From an uncultured Amylibacter sp. (GTDB lineage Bacteria; Pseudomonadota; Alphaproteobacteria; Rhodobacterales; Rhodobacteraceae), in contig CAJJAY010000026.1 of NCBI GenBank assembly GCA_905182285.1, positions 59,386-123,385 of the forward strand: DNA of 64,000 bases. The letters are read 5' to 3'. Under the pieces are notes generated by a model. It ran no database searches. It had not been told where the DNA came from and saw nothing but the letters and a program-made list of their open reading frames with translations. The position numbers and the translations under genes were made by a program. The stretch's first letter is position 1. Each line of letters begins with the position of its first letter. This document shows positions 1 to 64,000 of this stretch, one piece after another.

Positions 1-792
1 TGCTACAGCACCATCACCAAGCATTGTTTCTGGTCGAGTTGTTGCTATTGAAATGTAATTTCGTTCTTCGCTTAAAACAATATTACCATCTTCATCTTTT
101 TCAATATAAGTATATGTTTCGTCGCCAACCAATGGATACTTGAAATGCCACATATGGCCATCAACTTCAATATTTTCAACTTCTAGATCAGAGATAGCTG
201 TTTCAAAATGTGGATCCCAATTTACTAATCTTTTTCCTTTATAAATCAGTCCCTTATTATAAAAATCTACAAAAGTTTTTAATACAGCATCATGAAAATT
301 AGCACTATTTTCATGCCCTGTTCTAGTATCACCATGAGCTCCAGCCATAGTAAATGCTGTGCGTGAATAATCACATGAAGCACCTAGACGTTTTAACTGG
401 TTGATTATTGTACCACCCGATTTTTCTTTCCAAGCCCATACTTTTTCTAAAAATACTTCTCGGCCTAATTCAGATCGTGTTGGTTCGTTGTTTTTTGCCA
501 ATTCACGTTCAACAACCATTTGTGTAGCAATACCTGCATGGTCAGTGCCTGGTTGCCAAAGCGTATCAAATCCACGCATCCTGTGCCAACGGATCAAGAT
601 ATCTTGTAAAGTATTATTAAATGCATGCCCCATATGCAAAACACCCGTGACGTTTGGTGGCGGGATCATTATGGCATAACTATCAGAATTTGGCTGGGCA
701 TTTGCTCCAGCTTTAAAAGCATTTGCTGTTTCCCATTTCTTCCAAATTTCCGCTTCTCTAGAAGTGGGATCAAAGTTTTTTTCCATTGCCAT
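1..792 (-). CDS. valS: valine--tRNA ligase, N-terminal part (runs off window edge)
   Basis: Reverse-strand translation from 792: [21 protein letters not shown]...[50 protein letters not shown], with class I synthetase PPPNVTGxLHMGHA motif; no stop before position 1. Confidence 0.95.
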
Positions 793-918
793 CTTTATTG
801 CCTTTAAAACACTATTTTACGCTTCATACAGTGCAGATAAAGTAAGGGAAAGTGTCTTGGTTAATATCTTACACAATATATCTAATTATAGATCATATTT
901 CATAAAATTTTAGAAATG

Positions 919-1782
919 TTAACTCAGCCTTTTAAGAAGTGAAGATGTATCCCATCGACCACCACCCATTTTCTGTATATCTTTATAAAACTGATCAACA
1001 AGAGCTGTTATAGGGAGACTTGCACCATTCTCATTTGCTGTATCCAAACATATGCCTAAATCTTTTCTCATCCAATCTACAGCAAACCCATGTTCGTAGT
1101 GATCATCTAACATAGTTTCATATCTGTTCACCATTTGCCAGCTACCTGCAGCACCTTGACTAATCACTTCAATTACATCTTTACCATTCAAACCAGCTTT
1201 TTGTGCAAAATGTAACGCTTCTGACAAACCTTGCACCAAACCTGCAATAGCAATTTGATTGCACATCTTTGTTAATTGGCCAGAACCACTATCTCCAATT
1301 CTCTTACATAATTTTGCATAAATATTCATTATTTGCTCTGCTTTATTATAATGTTCTTGAGCACCACCACACATGATTGAAAGTTGTGCATTTTCTGCAC
1401 CAGCTTGCCCACCAGATACTGGCGCATCAACAAAGGCAATTCCAAGAGATTCTGCAATATCATGTAACTCTTTCGTAACAGCAGCAGAAACGGTTGTATG
1501 GTCAATAAAAATACTACCTGGCTTCATAGATGCAAAGGCACCATCACCACCCAAACATACTGATCTCAAGTCATCATCATTTCCAACACAAGCAATAACC
1601 ATATCTGCACCTTCAGCTGCTTCAGAAGGTTTCTCTCTAGAACTTCCACCGTAAGTTTCAGTCCACTTTTCAGCTTTTGCAATTGTTCTATTATAGACAG
1701 TTACATCGTGTCCCGCTTTCAATAAATGTCCAGCCATTGGATAACCCATTACACCAAGTCCCAGAAAAGCAAGTTGTGTCAT
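919..1782 (-). CDS. NAD(P)-dependent 3-hydroxyacid dehydrogenase (3-hydroxyisobutyrate / tartronate-semialdehyde reductase family)
   Basis: MTQLAFLGLGVMGYPMAGHLLKAGHDVTVYNRT Rossmann N-terminus; FVDAPVSGGQAGAENAQLSIMCGG. Confidence 0.85.
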   Translation of the reverse strand: MTQLAFLGLGVMGYPMAGHLLKAGHDVTVYNRTIAKAEKWTETYGGSSREKPSEAAEGADMVIACVGNDDDLRSVCLGGDGAFASMKPGSIFIDHTTVSAAVTKELHDIAESLGIAFVDAPVSGGQAGAENAQLSIMCGGAQEHYNKAEQIMNIYAKLCKRIGDSGSGQLTKMCNQIAIAGLVQGLSEALHFAQKAGLNGKDVIEVISQGAAGSWQMVNRYETMLDDHYEHGFAVDWMRKDLGICLDTANENGASLPITALVDQFYKDIQKMGGGRWDTSSLLKRLS

Positions 1783-1797
1783 TTTATTTCCTTTTAT

Positions 1798-2757
1798 TTA
1801 TAATATGTCAGCAGGTGTCTTTCCTGCAAAATAAGAATCTAAATTGTTAAGTGCACGAAAACCCATTGCATCTCGAGTTTTTACAGTAGCACTACCTATA
1901 TGGGGTAACATAAAAATATTATTAAACTTTGAAAATTCAGGATTACCGCCTGGTTCATCTTGATAACAATCCAACCCAGCTGCTGAAATTTGTCCCAATT
2001 GCAATGCATTAATCAAAGCTTTTTCATCAATTAATGAACCTCTCGCAGTGTTAACAATAATGGATCCCATAGGCATTAGATTTAAGCGAATTTCATTCAT
2101 TAATAAATAAGTCTCTGGTGTTGAAGGGCAGTGCAACGATAGAAAATCAGATACTTCAAGTAAACTTTCAATTGAAGAATGATAAATTGCACCAAAAGAA
2201 AGATCACTGCTTAATTTAGTTCTATTGAAATAGTGTATTTCCATATCAAAACCACGAGCTTTTTTTGCAAACGCCTGCCCAACACGCCCCATACCAATAA
2301 TGCCTAATCTTGAACCGGTAATTTGTTTTCCAACCATAAAAGATGGTGACCAATTTGTCCAAGCACCACTTCTGACGATATTATCACCAGAGATTGCTTT
2401 CCTGGCCGCACCAAGCATTAGTAGCATGGCTATTTCTGCTGTAGCGTCTGATAATACATCTGGTGTATTTGTAACTATAATATCTCTGCTTTTTAATGCT
2501 AATAAATCACAATGATCAATACCAACAGAGTGATTAGCAACAATTTTTAATCGTGGGCCAAATTTGGAGACTACATCAGCGGAAAATATTTCAGAGTGGC
2601 AAGGAATTATAGCATCAAATTCAAAACTTGCAGAAATTATTTCCTCTTTTGTCCCTGGATGATCAGCTAAGTTTACAACAAGTTCATAATCTCTATCAGC
2701 CCGCTCAAGGGTAGCATCTGATAATTTCCGCGTTATCCATAAGCGGGGTTTATTCAT
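1798..2757 (-). CDS. D-isomer 2-hydroxyacid dehydrogenase (glyoxylate/hydroxypyruvate reductase-like)
   Basis: GSRLGIIGMGRVGQAFAKKARGFDMEIHYFNR and VNTARGSLIDEKALINAL motifs. Confidence 0.88.
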   Translation of the reverse strand: MNKPRLWITRKLSDATLERADRDYELVVNLADHPGTKEEIISASFEFDAIIPCHSEIFSADVVSKFGPRLKIVANHSVGIDHCDLLALKSRDIIVTNTPDVLSDATAEIAMLLMLGAARKAISGDNIVRSGAWTNWSPSFMVGKQITGSRLGIIGMGRVGQAFAKKARGFDMEIHYFNRTKLSSDLSFGAIYHSSIESLLEVSDFLSLHCPSTPETYLLMNEIRLNLMPMGSIIVNTARGSLIDEKALINALQLGQISAAGLDCYQDEPGGNPEFSKFNNIFMLPHIGSATVKTRDAMGFRALNNLDSYFAGKTPADIL

Positions 2758-2948
2758 TTTTTACGAACACATTCAGACCAAAAATCATAGATCGCAGCAG
2801 AGCATACAATTATTGCAATAATCATGAATGGGAAACCACCTGAGAACCCAGCAAATCCAGTAGAAATTGAATAGGATAAACCACCAATAAATATAACTAA
2901 TATTGCTGTGCCAATGAAACCAACTAATAATTTAATATTATAAGACAT
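2754..2948 (-). CDS. small (64 aa) membrane protein of unknown function
   Basis: Two hydrophobic segments; 4-bp ATGA overlap with downstream gene; co-directional in operon. Confidence 0.6.
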   Translation of the reverse strand: MSYNIKLLVGFIGTAILVIFIGGLSYSISTGFAGFSGGFPFMIIAIIVCSAAIYDFWSECVRKK

Positions 2949-2958
2949 TTTCTCTCCT

Positions 2959-4305
2959 TTATTTTGAGGCTTCTGAAGCCAAAAATTGTTGTAGCCAACT
3001 TGCAGTTCTTAATAAACGCCCATCTTGTTCGATCTCACCTATTAATTGGACACCGATTGGCATATCATTTTCCCCTACCAAAAGTGGTAGTGTTACGGAT
3101 GGTAACCCAGCCAATGTCCAAAGTGTACAAAAAATTGGGTCTCCAGTTGTTTGGTCCTTAACAAATGGTGCTTCACCAATTGCAGCGGGAGCGATAATAG
3201 CATCAAACTCAGTAAAGAAATCAGCAAAAAAATCTTGAGCTGAAGTTTTAACAGCCAGCGCGTCATTATATTCATCTTCACTAATCTGACGACCACGACT
3301 AATAACTTCTTTTATAGTAACACTAAGTCTATCCCAATTTTGATCAAAAACATTGCTTTGATGTTTGCAAATTTCATATTCATGTATTCTTGCTTGTACA
3401 GCGACCAAATTAGAAAGTTGATCAGCAGCAGTCATTTTAGTAACTTGTGTGCCTAAAATGTCTGTTATAGAATCTAAACCTTCACGTGTTTCTAATGCCA
3501 AGCGATCATAGAATGGCAAATCTAACCAAGCTAAATCTGGAGTAACTGGCGGCTCAGAGAGTGCACCATCCATCATTTTTGGGCGTGGGCGCGAGAAACT
3601 ATTTAAATCATTTTGATCATATGAACCTAAAACATCACTTAGAAGCCCAACATCAGCCAAGGAGCGACCAAAACATCCAACCTGGTCTAGAGTTTGTGAT
3701 GTTTGAAGCACACCAGATCTAGGAATGGTGCCAGATGAGGGTTTGAAGCCATAGGTGCCACAAAATGATGCTGGTCGAATTACAGAACCATTTGTCTGTG
3801 TACCAACTGCAATTGGAACATGATTGGCTGCTACAGCTGCAGCTGATCCACTTGACGATCCTCCTGGTGTTCTTTTGAAATCATGAGGGTTTCGTGCCTT
3901 GCTTGGGTGCATAAAGGCTAATTCAGTTGTGACTGTTTTTCCCATTATCACAGCACCAGATTCTCGTAATCTTTCTACAATTCTGGCATCTTTATGAGGT
4001 TGATGACCTTCAAAGATTGGAGTTCCAAACTCTGTTGGCATATCAGATGTATCAATCACATCTTTTAAACCAACTGGTATACCATGAAGCGGCCCAGTTG
4101 CTTTTCCCTCTTTTCGTATTCGATCACATTGTTCAGCTTGCTTTAGAGCATTTTCACTATCAAGGTATGCCCATGCATTTATTTCATTATCAGTTTTTGA
4201 TATTTGATCTAAACAAGACTGCACTAAATCTACTGAACTTAGTGACCCTGAAGCGATGGAATTTACAGCTTCCATCGCTGTTAAAGTGTTAGGCTCTTTA
4301 ATCAT
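2959..4305 (-). CDS. amidase (amidase signature family)
   Basis: GPLHGIPVGLKDVIDTSDMPTEFGTPIF and TPGGSSSGSAAAVAANHVPIAVGTQTNGSVIRPASFCG. Confidence 0.9.
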   Translation of the reverse strand: MIKEPNTLTAMEAVNSIASGSLSSVDLVQSCLDQISKTDNEINAWAYLDSENALKQAEQCDRIRKEGKATGPLHGIPVGLKDVIDTSDMPTEFGTPIFEGHQPHKDARIVERLRESGAVIMGKTVTTELAFMHPSKARNPHDFKRTPGGSSSGSAAAVAANHVPIAVGTQTNGSVIRPASFCGTYGFKPSSGTIPRSGVLQTSQTLDQVGCFGRSLADVGLLSDVLGSYDQNDLNSFSRPRPKMMDGALSEPPVTPDLAWLDLPFYDRLALETREGLDSITDILGTQVTKMTAADQLSNLVAVQARIHEYEICKHQSNVFDQNWDRLSVTIKEVISRGRQISEDEYNDALAVKTSAQDFFADFFTEFDAIIAPAAIGEAPFVKDQTTGDPIFCTLWTLAGLPSVTLPLLVGENDMPIGVQLIGEIEQDGRLLRTASWLQQFLASEASK

Positions 4306-5666
4306 GGTATATATTTACCAAATAAGTAGTCTGGGAACCATAGGGCTATTCCAGGGAATACATACATGAGAAACATCGTAAAGATAACAATAGATAAGTA
4401 AGGCATGATACCTTTAAATATTTCAATTAATTCAATTTGATCTTTTAAAACACCCTTCAAATAATAGGCAGACATGGCCATTGGAGGCGTGAGGAAAGAT
4501 GTTTGCAAATTCAGTGCAACCAACATAGCAAAGAAATATGGATTAACTCCAAAAGGCTCTAATAATGGAAGAAATATTGGTACAAAAATAATTAATATTT
4601 CTGACCATTCTAATGGCCAACCCAATATGAATATAATTAACTGTGCTAAAATTAAGAACTGGATCGTTGTCAAATCCATACCAATAACCCAGTGTGAAAT
4701 TAAGTCATGCCCACCTAAGTATGAGAATACAGACGCAAAAGTCCAAGAACCAACAAACAACCAACAGACCATTGCAGTTGCTTTTGCGGTTAAAAACACA
4801 CTTTCTTTTAATTTATCCCAAGTCATAGCTCGGTATAATATAGCTAAAATAATACCGCCTAAAGCACCCATCGCAGCAGCTTCAGCTGGTGTTGCAAGTC
4901 CACCAAGAATTGAGCCTAAAACTACCGTAATTAATAGAGTTAAAGGAACGAAAGATACTAAGAGATCCCAATAAATTTGACGCTGTGGTGGTATATCTTT
5001 TAAATTTGGTTTTGGTGCTAAGGATGGCGTCAACCAAACCCTAAAAATAACATAGACTATATAGAATCCAGCTAATAATAACCCAGGGAATACAGCTGCA
5101 GCATATAAACGTAGTGGTGAAAGATTTCCAATTGCAGCATACACAATCAACATAATCGAAGGTGGAATGAGTATTCCAAGAGTGCCTCCTGCACAAATCA
5201 CGCCTGAAGCAAAACTTTTATTATAATTTGCATTTGCCATTGCAGGATAAGCTAGCAATCCCATTAACGTTACAACGGCTCCAACAATCCCTGATGCCGT
5301 TGAAAATACGGCACAAGTAAGTAATGCAGCAATTGCAAGAGATCCTGGTAAATTACGAGCAGCCATATATAGCGAGAAGAAGAGCCTATTTACAATATTT
5401 GCTCTTTCAACAACATAACCCATAAACAAGAAGAGCGGTATTGCTACCAGGGTATCGTTCTCCATAACAGAATACGTATTTTGATTTAACAAGTAGAATA
5501 TATTGTTATCAAATATCTCAGAGAAGATTTCTGGTGGACCGTCGTAATATGCGTAATAACCAAAACCAACGCCCATAGCTATTAATGTAAATGCAATAGG
5601 AAAGCCTAATAAAACTAGCATAATAAACATGCATAGCATCAATATTGCAACTTCAGGATTTGTCAT
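4302..5666 (-). CDS. dctM: TRAP transporter large permease (DctM family)
   Basis: Long polytopic protein; VAIPLFLFMGYVVERANIVNRLF, GIVGAVVTLMGLLAYPAM, GGTLGILIPPSIMLIVYA. Confidence 0.9.
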   Translation of the reverse strand: MTNPEVAILMLCMFIMLVLLGFPIAFTLIAMGVGFGYYAYYDGPPEIFSEIFDNNIFYLLNQNTYSVMENDTLVAIPLFLFMGYVVERANIVNRLFFSLYMAARNLPGSLAIAALLTCAVFSTASGIVGAVVTLMGLLAYPAMANANYNKSFASGVICAGGTLGILIPPSIMLIVYAAIGNLSPLRLYAAAVFPGLLLAGFYIVYVIFRVWLTPSLAPKPNLKDIPPQRQIYWDLLVSFVPLTLLITVVLGSILGGLATPAEAAAMGALGGIILAILYRAMTWDKLKESVFLTAKATAMVCWLFVGSWTFASVFSYLGGHDLISHWVIGMDLTTIQFLILAQLIIFILGWPLEWSEILIIFVPIFLPLLEPFGVNPYFFAMLVALNLQTSFLTPPMAMSAYYLKGVLKDQIELIEIFKGIMPYLSIVIFTMFLMYVFPGIALWFPDYLFGKYIP

Positions 5667-5692
5667 TTTAGTAACTTTCGTTAATGCTGTGT

Positions 5693-6286
5693 TTAAGCTT
5701 TTTTGTTAATGTTTAAAATTTCTGATAAGTTGTCATCATTCATCAACATATCTTCAGTCTCACGAACATCATCGAGTCTTTTCATCCAAATACCTGTTCG
5801 CATTGCGGCCCAACATCTTACTAATTCAGCAAATCCTTGAAGAAGTAAAAGTATGCCAGCCAATGGAATTAATGTTTTGAAAAAATAAATTTGTATTCTT
5901 GCTGGACTATTCCAGCTTACTTCTTTGTACCGCCAACTATCAGATGCAATTTCCCAACCGTACCAAAATAGTGCCAAAATACCCGGGAAGAAAAATATAA
6001 GATAGAGTAAAAAATCTAATCTAGCCTGCCACCTGACTGGAAACAATCGATACAATACATCACCGCGTACGTGCGTATCTTGCGCCAATGCATATGGTCC
6101 AGCCATTAAAAATAATGCTCCATACATTTGAACCATCATATCAAATGCCCAAACCGTTGGAGAGTTTAATACATATCTCATAAAAACTTCATACGAGACT
6201 GAAAGTGTAAGAATTAATATACACCAACCAAAAGCTCTCCCAACCCATATACTTAGGCCTTCAATGCTATGAACAAATTTGAGCAA
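5693..6286 (-). CDS. dctQ: TRAP transporter small permease (DctQ family)
   Basis: Four-TM protein upstream of DctM; MRYVLNSPTVWAFDMMVQMYGALFLMAGPYALAQDTHVRGDVLY. Confidence 0.88.
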   Translation of the reverse strand: MLKFVHSIEGLSIWVGRAFGWCILILTLSVSYEVFMRYVLNSPTVWAFDMMVQMYGALFLMAGPYALAQDTHVRGDVLYRLFPVRWQARLDFLLYLIFFFPGILALFWYGWEIASDSWRYKEVSWNSPARIQIYFFKTLIPLAGILLLLQGFAELVRCWAAMRTGIWMKRLDDVRETEDMLMNDDNLSEILNINKKA

Positions 6287-6310
6287 TAGCTCTCTCCCTT
6301 ATATAAAAAA

Positions 6311-6334
6311 ACGAGGGCCAAATTTGGCCCTCGT
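6311..6334 (-). terminator. perfect 12-bp hairpin between dctP and dctQ (intra-operon attenuator/terminator)
   Basis: ACGAGGGCCAAATTTGGCCCTCGT is a perfect palindrome; flanking A-run on + strand gives a U-run on the minus transcript. Confidence 0.75.
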
Positions 6335-6350
6335 AATATTTATAAATTAA

Positions 6351-7445
6351 TTAACCGAAGTAATGCTTATATGCCAGTTTATAATCAGGTTGATTCAAAT
6401 TCAGGTAACCCATAACATTTTCAGCATATACTTTTTGACTTTCAATCACTTTAGCAAAGAAAGCATCTTCACCTGAAATTCTGTCAACTACAATATCCCA
6501 AGCATCTAACTGAGCTTGCATAACACTATCTGGTGTTCTGTGAACATTGACACCCTGCTCATTCTGCAATGTTTGCAAATCATCAGCATAGCGCTTTGTA
6601 TTATGCCAATAGAAGTTTGAATTTTCTGCTTCTGATGCATATTTCAATATAGCCTGCAATTCTGCAGGTAATTTATCATATTTCTTCTTATTGAATGAAA
6701 CTTCGAAAAATTCCTGAGATTGGTGGAAAGATGCGAGATGGTAATCTTTTGATACATCCTGCATACCGAAATCACGATCAGATGTAGGGTTATTAAATTC
6801 TGCAGCATCAATTAGCCCTGACTTCATTGCTGGCTGAATTTCACCACCTGGAAGCTGAACGACTGACATTCCCATTTCTAGTAAAACATCTGCAGCCAAA
6901 CCAACTGTACGATATTTCAATCCATCCATTTGAGCAGCACTTTTTATTTCTTCTTTAAACCAGCCAAGTGGTTGTGCTGGCATTGGTGAGTTAAAGAATG
7001 AAACAACATTCAAACCTAGATCACCCATCAATTCATCAAATAATTCTTGTCCGCCACCGTAGTTTACCCAACCAAGTACTTCTTGAGAAGACCAACCAAA
7101 GCATGGGCCAGTTCCAAATAATGATGCTGATTTTGACTTTGAGTACCAATATGCTGGAACATAGTGACATGCATCTAATACGCCGCGGTGTACCGCATCT
7201 TGCATTTGTGATGTTTTAACAACCGAATTAACAGCTAATAAATCTATTTTGAGTGCACTGCCTGCCATAGCGTGAACACGGTCAACATACGACTGTGCAT
7301 TTTCTAAAAATATTCCACCGCCCCAAGCAGCTTGCATTTTCAATGTTGTTGCGTGACTACCAGCGATTGCTGGCGTTGCAAGAGTAGCTGCTCCTGCGAC
7401 TGCGGTTCCACGCAAAAATTTTCTACGGTTTAATTTATCTGTCAT
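6351..7445 (-). CDS. dctP: TRAP transporter substrate-binding protein (DctP family, Tat-type signal)
   Basis: MTDKLNRRKFLRGTAVAGAATLATPAIA twin-arginine signal; GGEIQPAMKSGLIDAAEFNNP; adjacent dctQM. Confidence 0.9.
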   Translation of the reverse strand: MTDKLNRRKFLRGTAVAGAATLATPAIAGSHATTLKMQAAWGGGIFLENAQSYVDRVHAMAGSALKIDLLAVNSVVKTSQMQDAVHRGVLDACHYVPAYWYSKSKSASLFGTGPCFGWSSQEVLGWVNYGGGQELFDELMGDLGLNVVSFFNSPMPAQPLGWFKEEIKSAAQMDGLKYRTVGLAADVLLEMGMSVVQLPGGEIQPAMKSGLIDAAEFNNPTSDRDFGMQDVSKDYHLASFHQSQEFFEVSFNKKKYDKLPAELQAILKYASEAENSNFYWHNTKRYADDLQTLQNEQGVNVHRTPDSVMQAQLDAWDIVVDRISGEDAFFAKVIESQKVYAENVMGYLNLNQPDYKLAYKHYFG

Positions 7446-7990
7446 GTTCCCCTCCCAAGGATGTGGATTATAATACTAGTTGTAAGGTTTATTTTAAAAC
7501 TAGAAAAATTGTTAACAGTGTGATTCAGAATCAATGACGGATTTATAAAACATCAATTAAAGACCATGGATTAACAATATTGAGGTTAGCATATGTTTGT
7601 AATTGGTCAACTAAATTTACCAAATATTACAAAACTCCGTGAGCCAAATAATATAAAAAATCAAACCACGAGATGCAAATATACAATATATTTATGAATA
7701 TCAAAAAATAGATAAAGATCGTTAAATTTCAATAATTTATATATTTCAAAAAAAAAACATTAACCTGTTTTTTGGTTTACAACTTGTAAGCCATGGGAGA
7801 AATTTTACTAAAATTTATAATTGTTCGCGATTTGGAAACAATCTATTTTCAATTTAAAAATTCATTTATCTAGATAAATAATAATTTACTTATCATTACG
7901 CAACATTCAAAACTAAGATTCTCTTGCTGATCGATCTAAGCTATGGCAATAAGCACAAACCATTTTATTTTTTCAAAGTTGATATTACAA

Positions 7991-8647
7991 ATGACTAATT
8001 TTCAAACTGCGCGTGTAGCTATGGTAGACTGCCAAGTGCGGCCATCTGATGTGACAAAGTATCCAATTATAGATGCACTACTACAAACACCCAAAGAAAA
8101 ATATGTCCCCATCGAAAAGCAATCCATTGCATACATGGGTGAACATTTAAAAATTTCAGATAATCGGGTAATTTTGGATCCAAGAATATTTGCAAAAATG
8201 TTGGATTCAATATCTATTAAATCTGAAGAGCTAGTTTTAGATGTTGCTTGTGGTACTGGGTATTCTACAGCAGTTATAGCAAGATTAGCTCAAGCTGTAG
8301 TAGCATTAGAGTCAGATCACAACTTGGCAACCTTTGCTCAAAAAGCATTAGAGGATAATGGAGTAGATAACGCAATTGTAATCAAAGGTGAGCTAAGCAA
8401 TGGTGATGCAAAGCATGGTTTATATGATGTGATAATAATAGAAGGTGGCGTAGGAAAACTATCTGATAAGTTAAAAGAACAATTAAAAGATGGTGGAAGA
8501 ATTATTGGAATATTTACTGATGGCGCAATGGGGCAATGTTATTTAGGTATTAAAAAAGGATCTAATATTACATGGCGTTCAGAATTTGACGCCTCAGCAC
8601 CAGTTTTAAAAGATTTTGCAATTACAGAAACATTCTCATTAATTTGA
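7991..8647 (+). CDS. pcm: protein-L-isoaspartate O-methyltransferase family protein
   Basis: ARVAMVDCQVRPSDVTKYPIIDALLQTPKEKYVP and VLDVACGTGYSTAVIARLA; adjacent to tolC; the ORF track extends upstream to 7943. Confidence 0.85.
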   Translation: MTNFQTARVAMVDCQVRPSDVTKYPIIDALLQTPKEKYVPIEKQSIAYMGEHLKISDNRVILDPRIFAKMLDSISIKSEELVLDVACGTGYSTAVIARLAQAVVALESDHNLATFAQKALEDNGVDNAIVIKGELSNGDAKHGLYDVIIIEGGVGKLSDKLKEQLKDGGRIIGIFTDGAMGQCYLGIKKGSNITWRSEFDASAPVLKDFAITETFSLI

Positions 8648-8696
8648 TTTAATTAAAAATAAATATAAATATAAATAGAATCCTACGAGGAATGCC

Positions 8697-10031
8697 ATGA
8701 ACAAATTTATTATTAGTCTTGTTATATCCTCTTTAATGGCTTGTTCTGTTAATGCTCAAGAAACAGACCTCAAAACAACACTCGAAGCAACATATGCGAA
8801 CAATCCATTGATTGCACAGCAACGTGAAATAATATTAAAATTAAATGAATCTGTGGTTCAACAATCAAGCTTGATAATGCCAGGGATTAGCGCCACACTT
8901 TCACAAAACCTTGATGACAATAATGGAAACTACGCCAACAGTGCTAATATAACTATAAAACAACTTATCTATGATGGTGGCCAATCTTTAAATTTAATTG
9001 ATGCGTCTAAATATGCTGTTTTTGCCGAGCGTGAGTTATTGATTAAAGCAGAGCAGGATAATTTACTAAAAGCGATCACAAGCTACATGGATTTTCGGCA
9101 AGCTAAAGCAAATCTAGATTTGGCAGAAAGCAATATCAAAGTTATAAAAGAACAATTGCGAGCATCAAAAAATCGGTATGAAGTTGGTGAGGTAACAAGA
9201 ACTGACGTCAGTCAAACTGAAGCAAGGCTTGCGTTAGCTTTAAGTAATGTAGAGGCACGGCGAGCAAGTTTATCAAGTAAAAGTGCAAGCTATCTTCTCG
9301 TGGTCGGAGAATATCCTGGTAAATTAGCAAACCCACCTAAACATCCTGATGTTCCAATTGAACTGCATATAGCTGAAAAAATTGCCCTAGAAAATCATCC
9401 TCGTATTCGCGCTGCAAAGCTTAATCTCAAATCTTCAGAGCATAAAATTAATGCATCCAGAAAAATTGGAAGCCCTACTATTTCAGGTAGTTTAACTACT
9501 AAAACGGGCTCATCTATAAGATCTTCAACTGGCGCAACAATTCAGGCTACTATTCCATTATTTAGTGGTGGTGAACTAAGAAGTAAGCGCCGCGCGGCCA
9601 TTAATGATAAACAGATAAGAAAATATGCACTTGATAATGCAATATTAATGACAAGATCTAATCTGCAAATTTATCATTCTTCATGGCTTGCAGCAGTTGC
9701 AGCAATAAAAGCAAGTAATGCACAAATCAAATCTTCAAAAATAGCCTTTGAAGGCGTTCGCGAAGAAGCAAAATTAGGGTCAAGAACTACTTTAGATGTC
9801 TTAGATGCAGAACAAGAGCTACTATCTGCAAGATCAAACTTAGTTTCTGCTTTGCGGGATGAGCAAGTTCAAGCATACAATGTAATATCTGAAATGGGAC
9901 AATTAACAGCCTCTAATCTAAATTTGGATATAAAAGCTTATGATCCAGAAATTGATTACAATAATGTTATAAAAAAATCACCTTTAGGTGAGGCAAGAAT
10001 TAAGATTCTAGAAAAATTGCAAAATAAGTAA
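8697..10031 (+). CDS. tolC: TolC family outer membrane efflux protein
   Basis: Signal peptide, two OEP repeats; KNRYEVGEVTRTDVSQTEARLA and EEAKLGSRTTLDVLDAEQELLSAR. Confidence 0.9.
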   Translation: MNKFIISLVISSLMACSVNAQETDLKTTLEATYANNPLIAQQREIILKLNESVVQQSSLIMPGISATLSQNLDDNNGNYANSANITIKQLIYDGGQSLNLIDASKYAVFAERELLIKAEQDNLLKAITSYMDFRQAKANLDLAESNIKVIKEQLRASKNRYEVGEVTRTDVSQTEARLALALSNVEARRASLSSKSASYLLVVGEYPGKLANPPKHPDVPIELHIAEKIALENHPRIRAAKLNLKSSEHKINASRKIGSPTISGSLTTKTGSSIRSSTGATIQATIPLFSGGELRSKRRAAINDKQIRKYALDNAILMTRSNLQIYHSSWLAAVAAIKASNAQIKSSKIAFEGVREEAKLGSRTTLDVLDAEQELLSARSNLVSALRDEQVQAYNVISEMGQLTASNLNLDIKAYDPEIDYNNVIKKSPLGEARIKILEKLQNK

Positions 10032-10034
10032 AAA

Positions 10035-11489
10035 TTATCTCTCAGTTGCAATCTTCAATATTTTATCTAAATCACAGTGCTTTTCCATATGATTTGCAAG
10101 TGCATCTAAAGTATTCTCAACTTTTACAGAATATTCAGTTTTAGCAATATTTGCGCCAACACGCTCTAAATATTCTTTCCTAAATTCATCCGATGAAAAC
10201 AGTCCGTGAATATAGCATCCTTGAATTTTACCATCTGGCGAACCAGCACCAGAACTATTTCCATTAATATTTAGCCAATGCCTATTACAATCATCACCAT
10301 TTGTTTGTCCTATATGGATTTCATAACCCTCAACATAAGCACCTGATTCAATATCAACACCAGAAACTAGTGCCAGCTGTTTTTCAGGGAGCATCTCTGT
10401 GATAACATCTAAATGGCCAAGCCCCTCATACTTTCCAGCAGTACCTTCTATTCCTTCAGAATCTATTATTTCCTTGCCCAACATTTGATATCCACCACAA
10501 ATTCCCAGTACTTGACCTCCCGCCCGAATATAAGCAGCTAAGTCTATATCCCATCCCTGTTTTCTAAAGAACTTTAAATCTCCAATTGTTGATTTAGTTC
10601 CTGGCAAAAGTATTAAGTCAGCATCCATTGGCAATGGGAGACCGGCAGAAATTATCTCAACAGAGATATTTGGATCTGCAGACAGTGGATCCAAATCATC
10701 AAAATTTGCTATTCTTGATAATTTTGGTACTACAATTTTAAATCCACTGCCCATCGATTTAGGTTTTATATCAGACGCATCTTCAGCAGGAAGATAAACA
10801 GCGTCTAAAAACCAAGGCAATACACCAATTGATAGCCAATTTGTGTGCTTGATAATATCGCTTAATCCACCATCGAATAATGTTACATCACCTCTAAATT
10901 TATTAATCATAAAGCCTTTGATTCTTAATAAATCACTAGCAGGCAAAATCGTATGTGTTCCAACTAATTGTGCAATGACTCCACCCCGATCGATGTCACC
11001 AACCAAAATAACTGGAACATTAGCAGCTTCTGCAAAACCCATATTTGCAATATCTCCATCTCGAAGATTTGTTTCAGCTGGGCTTCCAGCACCTTCAATT
11101 ATAATTAGATCTGCATCATCAGCTAATCGATTAAAGCTTTCCATTACTCTAGGCATTAAAGTTGGCTTTAACTTAGCATAATCACGTGCCTTTACTGTTG
11201 TTAATCTCTGACCTTGTACAATAACTTGTGCTCCAACTTCAGATTCAGGTTTTAGCAATACAGGGTTCATATCAATCCTTGGCTTAACACCGCATGCAAG
11301 TGCTTGCATAGCCTGAGCTCGACCTATTTCTCCACCGTCTGAAGTCACAGAAGCATTATTTGACATATTTTGTGGTTTAAATGGTAAAACCTTCAATCCT
11401 CTAGAGCTAAACGCACGGCAAAGGCCCGCAACAATCATTGACTTGCCAACATTAGAGCCAGCGCCCTGAATCATAATAGACTTCACCAT
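10035..11489 (-). CDS. cobQ: cobyric acid synthase
   Basis: MIQGAGSNVGKSMIVAGLCRAF...VLPFKPQNMSNNA; GAT domain GQVLGICGGYQMLG; CYIHGLF. Confidence 0.95.
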   Translation of the reverse strand: MVKSIMIQGAGSNVGKSMIVAGLCRAFSSRGLKVLPFKPQNMSNNASVTSDGGEIGRAQAMQALACGVKPRIDMNPVLLKPESEVGAQVIVQGQRLTTVKARDYAKLKPTLMPRVMESFNRLADDADLIIIEGAGSPAETNLRDGDIANMGFAEAANVPVILVGDIDRGGVIAQLVGTHTILPASDLLRIKGFMINKFRGDVTLFDGGLSDIIKHTNWLSIGVLPWFLDAVYLPAEDASDIKPKSMGSGFKIVVPKLSRIANFDDLDPLSADPNISVEIISAGLPLPMDADLILLPGTKSTIGDLKFFRKQGWDIDLAAYIRAGGQVLGICGGYQMLGKEIIDSEGIEGTAGKYEGLGHLDVITEMLPEKQLALVSGVDIESGAYVEGYEIHIGQTNGDDCNRHWLNINGNSSGAGSPDGKIQGCYIHGLFSSDEFRKEYLERVGANIAKTEYSVKVENTLDALANHMEKHCDLDKILKIATER

Positions 11490-11648
11490 TTTTGCTTCTC
11501 ATATTTAGGAATTAATTAATTAACAAAATAATATAATTGCGCATACCCTAAATTTTACTATACCCGCAATCAAAAGCTTAACAAAATCATACGTTTCATC
11601 TTGCACCATATTCTACTCGTTGATATAGCCCATCTTACCACATCGGAA

Positions 11649-11722
11649 GGCGAGTTGGCGGAGTGGTGACGCAGCGGATTGCAAATCCGTGTACACCGGT
11701 TCGATTCCGGTACTCGCCTCCA
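11649..11722 (+). tRNA. tRNA-Cys (GCA)
   Basis: GGCGAGT...ACTCGCC-T-CCA acceptor pairing, anticodon loop TTGCAAA, T-arm CGGTTCGATTCCG, encoded CCA. Confidence 0.95.
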
Positions 11723-11872
11723 AATTATGACGTCATCTGATTTCATCAACCCCTAAACCAAATGGGAAAAAATAAACAAGATCGTCAAAAACATTAATGC
11801 ATTAGAAATCATTACTGAGCACAATCTAAAATAATTATCTATAGAAAAAAATCTAACCCCCAACATTTTTGA

Positions 11873-13567
11873 TTATTTAAGGTAGTTACCTTTTGCAGTA
11901 CCACGATAAAAATCTGCGGCAACATCTGGGACATCCGCGTCATCATAAACACCCAATATGATACCTACAGCACCATCCATTTCAGATTTTTCTTGAATGC
12001 TTTTATCATCAATTGTTGTGCGTTGTGCCATTCGACGCCCCCATTGCGCTAAACGTTTATACATCATTTCAATGATATCTTGATGTGAGCTTTTTCCACC
12101 TAAGTCAGTGAACTCATTTGGATCAATTTCCAAGTCAAACAACATAGGGCGGAAGCCACCTTCAGCATGAATAAATTTCCACCGCTTATCAGCCACCATA
12201 AACAAACGTGCATCTCTTGCGCTGACACCCAAGTTTTGAGCCATTTTTTGCTGCGAGTAGTCATATTCAGAGATTACAAAATCACGAGACAATTCGACAA
12301 CTTGCCCATGAATAATGGGCCACAGGGACTTCCCCTCAAGTATATGATCAGGGATTTCACCCGATGCATGTTCAACGAAGCTGGCTGTCAAATCAATCGC
12401 TTCAACTAACGCATCACTTACTGTACCACGTGTTAAATCTGCTGCGCTGGATGGGTCGTATACTACTAAAGGAACCTTGACTGAAGGTGCATGGAAAAGA
12501 TCTTTTTCACCAAGCCAGTGATCTCCCAAATAATCACCGTGATCAGAGGTCAGCACGATAATTGTATTTTCCATTTGCCCACTATTTTCAAGGTATTTAA
12601 ACAGCCGCCCCATCTGATCATCACATTGTTTAATTAGTCCCATATAGGCAGGAATTACAGTTTCGCGCACTTCATCGCGTGAAAAAGTCTTACCAATAGT
12701 ATTTTCCATAAATGCTTTATAAACGGGATGAGGATCATCCCGTTCAGCATCATCTCTAATGGCATCAGGCACGTCTGCAGCCGTGTACATATCATTATAT
12801 GGTGCTGGAACTATATAGGGCCAATGTGGTTTAATATAGCTTAAATGGCACAACCATGGCTTATCGCCTTGTGTATCAATAAACTTGATCGCCTCATTTG
12901 TTAGCCAGGGCGTTTCACTATCCTCCTCACGAATATTTGCAGCTGTTCCAGCATATTTCATAAACCAACCAGACGTCATTTGATCGTCTTTATCCACACC
13001 AGCATTCGCAAAATCAGCCCAAGGATTGTCACCTTCATAGCCCTTTGATTTTAGGAAATTATTATATGGCGACACCTTATTATCATAATGCCCATCTGGG
13101 CCATATGCCCATAATCCATCATCGCGTAACCAGACGTCAAAACCAGCCTCAGAAACTCGAGCACCAATCACACTATCGCGTACAAGCCCCAGACGTTCCA
13201 TGCCATCAGCGTCAACTTTCATGTGTGTTTTTCCAATCAGCCAGCAATCCATCCCAGCCTTTCGCAAATGATCTCCCAAAGTTAACTCTCCAACTTTAAG
13301 AGGTACATTATTCCATGCAGCCCCATGTGAACTTACATACCTTCCAGTATACGTAGACATTCGAGACGCACCACAAACTGGCGATTGAACATAACAGTTT
13401 GAAAACCTAACACCCATGGACGCTAGACGATCTATATTTGGCGTTTCAAGCGTTTGATGACCTACGCATGAAAGATAGTCATAACGCAATTGATCGAACA
13501 TAATGAATAATATATTTTTGGTCATACTTTCACTATCCCTTCTAGGCACGTTACTAAAATTATTCAT
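11873..13567 (-). CDS. sulfatase / alkaline-phosphatase-superfamily hydrolase
   Basis: NILFIMFDQLRYDYLSCVGHQTLETPNIDRLASMGVRF; CGASR formylglycine-type motif; LTSDHGDYLGDHWL; true start may be internal (MTKNILF). Confidence 0.9.
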   Translation of the reverse strand: MNNFSNVPRRDSESMTKNILFIMFDQLRYDYLSCVGHQTLETPNIDRLASMGVRFSNCYVQSPVCGASRMSTYTGRYVSSHGAAWNNVPLKVGELTLGDHLRKAGMDCWLIGKTHMKVDADGMERLGLVRDSVIGARVSEAGFDVWLRDDGLWAYGPDGHYDNKVSPYNNFLKSKGYEGDNPWADFANAGVDKDDQMTSGWFMKYAGTAANIREEDSETPWLTNEAIKFIDTQGDKPWLCHLSYIKPHWPYIVPAPYNDMYTAADVPDAIRDDAERDDPHPVYKAFMENTIGKTFSRDEVRETVIPAYMGLIKQCDDQMGRLFKYLENSGQMENTIIVLTSDHGDYLGDHWLGEKDLFHAPSVKVPLVVYDPSSAADLTRGTVSDALVEAIDLTASFVEHASGEIPDHILEGKSLWPIIHGQVVELSRDFVISEYDYSQQKMAQNLGVSARDARLFMVADKRWKFIHAEGGFRPMLFDLEIDPNEFTDLGGKSSHQDIIEMMYKRLAQWGRRMAQRTTIDDKSIQEKSEMDGAVGIILGVYDDADVPDVAADFYRGTAKGNYLK

Positions 13568-13824
13568 TCTAGTATTAGAAATTAAATATCAGTTTATGAT
13601 TATGTATCTGACGCACTCAAGCAGTGGAGTGACTTAAGTGCGTTAATACAAGAATGGTTCGAAAAATCATATTTGTAAAACAATTGTATTATTTATTCTG
13701 ATAAAAGCGAAAACGTGCCTACCTTGAGTATGGGTATAACTCTTTACGAATAACAAGTAGACACGTCATTATAATTATATCGGGGTTATTCTATAAATCT
13801 AGTAAGTTATAAAATTAAATAAAT

Positions 13825-14004
13825 TTACTTTTTTAGAGATTTTTTTTCATCTTTTGTTAGTGGATTATTCCACACATTATTACTAAGTCCCAATTCATGC
13901 TTCATGGGCTTAGTCTTCCCCTTTGTTACTTTCCCACCTTTTTTTAAAAATGCATCAATTAGAGCTTGGTCAGTTTTTTCCTTTGGTGTTCCAGACATAG
14001 ACAT
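13825..14004 (-). CDS. small lysine-rich protein of unknown function (59 aa)
   Basis: MSMSGTPKEKTDQALIDAFLKKGGKVTKGKTKPMKHELGLSNNVWNNPLTKDEKKSLKK; below the size cutoff of the supplied ORF track. Confidence 0.55.
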   Translation of the reverse strand: MSMSGTPKEKTDQALIDAFLKKGGKVTKGKTKPMKHELGLSNNVWNNPLTKDEKKSLKK

Positions 14005-14055
14005 AATTTAATCCCCTATAAATTCATTATTTTGTTTTACCAATGTACCATGATG

Positions 14056-14982
14056 TTAATTTTTCGCTAATACTTCATAACCTGAAATTGGGAAATGAAC
14101 AGCAGTATGCCCTGCTTCGGATGAATTATAATCTATTGATACAGTTAAACTGTCCAAAAACCTTAACTTTCCTGTAACTATTGGATCAGAGGAATCGCCT
14201 TTAGGTTTGATGCAAATATTCTGACCTATTTTCAATTGAGTAACCAGATTATTATGAACTCCATTAGGAGATTCTGGCGAAGATTGGTAAGCAATTTTTA
14301 AAGCATCAATATCTCTTAAATTTTTAGAAAGCTTTTCATTCAATTGATTAATTTGATTTTCTAATCTCAATATATTGTCATATTTATTAAGAATATTTGG
14401 GCCATCTTCCCATCTGCCCCTTAAAAACCACAATAAGTACCCAACAGAAATATCCGCATAGGATAATTTATTCGAAAATACATTTCCCTCTTCTGCTAAA
14501 ATATCGTCTATTATTTGTAATTTAGATTCAAGTTGCAATATCACACTTGGTAATTTTGTTAAGAGGCTCTCTTGGCTCCAACCTTTTTCAAAATACAAAT
14601 CACCCCGATCTTTAATAAACTCTTTTGGAGCTGAATCAATTGATTTAGTGATAACAATTCGTGCTGCAAGTTCAAAAACAGTCTCATCAATCCATGATGA
14701 AAATACAAGTGCTTTACTTTTGCATCCGTTTGGAAATAAAGCGCTTGCCAAACCTTTTTCAGCTAAAGTGCGTATAATATTTTGAGTATCACAATAAATG
14801 TCAGACCCAATCTGCAATATTGGTGTACGACGATAACCTGCAGTTAGTGGCATCAAATAAGGCTTTGGAGGAATTCGAGGTATTTCAACAGAGCTCCACT
14901 CAACTTCAGCTAATCCAAATGCAAGTCGTATTTTATGAGCAAAAGGTGATGGCCAATAATGATGCAAAATAAACTCTGACAT
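14056..14982 (-). CDS. glutathione S-transferase family protein
   Basis: HHYWPSPFAHKIRLAFGLAEVEWSSVEIPR...PILQIGSDIYCDTQNIIRTL thioredoxin-fold N-terminus. Confidence 0.8.
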   Translation of the reverse strand: MSEFILHHYWPSPFAHKIRLAFGLAEVEWSSVEIPRIPPKPYLMPLTAGYRRTPILQIGSDIYCDTQNIIRTLAEKGLASALFPNGCKSKALVFSSWIDETVFELAARIVITKSIDSAPKEFIKDRGDLYFEKGWSQESLLTKLPSVILQLESKLQIIDDILAEEGNVFSNKLSYADISVGYLLWFLRGRWEDGPNILNKYDNILRLENQINQLNEKLSKNLRDIDALKIAYQSSPESPNGVHNNLVTQLKIGQNICIKPKGDSSDPIVTGKLRFLDSLTVSIDYNSSEAGHTAVHFPISGYEVLAKN

Positions 14983-15136
14983 AAATATTCCATAAGAAGT
15001 GATTTTTTAGGCTAAACTTAAATATAAATTCCTTTCTTAGAATTCATACAATAGACATTTTTATAATTTTTATGCGCACTACAAAAAAATAGCAATCATA
15101 TTTCTATTAATATAAATGGAATATTATGGATTAAAT

Positions 15137-15502
15137 CTAGTTAACTTCCATACAACTAAAGACTTGGGATTGTATTGACGGTTCAGATCTGTAATTCACA
15201 ATCGCTGTGTGCATTAAAATACTTTTCTCAAATCTAAAAAGGTCATGACGATCAGAATTTTTTGCAATTGCGCTAAATTCCATTTCACTAATCTTAGTCA
15301 CTTCATAGTCTTTATGATAAAATACACCATCTCCAGAAAATCCATTAATATCCCAAGAAAAAGTAAATTTTCTTCCTGGATAAGCTGGGGTCATTGACCC
15401 TTCTGCTGCTAATGAAATTCTATCCAATTCCTTACATGTAAAAGTACCATAAGCCAAAGCTGGCATTGAAATTAGATATATCAAAGTTGCATATTTAAGC
15501 AT
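15137..15502 (-). CDS. secreted hypothetical protein
   Basis: Signal peptide MLKYATLIYLISMPALAYG; paired Cys residues. Confidence 0.5.
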   Translation of the reverse strand: MLKYATLIYLISMPALAYGTFTCKELDRISLAAEGSMTPAYPGRKFTFSWDINGFSGDGVFYHKDYEVTKISEMEFSAIAKNSDRHDLFRFEKSILMHTAIVNYRSEPSIQSQVFSCMEVN

Positions 15503-15559
15503 ATATTTATGATAACGACCGTTTGGGTTAGGTCAAGAACAATACATGATATGCGTACT

Positions 15560-15614
15560 TTAGATATTAATTTATTTAGAAATATTTATTATTTATAAAT
15601 AAATTAATATCTAA
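15560..15614. repeat. 19-bp perfect inverted repeat (hairpin), loop 17 nt
   Basis: TTAGATATTAATTTATTTA ... TAAATAAATTAATATCTAA; overlaps the stop codon of the minus-strand gene at 15611. Confidence 0.7.
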
Positions 15615-15910
15615 TCTTTACCATTACCAACAAAAAATAAGCCAACTTTTTTTTCATCCGAATGAGATAATAGACCCATTGCTTCTATAGATTTTAACGC
15701 CCTAAAAAATGTAGGTCGTGACATATTTTGTGTGAACTTATGTTCAAGAATATTTTTCGTTCTAACCAATCCATCACTTGATTTCATATCTTGAGCTGCA
15801 AAATAGACATTTTTTTCCACACCCGACAGAGAAGCTAATCCAATATCTTTTTCCATATCATCTAGCATTTGTTTCAATAATATGATTTTTTTTACAAAAT
15901 TTGATTTCAT
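15611..15910 (-). CDS. hypothetical protein, possible winged-helix DNA-binding
   Basis: MSRPTFFRALKSIEAMGLLSHSDEKKVGLFFV resembles a recognition helix plus wing; by-eye only. Confidence 0.45.
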   Translation of the reverse strand: MKSNFVKKIILLKQMLDDMEKDIGLASLSGVEKNVYFAAQDMKSSDGLVRTKNILEHKFTQNMSRPTFFRALKSIEAMGLLSHSDEKKVGLFFVGNGKD

Positions 15911-16109
15911 TATAATCTCACATTAATATCTATTTAATACACTATACGGAAAAATTATATTTCTGTCTATTATGTATTGTAAAATATGAATATGATAATA
16001 ATATCATATATTACTTATAAAAAATAATATATTTTTTAAATTTAAATCTACTGATAAATCATAATGTATTTAATGATTTAAAAAAACTATTTAATATTGA
16101 TACTAAATT

Positions 16110-16874
16110 TTATTTTTTAAGCCAGCCCAAAGATAAATTAGTATTTCCTTTTGGTTTATATTCTGCCCCAATTGGACCATGATAACCTAATTGTTTAATT
16201 AACTTGAAAATAAATTTATACGACAGCTCACCATCATTTGGCTCACCTCTACCCGGAACAGAAGCAAATTGTATATGTCCAATATATGGCATTAAGTTTT
16301 TAAGTTTGAGTGAAATGTTACCTTCAGTTAATTGAACATGATAACAATCAAACATAAGCTTTAGATTGGCACGATTAATATCTTTAATGATATTTAAAGC
16401 TTGAGACGTTGTTTTTAGAAAATATCCAGGTGCATCATATTCGTTTAAAGGCTCAATCAAAATTGTGATATCATGATCAATTGCTCTATCACATGCATAC
16501 TTTAAATTTCTAATAAAAACATCCCTGGCTTTATCACCATATGAAAATCCTGCCATCACATGAATATTTTTTGCCTTAATAACTCTCGCATAAGAAATCG
16601 CCTCATCTATAGCTTTTTTTGCATCTTTCTCTCTACCAGGCAATGCACTCAAGCCATTTTCGCCTGCATCAACATCACCCCTTCGAGTATTTATGCCAAT
16701 CATTATAAAATCTGTTTCTAGAAGTGCTTTAGAGATATCCTTAGGGTCAGTTTCATATGGCCAATGGCATTCAACAGCATCAAACCCAGCCTCCTTAGCG
16801 GCATAAATTGCTCCAGTTAATGTCAATTCGCTCCAAAGGAACCCAAGATTTGCTGAAAACTTTATGAGTCCCAC
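16110..16874 (-). CDS. otnI: hydroxypyruvate/2-oxo-tetronate isomerase family (TIM barrel)
   Basis: FSANLGFLWSELTLTGAIYAAKEAGFDAVECHWPYE; ILIEPLNEYDAPGYFLKTT; operon context with otnC-otnK-ltnD. Confidence 0.88.
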   Translation of the reverse strand: MGLIKFSANLGFLWSELTLTGAIYAAKEAGFDAVECHWPYETDPKDISKALLETDFIMIGINTRRGDVDAGENGLSALPGREKDAKKAIDEAISYARVIKAKNIHVMAGFSYGDKARDVFIRNLKYACDRAIDHDITILIEPLNEYDAPGYFLKTTSQALNIIKDINRANLKLMFDCYHVQLTEGNISLKLKNLMPYIGHIQFASVPGRGEPNDGELSYKFIFKLIKQLGYHGPIGAEYKPKGNTNLSLGWLKK

Positions 16875-17512
16875 TCCACATCAAATTTTGTAATTATTGA
16901 TTTAACTTGATCATCATTCAAAGAGTTTGCATTCATTCCACGCGTCATCATTGCAAGTCGAGCTGTATCCTCTAGCTCTTCAATAGCATTACATGCTGCT
17001 TCAATATCTTTTCCAGCTACGACAGGACCATGATTTGCAAGCATCACGGCTGATCGCTTCCCAGATAAACCACGTACTGCTTTGCCCATTTCAGGATCTC
17101 CTGGCATAAAAAAAGGTAATAATTTTACGCGACCTAGTCTCATAATAGAATATGGAGTAAAATGTGGTAAAAAATCTTCATGATCAATATCAGGCATAAG
17201 GGAAAGGGCAACAGAATGACATGAATGTAGATGAACCACGGCTCCTGCAGTCCCTCGAGTTTCATAAAATGCAGTATGAAGTGGCATTTCTTTTGTTGGC
17301 TTATCCCCAGACATGAATTCACCATCAGCATCAAATCTACTAAGTCGTCCTGGATCAAGGCGCCCAAAGCTTGTTCCTGTTGGACTCACTAAAAGTCCAC
17401 CATCAGATGTTCGAGAAGAAATATTCCCAGTACTGCCGCCTGTAAGTCCACGATCAAACATTGATTTGGCTAATATGCAAATCTGTTCACGAAGTTTAAT
17501 TTCGTCATTCAT
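16862..17512 (-). CDS. otnC: class II aldolase/adducin family, 3-oxo-tetronate 4-phosphate decarboxylase
   Basis: GLTGGSTGNISSRTSDGGLLVSPTG; AVVHLHSCHSVALS; ANHGPVVAGKDIEAACNAIEELE. Confidence 0.88.
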   Translation of the reverse strand: MNDEIKLREQICILAKSMFDRGLTGGSTGNISSRTSDGGLLVSPTGTSFGRLDPGRLSRFDADGEFMSGDKPTKEMPLHTAFYETRGTAGAVVHLHSCHSVALSLMPDIDHEDFLPHFTPYSIMRLGRVKLLPFFMPGDPEMGKAVRGLSGKRSAVMLANHGPVVAGKDIEAACNAIEELEDTARLAMMTRGMNANSLNDDQVKSIITKFDVEWDS

Positions 17513-18780
17513 ATATTTTCCAATTTGTTCAAAGCATCAGTAAAAAAGCTCTTTCTACCAAAATTACCAGATTTAAGTGATAAGGCAATTTGATTATCTT
17601 TAGGGCCAAAAAAAGTCCAAGGAACACCTGGAGCTATCTCTTTGCCTATGTTGAGCTGAGTTACCCCAAAAGCTTTTGTAATTGCACCTGATGTTTCGCC
17701 TCCAGCAACTATAAAGCGCTTCATACCTAATTCTTTTGCTCTAATTGCACATTCTGAAAGTCCCTGCTCAACAATCTTACCAGCCTTTTCTATGCCAAGT
17801 ATATCTTGGGCTTTTTTTACACTTTTTGGATCAGCAGTAGCATAAATTATAATATTTTTCGTAAAATCCTGTTTAAAAAGCCATTTTAATACTTTTTTAG
17901 TACCATTTTTGGCTAAATCGATAGGATCCAGTTGAAACGAGATTGCACCCCGAGAAACAAAATCATTAACTTGTTTGAGCGTCATTTCTGAGCAACTACC
18001 TGACAATATTAAACTACCAGCACTTAATTTATTATTATTATACAAACTATTATTTTCTGATATTTTTCCTGATAATTTATAAAGTTCGGATAAGGGCATT
18101 GCCAATGCAGAGCCACCTGTAATGAATTTCATATCCTGACAAGCATTTGCTATAATACTTAAATCACTATCAGCTACGGCATCAATAATGACGTGTGTTA
18201 TCTTATTTTCTTTTAGTTCAATTAATTTTTCCTTTAATGCATTAGATCCTTCACTTACAATCATTCGGTCAGCCAAACCAACTCGTTTTGTAACCTGAGC
18301 ACCCAAAAGGCGCATTAAATTACTATCGCTCATAGGTGTGAGTGGATGATCTTTCATATTACTTTCTGACAAAAGCTTTTGGCCAACAAAAAGATTTCCC
18401 ATAAAAATTGATCGGCCATTCTCTGGAAAAGCAGGGCAATAGATTGTTTGGTTAACCTTGAGTTCATTCATCAACGCTTCTGCAACAGGACCAATATTGC
18501 CTTTAGATGTACTATCAAATGTTGAGCAGTATTTAAAAAAAAACTTTTTAGTTCCTGCTTTCTTCAACCACTCCAATGCCAATAAAGATTCTTTAACAGC
18601 ATTAATCGAAGACATTGATCTTGTTTTCAGCGCAATAACCTCAATATCGGCAGTAGTTTCCAAATTTGAATATGGCACACCGATCCTAAGAGATACCTTA
18701 ACACCCGATCTAGCTAGCATACTTGCTAAGTCAGTTGCTCCAGTAAAATCATCTGCAATACATCCTAAATAAGTTGTCAT
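17509..18780 (-). CDS. otnK: 3-oxo-tetronate kinase (DUF1537 family)
   Basis: LGCIADDFTGATDLASMLARSGVKVSLRIG; FKYCSTFDSTSKGNIGPVAEAL; VAGGETSGAITKAFGV. Confidence 0.92.
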   Translation of the reverse strand: MTTYLGCIADDFTGATDLASMLARSGVKVSLRIGVPYSNLETTADIEVIALKTRSMSSINAVKESLLALEWLKKAGTKKFFFKYCSTFDSTSKGNIGPVAEALMNELKVNQTIYCPAFPENGRSIFMGNLFVGQKLLSESNMKDHPLTPMSDSNLMRLLGAQVTKRVGLADRMIVSEGSNALKEKLIELKENKITHVIIDAVADSDLSIIANACQDMKFITGGSALAMPLSELYKLSGKISENNSLYNNNKLSAGSLILSGSCSEMTLKQVNDFVSRGAISFQLDPIDLAKNGTKKVLKWLFKQDFTKNIIIYATADPKSVKKAQDILGIEKAGKIVEQGLSECAIRAKELGMKRFIVAGGETSGAITKAFGVTQLNIGKEIAPGVPWTFFGPKDNQIALSLKSGNFGRKSFFTDALNKLENI

Positions 18781-18815
18781 AAATCATTAAACCTTAGATT
18801 AGTAAAATTAAGTTA

Positions 18816-19709
18816 TCATAACTTTTTGGGTAAAGATAAATTAGCTGATTTTGCATAAACCTTCGCAACTGCTGCATCGTCCTCTAAACCCAACCCCATA
18901 TCAACAGCAGTTTTAAATTGTTTTAATGCAGCAGAAGCTATTGGCGCATCAAATTTAGCATTTTTAGCCACATCCAACACAATACCTAGGTCTTTTGGCC
19001 AAATATTAACTGAACTATGAGGCGTATAATCACCATCTACTATATGAGGTGCGCGATTTTCTAGCATCCAGCTTGTTCCAGCACACTTACTAATAACTTC
19101 AATAAATTTTGCAGGCGTTACTCCTTGGGAAATTCCAAAAGTTAGCGCCTCAGCCATAACCGAAATATGAACACCAGCTAATAATTGGTTAACAGCTTTC
19201 ATGGCACTTCCAGCGCCCGCTTCATTGCCCAATTCAAAAACAGTTTCAGATATGCTATTTAAGGTTTTTTGAGCACACCTAAAAGCTTCTTTTGATCCTG
19301 ATGCCATAATTGAAAGCTGTCCGTTTGCAGCTTTTAAAGATCCCCCAGAAATTGGAGCATCCAAATAAAGCACTCCAAATTCTTCACATCGCAATTCCAT
19401 TTCTTTTGCAAAATTTGGAGCAACAGTTGCACATGAAATAACGACAGAACCTGGCTTTAATTTTTTTACAATACCGCTATCATTAAAAAGTACTGACTCT
19501 GTTTGGATAGAATTTAAAACGACTACAACAACTACATCAATATCCAAAATACTATCATCTAGATGACTTTTTTGCCCACCTAGATCGCAAAATTTAGTCA
19601 TTAGTTTATTATTTGTATCCACACCCCAAACTGAATGGCCACTGTGCAAACAAGAGCTAGCAATTCCATACCCCATAGATCCAAGACCAATGACTGCAAT
19701 ATTATTCAT
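18816..19709 (-). CDS. ltnD: L-threonate dehydrogenase (3-hydroxyisobutyrate dehydrogenase superfamily)
   Basis: IAVIGLGSMGYGIASSCLHSGHSVWGVD; LYLDAPISGGSLKAANGQLSIMASG; first gene of otn operon. Confidence 0.85.
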   Translation of the reverse strand: MNNIAVIGLGSMGYGIASSCLHSGHSVWGVDTNNKLMTKFCDLGGQKSHLDDSILDIDVVVVVVLNSIQTESVLFNDSGIVKKLKPGSVVISCATVAPNFAKEMELRCEEFGVLYLDAPISGGSLKAANGQLSIMASGSKEAFRCAQKTLNSISETVFELGNEAGAGSAMKAVNQLLAGVHISVMAEALTFGISQGVTPAKFIEVISKCAGTSWMLENRAPHIVDGDYTPHSSVNIWPKDLGIVLDVAKNAKFDAPIASAALKQFKTAVDMGLGLEDDAAVAKVYAKSANLSLPKKL

Positions 19710-19862
19710 TTATTGTATTACTTTCATTTATTTATAAATTTATAACATTTATTATTATAAGGTATAGTTAAATATCGTTTTAAAATTATAAATTAATTTG
19801 CATATTCATTATATCTATTTAAAAGTTCTTTAGACTTAAAATTAATTTGCTTTATAATTTTT

Positions 19863-20360
19863 ATGGACCAATTTATGAAAAATATATCACTCGACGCAAC
19901 AGACATTCGAATACTCAATGCATTACAAAATTATGGCAACCTTAGTAAATCAAAATTAGCAGAAGCAGTAAATTTATCCGCAACACCATGTTGGGTTCGT
20001 CTCGATAAACTAAAAAAATCAGGCCTTATAAAAGGTTACTCAGCGAACATAGCTTTAGATCAGATTATTGATATAACAAGTGTTATTGTTACCATTTCTT
20101 TATCACATCACAGAAAATCTGATTTTGAAAAATTTGAAAATTATATAAAAAACATATCCGAAATAACCGAGTGTATAGCAACTGGTGGTGGCACTGATTA
20201 TATAATGAAAGTAATCACATCAAATTTAAGTAAATTTCAGGAATTAATGAATGAATTAATTTCTGATGACTTAAAAATAGACAAATATATGACATATATA
20301 ATTACAAAAAATATAAAATCATCTCATCCTAATTTGACTAAGTTAATACCAACAGATTAG
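19863..20360 (+). CDS. Lrp/AsnC family transcriptional regulator
   Basis: LDATDIRILNALQNYGNLSKSKLAEAVNLSATPCWVRLDKLKKSGLIKGYSANI; divergent from the otn operon. Confidence 0.9.
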   Translation: MDQFMKNISLDATDIRILNALQNYGNLSKSKLAEAVNLSATPCWVRLDKLKKSGLIKGYSANIALDQIIDITSVIVTISLSHHRKSDFEKFENYIKNISEITECIATGGGTDYIMKVITSNLSKFQELMNELISDDLKIDKYMTYIITKNIKSSHPNLTKLIPTD

Positions 20361-20476
20361 AAAATATACAAAAGTAAGATTATTTAGTCTAATCAGACTG
20401 TTTTTTTTAGCAATTTAGTACAGTTTATTAGCCAAAATTAAAGTATAATTTTGTAAATTTAATAATATATGAGCAA

Positions 20477-21643
20477 ATGAAAATGCAGCCAAAAAAAATT
20501 AAAGATGACTTTGGATTTGGAACACAAATACGAAAATCTCCCTATTTTGACGCAACTATTCGTTGGGGCGCTAAGGGATTTTCTGTATATAATCATATGT
20601 ACATTCCACGTGATTTTGGTGATCCAGTACAAAATTTTTGGAATTTAGTAAATGATGCAATTTTATGTGATGTTGCAGTCGAAAGACAGGTTGAAATAAA
20701 TGGGCCTGACTCTGCAGAATTTGTACAGCTTCTTACACCTCGTGACTTATCAGGATTAGCTATTGGGCAATGTAAGTATATAATTATTACGAATGCACAA
20801 GGCGGTATATTAAATGACCCAGTCTTGCTTCGCCTAGAGAAAAATAGGTTTTGGATTTCATTAGCTGACAGTGATATATTACTTTGGGCGCAAGGCGTAG
20901 CAGTAAATTCTGGCTTGGAGGTTACAATTCATGAACCAGATGTTTCACCATTACAATTGCAAGGGCCCAAATCAGGAAAAATAATGCAAAAGCTTTTTGG
21001 TGAAAACATTATTGATTTGAAATATTATTGGCTAAGGCATCTAAACTTAGATGGAATTAATTTAGTTGTATCAAGAACAGGTTGGTCCAGTGAATTAGGC
21101 TATGAGATTTACTTACAAGATGGCTCTCGTGGAAGTGAACTTTGGGATAAAATTATGTTAGCAGGAGAAGAGTTTAACCTTAATCCTGGGCATACATCAT
21201 CAATAAGGCGCATAGAAGGCGGTATGCTATCATATCATGCTGATATGGATATAAACACTAATCCATTTGAAGTTGGTATGGATCGGTTAATTAACTTAGA
21301 CATTGAAACAAAGTTTATTGGGCAAGATGCATTACGCAAAATTAAGGCTAATGGCATAAAAAGAAAACAAGTAGGATTGATAATAAATTGTGAAGCACTT
21401 GAAGGACCAAATACAACATTTTGGAAAATTACAAAAAATAATAAAGTCGTGGGAAAAGTTACATCAGCAATTTATTCACCACGTTTAAAGAAAAATATTG
21501 CATTGGCTATGGTCTCATTAGAAAACTCTAGAATTGATACAACACTTAATGTGGAAACTTCTTTTGGCCCAAAACCAGCATTAGTTGTTGAAAAGCCTTT
21601 TTATGATCCTAAAAAGAAGATTACTGCGTCTAGTACAATCTAG
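20477..21643 (+). CDS. GcvT-family aminomethyltransferase-like protein, DmdA-like (DMSP demethylase candidate)
   Basis: SVYNHMYIPRDFGDPV...DVAVERQVEINGPDSAEFVQLLTPRDLSGLAIGQCKYI...GGILNDPVLLRLEKNRFWISLADSDILLWAQG...EPDVSPLQLQGPKS; pattern resembles DmdA. Confidence 0.75.
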   Translation: MKMQPKKIKDDFGFGTQIRKSPYFDATIRWGAKGFSVYNHMYIPRDFGDPVQNFWNLVNDAILCDVAVERQVEINGPDSAEFVQLLTPRDLSGLAIGQCKYIIITNAQGGILNDPVLLRLEKNRFWISLADSDILLWAQGVAVNSGLEVTIHEPDVSPLQLQGPKSGKIMQKLFGENIIDLKYYWLRHLNLDGINLVVSRTGWSSELGYEIYLQDGSRGSELWDKIMLAGEEFNLNPGHTSSIRRIEGGMLSYHADMDINTNPFEVGMDRLINLDIETKFIGQDALRKIKANGIKRKQVGLIINCEALEGPNTTFWKITKNNKVVGKVTSAIYSPRLKKNIALAMVSLENSRIDTTLNVETSFGPKPALVVEKPFYDPKKKITASSTI

Positions 21644-21814
21644 GGATAACAAATGAATGAATGAGCTATCAATACATTTAGGCTGGCACCGCACAGAAGC
21701 TGAATTGCAAAACGTGCAAAAGCGTAATAAAAATTATTGTTTTATTGCAAATACATTAGCTGATAGTGTTATGATAAACATAAACAGGTAACATTTAATT
21801 TAAGGAATAATGTA

Positions 21815-22627
21815 ATGCATTGGACCACTAGTGAACATGATTTTATTATAATCGAACTAAAAGAAAATGGTATATTAAGAATTACATTAAATGATCAAAA
21901 AAGACGTAATGCATTATCTGAAAAAATGCTTTTGACATTATCTAAGATCTTTACTGACGCTTCAACAGATAGTTCCATCAGGGTTATAATTTTAAGTTCA
22001 AAGGGACCAGCTTTTTCTGCTGGCCATGATCTTAAAGAACTTACTGCAGCACGCTCAAATGAAGACAATGGACAGGAATTTTTCTCCCATATAATGAATT
22101 TGTGTTCTGGTTTGATGCAGGATATCACAAACTGCAATAAACCTGTAATTGCAGAAGTAGATGGCGTTGCAACAGCAGCTGGATGCCAGTTAGTGGCAAG
22201 CTGTGATTTAGCAATTGCAGATAATAATGCAAAGTTTAGCACACCTGGAGTAAATATTGGACTATTCTGTTCGACTCCAATGGTTGCATTATCAAGAAAC
22301 GTTTCAAAAAAACATGCCATGAAAATGCTTTTAACTGGTGATATGATATCAGCCGATCATGCCGTAACTATTGGTTTAATTAATCAGTCAGTAAAGCACG
22401 TCATTCTTGAAGACACCGTGACAAAACTAGCAGAAAAAATTTCATCAAAATCAAGCATGACATTATCAACGGGAAAAGCTGCTTTTTATAAGCAATGTGA
22501 TATGAGCCTATCAGAAGCATATGATTACACATCAAAAATTATGGTAGATAATATGTTAGCGCTTGATGCAAGTGAAGGAATTGGAGCATTTATAGAAAAG
22601 CGTGAACCAATCTGGAAAGACAAGTAA
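21815..22627 (+). CDS. enoyl-CoA hydratase/isomerase family protein
   Basis: ITLNDQKRRNALSEKM; GPAFSAGHDLKEL; DGVATAAGCQLVASCDLAIA. Confidence 0.9.
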   Translation: MHWTTSEHDFIIIELKENGILRITLNDQKRRNALSEKMLLTLSKIFTDASTDSSIRVIILSSKGPAFSAGHDLKELTAARSNEDNGQEFFSHIMNLCSGLMQDITNCNKPVIAEVDGVATAAGCQLVASCDLAIADNNAKFSTPGVNIGLFCSTPMVALSRNVSKKHAMKMLLTGDMISADHAVTIGLINQSVKHVILEDTVTKLAEKISSKSSMTLSTGKAAFYKQCDMSLSEAYDYTSKIMVDNMLALDASEGIGAFIEKREPIWKDK

Positions 22628-22633
22628 GTAAAT

Positions 22634-24259
22634 ATGACTAATCCATACAATCAAAACCTTGATCAAAACCCTGCCAACCATCAACCGCTTACACCCCTAA
22701 CGTTTTTAGAGCGCGCAGCAAGTGTATTTCCAGATCAAGTAGCAATTATTCATGGTGATTTACGTCAAAATTATTTAAATTTATATACCCGTTCTGTAAA
22801 ATTAAGTTCAGCATTAAATAAAGCTGGGATTAAACGAGGAGATACTGTTTCAGCATTGTTACCAAATACGCCTGCAATGTTAGAGTGTCATTATGGTGTC
22901 CCAATGTCTGGAGCAATATTACATTCAATAAACACAAGACTTGACCCAGCTGTTATATCTTTTCAATTAAATCATGCAGAGTCTAAGATAATGATTGTTG
23001 ATAGTGAATACATTGCATTAGCTAAAGAAGCTCTTAAACATACAAAAAATAAACCAAAAATTATTGAATATGATGATATTGAATACATCGGTAAAAGAGA
23101 AAAATTTAAATCCATAAATTATGATGACTTTCTAAATGAAGGTGATGAAACATTTGAATGGTTAATGCCAGAAGATGAATGGGATGCTATTTCAATTAAT
23201 TATACTTCTGGAACGACAGGCGACCCTAAGGGGGTAGTAACCCATCACAGAGGCGCTTATTTATTAGCTCAAGGGAATGCCTTGACTATGTCAATGCCAA
23301 AACATTCGGTATATCTTTGGACACTACCAATGTTCCATTGCAATGGATGGTGTTTCCCTTGGACAATGTCTGCAATATCTGGAACCCATGTTTGTCTTAG
23401 GCAGGTTCGTGCAGATAAAATATGGCATTCAATATCTGAATATAAAGTCACACATCTTTGTGGAGCGCCAATAGTTATGTCAGTTATAGTAGATGCAGAT
23501 GATATTGATAAGCGTAAGATTAATCATAGCGTTCAATTTTTGACAGCTGCAGCACCACCACCAGAAAAAATATTAACTGAAATGAATCGATCAGGATTTA
23601 ATGTCACTCATCTTTATGGATTGACAGAAACTTATGGACCAGCAGTAGTCAATGACTGGCAAGATCATTGGTCTAAACTCACCCAGGAAGATCAGGCTAG
23701 ATTAAAAGCGCGTCAAGGCGTTAGATATCTGCCACTAGAAGGATTAGATGTTTTAGACCCTATTACGATGAAACCCGTGCCAAGAGATGGAAAAACATTA
23801 GGTGAAGTTATGTTTCGTGGGAATGTTGTAATGAAAGGCTATTTTAAAAACCCCAAAGCAACTAAAGAAGCATTCAGTGGAGGCTGGTTTCATTCAGGAG
23901 ATCTAGGGGTTATGCATCCCGATGGATATCTGCAACTAAAAGATCGATCAAAAGACATAATTATATCTGGTGGTGAAAATATTTCATCTATTGAAATAGA
24001 AGAAGTTTTATATAGACACGACGCTATCGAAATTGCTGCAGTTGTAGCTATGCCTCACAAAAAATGGGGCGAAACACCATGTGCATTTATACAAACAATC
24101 GATAAACACGGGATATCTGAAGGTGAATTAAAAACTTGGTGTATGAAGTTTCTTGCCTCATACAAAATTCCAAAGAAATTTGTTTTTACAACTATTCCTC
24201 GCACATCAACAGGCAAGATACAAAAATTTCTATTACGGGATAAAGCTAAAAACTTTTAA
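22634..24259 (+). CDS. AMP-dependent acyl-CoA synthetase/ligase
   Basis: INYTSGTTGDPKGVVTHHRGAY; HLYGLTETYGPAVV; GWFHSGDLGVMHPDGYLQLKDRSKDIIISGGENISS; PRTSTGKIQKFLLR. Confidence 0.93.
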   Translation: MTNPYNQNLDQNPANHQPLTPLTFLERAASVFPDQVAIIHGDLRQNYLNLYTRSVKLSSALNKAGIKRGDTVSALLPNTPAMLECHYGVPMSGAILHSINTRLDPAVISFQLNHAESKIMIVDSEYIALAKEALKHTKNKPKIIEYDDIEYIGKREKFKSINYDDFLNEGDETFEWLMPEDEWDAISINYTSGTTGDPKGVVTHHRGAYLLAQGNALTMSMPKHSVYLWTLPMFHCNGWCFPWTMSAISGTHVCLRQVRADKIWHSISEYKVTHLCGAPIVMSVIVDADDIDKRKINHSVQFLTAAAPPPEKILTEMNRSGFNVTHLYGLTETYGPAVVNDWQDHWSKLTQEDQARLKARQGVRYLPLEGLDVLDPITMKPVPRDGKTLGEVMFRGNVVMKGYFKNPKATKEAFSGGWFHSGDLGVMHPDGYLQLKDRSKDIIISGGENISSIEIEEVLYRHDAIEIAAVVAMPHKKWGETPCAFIQTIDKHGISEGELKTWCMKFLASYKIPKKFVFTTIPRTSTGKIQKFLLRDKAKNF

Positions 24260-24261
24260 AA

Positions 24262-24615
24262 TTATACTTTATTTCTATATTTATGAAATTTAAAAAGTAA
24301 GGGTGCTAAAAGTCCCAAGTATATTAAATTTGATATACTTTTAATTGGCCATATCCCTATAACTTTACTAAGAAATCTATAATATGGCAATTTATTCCAA
24401 ATCTCTTGAAAAGCATCAACACCATTAATTTGTTTTCCATCTAATTTAGCATGTAGTTTTTTTGCAGCCTGATCCTCGGTTAAATTCCATAATTCTGCAG
24501 TTTCTGGTGTAATTGGTGTGAATGTAATATCATTTTTTGCTAATTTCTTATAATGCCTGATTTCTCTATCACAAACCGGACAATCAGAATTATATAGAAC
24601 TTCTAAATCAGCCAT
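24262..24615 (-). CDS. DUF393 / thiol-disulfide oxidoreductase DCC family protein
   Basis: MADLEVLYNSDCPVCDREIRHYKKLA DCC-type CxxC; start chosen at 24615 although ORF track extends to 24780. Confidence 0.82.
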   Translation of the reverse strand: MADLEVLYNSDCPVCDREIRHYKKLAKNDITFTPITPETAELWNLTEDQAAKKLHAKLDGKQINGVDAFQEIWNKLPYYRFLSKVIGIWPIKSISNLIYLGLLAPLLFKFHKYRNKV

Positions 24616-24706
24616 ATTACTTTTTCCCAAACTCTCAAATAACAAATAGTACAAAAAAATAAAGTAACCAGTTATTTTGAACATTACTTTCTTATAATAA
24701 TTATAT

Positions 24707-25726
24707 CTATTCTTCTGAAACTCCAGCTTCAGCAAAAGTAGCCATGCCTGAGTGGCATGCAAGTGCAGCTTGAAGAACACTTATTGCCATTGCGCCACCA
24801 GAACCTTCACCTAATCTCATTCCAAATGAAAGCAATGGTTTTTTATTGAGATTATTTAAAAGCACTTTATGTGCTTGTTCATTCGATTCATGACCAGCTA
24901 CACAATGATCTAAAGATCCAAAAACAGTGTTTTCAAGACAGGCCGCAGCTGCTGTACAAATAAACCCATCTAATATTACCGGTATAGATTTCGATCTTGC
25001 ACTAGCAATTGAGCCTGCCATTGCTGCTATCTCACGCCCACCAAGACATCTAAGTGCCTCAAGGCCATTATTAATTGCTGATGTATTTTTTTCCAAACCA
25101 GCAGTTACAACTCGCGCCTTGTTTTGCAATCCTTGATCATCAACTCCTGTACCACGGCCAACCCAATCCAATGCACTACCACCAAACAATGCGTTTGCTA
25201 TAGCTGCTGCTGAAGTAGTATTTCCAATTCCCATTTCCCCAGCAACAAATAAATCACAATTCTCATCAACAGCATTCCACCCTGTGATTAATGCGGCAAT
25301 GCATTCAGCCTCAGACATTGCCGGTTCATTCGTAAAATCATTTGTAGGATTATCTAGATCAATAGCAATTACATCTAACTTTGCGCCAAAAGTTTTACAA
25401 AGTTGATTTATAGCTGCACCACCATTCTGAAAGTTCAAAACCATTTGTTCCGTAACCTCTGACGGAAATGCAGAAACGCCTTGTATAGTTACACCATGGT
25501 TTCCTGCAAAAACAACTACTTGAGGAGAGATGATCTTTGGTAAAGAATCTCCACTCCATCCTGAAAACCAAATTGCAAGTTCTTCCAAACGGCCCAGTGC
25601 TCCTGGTGGTTTCGTAAGCTGATTATTTCTATCTGATGCTAGTTTTTCAGCCAAAGTATTTGTTTCCGGTTGTTTAAGTAGTAATTCTTTAAATTCACTA
25701 AGATTTGTAAATTCTGCATCGTTCAT
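24707..25726 (-). CDS. cobT: nicotinate-nucleotide--dimethylbenzimidazole phosphoribosyltransferase
   Basis: LTKPPGALGRLEELAIW; VVVFAGNHGVTIQGVSAFPSEVTEQMVLNFQNGGAAINQL; MGIGNTTSAAA; start (MNDAEF) uncertain. Confidence 0.93.
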   Translation of the reverse strand: MNDAEFTNLSEFKELLLKQPETNTLAEKLASDRNNQLTKPPGALGRLEELAIWFSGWSGDSLPKIISPQVVVFAGNHGVTIQGVSAFPSEVTEQMVLNFQNGGAAINQLCKTFGAKLDVIAIDLDNPTNDFTNEPAMSEAECIAALITGWNAVDENCDLFVAGEMGIGNTTSAAAIANALFGGSALDWVGRGTGVDDQGLQNKARVVTAGLEKNTSAINNGLEALRCLGGREIAAMAGSIASARSKSIPVILDGFICTAAAACLENTVFGSLDHCVAGHESNEQAHKVLLNNLNKKPLLSFGMRLGEGSGGAMAISVLQAALACHSGMATFAEAGVSEE

Positions 25727-25802
25727 AATATTGTCACTTCTGTATTGATTTTTATCTTCTTTTAACGCCATGTAATAAAAGTTAAAATCCCATATACGAA
25801 GT

Positions 25803-26597
25803 ATGCAACAAATGACCGACAATAATAAAAAATCTTGTGTTGAAGCTCATGACATATGGGCTGCATTTAGTTTATTAACTCGTATAAGGATTCCAGTTAA
25901 CCATAATCGTGCTGGTAATCGAGCAAGTAATGCCACATGGGCTTACCCATTAGTTGGTGCAATAGTTGGTGCTATATCAGGCTTATTTTTAACGTTAATG
26001 AGCCTAATAGGACTTCCAAGTGGTTTTTGTGCTGCAATTACACTTTTAGTTCTTATTGCTATCACAGGCGCAATGCATGAAGATGGCTTAGCTGATTGTG
26101 CTGATGGCTTCTGGGGTGGGCAAAGCTCATCCAGACGACTAGAGATAATGAAAGATAGCTCTATTGGTGTTTATGGGGCGTGTGCACTTATTATATTTTT
26201 ATTAGCAGAGCTATCAGCAATTGAAACTTTAATTGCAATAGATCCTATTTGGTCGCTCGCTGGTGTTGGAGCAATTAGTAGACTCCCTATGGTAATAGCA
26301 ATGAGGTATGTGCCAAATGCCAGAAACAATGGCTTAGCAGCAAGTGTTGGTATGCCTCAATTATGTTCTGTTCTAATAGCGATCATTTTAGCAATATTAA
26401 TAGCATTAACTTGTTTTGGAACGTCTGGATTATTAATCTTACTAGTCGGATTAATATCTGCATTACCAATTTTTTTAATAGGAAAAGTAAAGATTAATGG
26501 TCAAACTGGAGATGTATTAGGTGCATCTCAAAAATTTTCTGAAATTGGCACACTAGCTACAATACTAGTATTACAAGCTCTATCAATTTTAAACTAA
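25803..26597 (+). CDS. cobS: adenosylcobinamide-GDP ribazoletransferase (cobalamin synthase)
   Basis: AFSLLTRIRIPV; MHEDGLADCADGFWGG; RRLEIMKDSSIGVYGACAL. Confidence 0.93.
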   Translation: MQQMTDNNKKSCVEAHDIWAAFSLLTRIRIPVNHNRAGNRASNATWAYPLVGAIVGAISGLFLTLMSLIGLPSGFCAAITLLVLIAITGAMHEDGLADCADGFWGGQSSSRRLEIMKDSSIGVYGACALIIFLLAELSAIETLIAIDPIWSLAGVGAISRLPMVIAMRYVPNARNNGLAASVGMPQLCSVLIAIILAILIALTCFGTSGLLILLVGLISALPIFLIGKVKINGQTGDVLGASQKFSEIGTLATILVLQALSILN

Positions 26598-26618
26598 TAG
26601 AGCTTTAAAGCGATATAA

Positions 26619-27131
26619 TTAAGATGCTTTCGCAATGAGTATGTCTGTAATTTTTTCGCCTGCTATGCCTTCATCAGTACTATCTACCGCAGCAACTTCA
26701 CGAGTTAGACGCTCTAGTGCAGCTTCATATAATTGTCTTTCAGAATATGATTGCTCTCGCTCTTCATCGTTTCTGTGTAAATCACGAACAACTTCAGCAA
26801 TTGACATTAAATCACCCGAGTTAATCTTTTGCTCATATTCTTGGGCACGCCTAGACCACATGGCTCGCTTTACACGCGCACGACCTTTAAGTGTTTTCAT
26901 TGCCTTTTCAACTAGCTCAACACTTGCTAGATTTCTCATTCCTACTGCTGTTGCTTTTGCAGTTGGCACTCTGAGCGTCATCTTGTCTTTTTCAAAAGCG
27001 ATGACAAATAATTCCATTTGAGTTCCAGCTATTTCTTGTGTTTCAACTGTAGTAATTTTACCAACACCATGTGCAGGATATACAACGAAATCATTTAATC
27101 GAAATTCACCGAATTTTTTACCTTTAGCCAT
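26619..27131 (-). CDS. CarD family transcriptional regulator
   Basis: FRLNDFVVYPAHGVGKITTVETQEIAGTQMELFVIAFEKDKMTLRVPTAKA. Confidence 0.93.
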   Translation of the reverse strand: MAKGKKFGEFRLNDFVVYPAHGVGKITTVETQEIAGTQMELFVIAFEKDKMTLRVPTAKATAVGMRNLASVELVEKAMKTLKGRARVKRAMWSRRAQEYEQKINSGDLMSIAEVVRDLHRNDEEREQSYSERQLYEAALERLTREVAAVDSTDEGIAGEKITDILIAKAS

Positions 27132-27396
27132 ACTTAGCTGTCCTTTTATCTATTGAGCTTAAACACATAAAAAAATCACTAAATATAGCGACGTTAAGAT
27201 TAAATATGTTGGGATATATTGAATTAAAATTATAAATTTAAAGCATTATTAATCCAGAAAACTCCTTGGTTCTTGATTTCATTATAACATAAATTTTGCC
27301 ATTATGCCAGAAGGCAATAACGAGTTATTTTATTAATATATTATAACTGATTAAATTTATTTAAGATTATATTTACTCTCATAAAATATGATTCTT

Positions 27397-27735
27397 TCAA
27401 CCACCTTCGCCAGGCTTTTCAGAAAAATATTTTTCAAGTTTACCTTCTTCACCATCACGAGCCTCTGCATCTGGCAAAGGTGTCTTTTGACTAATTATCA
27501 CTGGCCATATTTCAGAGTACTTTCGATTGAAATCAACCCATTTTTCAGTATCTGGCTCTGTGTCTGGCAAAATTGCGTCAGCAGGACATTCAGGTTCACA
27601 AACGCCACAATCAATACATTCATCGGGATGAATGACCAACATGTTTTCCCCTTCATAGAAACAATCTACAGGGCAAACTTCTACACAATCAGTATATTTA
27701 CAAGCAATACAGGAATCATTGACGATATATGTCAT
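27397..27735 (-). CDS. fdxA: ferredoxin FdxA (2x 4Fe-4S / 3Fe-4S type)
   Basis: [55 protein letters not shown]. Confidence 0.95.
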
Positions 27736-27786
27736 TTATTATGTCCAAAATTTATAATCTCCAGCCTATTAAAAGGTGTTGGCCAA

Positions 27787-28155
27787 TCAATCAAGGCCAC
27801 TATTTGAAAAAGAATGTAATGCACGCCGCCATTTGCCTGTAGGTCGCCCTTTTCCTTCATATTTTGGATTAAGCGGTATTTTTTCCCTAATTGGTCGAGG
27901 CTCAGAATGGTCTAAATACAATTCTTGAGCTTCTGAAGCTGGCCCTCGTCTCACACCAATTTTAACAACCTCTATTAAGCGAACCCAATCTGTTGTTGAA
28001 AAGACTAAGTTATCTCCTACTTCTATCGTGTAAGATGGTTTTGAAATTTTTGCGCCATTAACACGGACTTTGCCTTCTCGTATTAATTTTGCACTCAAAC
28101 TCCTAGATTTTAAAAATCTAGCATGCCAAAGCCATTTATCTATTCTCTCAGAAAT
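27787..28155 (-). CDS. S4-domain RNA-binding protein (Hsp15-like), apparent ATT start
   Basis: Extending past ATG 28098 gives ISERIDKWLWHARFLKSRSLSAKLIREGKVRVNG, a complete S4 motif; no in-frame NTG between 28098 and the in-frame stop just upstream of 28161. Confidence 0.8.
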   Translation of the reverse strand: MSERIDKWLWHARFLKSRSLSAKLIREGKVRVNGAKISKPSYTIEVGDNLVFSTTDWVRLIEVVKIGVRRGPASEAQELYLDHSEPRPIREKIPLNPKYEGKGRPTGKWRRALHSFSNSGLD

Positions 28156-30800
28156 TAGGATTTACCTTTCAAGGCCATTAATGCCGCAAATGGATTATCA
28201 GGATCCAATGGTTTATCTTTTTTAATTGGTAATGATGACTGTTTTTTAAAATTAGTACTTTTTGGCTTCTTATTTTTCTTTGCTTGGTTATTTATTTTTT
28301 GAGTATGTTCTTTTTGTACAGAACGTACTTTTGGAACCCATTTAAAAACATAAAATGTTTCAATCGTGTCTTCATCACCTTCATCATCTTTTGTAACTTC
28401 ACCCTCTTTAACTTCAGGCTTTATTTTCTCACGCTGATTTTTCTCAACTGAGAAACCTAAACCTTCCATCATGTTAGAGAATTGTTCTAACGTAGTCCCA
28501 GATATTGAAAGCATATCAGAATTAGCTTCAAATCCATCTTTTACATTTTGAGAACGTGTTAAATCTGCTAACCTTTCCAACATATCAATTCGAATAGCCC
28601 TATCACCCGCTAAACGATATCCAGCTCTGGGATAGTATCCCTTCGGGGAACCTTTTGTTTCTGGAATTGTAACCAATCCAGGTGGAGGAGCTTCTGGAAA
28701 TTCATCCAAACCTTCAAATAATGACCAGAGAACAAGTCGTAATCGAGTTGGAGCAGGTTTCAGCATTAATTGTTGAAATAATGTATATTGGCCAAAACGT
28801 ACGCCATGTTTGCGCAATAAACCGCGCCCATCTTGATCTAACTCTTTAACATCTTTGGCAACAACAGATCTTGGAATAACACCTAAACTTTCAACCAATC
28901 GAAAAGCCAATCCACGTGCCATTCCCGTAACCATTTCATCATCACGCATTACAAGTAATGGTTCAAAAGCTGAGTTTATTTTTCGCTCAATAAAATGTCT
29001 CAATCGTTTTTGGACTTTTATTAAAACTTCATTACCAGCTTCATCATCTACAAAAACTTCAATGCGAGGAGATAAAATATCATCACCTTTAATAAGTTTA
29101 CCTACACCATATTCACCCCACATAAGGCCACCTTGTTCAGTGAATTCAAATTCTGTATCTGGCGCATTATACATGCGGTCAGCTCGCAAATTAAATTCAG
29201 GCTGTAGCGCCTGAATAGACGCAGCTCGTAAAGTCTTACCTTCTTCAGCAGTTGCATCCTTGTCCATTTGGAAACGGAACCCGTTTAATTTACCAACGAA
29301 TTCACCTTCGATGGTTACTTCACCTTTTGTATCAACCTCAGCCACAAGGCTCTCCTTTTGTTTCAAGCGGCGCATTAACATAGATGTGCGCCGGTCAATA
29401 AATCGTTGCGATAATGCGCTGTGAAGCGCATCAGATAGGCGATCTTCTACTGCACGCGTCTCTTCACGCCAATAGCTTTCATTCTGAACCCATCCTTTTC
29501 TTTGACAAATGTAGGTCCAAGTACGAATAAATGCCAATCTTTTAGATATAGTATCTATATCTCCACCAGTTTTATCAATATTTGCAATCTTTTGTGCAAG
29601 CCAATTTTCACTAACTTCACCCTTTTCATGCAAAAAATTAAAGATTCTGGAAACTAGTGTTGTATGGTCTGTAAAACTAACCCCACGAAAATCTGGTATT
29701 CCACACGTATCCCATAACAATTTTACTGACGGCCCATCACTAGCACGAGCAGATACTTCTCCATCTTCAACTAATGTTGAGAGAGTTCGGAAATCTTCGG
29801 CTGGCTGTGCTTTTATTAAAAGTGGATCATCAGAACTTTTATCTAAAGAGTTGATTAATGCATTGGTTGTGCCAAATTCGAGTCGAGAATTCCGCCATTG
29901 AAGTTTTTTTAGAGGTGCAAATTTATGATTCTCAATTGCATCTACAACTTCTTGATCAAGATGTGGTGCTTCACCTGTCACTCCAAAAGTACCAGAGTTC
30001 AAATGCCTTCCTGCTCTTCCGGCAATTTGGGCAAGCTCGTTTGGCATTAAATAACGCATACGACTACCATCAAACTTTGTAAGACTAGAAAATGCAACAT
30101 GATTTATATCTAAGTTTAAACCCATACCAATCGCATCAGTAGCTACAAGATAATCAACATCACCATTTTGATATAATTCAACTTGAGCATTACGTGTTCT
30201 TGGAGATAATGCCCCCATAACTACAGCAGCTCCACCTTTTTGCCTTCGTAGTAATTCTGCAACTGCGTAAACATTATCTACTGAAAACCCAACTATTGCA
30301 CTACGAGTAGGCATGCGGCTGGTTTTCTTTGGCCCAGTATATTCTAAATCAGAAAATCTTGATCGGGTAACAAATTCAACATTTGGTATTAACTGCCCAA
30401 TAACTTTACGCATTGTATCGGCACCCAAAAAAAGTGTTTCCATTGATCCACGCATATTAAGCAATCTATCTGTAAATACATGACCTCGTTCTTGGTCTGC
30501 ACAGAGCTGAATTTCATCAATAGCTACAAATTCAGGACCAATATCTTGAGGCATAGCTTCAACTGTACAAACCCAATACTTAGCTTTAGCAGGTACAATT
30601 CTTTCTTCTCCAGTTATTAAAGCAACTGAATTTAATCCACGTAGAGTTACAACTTTATCATAAACTTCGCGTGCCAATAAACGTAATGGCAAGCCGATTA
30701 CACCTGAATTACGTGCCAACATGCGTTCGATAGCGTAATAAGTTTTACCCGTATTTGTTGGACCAAGTATAGCCGCTAAACGAGATTGATATTGGGACAT
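28155..30800 (-). CDS. Suv3-like DEAD/DEAH RNA helicase
   Basis: LGPTNTGKTYYAIERML; EIQLCADQERGHVFTDRLLN; DYLVATDAIGMGLNLDINHVAFSS; QIAGRAGR. Confidence 0.9.
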   Translation of the reverse strand: MSQYQSRLAAILGPTNTGKTYYAIERMLARNSGVIGLPLRLLAREVYDKVVTLRGLNSVALITGEERIVPAKAKYWVCTVEAMPQDIGPEFVAIDEIQLCADQERGHVFTDRLLNMRGSMETLFLGADTMRKVIGQLIPNVEFVTRSRFSDLEYTGPKKTSRMPTRSAIVGFSVDNVYAVAELLRRQKGGAAVVMGALSPRTRNAQVELYQNGDVDYLVATDAIGMGLNLDINHVAFSSLTKFDGSRMRYLMPNELAQIAGRAGRHLNSGTFGVTGEAPHLDQEVVDAIENHKFAPLKKLQWRNSRLEFGTTNALINSLDKSSDDPLLIKAQPAEDFRTLSTLVEDGEVSARASDGPSVKLLWDTCGIPDFRGVSFTDHTTLVSRIFNFLHEKGEVSENWLAQKIANIDKTGGDIDTISKRLAFIRTWTYICQRKGWVQNESYWREETRAVEDRLSDALHSALSQRFIDRRTSMLMRRLKQKESLVAEVDTKGEVTIEGEFVGKLNGFRFQMDKDATAEEGKTLRAASIQALQPEFNLRADRMYNAPDTEFEFTEQGGLMWGEYGVGKLIKGDDILSPRIEVFVDDEAGNEVLIKVQKRLRHFIERKINSAFEPLLVMRDDEMVTGMARGLAFRLVESLGVIPRSVVAKDVKELDQDGRGLLRKHGVRFGQYTLFQQLMLKPAPTRLRLVLWSLFEGLDEFPEAPPPGLVTIPETKGSPKGYYPRAGYRLAGDRAIRIDMLERLADLTRSQNVKDGFEANSDMLSISGTTLEQFSNMMEGLGFSVEKNQREKIKPEVKEGEVTKDDEGDEDTIETFYVFKWVPKVRSVQKEHTQKINNQAKKNKKPKSTNFKKQSSLPIKKDKPLDPDNPFAALMALKGKS

Positions 30801-30808
30801 AATTTGCC

Positions 30809-31387
30809 TTAAAGAGAGGTGCCTTCAAGATCTTTAATTAATCTATTGACTGACTGGATTGCATTACGAGAACGTGGATGCACTTCTAAAAGCTTTTTGT
30901 AAACCTCTAGTGCTTGTTTTGGTTTACCTGATCGTTCAAATATCATTCCCAAACCACTTAAAGCTCCAAAGTGACGAGGATTTAACTTAAGTGTTTGTTG
31001 AATGTCTGATACTGATAAATTGTATTTTTTCATCAAGAAAAATACAGTTGCTCGCATATTCCAAGCTTCAGCAAAATTAGGCGTATAATCAATTGCTGCA
31101 CTTAAATGTTCAACAGAAGCAATAAAATCTCCTCGTGACATTGCATCCATTCCGCGTCTTAAAAGTAGATCACTTTTTGTAGAACCTGACTTTCGCCATT
31201 CTGACCAAATTTTTTCCTCTATTTCCTGATAATTTTTTGTATCTTCATCTTTTAATTTCATGAATAAACTATCAATTTTTGAATTTTGCGCAAATGCATA
31301 GTCTCTGAAACCGAACTGGTTTGAGAAAGAAAATATACCTATTAGAACAAGGTAAAAAAGTATTCGCTTCACACTACTATTTGTCAT
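30809..31387 (-). CDS. tetratricopeptide-repeat protein
   Basis: ALSGLGMIFERSGKPKQALEVYKKLLEVHPRS and related TPR units; N-terminal signal. Confidence 0.82.
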   Translation of the reverse strand: MTNSSVKRILFYLVLIGIFSFSNQFGFRDYAFAQNSKIDSLFMKLKDEDTKNYQEIEEKIWSEWRKSGSTKSDLLLRRGMDAMSRGDFIASVEHLSAAIDYTPNFAEAWNMRATVFFLMKKYNLSVSDIQQTLKLNPRHFGALSGLGMIFERSGKPKQALEVYKKLLEVHPRSRNAIQSVNRLIKDLEGTSL

Positions 31388-31450
31388 AATGATAAATTTA
31401 GCACGTTATTTTTTAAAATAAAGGGTCATGAACCCAACAAAGGGTTTGGT

Positions 31451-31747
31451 ATGAGTACAATAATTGAAAATGCTTTAATAAAAATAAATGAAAAATTAAA
31501 AAATAATATCTTTGAAGATTCTATAAAAATAGAAATTTTAAACGAAGGATTTATAATCATAAATAAAAATGGTGCATTTACTCAACCTTCTGAAGTAAAT
31601 TGTACAATGATTGCTGACATAGGAACTTTTGAAAAAATTCTTAAAGGAAATATTAAGGCAACAAGCGCTTTTATGACTGGAAAAATTAAAATTAAAGGCA
31701 ATATCTCGATTGCTATAAACTTAGCAAAAAAATTGAATTCAAAATAA
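31451..31747 (+). CDS. SCP2 sterol-binding domain protein
   Basis: INKNGAFTQPSEVNCTMIADIGTFEKILKGNIKATSAFMTGKIKIKGNISIAINLAK. Confidence 0.8.
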   Translation: MSTIIENALIKINEKLKNNIFEDSIKIEILNEGFIIINKNGAFTQPSEVNCTMIADIGTFEKILKGNIKATSAFMTGKIKIKGNISIAINLAKKLNSK

Positions 31748-31751
31748 AAAC

Positions 31752-32567
31752 TTATTCGCCAGAATTTAGTATTTTGATTACTTCAGCATGAATTTTTGAA
31801 TCCCCTGAAGCTATGATTTGTCCACCGCTATTTACAGGGCCACCTTGCCAGTCTGTAACAACCCCACCAGCTGCCTCAACAACTGCTAGAGGACCTTGGA
31901 TATCATAGATATTCAAGTCAGCTTCAATAACTAAATCAATTTGACCAAGTGCTAATAGACCATATGCATAACAATCCATTCCAAATCTTGTTAATTTACA
32001 TTTATTAGAAACAAGGTTAAATAATTCTGTCTCAGAAATATTACCAACTTGAGGCATTGTAGAAAACAAAGTTGCATCTTCTAATTTAGAACATGGCCTA
32101 ACATTAATATTTGTTATTTTATCTCTAGTTTCTAAAGAAGAATGTCCAAACCCTCCAATAAAACGCTCTTGAGTGTATGGTTGATCTATAGCACCAAATA
32201 TTGTTTTTGACCCGTTATTTACTCCAATCAACATCCCCCATGTAGGAGTTCCAGAAATAAATCCTCTTGTACCATCAATTGGATCAAGGATCCATGTGAG
32301 ACCACTTTGACTGGGGATATTTTGAAATTCTTCACCAATTATACCATCTTCAGGGCGTTCTTTGGTAAGTATTTTACGAAAGATAAGCTCTATTTCTTTA
32401 TCAGCCATTGTTACTGGATCAAATCCATTTATTAATTTATTTTCAATTACTTGGGTTTGCTTTCGAAAATAAGACAATGCAATTGGTCGAGCAGAATCAA
32501 GCATAATAATTGCCGTATCAATTATACTTTTCTTGTCAAAATCGCTTAGGATCACAAAGCACTCCAA
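31752..32567 (-). CDS. hisN: inositol-monophosphatase family / histidinol-phosphatase
   Basis: IIGEEFQN; LTWILDPIDGTRGFISGTPTWGMLIGV; DIQGPLAVVEAAGGVVTDWQGG. Confidence 0.85.
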   Translation of the reverse strand: MECFVILSDFDKKSIIDTAIIMLDSARPIALSYFRKQTQVIENKLINGFDPVTMADKEIELIFRKILTKERPEDGIIGEEFQNIPSQSGLTWILDPIDGTRGFISGTPTWGMLIGVNNGSKTIFGAIDQPYTQERFIGGFGHSSLETRDKITNINVRPCSKLEDATLFSTMPQVGNISETELFNLVSNKCKLTRFGMDCYAYGLLALGQIDLVIEADLNIYDIQGPLAVVEAAGGVVTDWQGGPVNSGGQIIASGDSKIHAEVIKILNSGE

Positions 32568-32675
32568 ATAAAATAAAACAATTGAAACTTTTCATAATAA
32601 GCATCTCAGGTCAACAAGACGCTGCAGCAATAATGACAACTAAACCGAATTATTTTTTATAAATACAGATAAAAA

Positions 32676-32700
32676 AATGTGGCGATTAAATCGCCACATT
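32676..32700 (-). terminator. Rho-independent terminator downstream of typA
   Basis: AATGTGGCGATT-A-AATCGCCACATT with A-run on left (U-run for the minus transcript). Confidence 0.85.
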
Positions 32701-32733
32701 CAACAAACAAAAAAACCACCTTAAACTAAATAT

Positions 32734-34557
32734 TTAGCCTTTGGCTGATTTTGCATGACGTTTTCTTTCATGCGGATCTAAAAATCTTTTTCGCATCCTG
32801 ATTGCATTTGGTGTCACTTCAACCAATTCATCATCGTCGATATAGGCAATAGCTTCTTCAAGGGATAGTTTAATTGGTGTTGTTAGACGAACAGCCTCAT
32901 CAGTTCCAGATGCTCGGACATTTGTTAATTGTTTACCTTTTAAAGGATTTACCTCTAAATCGTTTTCACGATTATGTTCAGCTAAAATCATGCCTTGGTA
33001 AACATCTTCTTGCGGACCAATAAAGAAACGACCACGATCTTCTAAATTGAAAATAGCGTATGAAACTGATTGTCCATTTTCCATTGATATTAATACACCT
33101 GATCTACGTCCTGGCATAACACCCTTATATGGTGCCCAATCATGAAATACTCTATTTAAAACACCTGTGCCGCGAGTATCAGTTAAAAACTCACCATGAT
33201 ATCCAATTAAGCCTCTAGCCGGGACATGAGCCACAATTCTAGTCTTACCAGCACCAACCTGCTTCATTTCAATCAGTTCACCTTTTCGAGCACCAGTCAA
33301 TTTTTCAATAACTTTGCCAGAGTATTCATCATCAACATCAATCGTTGCTTCTTCGATTGGCTCCATACGTTGACCATCTACTTGTTTATAAAGAACTTGT
33401 GGTCTTGATATTGATAATTCAAAGCCTTCGCGTCGCATATTTTCAATTAAAACGCCCATTTGTAATTCACCACGACCAGCGACTTCAAATGCTTCTCCAC
33501 CAGGAGTATCACTAACTTTAATTGCTACGTTAGATTCAGCTTCCTTTAATAGGCGATCTCGAATTACTCGTGATTGGACTTTTTTACCATCTCGACCAGC
33601 TAGAGGACTGTCATTAATGCCAAAAGTAACTGTGATAGTTGGTGGGTCAATTGGTTGAGCCGGAATAGCTTCATGGATAGAGAGATCTGAAAGTGTATCC
33701 GCAACAGTTGCTTTGCTCATTCCTGCTATAGAAACGATATCACCCGCTTCTGCTTCATCTATTGCGCTTTGTGATAGTCCACGAAATGCCATAATTTTTG
33801 TGACACGAAAACTTTCAATAAGTTCACCATCACGTGTCATTGATTTTATCGTTTCACCCGCTTTCAATCTACCAGTTTCAACTCTACCTGTTAACAAACG
33901 ACCTAAAAATGGATCACCACCTAAAGTAGTTGCTAGCATTGAGAATTTTTCATCTCGTCTTCCGACTTGGGCCGGTGGGGGAACATGGTGCAAAATCAAA
34001 TCAAACATAGCTGATAAATCTTTTCTTGGACCATCTAAATCCATATCAGCCCAACCAGACCTACCCGATGCATACATTGATGGAAAATCTAATTGCTCAT
34101 CAGAAGCTTCTAAATTAGCAAATAAATCAAAACATTCATCCAAAGCACGATCAGGTTCACCATCAGGTTTATCAACTTTATTTACAACAACTATTGGGCG
34201 GAGCCCTAAAGCTAAAGCTTTTGATGTAACAAATTTTGTTTGAGGCATTGGGCCTTCTGCAGCATCGACAAGCAAAACCACTCCATCGACCATTGAAAGA
34301 ATACGCTCAACTTCACCACCAAAATCTGCGTGACCAGGGGTATCTACTATATTAATTCGAGTACCCTTCCATTCAACAGAAGTAGGTTTTGCAAAAATAG
34401 TTATTCCACGCTCACGCTCAAGATCATTACTATCCATAGCCCGTTCAGTGGTAGTTTCATTATCGCGGTAAATACCAGACTGTTTTAAAAGTTCGTCAAC
34501 TAATGTTGTTTTGCCGTGGTCAACGTGTGCAATAATAGCAATATTTCTCATATCCAT
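32734..34557 (-). CDS. typA: translational GTPase TypA/BipA
   Basis: MRNIAIIAHVDHGKTTLVDELLKQSG...ERERGITIFAK...DTPGHADFGGEVER; VNKVDKP; start set at MDMRN; ORF track extends to 34611. Confidence 0.96.
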   Translation of the reverse strand: MDMRNIAIIAHVDHGKTTLVDELLKQSGIYRDNETTTERAMDSNDLERERGITIFAKPTSVEWKGTRINIVDTPGHADFGGEVERILSMVDGVVLLVDAAEGPMPQTKFVTSKALALGLRPIVVVNKVDKPDGEPDRALDECFDLFANLEASDEQLDFPSMYASGRSGWADMDLDGPRKDLSAMFDLILHHVPPPAQVGRRDEKFSMLATTLGGDPFLGRLLTGRVETGRLKAGETIKSMTRDGELIESFRVTKIMAFRGLSQSAIDEAEAGDIVSIAGMSKATVADTLSDLSIHEAIPAQPIDPPTITVTFGINDSPLAGRDGKKVQSRVIRDRLLKEAESNVAIKVSDTPGGEAFEVAGRGELQMGVLIENMRREGFELSISRPQVLYKQVDGQRMEPIEEATIDVDDEYSGKVIEKLTGARKGELIEMKQVGAGKTRIVAHVPARGLIGYHGEFLTDTRGTGVLNRVFHDWAPYKGVMPGRRSGVLISMENGQSVSYAIFNLEDRGRFFIGPQEDVYQGMILAEHNRENDLEVNPLKGKQLTNVRASGTDEAVRLTTPIKLSLEEAIAYIDDDELVEVTPNAIRMRKRFLDPHERKRHAKSAKG

Positions 34558-34736
34558 GATAGATGGCCTTTTAGGGAAAAGAATTATTGCGCGCTTTAGA
34601 CTACGGTGCACTTAAACACCAGCATAAAAAAATCATAATTTAGTACTATCCTAAGTATATAATCCTAACTTCTAGAAAAAAATGCACGTAGTGTAGAAAA
34701 TTTATGACAAATCACCACTTAATTTTCCGTTTGATC

Positions 34737-34765
34737 TTGAAATTTCCTACATAAAAGTCATTATA
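34737..34765 (+). promoter_or_regulatory. putative sigma70-like promoter upstream of Bax-inhibitor gene
   Basis: TTGAAA-N17-ATTATA, 49 bp upstream of the ATG. Confidence 0.35.
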
Positions 34766-34813
34766 TGCACATGAACGCGTTTAGTAACGCTGACAACAAT
34801 TTAGGAGTATAAA

Positions 34814-35530
34814 ATGGCAGATTATCAAACAATCAATCGTGCAGGTGCAAGTGCATTAGATATTGATGAGGGACTGCGCGCTCATATGAGTAGCGTTTAT
34901 GGAATAATGAGTGCTGGTATGGCAACTACTGGAATAGTAGCATACATGACTGGTCAAAACGATGCTCTTTTAGCAACATTATTTACAGGCGGTTTGCGCT
35001 GGGCCGTAATGTTTGCACCATTAGTAATGGTTTTTTTCTTGGGCAGTATGATTAATCGACTGTCACAAACTGGCGCAAGATTAGCATTTATCACCTTCTC
35101 AGCATTAATGGGCTTGTCTATTTCATGGATCTTTGCCGTTTACACTGGGATATCCATAACCCAAACCTTCTTTACCACTGCAATAGCATTCGGTGGATTA
35201 TCACTATATGGCTATACAACCAAACGTGATATATCAGGTTGGGGAAGCTTTTTAATTATGGGTGTAATCGGGTTAATTGTTGCATCTATATTAAACATAT
35301 GGATGGCTTCATCTGCAATGACTTTTGCAATCTCTGTGATTGGTTTATTAATATTTGCAGGGCTTACTGCATACGACACTCAAAAAATCAAAAATACTTA
35401 CATTGCAATGGCATCAAATGGTCAAACAGACTGGCTGGGTAAAGCAGCAATCATGGGTGCTTTAAGTCTTTATTTAGACTTTTTAAATATGTTTATGTTT
35501 TTACTTCACTTCATGGGTGGCCGTGAATAG
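34814..35530 (+). CDS. Bax inhibitor-1/YccA family membrane protein
   Basis: Seven-TM pattern; MSSVYGIMSAGMATTGIVAYM; AGLTAYDTQKIKN; GALSLYLDFLNMFMFLLHFMG. Confidence 0.93.
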   Translation: MADYQTINRAGASALDIDEGLRAHMSSVYGIMSAGMATTGIVAYMTGQNDALLATLFTGGLRWAVMFAPLVMVFFLGSMINRLSQTGARLAFITFSALMGLSISWIFAVYTGISITQTFFTTAIAFGGLSLYGYTTKRDISGWGSFLIMGVIGLIVASILNIWMASSAMTFAISVIGLLIFAGLTAYDTQKIKNTYIAMASNGQTDWLGKAAIMGALSLYLDFLNMFMFLLHFMGGRE

Positions 35531-35554
35531 TTAAATTCATAAAAACTTATTAGA

Positions 35555-35585
35555 AAAAGCCAAGGTAACTACCTTGGCTTTTTTA
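35555..35585 (+). terminator. Rho-independent terminator (probably bidirectional)
   Basis: AAAAGCCAAGGTA-ACT-ACCTTGGCTTTTTT. Confidence 0.88.
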
Positions 35586-35656
35586 TTTTATATATAAAAA
35601 TTGACATAAAAAAACCGCACTTAAAGTACGGCTATTTTACTAAAAGAAAAATTTAT

Positions 35657-35824
35657 TTACTTAATTTTACCTTCTTTGTATTCAACATGCTTTCGAACAA
35701 CTGGGTCATATTTTTTTACGACCATTTTTTCAGTCATTGTTCGAGCGTTCTTTTTAGTCACATAGAAATGACCAGTGTCCGCTGTTGAATTCAAACGGAT
35801 TTTAATTGTGGTTGGCTTTGCCAT
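35657..35824 (-). CDS. rpmG: 50S ribosomal protein L33
   Basis: [55 protein letters not shown]; absent from ORF track because of size. Confidence 0.96.
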
Positions 35825-35950
35825 GAGACTTCTCCATACGGGTCGGAATATTCCGATTAAACTTGAAGTTGCGTTGTAGCGGGATGAGGCTCCGAGTCAA
35901 GTGTCAAAAATCTATAATACTTGATTTTTTATAAAAACAGATGTGTTTTA

Positions 35951-36403
35951 TTAGTATGATGCAATGTCTCTCGTAATAAAAAGCTCTCTTAATTTATTAT
36001 TTAATGGAACCGGCTTACCAGCAACCAAGTCTGCCATTACTATTTTTGTACGCCCAATTGCCTTTAATTTTTGCTCACTATGAACCTCGTAATCCAAATC
36101 AAAACTAGTATTTCCTACTTTTGAACACCGAATTACCGTAGTATATTTTTCCCCTAGAAACATTGCTAGATTAAATTCAATGCTAGCTGTGCGTACCACT
36201 GGCATTGGATTTGATTTATTTTTGAAATCAAATCCTGAGTTTGATAAATAAATAATACGTAAATTTTCAAACCATGTATGATAAACTTTATTGTTTACGT
36301 GATCATATGTATCGAGATCACTATATCGAACAAAATCATGCAGCCCCATAACCCAATTACCTTCTATTCCTGCGTCTTGAATTTTTTTCTTATCCCATAT
36401 CAT
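35951..36403 (-). CDS. acyl-CoA thioesterase (4HBT family)
   Basis: [29 protein letters not shown] hot-dog fold motif. Confidence 0.85.
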
Positions 36404-37461
36404 AATATATCACTATCAATTAGCCTTTGCGCTATTGCGAGATAAGCAGCAGCGTGCTTACTATCAGTAGCGGCTACAGGTATACCACCATCGCCTGCCT
36501 CTCGGATCTCTAGCTCAAGGGGAATTTCACCTAAAAACGGTAATTCAAATTTTTTCGCATCCTCACGCGCCCCTCCATGACCAAAGATATGTGCCTCATG
36601 ACCACATTTTGGACAATGATAACTCGACATATTTTCAATCATTCCAATTATTGGCACTTCCATTCGATTGAACATATTTATTGCTTTTCTTGCATCCAAC
36701 AATGCTACGTCCTGAGGTGTCGAGACTATAATAGAACCAGAAACTTCTGTCTTTTGTGATAAAGTAAGCTGCACATCACCTGTACCAGGAGGTAAATCTA
36801 TTAATAGAACATCTAATTCACCCCATTTAACTTGATTCAGCATTTGCTGTAATGCACCCATTAGCATAGGGCCTCGCCAAATAACTGCTTCATCTTCTTT
36901 GAGCATCAGTCCCAATGACATAATAGTCACCCCATGCGCCTCCAGTGGAATGATGGTTTTACCATCAGGACTTGCTGGCCGTTTTGAAACGCCCATCATC
37001 CTAGGCTGTGAAGGACCATGAATGTCTGCATCAAGAAGTCCAACTTTCATGCCTAATTTTGATAGTGCTACAGCCAAATTACTTGAAACAGTTGATTTCC
37101 CGACTCCACCTTTTCCAGAACCAATTGCTATAATTCTTTTAACACCTTTAATAGGTTGCTTGTCATCTTGTGGCTTAGCGTGACCACCAATCTTTAAATT
37201 AGGCGGTTGCTTAGGTGCGCTGTGAGCTGTCATCATTACATTACATTTATGAACTCCATCCATTCGCAATATTAATGCTTCAGCTCCTGACCTAACCGGT
37301 TCCATACGCTCTCCCAGCTCTCCAGGCACTTCTAGAACAAAATTTACCAGACCTTCATTGATAGTAACTGCGCGGACCATATCGGAGTCAACTATGTTAC
37401 TTCCATCTGGCAATTGAACTCTCTTCAACTCTTCGATAATTGCTTCTACTGTGATAGACAT
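36400..37461 (-). CDS. Mrp/ApbC/NBP35-type Fe-S cluster carrier ATPase
   Basis: [72 protein letters not shown]. Confidence 0.95.
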
Positions 37462-37546
37462 GTGAGATGCGTCCTTATATTTGATGTAACTAACTTTCGT
37501 AATTTAACACTAAGAGCAAGGCTTAAGCAGCCAGAAAGATACTTTT

Positions 37547-38248
37547 TTGAACATTTTAAATGCAACTTTTCATTTAATCTCATCTGGTGATGATACTTTG
37601 TGGAGTATTGTTGCTTTATCTTTACGCATTTCTTTATCAGCAACTTTAATTGCAGCACTTTTTGCAATCCCAATAGGTACTGCATTAGCAATGGGAAGAT
37701 TCAGTGGGCGTAAACTAATTATAATGTTTTCGTCATCTTTAATGGCTCTTCCTCCCGTTGTTGTAGGACTAGCAATTTATTTACTTTTATCACGCTCCGG
37801 CCCACTTGGTGATTACGGATTGCTGTTCACGCCAACTGCAATGATAATAGCACAATCAGTTTTGATTTTTCCAATTATTTTAGCTTTAACAACAGAAGCT
37901 GTGTCACCTCTTGAACAAAATTATAGACGTTTACTAAAAAGTGTTAACGCATCCAAATGGTTTCGCTTAAGAATATTAATCATTGATGCAAGATTTTCAA
38001 TTTTTACAGCAATTTTAGCAGGATTCGGGCGTGCTATTGCAGAAGTTGGCGCAGTAATTATTGTTGGTGGCAATATAGCAGGATCAACTCGAGTTATGAC
38101 AACAACAATAGCTTTAGAAACATCAAAAGGTAACCTGGAACTTGCTTTGGCTCTCGGAATTATACTTATTTTTTTAGCAATTATGGTTAATTCAATTATG
38201 CATATTTTCAAATCAATGGGACAAAAATATCATAGGGAGTCACGATAA
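37547..38248 (+). CDS. tupB: tungstate ABC transporter permease
   Basis: Polytopic; ALPPVVVGLAIYLLLSRSGPLG; FGRAIAEVGAVIIVGGNIAGSTRVMTTTIAL; precedes ATPase and TupA-like protein; TTG start. Confidence 0.85.
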   Translation: MNILNATFHLISSGDDTLWSIVALSLRISLSATLIAALFAIPIGTALAMGRFSGRKLIIMFSSSLMALPPVVVGLAIYLLLSRSGPLGDYGLLFTPTAMIIAQSVLIFPIILALTTEAVSPLEQNYRRLLKSVNASKWFRLRILIIDARFSIFTAILAGFGRAIAEVGAVIIVGGNIAGSTRVMTTTIALETSKGNLELALALGIILIFLAIMVNSIMHIFKSMGQKYHRESR

Positions 38249-38943
38249 TGAAACTAACTTTTAACTCTGTTTGTTTTTCACAAAATAGTGAAACTTTACT
38301 TGGTCCTATTGATTTAAAATTAAATATAAGAGGTATTACAAATGTTCTAGGATATAATGGTGCAGGTAAATCATTATTCTTAGAAATATGTCATGCAATG
38401 ATTGAGCCAACATCTGGCAATGTATATTGGGGCACAAATTCAGCTTATTCTTCAAGACATTTAAGAGGTTTTATATTTCAACATCGAGTAACTCTTTTTA
38501 GATCTGTGAAGAAAAATATTGCACTACCTATGCAAACTGCTGGGTGGACAAAAAAAAGAATAGAAAGCCGCCTTGAAGAACTTTTATGTATGGCTAATTT
38601 GGAAGCAAAGGGAAATGATCCAGCATCTACCCTTTCTGGTGGGGAAGTACAACGAATGGCACTTGTTAGGGCATTGGCAACTTATCCTAAAACAATAATA
38701 ATGGACGAGCCAACTTCAAGTTTAGATCCAAGCGCTACAACTGAATTTGAAAAATTAATATCAAAAAGTGCAAATTCTGGTATAAAATTCCTTTGGGCTA
38801 CGCATAATGTTTCCCAGGCAAAGCGCTTTGCTGATGACATAATTTTTATAGCAGGTGGTAAGGTTGATGAAAGCAATGAAGCAGATAAATTTTTTAAAAA
38901 TCCACGATCTATAAAAGCAAAAAATTACATCAAAGGCATATAA
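38248..38943 (+). CDS. tupC: tungstate ABC transporter ATP-binding protein
   Basis: GYNGAGKS Walker A; LSGGEVQRMALVRAL; IIMDEPTSSLDP; TAATG overlap with tupB. Confidence 0.88.
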   Translation: MKLTFNSVCFSQNSETLLGPIDLKLNIRGITNVLGYNGAGKSLFLEICHAMIEPTSGNVYWGTNSAYSSRHLRGFIFQHRVTLFRSVKKNIALPMQTAGWTKKRIESRLEELLCMANLEAKGNDPASTLSGGEVQRMALVRALATYPKTIIMDEPTSSLDPSATTEFEKLISKSANSGIKFLWATHNVSQAKRFADDIIFIAGGKVDESNEADKFFKNPRSIKAKNYIKGI

Positions 38944-39770
38944 TGAAATTTATTTTTTTATTAATTCTTTTCTTTGCCAATTCTGTAAAAGCAGAAAAAC
39001 AAGAAATAATTTTGTCATCCACAACTTCAACACAAAACTCTGGTCTTTATGATTATATTTTGCCGATGTTTACTCAAGATACGGGTATTTTGGTAAAGGT
39101 AGTTGCAGTAGGAACAGGCCAAGCCATTAGAATAGCGCGCAATGGCGATGCAGATGCTTTATTAGTTCATCATAGACCATCTGAAGATCTTTTTATGAAA
39201 GAAAATTTTGGAACTTATCGTTATGATATTATGTACAACGACTTTGTACTAATTGGCCCAAAAAATACAAATGCTACATTTAAAAATCTTGCAGATTTTT
39301 TTATTGAGGCAGGAAAATTTGGTACATTTAGATTTATTTCAAGAGGTGACGATAGCGGTACACATAAAAAAGAAATAGAACTATGGAATGCTTTTACATA
39401 TAGAAATCCAAGTGGAGAATGGTATATCGAAATTGGATCTGGTATGGGTGCAGCTTTAAATATGGCATCTGCAACTAATTCATATACATTGAGCGATCGA
39501 GGAACTTGGTTATCTTTCAAAAATAAAGGTGATTTAGAAATTAAATGGGCTGGCGACCTTATTATGCAGAATCCTTATGGACTGATACTAGTTAACCCTG
39601 ATGTCTTCCCACATATTAAATCAACACAAGCCAAAATATTTGCCAACTGGTTAATATCTTCAAAAGGTCAAAAAGCGATTGGAGATTTCAAAGTTGATGG
39701 CAAACAATTATTTTGTCCAAATGCAGATAAAACAAATACAAAAAGCCTTTTAGCATGCCCCGCTAACTAA
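38943..39770 (+). CDS. tupA: tungstate-binding periplasmic protein
   Basis: Signal peptide; SSTTSTQNSGLYDYILPMF...VGTGQAIRIARNGDADALLVHHRPSE. Confidence 0.88.
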   Translation: MKFIFLLILFFANSVKAEKQEIILSSTTSTQNSGLYDYILPMFTQDTGILVKVVAVGTGQAIRIARNGDADALLVHHRPSEDLFMKENFGTYRYDIMYNDFVLIGPKNTNATFKNLADFFIEAGKFGTFRFISRGDDSGTHKKEIELWNAFTYRNPSGEWYIEIGSGMGAALNMASATNSYTLSDRGTWLSFKNKGDLEIKWAGDLIMQNPYGLILVNPDVFPHIKSTQAKIFANWLISSKGQKAIGDFKVDGKQLFCPNADKTNTKSLLACPAN

Positions 39771-39856
39771 TTTGGCAATTAGGGATATGCACCAAATGCA
39801 TATCGGCTTTGCAGTATAAACACTTTTAAAATTTAGAAAATTAGCTATTTAAAGTA

Positions 39857-39990
39857 TATGAGATGAAAAACTCATCGGCCACCTCCTCCCGGTCGAGAAA
39901 TTTAAATGGCACCAAATTCTCCCAATGCTGGGGCCAAAAAAAAAGAACGGTAATATGCTACCTCCTCCCAGCATGTTGTCGTTTTTTTTT
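39857..39990 (+). ncRNA. candidate 'cuckoo'/CcsR-like anti-Shine-Dalgarno small RNA
   Basis: Hairpin TCGGCC[ACCTCCTCCC]GGTCGA (39875-39896); hairpin ...ACGGTAATATGCT[ACCTCCTCCC]AGCATGTTGTCGT (39939-39990), stem extends through A-run/T-run and ends in U-tract; 5' end is an estimate. Confidence 0.72.
39939..39990 (+). terminator. terminator hairpin with ACCTCCTCCC loop (potentially bidirectional)
   Basis: ~21-bp stem with G·U pairs, A-run on 5' side, T9 on 3' side; lies between convergent tupA and uvrD. Confidence 0.8.
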
Positions 39991-40012
39991 GGATAAATTT
40001 TATGAAATATTT

Positions 40013-42424
40013 TCAAAAAGACTCATCATCAATATGAGATACAAAATTGGCTACAACTTTCTTTGCTCCACCTGAATCAAATACTATAGATAGCTTATCA
40101 CCTTCAATACCAATAACAGTTCCGTTTCCAAGCTTTACGTGCATTACTCGATCAGAAATTGAATACTTTTTTGAGACTTTAGCATCGATGGTAATGCCTT
40201 GAGTGTTGTCAGATTTATTTAGAAACCTTTGGGATGTTCTAGCCTGCATTCGTTTCCACCCAGGTGAATTATATGCATCAGCTTTTGCAGCGCGTTCAGG
40301 AAGGTCACTTTCAAATTCAATTTCTTGAGATGACGAGCCACCAGCATATAAACCTGGTGGGGTGAGTACTTCTATATTTTTTGGCGGTAATTCATCTATA
40401 AATCTTGATGGCATCGACGATTGCCATTGCCCATAAACTCTACGATTAGCAGCAAATGAAATAGTGCAAATGGCTTCAGAACGAGTAATTCCGACGTAGG
40501 CTAATCGGCGTTCTTCTTCTAATCCCTTCTGGCCAGATTCATCCATTGATCTTTGTGATGGAAATAACCCATCTTCCCAGCCAGGTAGAAATACTATTGG
40601 AAACTCAAGACCTTTAGCGCCGTGCAGCGTCATAATGGAAACTTTTTCTACAGAGTCAGAAACATCATTTTCCATTATTAAACTCACATGCTCAAGAAAA
40701 CCTTGGACATTTTCAAATCCTTCCAACGCTTTAACAAGCTCTTTTAAGTTTTCCAGCCTACCTGCTGCTTCTGGTGTTTTATCATTTTGCCAAAAATCTG
40801 TGTACCCACTTTCTTCTAATATTATTTGTGCAATCTCAACGTGATTAACAGCGTTTGAAACATTATCTAAGTTTTCCAAAACTTCATTTCTAGAGTTTAT
40901 CACAACATTTGAGGGTGCCAATAAATTACCCCACCGATCAAATCCATCTATTAGTTTTTTCAAAGAATTGGATGCCTTAGATGATAGTCCACCTTCATGG
41001 GCCACTAACCGAGCAGCTTCTAACATAGATACCCCGTTACTACGTGCTATTGCATTAATTTTTTGTTGAGCCTTGTCTCCAATTCCTCGCTTAGGTGTAT
41101 TAACAATACGTTCAAACGCAAGACTATCGTCTGGACTAACCGCAACCCGAAAATATGCCATGGCATCTCGTATTTCCATCCGTTCATAAAACCTTGGCCC
41201 ACCAATAACTCTGTATGGTAATCCAATACTGAGAAATCTATCCTCAAATGCGCGCATTTGGTGAGAAGCTCGAACCAATATAGCCATACTGTTTAATCCA
41301 AATGAAGAAATTCCCCGCGTTCCCCTTTGATAGCTCTCTAGCTCTTCGCCGATCCATCGAGCTTCTTCCTCACCATCCCAATGACCAATTAAACGTACCT
41401 TTTCTCCGCCTTCTTGAGCAGTCCATAGAGTTTTACCTAATCGATCTGTATTTCCAGATATTATACCAGATGCTGCTGCAAGAATATCAGGAGTAGATCT
41501 ATAGTTTTGCTCTAAACGAATAACTTTCGCACCTTCAAAATCTCTTTCAAATCGCAAAATATTCCCTACTTCTGCACCACGCCATCCATAAATTGATTGA
41601 TCGTCATCACCAACACAGCAAATATTTTTATGCTTTGCCGCCAAAAGTCTTAACCACATATATTGCGCAATATTAGTATCTTGATACTCATCAACCAAAA
41701 TATATTTAAACCAAGTTTGATATTTTTGTAAAATATCAGAATTTTTTTGAAAAATATTCACAACATGTAATAAAAGATCTCCAAAATCAGCAGCATTCAA
41801 AATTTTCAATCGATTTTGATATTGCAAATAAAATTCGGCTCCTCGACCATTAAACCCATCTTCACCAGCTGGTATGTTGTCTGGACCCCAAGCACGGTTT
41901 TTCCATGTGTCTATAAGTCCTAATAATAATCGTGGCGGCCAACGCTTTTCATCAATATTTTCAGCTCGCAATAACTGCTTTAGCAACCTTAACTGATCAT
42001 CTGTATCGAGAATTGTAAAATTTGACTTTAAACCAACCATCTCCGAATGTCGGCGTAATATTTTGACACACAAAGAATGAAATGTTCCAAGCCAAGGGAG
42101 CTCTCCGCCTAAGTTACCCAATATAGATCCAACCCGAATTTTCATTTCTCGAGCAGCTTTATTTGTAAAAGTTACAGCAAGTATCTCATTTGGCCGAGCT
42201 TCGTTCATGTTCATCAAATGAACAATTCTTGTTGTTAAGGCTTTTGTTTTACCCGTACCTGCCCCAGCCAACATTAAGACAGGTCCATTTAATGTTTCCA
42301 CAGCCGATCTTTGAGCAGAATTCAAATCATCTAAATATGGTTTAGGCCTCAACCCTATAGCTTGATGAGATAAGGGGATATTACTTGCCACTTGATTAGC
42401 TTGATTTTCGTCTCGATTATTCAT
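40013..42424 (-). CDS. uvrD: UvrD/PcrA superfamily I DNA helicase
   Basis: NGPVLMLAGAGTGKTKALTTRIVHLM; ILVDEYQDTNIAQYMWLRLLA; VGDDDQSIYGWRGAEVGNI; MTLHGAKGLEFPIVFLPGWE. Confidence 0.94.
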   Translation of the reverse strand: MNNRDENQANQVASNIPLSHQAIGLRPKPYLDDLNSAQRSAVETLNGPVLMLAGAGTGKTKALTTRIVHLMNMNEARPNEILAVTFTNKAAREMKIRVGSILGNLGGELPWLGTFHSLCVKILRRHSEMVGLKSNFTILDTDDQLRLLKQLLRAENIDEKRWPPRLLLGLIDTWKNRAWGPDNIPAGEDGFNGRGAEFYLQYQNRLKILNAADFGDLLLHVVNIFQKNSDILQKYQTWFKYILVDEYQDTNIAQYMWLRLLAAKHKNICCVGDDDQSIYGWRGAEVGNILRFERDFEGAKVIRLEQNYRSTPDILAAASGIISGNTDRLGKTLWTAQEGGEKVRLIGHWDGEEEARWIGEELESYQRGTRGISSFGLNSMAILVRASHQMRAFEDRFLSIGLPYRVIGGPRFYERMEIRDAMAYFRVAVSPDDSLAFERIVNTPKRGIGDKAQQKINAIARSNGVSMLEAARLVAHEGGLSSKASNSLKKLIDGFDRWGNLLAPSNVVINSRNEVLENLDNVSNAVNHVEIAQIILEESGYTDFWQNDKTPEAAGRLENLKELVKALEGFENVQGFLEHVSLIMENDVSDSVEKVSIMTLHGAKGLEFPIVFLPGWEDGLFPSQRSMDESGQKGLEEERRLAYVGITRSEAICTISFAANRRVYGQWQSSMPSRFIDELPPKNIEVLTPPGLYAGGSSSQEIEFESDLPERAAKADAYNSPGWKRMQARTSQRFLNKSDNTQGITIDAKVSKKYSISDRVMHVKLGNGTVIGIEGDKLSIVFDSGGAKKVVANFVSHIDDESF

Positions 42425-42580
42425 TTTTGTAGCATAACGGTTTCATTAATAATGTAAAAGCATGTTCTATCATTGTTCTTCTATTTTTATCAATCCAAAT
42501 CCCTCAAACAAGATTTCGATTATATCGAACTTGTTGACATTCTCTTGCATGAGTATCTGGATCACTTTAATGGTAACTTT

Positions 42581-43726
42581 ATGAATATAGATGACATATA
42601 CCCCAGTCTAAGCGACCTAAAAAAACGAGCTAAGAGCCGGCTTCCATTCTTTGCTTGGGAATATTTAGACAGCGCTACTGGTGTAGAAGATCAAAAAAAT
42701 CGAAATCGAGAAGAATTAAATAAAATTTTATTTGAGACTCGAATATTAAAAGGTGAATACGTTCCCAATCAAAAAACCACTTTTTTAGGCAAAACTTATT
42801 CCCATCCATTTGGTGTAGCACCCGTAGGTATGTCTGGCATGATATGGCCTGGAGCTGAATACATACTTGCAAGAGGATGCGCCAAAGCTAAAATTCCATA
42901 CTGCCTATCAGCGGTAGCAACTGTGACACCAGAAATGATATCATCATCTATTGGAGATATGGGTTGGATGCAGCTTTACCCACCAACAGATGCAGATGTT
43001 CGTAGAGACATGTTGCTTCGTGCAAAAAATGCTGGATTTCATACACTTGTATTGACAGTCGATGTTCCTGCTCCAAGTCGCAGAGAACGTCAGCGAAGAG
43101 CTCAATTAACTATACCACCAAAGATTACTCCTAAAATGTTGTGGGAAACAGCAACACATCCTTCATGGGCCCTAGGTACAGCAAAATATGGGCAACCTCG
43201 CCTTCGATTTGCTGAAAGCTATGTCAAAGTTAAGGGCAATACATCATCAACTGCTCATCCAGGGTACATAATTCGAGGTAAACCTGACTGGAAATATCTA
43301 TCAGAACTCAGAAATGAATGGGATGGCCACATAATTGTAAAAGGTATCACGTCTGCACACGACGCATTAGAACTAAAAAAGGCTGGGGTAGATGCAGTAT
43401 GGGTATCAAATCATTCAGGCAGACAATTTGATGGCGGCCAAAGTAGCATAGAAACACTACCTAAAATACGCAAAGCTGTAGGAAATGACTTTCCATTGAT
43501 ATTTGATAGTGGTGTGGAAGGTGGTCTGGATATATTGAGAGCAATTGCCCTTGGAGCAAACTTTGTTATGTTAGGGCGTGCTTTTCATTATGCCCTTGGA
43601 GCGTTAGGTAAAAAAGGTTTTGAACAAATGGCCTTTATTTTGTCAGATGATATTAATACAAATATGTATCAAATGGGGATTAAGGAACTTGCTGACAGTA
43701 CTAATAGGCTAATTAAACGAGATTAA
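42581..43726 (+). CDS. FMN-dependent alpha-hydroxy-acid dehydrogenase (L-lactate dehydrogenase family)
   Basis: PSLSDLKKRAKSRLPFFAWEYLDSATG; HPFGVAPVGMSGMIWPGAE; VWVSNHSGRQFDGGQSSIETLP; start at MNIDD, ORF track extends to 42473. Confidence 0.92.
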   Translation: MNIDDIYPSLSDLKKRAKSRLPFFAWEYLDSATGVEDQKNRNREELNKILFETRILKGEYVPNQKTTFLGKTYSHPFGVAPVGMSGMIWPGAEYILARGCAKAKIPYCLSAVATVTPEMISSSIGDMGWMQLYPPTDADVRRDMLLRAKNAGFHTLVLTVDVPAPSRRERQRRAQLTIPPKITPKMLWETATHPSWALGTAKYGQPRLRFAESYVKVKGNTSSTAHPGYIIRGKPDWKYLSELRNEWDGHIIVKGITSAHDALELKKAGVDAVWVSNHSGRQFDGGQSSIETLPKIRKAVGNDFPLIFDSGVEGGLDILRAIALGANFVMLGRAFHYALGALGKKGFEQMAFILSDDINTNMYQMGIKELADSTNRLIKRD

Positions 43727-43728
43727 AT

Positions 43729-44556
43729 TTGCGCAAAATATTGGTCATATCTGATATACACATTCGATCAATCGAAAAAAGCATCATTGGTTTGAGCCCA
43801 TTAAAGCAGTTTAAAAATGCCCTCTCTCATGGGCAAAAGAATCATCCAGATGCTGAACATTTAATACTCATGGGAGACATTGCTCACTCGGGTCATATAA
43901 AAGAATATGAGTTAATAAAAAGGGCAATAAACAATTATCAAATTCCAATAACTTTTATGCTTGGAAATCATGATAATCGCGAAAACTTTGTAAAAATTTT
44001 CCCTGAGATACCTTTAACAAAAGAAGGTCACCTCCAAACAGTAATAAATTTAGGAAATGATGTCCTTATTTGTTTAGACACACTTAATTCCCCACCATAT
44101 TTAGAGGGCAAGCATGAAGGTAAATTATGCACCAAAAGATTAGAGTGGTTAGAGCAAGAATTAAATAAAATTAGAAATAAACGTATTTCAATTTTCACAC
44201 ACCATCCCCCGCATAATGTTGGCTTCCCAGGAATGGATAAAATCAAACTAAGCAATAGCAACGATTTATTTGAAATAATAAAAAAATATGTAAATATTAA
44301 ACATATATTTTCTGGCCATGTTCACAGGACAATTTCTGGACACACAAACAATATTGGTTTTTCTATTTTTAAAAGTACATGTCATCAAATGCCTATGAAT
44401 TTAATCTCAGCTGATTCTAGTCTTTCTGTAAAAGAACCAGCAGCATACGGTATAATCTTGTTTGATGACCAAAGTATAATAGCCCATACAGAAGATTACG
44501 AAATAGCAAGGCAAGCAATAGCCTCCTCTATAGATGCGATGCCAGATAAATTGTAA
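43729..44556 (+). CDS. metallophosphoesterase (CpdA-like)
   Basis: ISDIHIR; LILMGDIAHSG; MLGNHDNRE; FSGHVHRTISG; TTG start. Confidence 0.88.
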   Translation: MRKILVISDIHIRSIEKSIIGLSPLKQFKNALSHGQKNHPDAEHLILMGDIAHSGHIKEYELIKRAINNYQIPITFMLGNHDNRENFVKIFPEIPLTKEGHLQTVINLGNDVLICLDTLNSPPYLEGKHEGKLCTKRLEWLEQELNKIRNKRISIFTHHPPHNVGFPGMDKIKLSNSNDLFEIIKKYVNIKHIFSGHVHRTISGHTNNIGFSIFKSTCHQMPMNLISADSSLSVKEPAAYGIILFDDQSIIAHTEDYEIARQAIASSIDAMPDKL

Positions 44557-44638
44557 AAAAACAAAAAAGCTCTTGCGGCAGGAAAATAGTTGCGTATAAC
44601 GCCCTTACCCAAGAGAATAATTGTTCTCTTTCAAGGAT

Positions 44639-44713
44639 GCGGGCGTAGCTCAGGGGTAGAGCATAACCTTGCCAAGGTTAGGGTCGAGCGTTCGAATCGC
44701 TTCGCCCGCTCCA
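44639..44713 (+). tRNA. tRNA-Gly (GCC)
   Basis: GCGGGCG...CGCCCGC-T-CCA, anticodon loop TTGCCAA, T-loop GTTCGAATC. Confidence 0.95.
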
Positions 44714-44729
44714 ATTACCAAAATATGGT

Positions 44730-44768
44730 AACGACAAGGTCACCTAAGGGTGGCCTTTCGTCGTTTCT
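44730..44768 (+). terminator. terminator hairpin after tRNA-Gly
   Basis: ACGACAAGGTCACC-TAAG-GGTGGCCTTTCGTCGTTT. Confidence 0.75.
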
Positions 44769-44849
44769 AGAAAAAAATTTTACAGTTTTACTTTACCTAT
44801 ATATTTAATTAGTTAATCGTTTGATGCTAAGAATAAGTAGGATTAAAAA

Positions 44850-45689
44850 ATGAAACTTTTGAGATATGGCTCGATTGGAAAAGAAAAAACATGTGTTCTT
44901 GATTTGCAAGGCAATATTCGAGACCTTTCAGCACATATAAAAGAGTTAAGCGGAGATTCTATTTCACTACAGAATTTAGATAAAGTTAAGGCCTTGGATT
45001 TTGAAAAATTACCAATATGTCCAGAAGGTGATAGAATTGGTTCGTGTCTGGCTGATGCACCAAACTTTTTTTGCATTGGATTGAATTATGCAAAACATGC
45101 TGCAGAAACAGGAAGTAAATTACCAGAAGAACCTCTAGTATTTAATAAATCAACATCAGCAATTAACGGGCCATATGACGATATTAAGATCCCTAAAGGA
45201 TCAGTTCATACAGATTGGGAAGTAGAATTAGGATTAGTAATAGGAAAACCTTGTTACCAAGTATCAGAGGATGAAGCTTTAAATTACGTATCAGCATACT
45301 TTACTGCAAATGATGTATCCGAGAGGACTTACCAAAAACATAGATCAGGCCAATGGGTTAAAGGGAAATCATCACCAACATTTGCACCGATTGGCCCATA
45401 TTTAGTTACTGCTGACGAAATAGATAATCCCCAAAACTTATCAATTAAAACGACTATCAATGGTAAGGTAATGCAAAATTCTAATACTGATGACATGATT
45501 TTTAGCTTAAAAGAAATAATATCAAAATTATCAGAATATATGGTTTTAAGAACAGGTGACATAATAATCACTGGAACCCCTGAGGGTGTTGGAGCAGGAA
45601 TTAAACCAAAGCCAATGTTTCTAAGATCTGGTGATACCGTAGAAGTTGAGGTTGAGGGCCTGGGTTGTCAAAAAATGAAAGCAATATAA
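44850..45689 (+). CDS. fumarylacetoacetate hydrolase family protein
   Basis: FFCIGLNYAKHAAETG; VHTDWEVELGLVIGK; GDIIITGTPEGVGAGIKP. Confidence 0.92.
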   Translation: MKLLRYGSIGKEKTCVLDLQGNIRDLSAHIKELSGDSISLQNLDKVKALDFEKLPICPEGDRIGSCLADAPNFFCIGLNYAKHAAETGSKLPEEPLVFNKSTSAINGPYDDIKIPKGSVHTDWEVELGLVIGKPCYQVSEDEALNYVSAYFTANDVSERTYQKHRSGQWVKGKSSPTFAPIGPYLVTADEIDNPQNLSIKTTINGKVMQNSNTDDMIFSLKEIISKLSEYMVLRTGDIIITGTPEGVGAGIKPKPMFLRSGDTVEVEVEGLGCQKMKAI

Positions 45690-46394
45690 TTATTTATCTT
45701 TTTTCACTCGCTCCATAAGCTCTTCGGCTGTTTCAACACGTTCAGAATATCGATCGACTAAGTTTTGTTTTATATCACGAGTAATAAGAGTAAATTTCAC
45801 TAATTCTTCCATTACATCTACTATCCGATTATAATTTCCAGATGGTTTCATACGTCCATTATCATCAAATTCTTTCCAAGCCTTTGGTGTTGATGATTGG
45901 TTCGGAATAGTGAGCATTCTCATCCATCGTCCCAATATTCGCAATTGATTTACAGTATTAAAACTTTGTGACCCACCATTAACTTGCATTAAAGCTAAAG
46001 TTTTTCCCTGCGTTGGCCTAACTGCACCATCAGATAAAGGTACCCAATCTATTTGGGTTTTCATTACACCAGTCATTGAGCCGTGGCGTTCTGGTGAAGA
46101 CCAAACCATTCCTTCAGACCACTTTACGAGTTCATGTAACTCTAAAACTTTAGGATGAGATGAATTCTCCTCATCGACTAAAGGTAAATCAGTTGGATTA
46201 TAGAGTTTAACTTCTGCACCTAACTTTATAAGTATTCTTCTAGCCTCTTGAGCAACCAATCTACTATATGATTTTTTTCTTAATGAACCGTATAATATTA
46301 GAATTTTTACTGGATGTGTGGATCTATATATTGGAAATAACAAATCATTATCTATCTGCTTAAAAGCATCATCACTTATATTTGATGTTGTCAT
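45690..46394 (-). CDS. ArsH-like NADPH-dependent FMN reductase
   Basis: [57 protein letters not shown]. Confidence 0.9.
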
Positions 46395-46432
46395 GATATT
46401 TTCCTGATAAATTAATATTTATAGCTAGGTCA

Positions 46433-47140
46433 TTATTTTTTACTTACACCTAACTCTGAGATTCCACCATTTTCTTTTGACCATTCCAACGGATTTCTCA
46501 AAAAAGATTCAACCTGGTCCAAAGATGCAGAATCAAAGTTACCACCTTCACGTGCAGCTTTAAGTATGTCCCACCAAGTTAATAGATAGTGAAGCTCTAA
46601 TCCGTTTTCAGCAAGCATTTCATGAGTATTTTCAAAAATATCATAATAAAAAACTACCAAAATATGTTCACAAATTGCTTCTGCACGTCTTATTGCTTCA
46701 GCAAACATAAGCTTAGACCCACCATCTGTAGTTAAATCTTCTACTAATAATACACGTTGATTTGGATGAATATCACCTTCTATTTGTGCATCACGACCAT
46801 AGCCTTTTGGTTTTTTTCGAACATATTGCATTGGCAATGACATTTTGTCTGCAATCCATGCTGCAAAAGGAATACCAGCTGTTTCCCCTCCTGCAGCACT
46901 ATCAAATTTTTCAAAACCAACTTCTTGGTATAAGGTAGCAACAGCAAAATCCATTAATGCTGAGCGAATTCTTGGATGACTAATTAATTTTCGGCAATCA
47001 ATATATACAGGTGAGGCAAGGCCTGAAGCAAATGTATAAGGTTCGTTAGGGCGAAATTTTACTGCTTCAATTTCTAGAAACATCTTAGCTGCTAAATTTG
47101 CCATTTGATCTTTAGTTGCAAAAGTATTTGGAAAAGTCAT
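46433..47140 (-). CDS. pyrE: orotate phosphoribosyltransferase
   Basis: FASGLASPVYIDCRKLISHP; AGGETAGIPFAAWIA; VLLVEDLTTDGGSKLMFAEAIR. Confidence 0.93.
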   Translation of the reverse strand: MTFPNTFATKDQMANLAAKMFLEIEAVKFRPNEPYTFASGLASPVYIDCRKLISHPRIRSALMDFAVATLYQEVGFEKFDSAAGGETAGIPFAAWIADKMSLPMQYVRKKPKGYGRDAQIEGDIHPNQRVLLVEDLTTDGGSKLMFAEAIRRAEAICEHILVVFYYDIFENTHEMLAENGLELHYLLTWWDILKAAREGGNFDSASLDQVESFLRNPLEWSKENGGISELGVSKK

Positions 47141-47238
47141 ATTAAAGCCTTTTTGAATTTTCTAATCTTTATCTAGATTCGTTCACCAAGCCAAGTCTCA
47201 CAATTGCGAGAAAAAAATATTAAATATATAAGAACTAT

Positions 47239-48396
47239 ATGCAAGAACGTTTCATATCTCTAAAAAACAAAAAACTTCAAAATGCTTATGGAATTTGGGC
47301 GTCCAAAATAAGCAATCAGCAAATAGTTGCAATTTGCCTAAATGATCCTGATCATCAAATAGCAGCTTTCTTTGGGATTTCTCTTGTAGGAAAACAAGTA
47401 TGCATTGCATCAAGCGATATAGTTAAAAATCTTGATAAGAGATTCATAATTCTTAACAAAAAGATTACTCCATCAAATCACGTGGCTACAATTAAACCTC
47501 AAAATAATTTTATAACCTTTTCAGGTGGATCAACCAAAAAGCCAAAGGCAATTTTACGCACACATAAAAGTTGGATATATAGCTTCAAAAGAAATGGTGT
47601 CTTAAAAAGTGATAAAGTTGCTGTTTTGGGTCACTTATCACACTCATTAGCACTATATGCGGCAACAGAAGCAATGCACATTGGTGCCAAATTAATTTTT
47701 TTAGGAATGCGCCCTCAAGGTAAGCCCACTATATTATATGCTACACCTACATTATTAAAGTTAGTCTATAAAAGTGATGAAATCTATTCTCAAGTACGAA
47801 CTATTTTTATAGGTGGTGGCCATTTTAGTGATGACGATAAAACTTTTTGTAAACACCGTTTCCCTAATGCAGAAATAAAGGTTTTTTATGGCACAGCTGA
47901 AACAAGTTTCATCACAATTTCTGATAGTAAAACTCCTCCAAATTCTGTTGGCCAAACTTATGATGGTGTGGAAATTTATATTAAGGAAGGTGCAATTTCA
48001 GTTAAAACACCGATGCTGGCAACAAATTACCTAGATAATCAAATAATCATGGATCCTAACTTACCATTCTCTACTGGAGAAATAGGTTGGATTGATGATA
48101 ATAACTTTCTATTTCTTAAAGGTAGATCAGATCGAGCAGTCAACATATCAGATAAACTTATTCATTTAGATGCATTAGAAGAGGATCTTATATCACTTCC
48201 TGGAATTGAGCACGCTGCAGTAATTACTTTACCTGATAAAAAACGTGGCCAAAAGGCTTTCGCAGCAGTATGTGGGTGCCATATAACTCATCCTCAAATT
48301 TCTGGAATAATTTGTTTGGAAGAATGGCCAATACTTTTATCCGGTAAAACTGATTATTTTAAAGTGAAAGAAATTTTACAAAAGGCTTTTTTATGA
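47239..48396 (+). CDS. short AMP-binding acyl-CoA synthetase-like protein
   Basis: FITFSGGSTKKPKAILRTHKSW; IKVFYGTAETSFITI; FSTGEIGWIDDNNFLFLKGRSDRAVNISDKLI; 385 aa, compact. Confidence 0.85.
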   Translation: MQERFISLKNKKLQNAYGIWASKISNQQIVAICLNDPDHQIAAFFGISLVGKQVCIASSDIVKNLDKRFIILNKKITPSNHVATIKPQNNFITFSGGSTKKPKAILRTHKSWIYSFKRNGVLKSDKVAVLGHLSHSLALYAATEAMHIGAKLIFLGMRPQGKPTILYATPTLLKLVYKSDEIYSQVRTIFIGGGHFSDDDKTFCKHRFPNAEIKVFYGTAETSFITISDSKTPPNSVGQTYDGVEIYIKEGAISVKTPMLATNYLDNQIIMDPNLPFSTGEIGWIDDNNFLFLKGRSDRAVNISDKLIHLDALEEDLISLPGIEHAAVITLPDKKRGQKAFAAVCGCHITHPQISGIICLEEWPILLSGKTDYFKVKEILQKAFL

Positions 48397-49502
48397 AAAA
48401 TACTGCATATATTATTGCGGCAAAACGCACAGCTGTTATTCCAAAAGGTGGAGCTTTTTGTGAACTTAAGATCCATGAATTAGCTGCACCAGTTATTAAT
48501 GGGTTATTAAAAAAAGCAAATATTTCAAGAAATTCAATTGATGAGCTAATTTTATCAAATGCTGTAGGAGGCGGCGGTAACCCTGCAAGACCTTCAGTCT
48601 TAGCTTCTAATTTACCAGAAAGTATTGGTGGATTTACTATTGATAGACAATGCGCTGGTGGACTTGATGCCATTTGGCTAGCAGCTCAAATGATTATGTC
48701 AGGCACACATAATATTGTAATTGCTGGTGGTGCAGAAAGTGCTTCACTTCGCCCAATTAGAATGGCGATTAACAACACTGGCGCTGGACCAGTACCTTAT
48801 GATCAGCCAAATTTTACTGGTTTAGAAGGTAGAGATCCAGGTATGTTAGAATCTATGGCAGAAATCGCATATTCATCAAAAATTTCTAGAGATAAACAAG
48901 AAGATTGGGCAATCAATAGTCACAGGAAAGCATTAAACAAAAAGATTTCAGACGAAATAATTGATATAAACAATCAAACAAAAGATTCATTTACCCGAAA
49001 TCTTAGTAAAAAAATCTGCCAACGCGCACCAATTTTAAAAGGCAATATTACATCAGCGACAACGGCAGTAGATTCAGATGCTGCAGCTTTTTGTTTAATA
49101 GTTAATGAAGAGATTGCTAAAAAATATTCAAATGCGATTAAAATTGTAGCTGGAGTATCTTGTGCAGGAACTCCAGATGCACCGGCATTTGCAACTCTTA
49201 ATTCTATTAAGAGAATTTTAGATGCAACAGAAATAGTGCCTTACTCATTTAACGCGATAGAAATAATGGAAGCCTATGCTGCTCAGGCATTAATAGCGAC
49301 AGAAGCATTTAAATTTAATGAAAACTCAATAAATAGAAGTGGAGGAGCTTTAGCTCGCGGGCATCCAATAGGTGCATCAGGGGCCATTTTAGCTGTTAGA
49401 TTATATCATGAATTACAAAATACAGGTGGGTTCGGACTAGCATCAATTGCAGCTGCTGGTGGACTTGGTAGTTCACTTATCTTATCTTGTTCTAGCCCAT
49501 GA
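48393..49502 (+). CDS. thiolase family protein (acetyl-CoA C-acyltransferase-like)
   Basis: IDRQCAGGLDAIWLAAQMIMSG; SGGALARGHPIGASGAILAVRLYHEL; overlaps preceding ligase by 4 nt. Confidence 0.92.
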   Translation: MKNTAYIIAAKRTAVIPKGGAFCELKIHELAAPVINGLLKKANISRNSIDELILSNAVGGGGNPARPSVLASNLPESIGGFTIDRQCAGGLDAIWLAAQMIMSGTHNIVIAGGAESASLRPIRMAINNTGAGPVPYDQPNFTGLEGRDPGMLESMAEIAYSSKISRDKQEDWAINSHRKALNKKISDEIIDINNQTKDSFTRNLSKKICQRAPILKGNITSATTAVDSDAAAFCLIVNEEIAKKYSNAIKIVAGVSCAGTPDAPAFATLNSIKRILDATEIVPYSFNAIEIMEAYAAQALIATEAFKFNENSINRSGGALARGHPIGASGAILAVRLYHELQNTGGFGLASIAAAGGLGSSLILSCSSP

Positions 49503-50036
49503 CAAGATAGCATTTGGCCTTGATTTATGAATGCCATTTACAATAAATCCTGCCAAAATGCATTTTAGAATATCCCCGGGGATAAACGGTGACATAGTAA
49601 GTATAGATTGGAAAAAGTTCATTTTGGCTCCAATCATGTAATATGGAATTGCAATTGCATATAATATAAAAATACTACCAATTATTGCTGAAAAACTTGC
49701 CACAATGCTAATTGGTAAACTTCTTAATCTTTCCATTATATAGCCAGTTACAAATGCGGCAAAAGGGAATCCAAACAAAAATCCTGCCCAAGGAGTTGTA
49801 AAGACACCTAGTCCACCGCGGCCACCTGCTAAAAGTGGTAACCCCAAAGCTACCAAAGAAAGAAACAATAGAACCGCTAAGGCCCCTCTTTTTGCTCCCA
49901 AAATTATTCCACATAACATTACGCCAAGACTTTGAGCTGTAATTGGAATTCCACTCACCAGCGTGAGTTTTGGAAGAAGCCCTAAAACTGCTATTAATCC
50001 AGAAAATAATGCAATATAAACTATATTTTTTTCCAT
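49482..50036 (-). CDS. bioY: biotin transporter S component BioY
   Basis: PITAQSLGVMLCGIILGAKRGALAVLLFLSLVALGLPLLAGGRGGLGVFTTPWAGFLFGFPFAAFVTGYI. Confidence 0.94.
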   Translation of the reverse strand: MEKNIVYIALFSGLIAVLGLLPKLTLVSGIPITAQSLGVMLCGIILGAKRGALAVLLFLSLVALGLPLLAGGRGGLGVFTTPWAGFLFGFPFAAFVTGYIMERLRSLPISIVASFSAIIGSIFILYAIAIPYYMIGAKMNFFQSILTMSPFIPGDILKCILAGFIVNGIHKSRPNAILSWARTR

Positions 50037-50039
50037 AAA

Positions 50040-50636
50040 TTAGACCCCACCTCTTGCACGTATGGCCTCAGAGACCCTATCTGCATCATCAATAACCGTA
50101 ATAAAAATTGGAATAATAATGCGCCAATTCGTATACCTTAATCCTCGCGCACGCCAACTTTGAGATAATTGCTTTGCACGTTCAATTAGTACTGGTGTAA
50201 ATCGAATAACCATTCCAAGTGCAAGTGCAATTGGGGCAGTTTTAATGCCAATTAGTTTCAGTGGATTCAAAATCCACAAAAATAATTCCATCATATCAGA
50301 AAGCTTTGATGTAAGTGTTACAAAATTAGCTAGTGCAACTAAAACAAGCAAGCGTAGACATATAATAATACCTGATAAATATTCTCCGCGTAAGATATGA
50401 AAAATCCAGATAAGACCAATAACTAATACTATTGGGCGCAATAAATTCATCCCCTTGCGTAAAGCATTAAACGATACCGAATAATATAAAAAAACTATTC
50501 CAATTAAACAAAATAATAATAATATCCAATTGGTAATAAAAAAAATAAGTATTGAAATTAAACTTAAAGCTGCCAACTTAAAACCTACACGAGAATTATG
50601 AGCCCAAGATGTTCCCGCCAAACTAATCGCTAACAT
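50040..50636 (-). CDS. bioN: energy-coupling factor transmembrane protein BioN/EcfT
   Basis: MVIRFTPVLIERAKQLSQSWRARGLRYTNWR EcfT ARG motif; start chosen at MLAISLAGTSW. Confidence 0.88.
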   Translation of the reverse strand: MLAISLAGTSWAHNSRVGFKLAALSLISILIFFITNWILLLFCLIGIVFLYYSVSFNALRKGMNLLRPIVLVIGLIWIFHILRGEYLSGIIICLRLLVLVALANFVTLTSKLSDMMELFLWILNPLKLIGIKTAPIALALGMVIRFTPVLIERAKQLSQSWRARGLRYTNWRIIIPIFITVIDDADRVSEAIRARGGV

Positions 50637-51321
50637 TTGCACGCCTTCGCATTTCTTTTTCAAAATCAGGAAACACATTCTCAAATGATCCATCATTTAT
50701 AATTTTACCATTATCAATCCATAGAATACGATCAAAATCCGCTAAAATTTCTTTATCGTGACTGATCATAACTAACTGTTGATTTAATTTTTCTAACGTT
50801 TGTTTTAATCTTAATGAAGTAGGTAAATCAAGACCTGCATATGGTTCATCTAATACGATCACATCTGGCTTCATCGCTAAAACAGCAATTAAACATAAAT
50901 AATGTCTTTGGCCTTGAGAAAGATTATGCGCTAACTGTTCTGCCCAGTGAAGCTTGCCAAATCTCTTTAAAATTTTAAGTGCTTCTTTTTCAGCTTCATA
51001 GCGTGTAATTCCTTGTTGAATTAATCCAAAACTAATTTCTTCAATACATGTAGGAAAAATTATTTGATGATCAGGGTTTTGAAAAATAATACCAACAGTA
51101 TTTAATGCTGACTTACGGTCCTTATATATGTCGATATCATTTATTTTTATAGTCCCATGAATAGGACTAATCAGCCCTGCAATCAATCTAGCTAAAGTAG
51201 ATTTCCCAGATCCATTAACTCCAATAATTCCAACACGATGCTCTATAATGTTTAGATCAACTTGATCTATCACGCGATGATTTTCAAATTCAAAGATTAC
51301 ATCTTTCAAATATATTGCCAT
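50623..51321 (-). CDS. bioM: energy-coupling factor ATPase BioM
   Basis: GVNGSGKSTLARLIAGLI; GIIFQNPDHQIIFPTCIEEISFGL; LSQGQRHYLCLIAVLAMKPDVIVLDEP. Confidence 0.92.
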   Translation of the reverse strand: MAIYLKDVIFEFENHRVIDQVDLNIIEHRVGIIGVNGSGKSTLARLIAGLISPIHGTIKINDIDIYKDRKSALNTVGIIFQNPDHQIIFPTCIEEISFGLIQQGITRYEAEKEALKILKRFGKLHWAEQLAHNLSQGQRHYLCLIAVLAMKPDVIVLDEPYAGLDLPTSLRLKQTLEKLNQQLVMISHDKEILADFDRILWIDNGKIINDGSFENVFPDFEKEMRRRANVSD

Positions 51322-51409
51322 TTTACCTATCCATCACCTTGCTTCTCAATTACATCGAATGTAACCCAGCTTCAAGAAACATCATGGGGAACACCCCAAT
51401 TGGAACTTT

Positions 51410-52612
51410 ATGAACCTAACAGCTTTAAAATCACCCAGCTATCGACGTTATTTAATTGGTTCAGCAGCAGCAGTAAATGGATTATGGATACTTCGTGTAG
51501 TAGTCACTTGGATAGCTTGGGAAACCTCACTGTCTGCAACATTTGTTGGGTTAATAGCTGCTCTTACAATGCTTCCTACCATGATAATTGGTCCTCTTTT
51601 TGGTGCAATTATGGATCGATCCAATATAATAAGAGCAGCTTATGCTACTAATATTGGAATGATTATTGCAGCTCTTATTGCAATTATTTCTTTATTATTA
51701 AATATTATTTCTCCTTTTTTCTTAATATTATTGGCTCTTTATATTGGAGTTATAACTGCAGCACATCATCCTATGAGGTTATCACTTGGGCCAAGATTAG
51801 TTCAAAAAGATCAAATAAGTTCAGTATCAGCTCTAGCAGCATTAAATTTTAATACTGCTAGAGTAATTAGCCCTTTTATAGCCGGAATTATAATTGATAA
51901 TTTTGGAACACTTTACGCACTTTTAACTGCAATAATATTATATCTACCTAATATAATCATATATTCTACGCTGCATCCTAGAGTTTTAAAGATATCAAAA
52001 GAATATCAAAGCATAAGTGCTGCAATAAAAGAAGGATTTCGATTTGTTTGGGCCTCTGAATATTTGCGACTTATTTTTGCCATCTCAGCCACTTATACCA
52101 TATCAATTAGATCTGTAGCAGAAATCCTTCCTGTAATTGCTGATGGTACTTTTTCAAATGGTGCAAGTGGGTTAGGCCATTTAGCTGCTACGGTAGGTGC
52201 TGGATCTCTTTGCGCTGCACTTTATAAAGCGTTGGGAACTTCAGAACGTGTTCCAGCATTTAGCATTTCAATAATAATAGTTACTATTTTTGGCATGATA
52301 TCAGCTTGGATACTAACTATTACGCAACTATGGCCTTTGGCACTAGTATCAGCAGCTTGCATGGGTTTTGCAGCCACTTATTTGGGGGTGAGTTTTCAAG
52401 CAGAAATACAAGCAGACTTGCATGATAATATTCGTGGTCGTGTCATGAGTTTATGGGGTATGATTACTCTTGGTTCAATGTCTTTAGGTTCGTTGCTGAT
52501 AGGATGGGTCGCAGATACATTGGGGATGTTTTTTGCTGGTTCAAGCTTACTTTTATGTTCTTTAATTAGTTTATTATATATTTATTTTAACTCAAAACGT
52601 TTCAGACTTTGA
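51410..52612 (+). CDS. MFS transporter
   Basis: 12-TM pattern; LKSPSYRRYLIGSAAAVNGLWI; MIIGPLFGAIMDRSNIIRA; DLHDNIRGRVMSLWGM. Confidence 0.9.
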   Translation: MNLTALKSPSYRRYLIGSAAAVNGLWILRVVVTWIAWETSLSATFVGLIAALTMLPTMIIGPLFGAIMDRSNIIRAAYATNIGMIIAALIAIISLLLNIISPFFLILLALYIGVITAAHHPMRLSLGPRLVQKDQISSVSALAALNFNTARVISPFIAGIIIDNFGTLYALLTAIILYLPNIIIYSTLHPRVLKISKEYQSISAAIKEGFRFVWASEYLRLIFAISATYTISIRSVAEILPVIADGTFSNGASGLGHLAATVGAGSLCAALYKALGTSERVPAFSISIIIVTIFGMISAWILTITQLWPLALVSAACMGFAATYLGVSFQAEIQADLHDNIRGRVMSLWGMITLGSMSLGSLLIGWVADTLGMFFAGSSLLLCSLISLLYIYFNSKRFRL

Positions 52613-52642
52613 GACAATTTCATACAATAAATAATAGGCAAT

Positions 52643-52671
52643 AAAATGGGGGGATAAATCCCCCCATTTTT
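52643..52671. terminator. bidirectional terminator between MFS gene and nrdJ
   Basis: AAAATGGGGGGAT-AA-ATCCCCCCATTTTT perfect 13-bp stem. Confidence 0.92.
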
Positions 52672-52693
52672 GGATCAAAGATAGCAATTAAAC

Positions 52694-55600
52694 TTAACTA
52701 CATCCACTTGTTGCACCACATGTATTGCATTTCATACATGTTCCATTTCGCACCAATGTGTAATTTCCACAGTCACCACAAGCGTCACCCTCATATCCCT
52801 GCATTTTAGCTTTCGCACGATCATCTAATTGTGGAAGACTTGTTGGTTTTTGAACATTTACCGAGACAGTACTGATAGTTCCAGTTGCCTCTTGAATAGG
52901 CGCATTATTTTCAAACAGATTAGCCTGCCCACCCTGTAAAACCATTAACTCTTGCGGTAAACGCTTACGGAGATAACCCGTAGATGATACTTGTTTGATC
53001 ATTGCAAGGTTTTCTTCATTAGTTTGTTGATTTTTTGAGACGCCTTCATCAACTCCCTTACCAAGTGTATCAAAACTTTCGCCTTCAGGTTGAACATGAG
53101 CTAAATCAGTCCTATCTAAATAAGAAATAGCTAGTTCTCGGAATATGTAGTCTAAAATTGATGTTGCTGATTTAATGCTATCATTTCCTTGCACCATGCC
53201 AGCTGGATCAAACCTTGTGAAAGTAAATGCATCAACAAACTCTTCCAATGGAACTCCGTACTGTAGGCCCACCGAAACAGCTATAGCAAAGTTATTCATC
53301 ATTGCTCGGAAACCAGCGCCTTCTTTATGCATATCAATGAAAATTTCACCTATTTTACCATCTTCATATTCACCAGTTCGAAGATAAACTTTATGACCAC
53401 CCACATTTGCTTTTTGAGTGTAGCCTTTTCGGCGTTCAGGCAAGCGCTCACGGGCTTGTTTATTTACCTCTTTAATAATTATTTTCTCTACTATTTTTTC
53501 AGCTAAAATCTGTGCACGTTCACCAGCAGGTGCTTCCATGAGTGTTTCTTCTAGATCATCATCATCATCATCAATTAGAGCCGATGATAGTGGCTGAGAA
53601 AGCTTAGAGCCATCTCTGTAAAGAGCATTTGCTTTCACTCCTAAAGACCATGATAACTCATATGCAGCTTGGCAATCTTCTATTGTTGCATCGTTTGGCA
53701 TATTTATTGTTTTTGATATCGCTCCTGATATGAAAGATTGAGCTGCAGCCATCATAGTTATATGACTTTCAACAGATAGGTATCGCGTACCAATACGACC
53801 ACAAACGTTTGCACAATCGAATACACCGTAATGCTCTTCTTTTAAATGTGGCGCTCCTTCGAGTGTCATTGTACCACACACGTGGTTGTTGGCATTCTCA
53901 ACTTGTTTTTTTGTAAAACCAAGGTGTGAAAGAAGATCAAATGTTGGATTATTTAAAAGCTCTTCAGGTATTCCTAAAGTGCCTTTGCAAAATTCTTCTC
54001 CTAAGGTCCATTGATTGAAAACAAATCTTATATCAAAAGCTGATGGCAATGCTGATTCTACTTTGTCAATTTCTACCTGACTGAAACCATGGCCAATCAG
54101 TGCAGTATGGTTAATACCTGGAGCATTACCCATTGTGCCATGGCCAACTGCATAAGAGATAATTTCTTCTGATTCTGCTGATCCATATCCCATTTTTGCT
54201 AAAGCTGCAGGAACTGATTGGTTGATTATTTTAAAATATCCACCACCAGCTAATTTCTTAAATTTAACAAGTGCAAAATCTGGCTCAATACCTGTTGTAT
54301 CACAATCCATTACCAGTCCAATTGTTCCTGTTGGAGCAATCACAGATACTTGTGCATTTCTATAACCATGTTCTTCTCCAAGCTGAACAGCTTCTTCCCA
54401 TGATGTTTTTGCCAAATCGACTAAGTGACGATCTGGGCAATTTTTTGAATCTAAGGGCACCGGCTTTATTTCCAGTCCTTCATATCCAGCTTTTTTACCA
54501 AATGCTGCACGTTTATGATTTCGCATGACGCGTAACATATGTTGTGCGTTTTTTGCATATCCAGGGAATGGGCCTAATTCTTTCGCCATTTCTGCAGAAG
54601 TTTTGTATGATACTCCTGTCATCAAAGCTGTCAAAGCAGCGCACATTGATCGGCCTTCATCACTATCATATGACAAACCCATATTCATCAATAAGCCACC
54701 AATGTTAGCATATCCTAATCCAAGTGTTCTAAAATCGTATGATCCACGTGCGATTGCTTCAGAAGGGAATTGTGCCATTAATACAGATGTTTCAAGAGTT
54801 ATCGTCCATAAACGTGTTGCATGCATGTATGCTTCTGCATCGAACTCGCTGTCTTTGAAAAATTTCAAAAGATTCATCGACGCTAAATTACAAGCTGTAT
54901 CATCGAGGAACATATACTCAGAGCAAGGGTTGGAAGCACGAATTTGACCATCTTCTGGACAAGTGTGCCATGCATTAATGGTATCATGATACTGCACTCC
55001 TGGGTCAGCACATGCCCAAGCTGCATGCCCTACATCTTCCCATAATTCTTTTGCCTTCACAGTTTTAGCAACTTTGCCATCTGTCCTGCGAATTAACTCC
55101 CAATCCTCATCATTTTGTACAGCTTTCAAAAATGCGTCAGTAACGCGAACTGAATTATTTGAGTTTTGACCAGCAACGGTATTATATGCTTCAGAATCCC
55201 AATCAACATCATAACTAGGAAACTCAATGCTGCTATAACCCTGGCGAGCATATTGTAGAACTCTGTTTACATATGTTTCTGGTATCATAACTTTTTTTGC
55301 AGACTTAATTGCAACTTTTAAAGCTGAATTTACTTTAGGATCGAAAGCATCTGTCTCTGCACCATCCCAAGAACGAATAGACGCAAAAATTTCGTTTAAT
55401 TTAAGTTCATGTAATTTAGATCCAGCAACAAGTGAGGCTACTTTTTGCTCTTCTTTTACTTTCCAGCTAATAAATTCTTCTACATCTGGATGATCCATAT
55501 CACAGATAACCATCTTAGCAGCACGACGAGTTGTACCGCCTGATTTAATTGCACCTGCTGCGCGATCACCAATTTTTAGAAAAGACATAAGACCTGAGGA

Positions 55601-56344
55601 TTTACCTCCACCCCCTAAGGACTCATCTGAACCCCTTAGAGAAGAAAAATTAGTACCTGTTCCAGAGCCATATTTAAACAAACGCGCTTCACGAACCCAT
55701 AAATCCATAATTCCGCCTTCGTTGACTAAGTCATCTTTTACGGACTGAATAAAGCATGCATGTGGCTGTGGATGCTCATAGGAACTTTGAGATTGCACCA
55801 TTTTGCCAGTTTTAAAATCTACATAATGATGACCTTGTGATGGTCCATCTATACCATATGCCCAGTGCAATCCTGTGTTGAACCATTGTGGACTATTTGG
55901 AGCAGTCATTTGAGCGGCTAACATATAGCGCATCTCATCATAGTATGTCTGAGCATCATCCTCAGTGTCAAACATGCCACCTTTCCAACCCCAATAAGCC
56001 CAGGCTCCTGCCAACCTATTAAATACCTGCTTGGAAGATGTTTCGCCCAAATATTCACCATTTGGTTTTACCTGCTGGCCATCTTTCGGTGCTGAGCGCC
56101 ATAAAAACTCAGGCACATCATCTTCTTTAATACGGACAAGATCATTCGAAACACCGGCTTTGCGAAAATACTTTTGAGCTATTACATCAGATGCAACTTG
56201 GCTCCATGATTCTGGAACTTCAACATTATCTAGGGAAAAAACTATTGATCCGTTAGGATTACGTATTTCAGAAGTTGTTCGGTGAAATTCAATTCCAGTG
56301 TATGCGTCTTGATTAGCTTTCGTAAACCGTCGTTCTATTTTCAT
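52694..56344 (-). CDS. nrdJ: adenosylcobalamin-dependent (class II) ribonucleotide reductase
   Basis: [76 protein letters not shown]-terminal [28 protein letters not shown]. Confidence 0.96.
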
Positions 56345-56446
56345 CTCTGCCTCATCTTTTTTTAATTACTGCCTCTTTAGTTACCCATTTAGCCCAAATT
56401 AAGCTTTTTGACTTTTAGATAGCCACTTTTTTTAAAGTATTGCTAA

Positions 56447-56462
56447 CTACTATATGTAGTAG
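56447..56462. promoter_or_regulatory. NrdR-box-like palindrome upstream of nrdJ
   Basis: CTACTATATGTAGTAG; core CTATATGTAG matches CwATATaTwG at 9/10. Confidence 0.5.
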
Positions 56463-56566
56463 ACCACGGGAACTATAGCACAAACTGTATCATACTGACG
56501 CCTCGGTCAACGATTTTATTTCATTTTTTTACACTTTTTTTAGTTGACTTGATGTTTACAGTGGCC

Positions 56567-56575
56567 TGTGGATAA
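56567..56575 (-). promoter_or_regulatory. consensus DnaA box upstream of nrdJ
   Basis: TGTGGATAA = TTATCCACA on the minus strand, flanked by TTGACTT/AAGTCAA inverted repeat. Confidence 0.5.
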
Positions 56576-56691
56576 GTCAAAAAATCTACACCGAAATTTA
56601 TGCACCAAAAAAAATTAATATTTCTAGATAGATAGCGATCTAAAAGTATAAAACCAGATAAATAAATATATAAAAGTTACTTTATAAAAAA

Positions 56692-56711
56692 AATCGCTAA
56701 AAAGCGATTTA
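56692..56711 (-). terminator. terminator of tRNA-Pro
   Basis: AAATCGCT-AAAA-AGCGATTT with A-run on left. Confidence 0.8.
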
Positions 56712-56730
56712 ATTTTTTATTTTAATAAAA

Positions 56731-56807
56731 TGGTCGGGACGGCTGGATTCGAACCAACGACCCCTTGTACCCAAAACAAGTGCGCTACCAGACTGCGCCA
56801 CGCCCCG
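56731..56807 (-). tRNA. tRNA-Pro (TGG)
   Basis: CGGGGCG...CGTCCCG-A-CCA; anticodon loop TTTGGGT; T-arm GGTTCGAATCC. Confidence 0.95.
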
Positions 56808-56881
56808 ACTGATGCGCGGTTTACAAAACTAGTTCAACAATGAAAAGCCTAAAATGCAACATTTACAGGAAAATTTCAAAA

Positions 56882-57349
56882 TCAACACTTCCATACTGCA
56901 ATATCGTGAGGAATTAAAAGAAATTTCATTTCTGAATTAGTAGTGATTCCTAGCTCAGCAACCATCCCTGCATTAATTTCAAGTACATACTGTATAGAGT
57001 TACCTCCAAATATGTTTGTAAGATCTAACGGCTGAGCGTTTTGGTGAATATTTTTTAAAATACCTTTTGAATTAAAAAATAATAGATCTAATGGTATTAA
57101 CGTATTTCTCATCCAAAAATTTACTTCTTGCTCTTGGTCGTAAACAAATAACATACCTGAAAAACGATCTAATGATTTCCTAAACATTAATCCTTTTGCT
57201 CTATCAGCCTCATTATTAGCAAGTTCAACATTGATTTTTACAGCTCCACCATTCCATCTAATATCTACGTATTTATCTGAGCATGCCTGAGATGCAACTC
57301 CATATGCCGTTAATATAAGACTTATAAAAATGATTCTTATTATGTTTAT
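56882..57349 (-). CDS. DUF192 family secreted protein, apparent non-NTG start
   Basis: Frame continues upstream of ATG 57187: (M)NIIRIIFISLILTAYGVASQACSDKYVDIRWNGGAVKINVELANNEADRAKGLMFRKSLDRFSGMLFVYD; signal peptide plus DUF192 start; no NTG codon in that stretch. Confidence 0.75.
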   Translation of the reverse strand: MNIIRIIFISLILTAYGVASQACSDKYVDIRWNGGAVKINVELANNEADRAKGLMFRKSLDRFSGMLFVYDQEQEVNFWMRNTLIPLDLLFFNSKGILKNIHQNAQPLDLTNIFGGNSIQYVLEINAGMVAELGITTNSEMKFLLIPHDIAVWKC

Positions 57350-57975
57350 TATGGGCTCAACCTATCAATTGACCAATTATTTTGGTTTGTATCACGTGTC
57401 CACCTAAACCTATCGTGCAATCGAGCTTCACCATCAGCCCAAAATTCAATTTCTGTTGGATTAATTCTAAACCCACCCCAGAAACTTGGCCGAGAAGGTG
57501 TTGTACCATTAGCTGCCAAAGCTTCCTCATACCAACCCTCTAAAACAGATCTATCATTTATTACTTGCGATTGACGAGATGCAACCGCACCAACCCTACT
57601 TTGTGGGGATCTACTGTCAAAATAAGCATCAGCTTGTTTTCCTTGTGCTTTCTCAACAGAACCACGAACTCTAATTTGGCGCCTAAGGGATTTCCAATGA
57701 ATCACAAAAGCCGCCTGACCTGATGCAATTAGTTCACGCCCCTTTTTACTTTCATAATTTGTATAAAAAACAAAAGCATTTTCCTCAATTTCTTTAAGCA
57801 ATACCATTCTAACATTAGGTAAACCATTGCTATCAACTGTTGCCAATGCAATAGCATTAGCATCGTTGAGCTCTTGCTCTTTGGCTTGTTTCATCCAATC
57901 TTTTGCTATTTCAAAAGGATTTTCACCCGCAAATTTTCCTGCTCTGTCCATTTTTCTGTCCTTGTTTGATAACAA
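57349..57975 (-). CDS. pdxH: pyridoxamine 5'-phosphate oxidase
   Basis: [56 protein letters not shown]; ends RLSP. Confidence 0.95.
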
Positions 57976-58091
57976 AATAACCTTAATACTATTAAAGACA
58001 AGTAAATGAATACAAATTCATCCTTTTTCTTGAAGGTCTGACGCCCTTGTTCTATTCATGATTAAATATTTTTACTCACCGGAGAATTATC

Positions 58092-58907
58092 ATGGGCATT
58101 ATGGATGGAAAACGCGGACTGATTATGGGTGTAGCCAATAAACAGTCAATGGCATGGGGTATTGCTAAAGCGTGCCATGAACAAGGTGCAGAAATGGCAT
58201 TTTCTTATCAAGGTGAAGCCTTGAAAAAGCGTGTTGGCCCACTAGCAGAAAGTATAGGTTGTGACACAGTTTTAGAATGTGATGTTACCAGTGAAGAATC
58301 AATGGATATTTTATTTACTGATTTAGAGAAAAAATGGGGCAAAATAGATTTTGTAGTTCATGCAATTGGATTTTCAGACAAGAATGAACTGCGTGGAAGG
58401 TATGTAGATACAACAGCTGAAAACTTTCGAATGACAATGGATATATCAGTATATTCATTTACAGCTGTAACCCAGCGAGCAGAAAAAATAATGAATGAGG
58501 GTGGTTCCATATTGACTTTAACATATTATGGCGCTGAGCAAGTAATGCCTCATTATAATGTAATGGGTGTAGCAAAGGCAGCTCTAGAGGCTTCAGTCAA
58601 ATATTTAGCAGAAGATTTAGGAAAAGATGGAATTCGCGTAAATGCAATATCAGCAGGGCCAGTAAAAACTCTAGCTGCATCAGGCATTGGTGATTTTAGA
58701 TATATCTTAAAATGGAACGAACTAAATTCACCTTTAAGGCGTAATATAAATATTGATGACGTTGGAAAATCAGCAATGTATTTGTTGTCTGACCTGTCAT
58801 CAGGTGTAACGGGTGAAAATCTGCATGTTGACGCAGGTTATCATGTTGTTGGAATGAAGGCAGTTGATGCCCCTGATATTGATGTTGTAACGGGACGAAA
58901 AGAATGA
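58092..58907 (+). CDS. fabI: enoyl-[acyl-carrier-protein] reductase (NADH)
   Basis: [86 protein letters not shown]. Confidence 0.96.
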
Positions 58908-59404
58908 CTAATCAACTCCCCCATGAAAAAGGCTTCCATGTAAGTTGGGACCAATTGCATCGCGATAGTCGAGCTTTAGCTTGGAGATTAGATGGAAAAG
59001 GTCCTGATAAAGGTAATTGGAAAGCAGTTATAGGAATAACTCGCGGTGGCATGGCGCCAGCAATGATTGTAGCAAGAGAATTAGATATTCGTATTGTTGA
59101 TACAATATCAGTAAAATCTTATGATCACCAAGCTCAATCAGACGCCATTGTATTAAAATCTCCAGATTCTGAATTGATTGGAGACGGCCAAGGAATATTA
59201 ATAATAGATGACTTAGTTGACTCAGGAAGAACTCTTGAAATTGTAAGAAAGATGTATCCAAAAGCACATTTTGCAACAGTTTACGCAAAACCAATAGGCC
59301 ATCCAATGGTAGACACTTTCATAACCGAAGTTAGCCAAGATACTTGGATTTTCTTTCCTTGGGATATGGCACTACAATATGTTGAACCATTTCGTGGCAA
59401 CTAA
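58904..59404 (+). CDS. gpt: xanthine-guanine phosphoribosyltransferase
   Basis: [66 protein letters not shown]. Confidence 0.93.
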
Positions 59405-59433
59405 TTCAAATTAAGATATAAAAGGATGTTTTT

Positions 59434-60849
59434 ATGACAAGGCGCCTAGAGCCTACTTTTCGTGAATCTGTAAATATGATGTTTGATAAAGCCATTAGTT
59501 TAATGGATATATCACCTGGGCTTGCACAAAAAATTAAAGTTTGTAATTCTACTTACACCGTTAGATTTGGTGTTAAACTTCGTGGTGATATTCATACATT
59601 CACTGGTTATCGCTCAGTACATTCAGAACATAAAGAACCCGTAAAAGGTGGGATTAGGTTTGCGACATCAGTTAACCAAGATGAAGTTGAAGCACTGGCA
59701 GCACTCATGACATACAAATGTGCATTGGTAGAAGCACCCTTTGGAGGATCAAAAGGTGGGCTACATATCGACCCAACCAAATGGGAACCAGATGAACTTG
59801 AAAAAATTACACGTCGTTTTGCTTATGAATTAATTAAAAGAGATCTCATACACCCGTCACAAAACGTCCCTGCACCTGATATGGGTACTGGTGAAAGAGA
59901 AATGGCATGGATAGCAGATCAATTTCGAAGAATGAACACATCTGAAATAAATGCAGATGCTTGTGTAACAGGTAAACCCTTAAATAAAGGTGGAATAATT
60001 GGACGTGTGGAAGCAACTGGCCGTGGCGTACAATATGCATTGCAAGAATTTTTTCGCCACAAAGATGATGTAGAAGCATCTGGATTAACTGGTTCTTTAA
60101 AAGGAAAGAATATTATAATACAGGGTTTGGGCAATGTCGGTTATCATGCAGCACACTTTCTCTCAACAGAAGATGAATGCAAAATAATTGCAGTAATTGA
60201 ACGTGATGGTGCTGTTATTAATAAAGAAGGAATTGATATAAACCAACTGCAAGCACATCTTATCAAAACTGGAGGAGTTAAGGGTTTTATAGGCGCAAAA
60301 TATACAAAAAATGGCTCAGATATACTAGAAAAAGAATGTGATATTCTTATACCTGCAGCGATGGAAGGCGTAATTAATCTTTCGAACGCTCAAAGAATAA
60401 AGGCAAACGTAATTATTGAAGCCGCAAATGGACCAGTAACAGCTGGGGCAGATGAAATATTAACTGCAGCGGGCACAATAATTATTCCCGATATGTACGC
60501 AAATGCTGGGGGTGTTACAGTATCATATTTTGAATGGGTTAAGAATTTATCTCATATAAGGTTTGGCCGTATGCAAAGGCGCCAACAAGCTTCTTCAAAT
60601 CATATTTTAGTCGAAGAAATGGAACGACTAATTGGAAAGCCCGTATCAGAAGACTTCAAAAATAAATTTTTTAAGGGTGCTGGAGAATTGGAGTTAGTCA
60701 GATCAGGCTTAGAAGATACTATGTGCACAGCATACCAACAAATGCATAAAACATGGCGTTCTAATAAAAATATTGATAGTCTGCGAACAGCTGCATATGT
60801 ATTAGCATTAACTAAAGTTGCAGACAGTTACAGGGCTCTTGGATTGTAA
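59434..60849 (+). CDS. Glu/Leu/Phe/Val dehydrogenase (glutamate dehydrogenase)
   Basis: PVKGGIRFATSVNQDEVEALAALMTYKCALVEAPFGGSKGGLHIDP; IIQGLGNVGYHAA; EAANGPVT; YANAGGVTVSYFEWVKN. Confidence 0.94.
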   Translation: MTRRLEPTFRESVNMMFDKAISLMDISPGLAQKIKVCNSTYTVRFGVKLRGDIHTFTGYRSVHSEHKEPVKGGIRFATSVNQDEVEALAALMTYKCALVEAPFGGSKGGLHIDPTKWEPDELEKITRRFAYELIKRDLIHPSQNVPAPDMGTGEREMAWIADQFRRMNTSEINADACVTGKPLNKGGIIGRVEATGRGVQYALQEFFRHKDDVEASGLTGSLKGKNIIIQGLGNVGYHAAHFLSTEDECKIIAVIERDGAVINKEGIDINQLQAHLIKTGGVKGFIGAKYTKNGSDILEKECDILIPAAMEGVINLSNAQRIKANVIIEAANGPVTAGADEILTAAGTIIIPDMYANAGGVTVSYFEWVKNLSHIRFGRMQRRQQASSNHILVEEMERLIGKPVSEDFKNKFFKGAGELELVRSGLEDTMCTAYQQMHKTWRSNKNIDSLRTAAYVLALTKVADSYRALGL

Positions 60850-60903
60850 TTAGAAATTTTATAATATGATTTTATAAACTCAAAGCATTTGTTCAGGATA
60901 ATT

Positions 60904-62058
60904 ATGACAAAAAAAAACCATACACTCTCATCTGTAACTAAAATGGTTCAAGCATTAAGGTATCTAGATAAAGATTCTGGGGCAATTGTTCCACCCATCC
61001 AATCAACGGCAACTTATGCTCGTGATGAGAATTATGAAATTAAAAAACCGTATTGGTATAGAAGGGATGGTAATGAGACCACCTTACATGCTGAAAAAAT
61101 GATCGCAGAGCTCGAAGAGGCTGCAGAGACATTATTATTTGCATCGGGAATGTCCGCTGCAACTGCAGTAATTGATGCCCTAAGCCCAAACGCACACGTA
61201 GTTATACCAAAAGCAATGTATCATGGCGTTTTGCAACAATTTCAAGCATATGAAGCAAAAAATAGATTAAGAATTTCATATTATACAGCTGGAAATTTAG
61301 AAGAGCTTTCCAATGCAATGAAGAGCAATACTGCACTTGTTTGGGTCGAAACACCCAATAATCCAGACTGGGCAATTACAGACATTTCTAAAGCAGCAGA
61401 TATTGCACATTCAAAAGGAGCGAAAATTCTTACCGACTGTACAGCAACACCACCTTGCGCAACAAAAGCACTAAATTTTGGTGCAGATATCTCCATGCAT
61501 TCTGCTACAAAATATTTAAATGGTCATTCAGACATTACATCAGGTTCATTATCTGTCAGGTCACCTGATGAATTTTGGGAAGCAATTGCACTAAATAGAA
61601 AGCTACAGGGTTCAGTTTTGCAGTCATTTGACGCGTTCTTATTAATACGTGGCATGCGAACTCTTTTTTTACGATTTGAAAAAGCTACTGAAAATGCGAA
61701 CCACATTGCTCATCATTTTTTACATCATCCGTTAATCGAAAAAGTACTTTATCCAGGTTTGGCTAGTCATCCAGGTCATGCTGTACAAGCTGCACAAACA
61801 GGCCGCTTGTTTGGGGGAATGATGTCTCTAATAACAAAGGGGAATAAACAAACTGCAATAGATGTTGCAAGATATTGTAATGTGTTTTACCCGGCAACTT
61901 CTTTGGGGGGAGTGGAAAGTTTAATAGAGCATCGTGCAACTGTTTCAGGCGATGACTTTCCAGTACATCCCAACCTTTTAAGACTTTCAATTGGAATTGA
62001 AGACGTGAATGATTTGATTGACGATTTAGAGCAAGCATTAGAACGCGCAAATACATAA
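60904..62058 (+). CDS. metC: cystathionine beta-lyase (Cys/Met metabolism PLP enzyme)
   Basis: YWYRRDGNETTLHAEKMIAELEEAAETLLFASGMSA; DISMHSATKYLNGHSDITSGSL; GVESLIEHRAT. Confidence 0.9.
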   Translation: MTKKNHTLSSVTKMVQALRYLDKDSGAIVPPIQSTATYARDENYEIKKPYWYRRDGNETTLHAEKMIAELEEAAETLLFASGMSAATAVIDALSPNAHVVIPKAMYHGVLQQFQAYEAKNRLRISYYTAGNLEELSNAMKSNTALVWVETPNNPDWAITDISKAADIAHSKGAKILTDCTATPPCATKALNFGADISMHSATKYLNGHSDITSGSLSVRSPDEFWEAIALNRKLQGSVLQSFDAFLLIRGMRTLFLRFEKATENANHIAHHFLHHPLIEKVLYPGLASHPGHAVQAAQTGRLFGGMMSLITKGNKQTAIDVARYCNVFYPATSLGGVESLIEHRATVSGDDFPVHPNLLRLSIGIEDVNDLIDDLEQALERANT

Positions 62059-62077
62059 CATAATCAAAATTTTTAAT

Positions 62078-63262
62078 TTAGCTTTTCAGTGGTTGTGAGC
62101 TTTCTACGAGCCCAACAAAATAACTTGCACCTATAGGGCTAATTTCATCGTTAAAATCAAAACCTTCATTATGTAATTTTTCACTTTTACCATTACCAAT
62201 ATATAAATACGCTCCCTTACATTTCTCTAAAATAAATGCAAAATCCTCTGCTCCCATGCTAGGCGTTGCATTTTCATTAACATTTAAATTCCCAACTACA
62301 TTTCTTGCTATGCTTGCAGCGAATTCAACACTTTCAGGGTGGTTAATTGTTGAGGGATAACCATCTAGAAACCGTACTTCTGAAGTAGCACCAAAACCTA
62401 TAGCAATATTTTCAACAATTTCCTGCAATCGACTTATCATCATTGATCTTACAGCTGGTTGAAAAGCGCGAATTGTACCCACTATTTCCCCACTGTGTGA
62501 AATCACGTTATTTGCACTGCCAATATTCATCTTTGTTATAGATAATACGCCACTTTCCAGTGGGTCCACATTTCTACTAATTATTGACTGTAATGCTTGC
62601 ACAATATTTACAGACACTAAAATAGGATCAACAGTATGATCTGGATGTGCAGCGTGTCCACCCCTCCCATGAATTGTAATTTCAAAATCATCAACTGAAG
62701 CTAAAAGTGGCCCTGCAGTTGTTTCAAATTTTCCTACATCCAAATCAGGTAAATTATGAAGAGCAAAAGCATGCTTAATATTAAAATTCTCAATTAAGCC
62801 CTCTTCAACCATTACGCCTGCTCCACCTCCTGCCTCTTCTGCAGGTTGAAAAACCAAAACAACTCGGCCTGAAAAGTTACGCGTCTCAGATAAATATTTT
62901 GCAGCACCTAACAACATTGTAGTATGCCCATCATGACCACAAGCATGCATCGCACCAGCGTTAACAGACGCATAATCTAAATCAGTTTTTTCATCCATTG
63001 GCAAAGCATCCATATCTGCTCGCAACGCAATACTGCCCCCTTCACCTTTACCATTTATGATGGCTACAACGCCCGTTTTGGCCCACCCTTCATGAATCTC
63101 ATCAACACCAAATTCTAGCAATCTTTTCTTGATGAAGTCTGCTGTTTTGAAACATTCAAACCCAACTTCAGGATTCGAATGTATGTGACGACGCCAAATT
63201 TTCATTTCTTCATAAAATTCAGCTATACGGTTGATAACGGGCATGGCTTTGCTATTCTCCAA
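62078..63262 (-). CDS. M20 family amidohydrolase (hippurate-hydrolase-like)
   Basis: RRHIHSNPEVGFECFKTADFI; ALRADMDALPM; HACGHDGHTTMLLGAAKYL; VFQPAEEAGGGAGVMVEEGL. Confidence 0.93.
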   Translation of the reverse strand: MENSKAMPVINRIAEFYEEMKIWRRHIHSNPEVGFECFKTADFIKKRLLEFGVDEIHEGWAKTGVVAIINGKGEGGSIALRADMDALPMDEKTDLDYASVNAGAMHACGHDGHTTMLLGAAKYLSETRNFSGRVVLVFQPAEEAGGGAGVMVEEGLIENFNIKHAFALHNLPDLDVGKFETTAGPLLASVDDFEITIHGRGGHAAHPDHTVDPILVSVNIVQALQSIISRNVDPLESGVLSITKMNIGSANNVISHSGEIVGTIRAFQPAVRSMMISRLQEIVENIAIGFGATSEVRFLDGYPSTINHPESVEFAASIARNVVGNLNVNENATPSMGAEDFAFILEKCKGAYLYIGNGKSEKLHNEGFDFNDEISPIGASYFVGLVESSQPLKS

Positions 63263-63281
63263 ATTATTATAGATAAACAGA

Positions 63282-64000
63282 ATGTTGGATATGACAAAAG
63301 AAAAAAATGAAAGTCAACGCATATGCCTAAGTTCCAGCGGTGAACTTTCGCGCCTTTTGGAAATAATGAGAAGATTACGTGATCCAAAAGATGGATGCCC
63401 CTGGGATATAGAGCAAACATATGAAACAATTGCACCATATACCATAGAAGAAGCTTATGAAGTATCTGATGCAGTTGACCAAGAAAACTGGCAAGAACTT
63501 GAAGGTGAACTTGGAGATCTTCTGCTTCAGGTCGTTTATTTCACCCAAATGGGTGGTGAAGATGGGCACTTTTCATTTGAAAGTGTTGTGAAAAACATCT
63601 CAGACAAAATGATAAGACGGCATCCACACGTTTTTGGAGACAAAAAACATTACAAGTCAACAGATCAACAAATAACAGATTGGGAAAAAATAAAGGAAGA
63701 GGAGCGATCAAAAAATTCACCGTCAAAAACACTAGATGGAATAGCAAAAAACCTCCCAGCCCTAACTTATGCAACAAAACTTCAAAAACGGGCTGCACGT
63801 GTTGGTTTTGATTGGCCTGATATATCGGGCGTTACAGATAAAATTTCTGAAGAAATAAATGAATTAAATGAAGCTCGAAATACTTTATCACATAAAAAAC
63901 AAGAAGAGGAATATGGTGATCTAATGTTTGTTATGGTAAATTTTGCTCGCCATTTGAATATCGATCCAGAGATGGCATTACGTTCAGCTAATAAAAAGTT
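63282..64000 (+). CDS. mazG: nucleoside triphosphate pyrophosphohydrolase MazG, partial (runs off window end)
   Basis: LEIMRRLRDPKDGCPWDIEQTYETIAPYTIEEAYEVSDAVDQENWQELEGELGDLLLQVVYF; start 63282 or 63291; no stop before window end. Confidence 0.93.
   Translation, partial: MLDMTKEKNESQRICLSSSGELSRLLEIMRRLRDPKDGCPWDIEQTYETIAPYTIEEAYEVSDAVDQENWQELEGELGDLLLQVVYFTQMGGEDGHFSFESVVKNISDKMIRRHPHVFGDKKHYKSTDQQITDWEKIKEEERSKNSPSKTLDGIAKNLPALTYATKLQKRAARVGFDWPDISGVTDKISEEINELNEARNTLSHKKQEEEYGDLMFVMVNFARHLNIDPEMALRSANKK

Follow-up and report, generated by a model that had tools for sequence, protein, structure and literature searches.

A predicted stand-alone cuckoo-type small RNA gene with an LsrB-type upstream box at the tupA-uvrD locus of Amylibacter

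Results and Discussion

Computational analysis of a 64,000-nt stretch of DNA from an uncultured Amylibacter sp. (hereafter the window) revealed a conserved, structured small RNA (sRNA) between tupA and uvrD, a uvrD-linked synteny and upstream boxes shared with other genes. From these data we infer transcription of the RNA, binding of a regulator and pairing with targets, and we consider it probable that all of them belong to a single scheme: a trans-acting sRNA of the cuckoo class with its own promoter, which represses selected mRNAs through anti-Shine-Dalgarno (aSD) loops, as a stand-alone remnant of the uvrD-linked ccaF1-CcsR (CIN1) locus under LsrB/VtlR-like control. The RNA would be transcribed from its own promoter and ended by its third hairpin, and its exposed loops (two of ACCUCCUCCC and one of UUCUCCC) would pair with the Shine-Dalgarno regions of selected mRNAs, chiefly those of transporters, and thereby block their translation. 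The DUF1127 partner gene of the ancestral locus would now reside elsewhere, preceded by its own copy of this box, and a genome-encoded LysR protein of the LsrB/VtlR type would probably control transcription through the box at -70 to -57.

A structured RNA gene downstream of tupA

The sRNA gene was assigned to positions 39858-39990 of the forward strand (~133 nt) by a leave-one-out covariance match and by conservation in relatives, its 5' end being presumed from a -10-like element and its 3' end from a T9 tract. Its upstream neighbour, also present in related loci, is the gene of a tupA-like solute-binding protein (38943-39770, forward strand, PBP_like_2 domain), and its downstream neighbour, used as a synteny anchor, is the convergent uvrD helicase gene (40013-42424, reverse strand, UvrD domains). 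The gap between them, reported as 256 bp in the first-pass annotation of this DNA, measures 242 bp (39771-40012) by the ORFs used here; the hairpin coordinates, the twin ACCTCCTCCC loops, the middle hairpin and the T9 tract given in that annotation were all recovered from the sequence. Hairpin 1 (39875-39896, forward strand, as are the other two) consists of TCGGCC (39875-39880), the loop ACCTCCTCCC (ACCUCCUCCC as RNA; 39881-39890) and GGTCGA (39891-39896), forming a stem of 6 bp with one G-U pair and changes on both sides in relatives. Hairpin 2 (39907-39936) pairs TGGCACC (39907-39913) with GGGGCCA (39930-39936) with one A-G mismatch, and its loop carries a degenerate aSD copy (TTCTCCC, or UUCUCCC as RNA; 39917-39923), which in relatives reads UUCUCCC, UUCCUCCC or the full ACCUCCUCCC. 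Hairpin 3 (39939-39990) has a 21-bp stem (39939-39959/39970-39990) around a second ACCUCCUCCC loop (39960-39969; again ACCTCCTCCC in DNA) and ends in T9 (39982-39990) as a Rho-independent terminator; with its A-rich 5' side it could in addition stop transcription arriving from the convergent uvrD.

The motif CCTCCTCCC occurs twice in the window, both times at the sRNA (0.16 occurrences expected; two reached in 4 of 100 shuffles), and four times in the whole 1.9-Mb assembly, the other two copies being located within coding genes. Folded as a 143-nt RNA, the locus lies 2.7 sd below its dinucleotide shuffles (3 of 200 were as stable), most of the excess being due to hairpin 3, and the reverse strand is unremarkable (z -1.3). 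The minimum-energy fold of the window RNA rearranges hairpins 1 and 2 into other pairings, hairpin 1 being present in the centroid and absent from the minimum-energy structure; the RNAs of relatives fold as three hairpins. Two ORFs crossing the sRNA (55 and 70 aa) were rejected as coding candidates, their start and frame being lost in the relative G030, where the RNA structure is kept.

Searching the DNA of 100 relatives, we recovered the locus from six further genomes of the genus. The three hairpins are kept in eight other Amylibacter sequences, with stems that change by compensatory substitution and with aSD loops that are retained. Across six to eight distinct sequences the stems are 95-100% canonical: 95% in hairpin 1 (both-side changes at 6 of 7 pairs), 95% in hairpin 2 (5 of 7 pairs; six species, leaving out a bulged base of G002) and 100% in hairpin 3 (7 of 12 pairs). 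With the 3' arms swapped among species, such percentages were reached in no more than 0.15% of trials, a fraction not to be taken as a strict probability because related species are not independent. A covariance model built from eight relatives, with the window left out, matched the window at 39854-39991 with 126 bits (E 4e-32), the next match scoring 11.9 bits. Stem covariation together with this match excludes a chance origin of the hairpins, and on such comparative grounds the locus is a real RNA gene. The first-pass annotation had staked its proposal on both loops being preserved in relatives while the stems covary, and the nearest relatives behave accordingly, the exception being loop 3 of G002 and G007, which has drifted to TTCTTCTCCC/TTCTCTTCCC-type forms. 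The same model has matches in 26 of the 33 genomes of the genus. It finds a single copy in the genome of the window (assembly 84% complete), where several had been anticipated.

Synteny with uvrD-linked arrays

The position of the sRNA, 3' of tupA and facing a convergent uvrD, is shared by the window, G030, G026, G002, G007/L043, L046 and the A. ulvae type. In most of 80 sampled Rhodobacteraceae uvrD loci, 2-16 aSD hairpins follow one another downstream of uvrD, on the strand opposite to it, and the array usually lies directly behind a DUF1127 gene; the CcsR1 and ar14 matches above cut-off fall within these arrays. This is the arrangement described as ccaF1-CcsR, or CIN1 (PMC10253847). Tandem arrays of up to ~16 aSD hairpins beside uvrD, behind DUF1127, were observed in L088, L119 and L087, and array length varies strongly between genera. 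In A. ulvae and A. cionae the sRNA is followed by a DUF1127 gene and, in A. ulvae, by another aSD hairpin. The CIN1-type DUF1127 association at the uvrD-linked place is found in relatives and not in the window itself, where no DUF1127 ORF is present between tupA and uvrD; the DUF1127 genes of this assembly are on other contigs. At this locus the window species and its nearest relatives have retained the sRNA alone, with DUF1127 elsewhere in the genome, which provides a natural case of an sRNA and a DUF1127 partner that are no longer co-transcribed.

The upstream box and its candidate regulator

An LsrB-type box, TGCA-N6-GCAT (also T-N11-A), is located at 39788-39801 of the forward strand (TGCACCAAATGCAT), at -70 to -57 of the presumed sRNA start. 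It exactly matches the form in the NfeR1 promoter, where the LsrB site TGCA-N6-GCAT was placed at -72 to about -57 (PMC10746234), so that by sequence the locus appears to have the LsrB-type promoter box of NfeR1. In Amylibacter genomes the box mostly stands 45-72 nt before the RNA model (a few up to ~130 nt). Of 55 Rhodobacteraceae DUF1127 loci, 45 also carry it in the 250 bp that precede the DUF1127 gene, compared with a background of 12 copies over 650 kb elsewhere in these loci (0.005 per 250 bp). An independently fetched set of 30 ar14 loci contained it in 27 cases, generally 5' of the hairpins. Many loci of the family (L012-L040) have another TGCA-N6-GCAT element (TGTGCA....GCAGCAT) 39-40 nt downstream of the first box, which was not seen in Amylibacter.

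The segment TGCATATCGGCTTTG (39797-39811, forward strand) resembles, at 11 of 15 positions, the Brucella VtlR motif CAATGCAGCCATGCA on the other strand (motif quoted in PMC12595884; read on the other strand, TGCATGGCTGCATTG). Family versions such as TGCATGGCAGCATTG agree with the VtlR motif at 14 of 15 positions, one base from TGCATGGCTGCATTG. In Brucella, VtlR controls AbcR2 and three DUF1127 genes (PMC12595884). A search of the 1.9-Mb genome of the window species with the extended box, allowing up to two mismatches, returned only two matches: the sRNA and a detached DUF1127 gene (L129:1145-1426, reverse strand, G000:C2). The extended box lies 75-99 nt upstream of the start of this DUF1127 gene, which is followed by a small ORF of 57 aa. 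In G030, G026, G002 and G007 there are three perfect sites, before the sRNA, a DUF1127 gene and a 51-54-aa small ORF. The protein behind the third box is conserved (MTTAIMN...KARxAAELxRMGY...; L167:1588-1746, L174:845-1009, L175:551-715 and L176:1312-1467), and the incomplete genome of the window species showed no boxed gene for it.

Among the 14 LysR genes of this genome, L136 matches A. tumefaciens LsrB best (252 bits, versus 125 for the next); its product is 41% identical to LsrB overall and shares 49 of 65 residues (75%) in the DNA-binding part. The structure of A. tumefaciens LsrB is available as PDB 9HH1 (PMC11975290). A search of NCBIfam gave no specific model for the L136 protein, and no LysR gene was found in this genome beside trxB, where LsrB is encoded in Rhizobiales, the LsrB-like gene being located elsewhere. 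The box is also found 49 nt before the start of the L136 gene itself and within 200 bp upstream of 12 of its 29 orthologues in the genus (~0.013 expected for each), the other 17 having no upstream box. We infer that the L136 protein binds the box. LsrB has been described as unique to Rhizobiales (PMC11975290). Contrary to that description, one L136-type gene in 146 of 150 sampled Rhodobacteraceae argues that, judging by homology, a close LsrB relative is widespread in this family.

We lean, with moderate confidence, towards a broader hypothesis: a LysR regulator of the LsrB/VtlR type may control cuckoo RNAs and DUF1127 genes across Rhodobacteraceae as one ancient alphaproteobacterial regulon that unites NfeR1 and CcsR, split in the streamlined Amylibacter into two loci that keep the same box. 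Regulons of this type, which respond to stress, are known so far from rhizobia, Agrobacterium and Brucella; what appears to be new here is that the box computationally marks an sRNA as in such a regulon. A limited literature search, with the key cuckoo and CcsR papers outside its reach, returned no LsrB/VtlR-like link to a Rhodobacteraceae sRNA. Through the shared box the CcsR-like RNAs of Rhodobacteraceae would gain a candidate master regulator, and RNA families that have been studied separately, NfeR1 in rhizobia and CcsR in Rhodobacter, would be linked.

Transcription of the RNA

Between the box and the sRNA lies a weak promoter-like pair (CTTTTA-N16-CTATTT, 39823-39850, forward strand), whose -10 part is conserved in most relatives and whose -35 part is not CTTG. 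The first-pass annotation had noted an RpoH-like element here; its CTTTTAA-N15-CTATTT is present as written before the sRNA, and control by RpoH is not supported, as relatives show no conserved CTTG. An sRNA driven by RpoH upon heat or oxidative stress would parallel ccaF1-CcsR of R. sphaeroides, for which an RpoHI/RpoHII promoter is reported (PMC10253847). Nevertheless, the Amylibacter relatives examined lack CTTG in their -35 regions, and the conserved upstream element is the TGCA-N6-GCAT box; we consider RpoH control quite unlikely, and it was dropped as the leading idea since the -35 is not conserved. Processing of the RNA mainly from the 3' UTR of tupABC, rather than synthesis from its own promoter, would agree with the weak -35 element and with the location of the sRNA on the same strand ~88 bp after the tupA stop codon, yet it leaves aside a box and a -10-like element that are conserved at a fixed distance between tupA and the sRNA, and it strikes us as unlikely. 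Even less credit can be given to the view that only hairpin 3 matters, as a bidirectional terminator of tupABC and the convergent uvrD within an otherwise passive gap. Such a terminator would look like hairpin 3, whose strong 21-bp stem stands between convergent genes and has A-rich and T9 flanks, but hairpins 1 and 2 covary with their loops preserved, a dedicated box is conserved upstream at a fixed distance, and the same RNA precedes a DUF1127 gene in other Amylibacter; this alternative is therefore highly improbable. A separate gene with its own boxed promoter remains the preferred reading.

Predicted targets and mode of action

Target prediction by loop-duplex energies covered 56 genes of the window. 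The lowest energy was obtained for dctP (TRAP transporter solute-binding protein, 6351-7445): -17.2 kcal/mol versus a median of -4, a value equalled by 0.13% of random 50-mers. The candidate site is the Shine-Dalgarno sequence GGGAGGGG just before this gene (7449-7456, reverse strand), and the second-best target was dctQ of the same operon. In G030, G026 and G007 the GGGAGGG(G) before dctP is retained amid diverging flanks, a conservation that could simply serve translation. For NfeR1, too, the main targets are predicted to be transporter mRNAs. At none of the gene starts of the assembly is the full 9-nt loop complement GGGAGGAGG found, and any pairing would thus be incomplete; full-length complements were rejected as targets, the only two occurrences being inside coding genes. 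A search of viral contigs for the candidate target gave no match. The gap between dctP and dctQ (window 6287-6350) contains a hairpin with a T-run (gagggcc...ggccctc, T8), with equivalents in two relatives, that looks like an intra-operon attenuator or mRNA stabiliser.

The first-pass annotation had offered two modes of action, titration or mimicry of the aSD and binding to SD regions; the latter is the most likely for this cuckoo/CcsR-type sRNA. The loops contain CCUCCU, the core anti-SD, and might in principle mimic that of 16S rRNA, whose 3' end was not found in this assembly, the RNA then acting as a general decoy by titration rather than on selected mRNAs. A single-copy RNA makes a poor decoy, however, and the related NfeR1 acts through its aSD loops on defined mRNAs such as ntrB (PMC10746234), so that we regard this alternative as very unlikely. 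On the target model, pairing of the sRNA with the Shine-Dalgarno sequences of transporter mRNAs probably represses their translation.

Comparison with known RNA families and regulons

At gathering threshold, Rfam matched only tRNAs within the window. The covariance check with family models proposed in the first-pass annotation stayed below the Rfam thresholds: ar14 (RF02344) aligned over model positions 1-123 with 35.2 bits (E 2.8e-5 in the 242-bp gap; cut-off 58.8), CcsR1 (RF02791) scored 14.3 bits (gathering score 65.3), and the best ar14 score of an Amylibacter locus was 51.3 bits. An ar14-like match (E <= 0.1) was obtained in 129 of 150 Rhodobacteraceae genomes and reached the cut-off in 19 of them, which indicates that the Rfam ar14 model undersamples this family. 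With these matches and the ccaF1-CcsR cluster position, the suggestion of a lineage lacking a described copy had to be given up. Members of ar14 are defined by three hairpins that all carry CCUCCUCCC in their loops (PMC10746234). The window RNA has two exact loops and a third reading UUCUCCC, the relatives L010/L011 being exact in all three; it does show the hallmark of the cuckoo class, in which CCUCCUCCC-type loops are conserved on several hairpins whose stems have diverged. In L059 and L045 the loops have drifted from CCUCCUCCC to the shorter CCCUCCC or UUCCUCCC, with the hairpins and the upstream box remaining. Since its scores are below the thresholds of the curated families, the sRNA is filed as cuckoo-like, not as ar14 or CcsR. 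Covarying stems, preserved loops and the uvrD-linked position bear out the original proposal of a cuckoo/CcsR-type small RNA. On sequence evidence neither the class of this sRNA nor its kind of locus is new; here the sRNA occurs uncoupled from DUF1127, and it extends the class to streamlined marine bacteria.

With ar14/NfeR1 of Sinorhizobium meliloti the sRNA shares an architecture of three hairpins that carry aSD loops on variable stems and end with the terminator hairpin, an alignment over the full length of the model, and an LsrB-type TGCA-N6-GCAT box ~60-70 nt before the start (PMC10746234). It differs in its degenerate middle loop, a score below gathering, another gene neighbourhood, and a single copy here versus six of ar14 in S. 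meliloti (PMC7143759). With CcsR1-4/CcaF1 of Rhodobacter sphaeroides (CIN1) it has in common the aSD hairpin loops and the uvrD-linked position; unlike CcsR1-4, it is one RNA rather than a tandem array, with no DUF1127 gene at the locus and no evident RpoH promoter. The predicted regulon resembles that of LsrB/VtlR in Rhizobiales (AbcR, NfeR1 and DUF1127 genes) in having the same kind of box before sRNA and DUF1127 genes, and differs from it in the lack of trxB linkage, in the box that also precedes the LysR gene itself, and in its occurrence in another order, Rhodobacterales.
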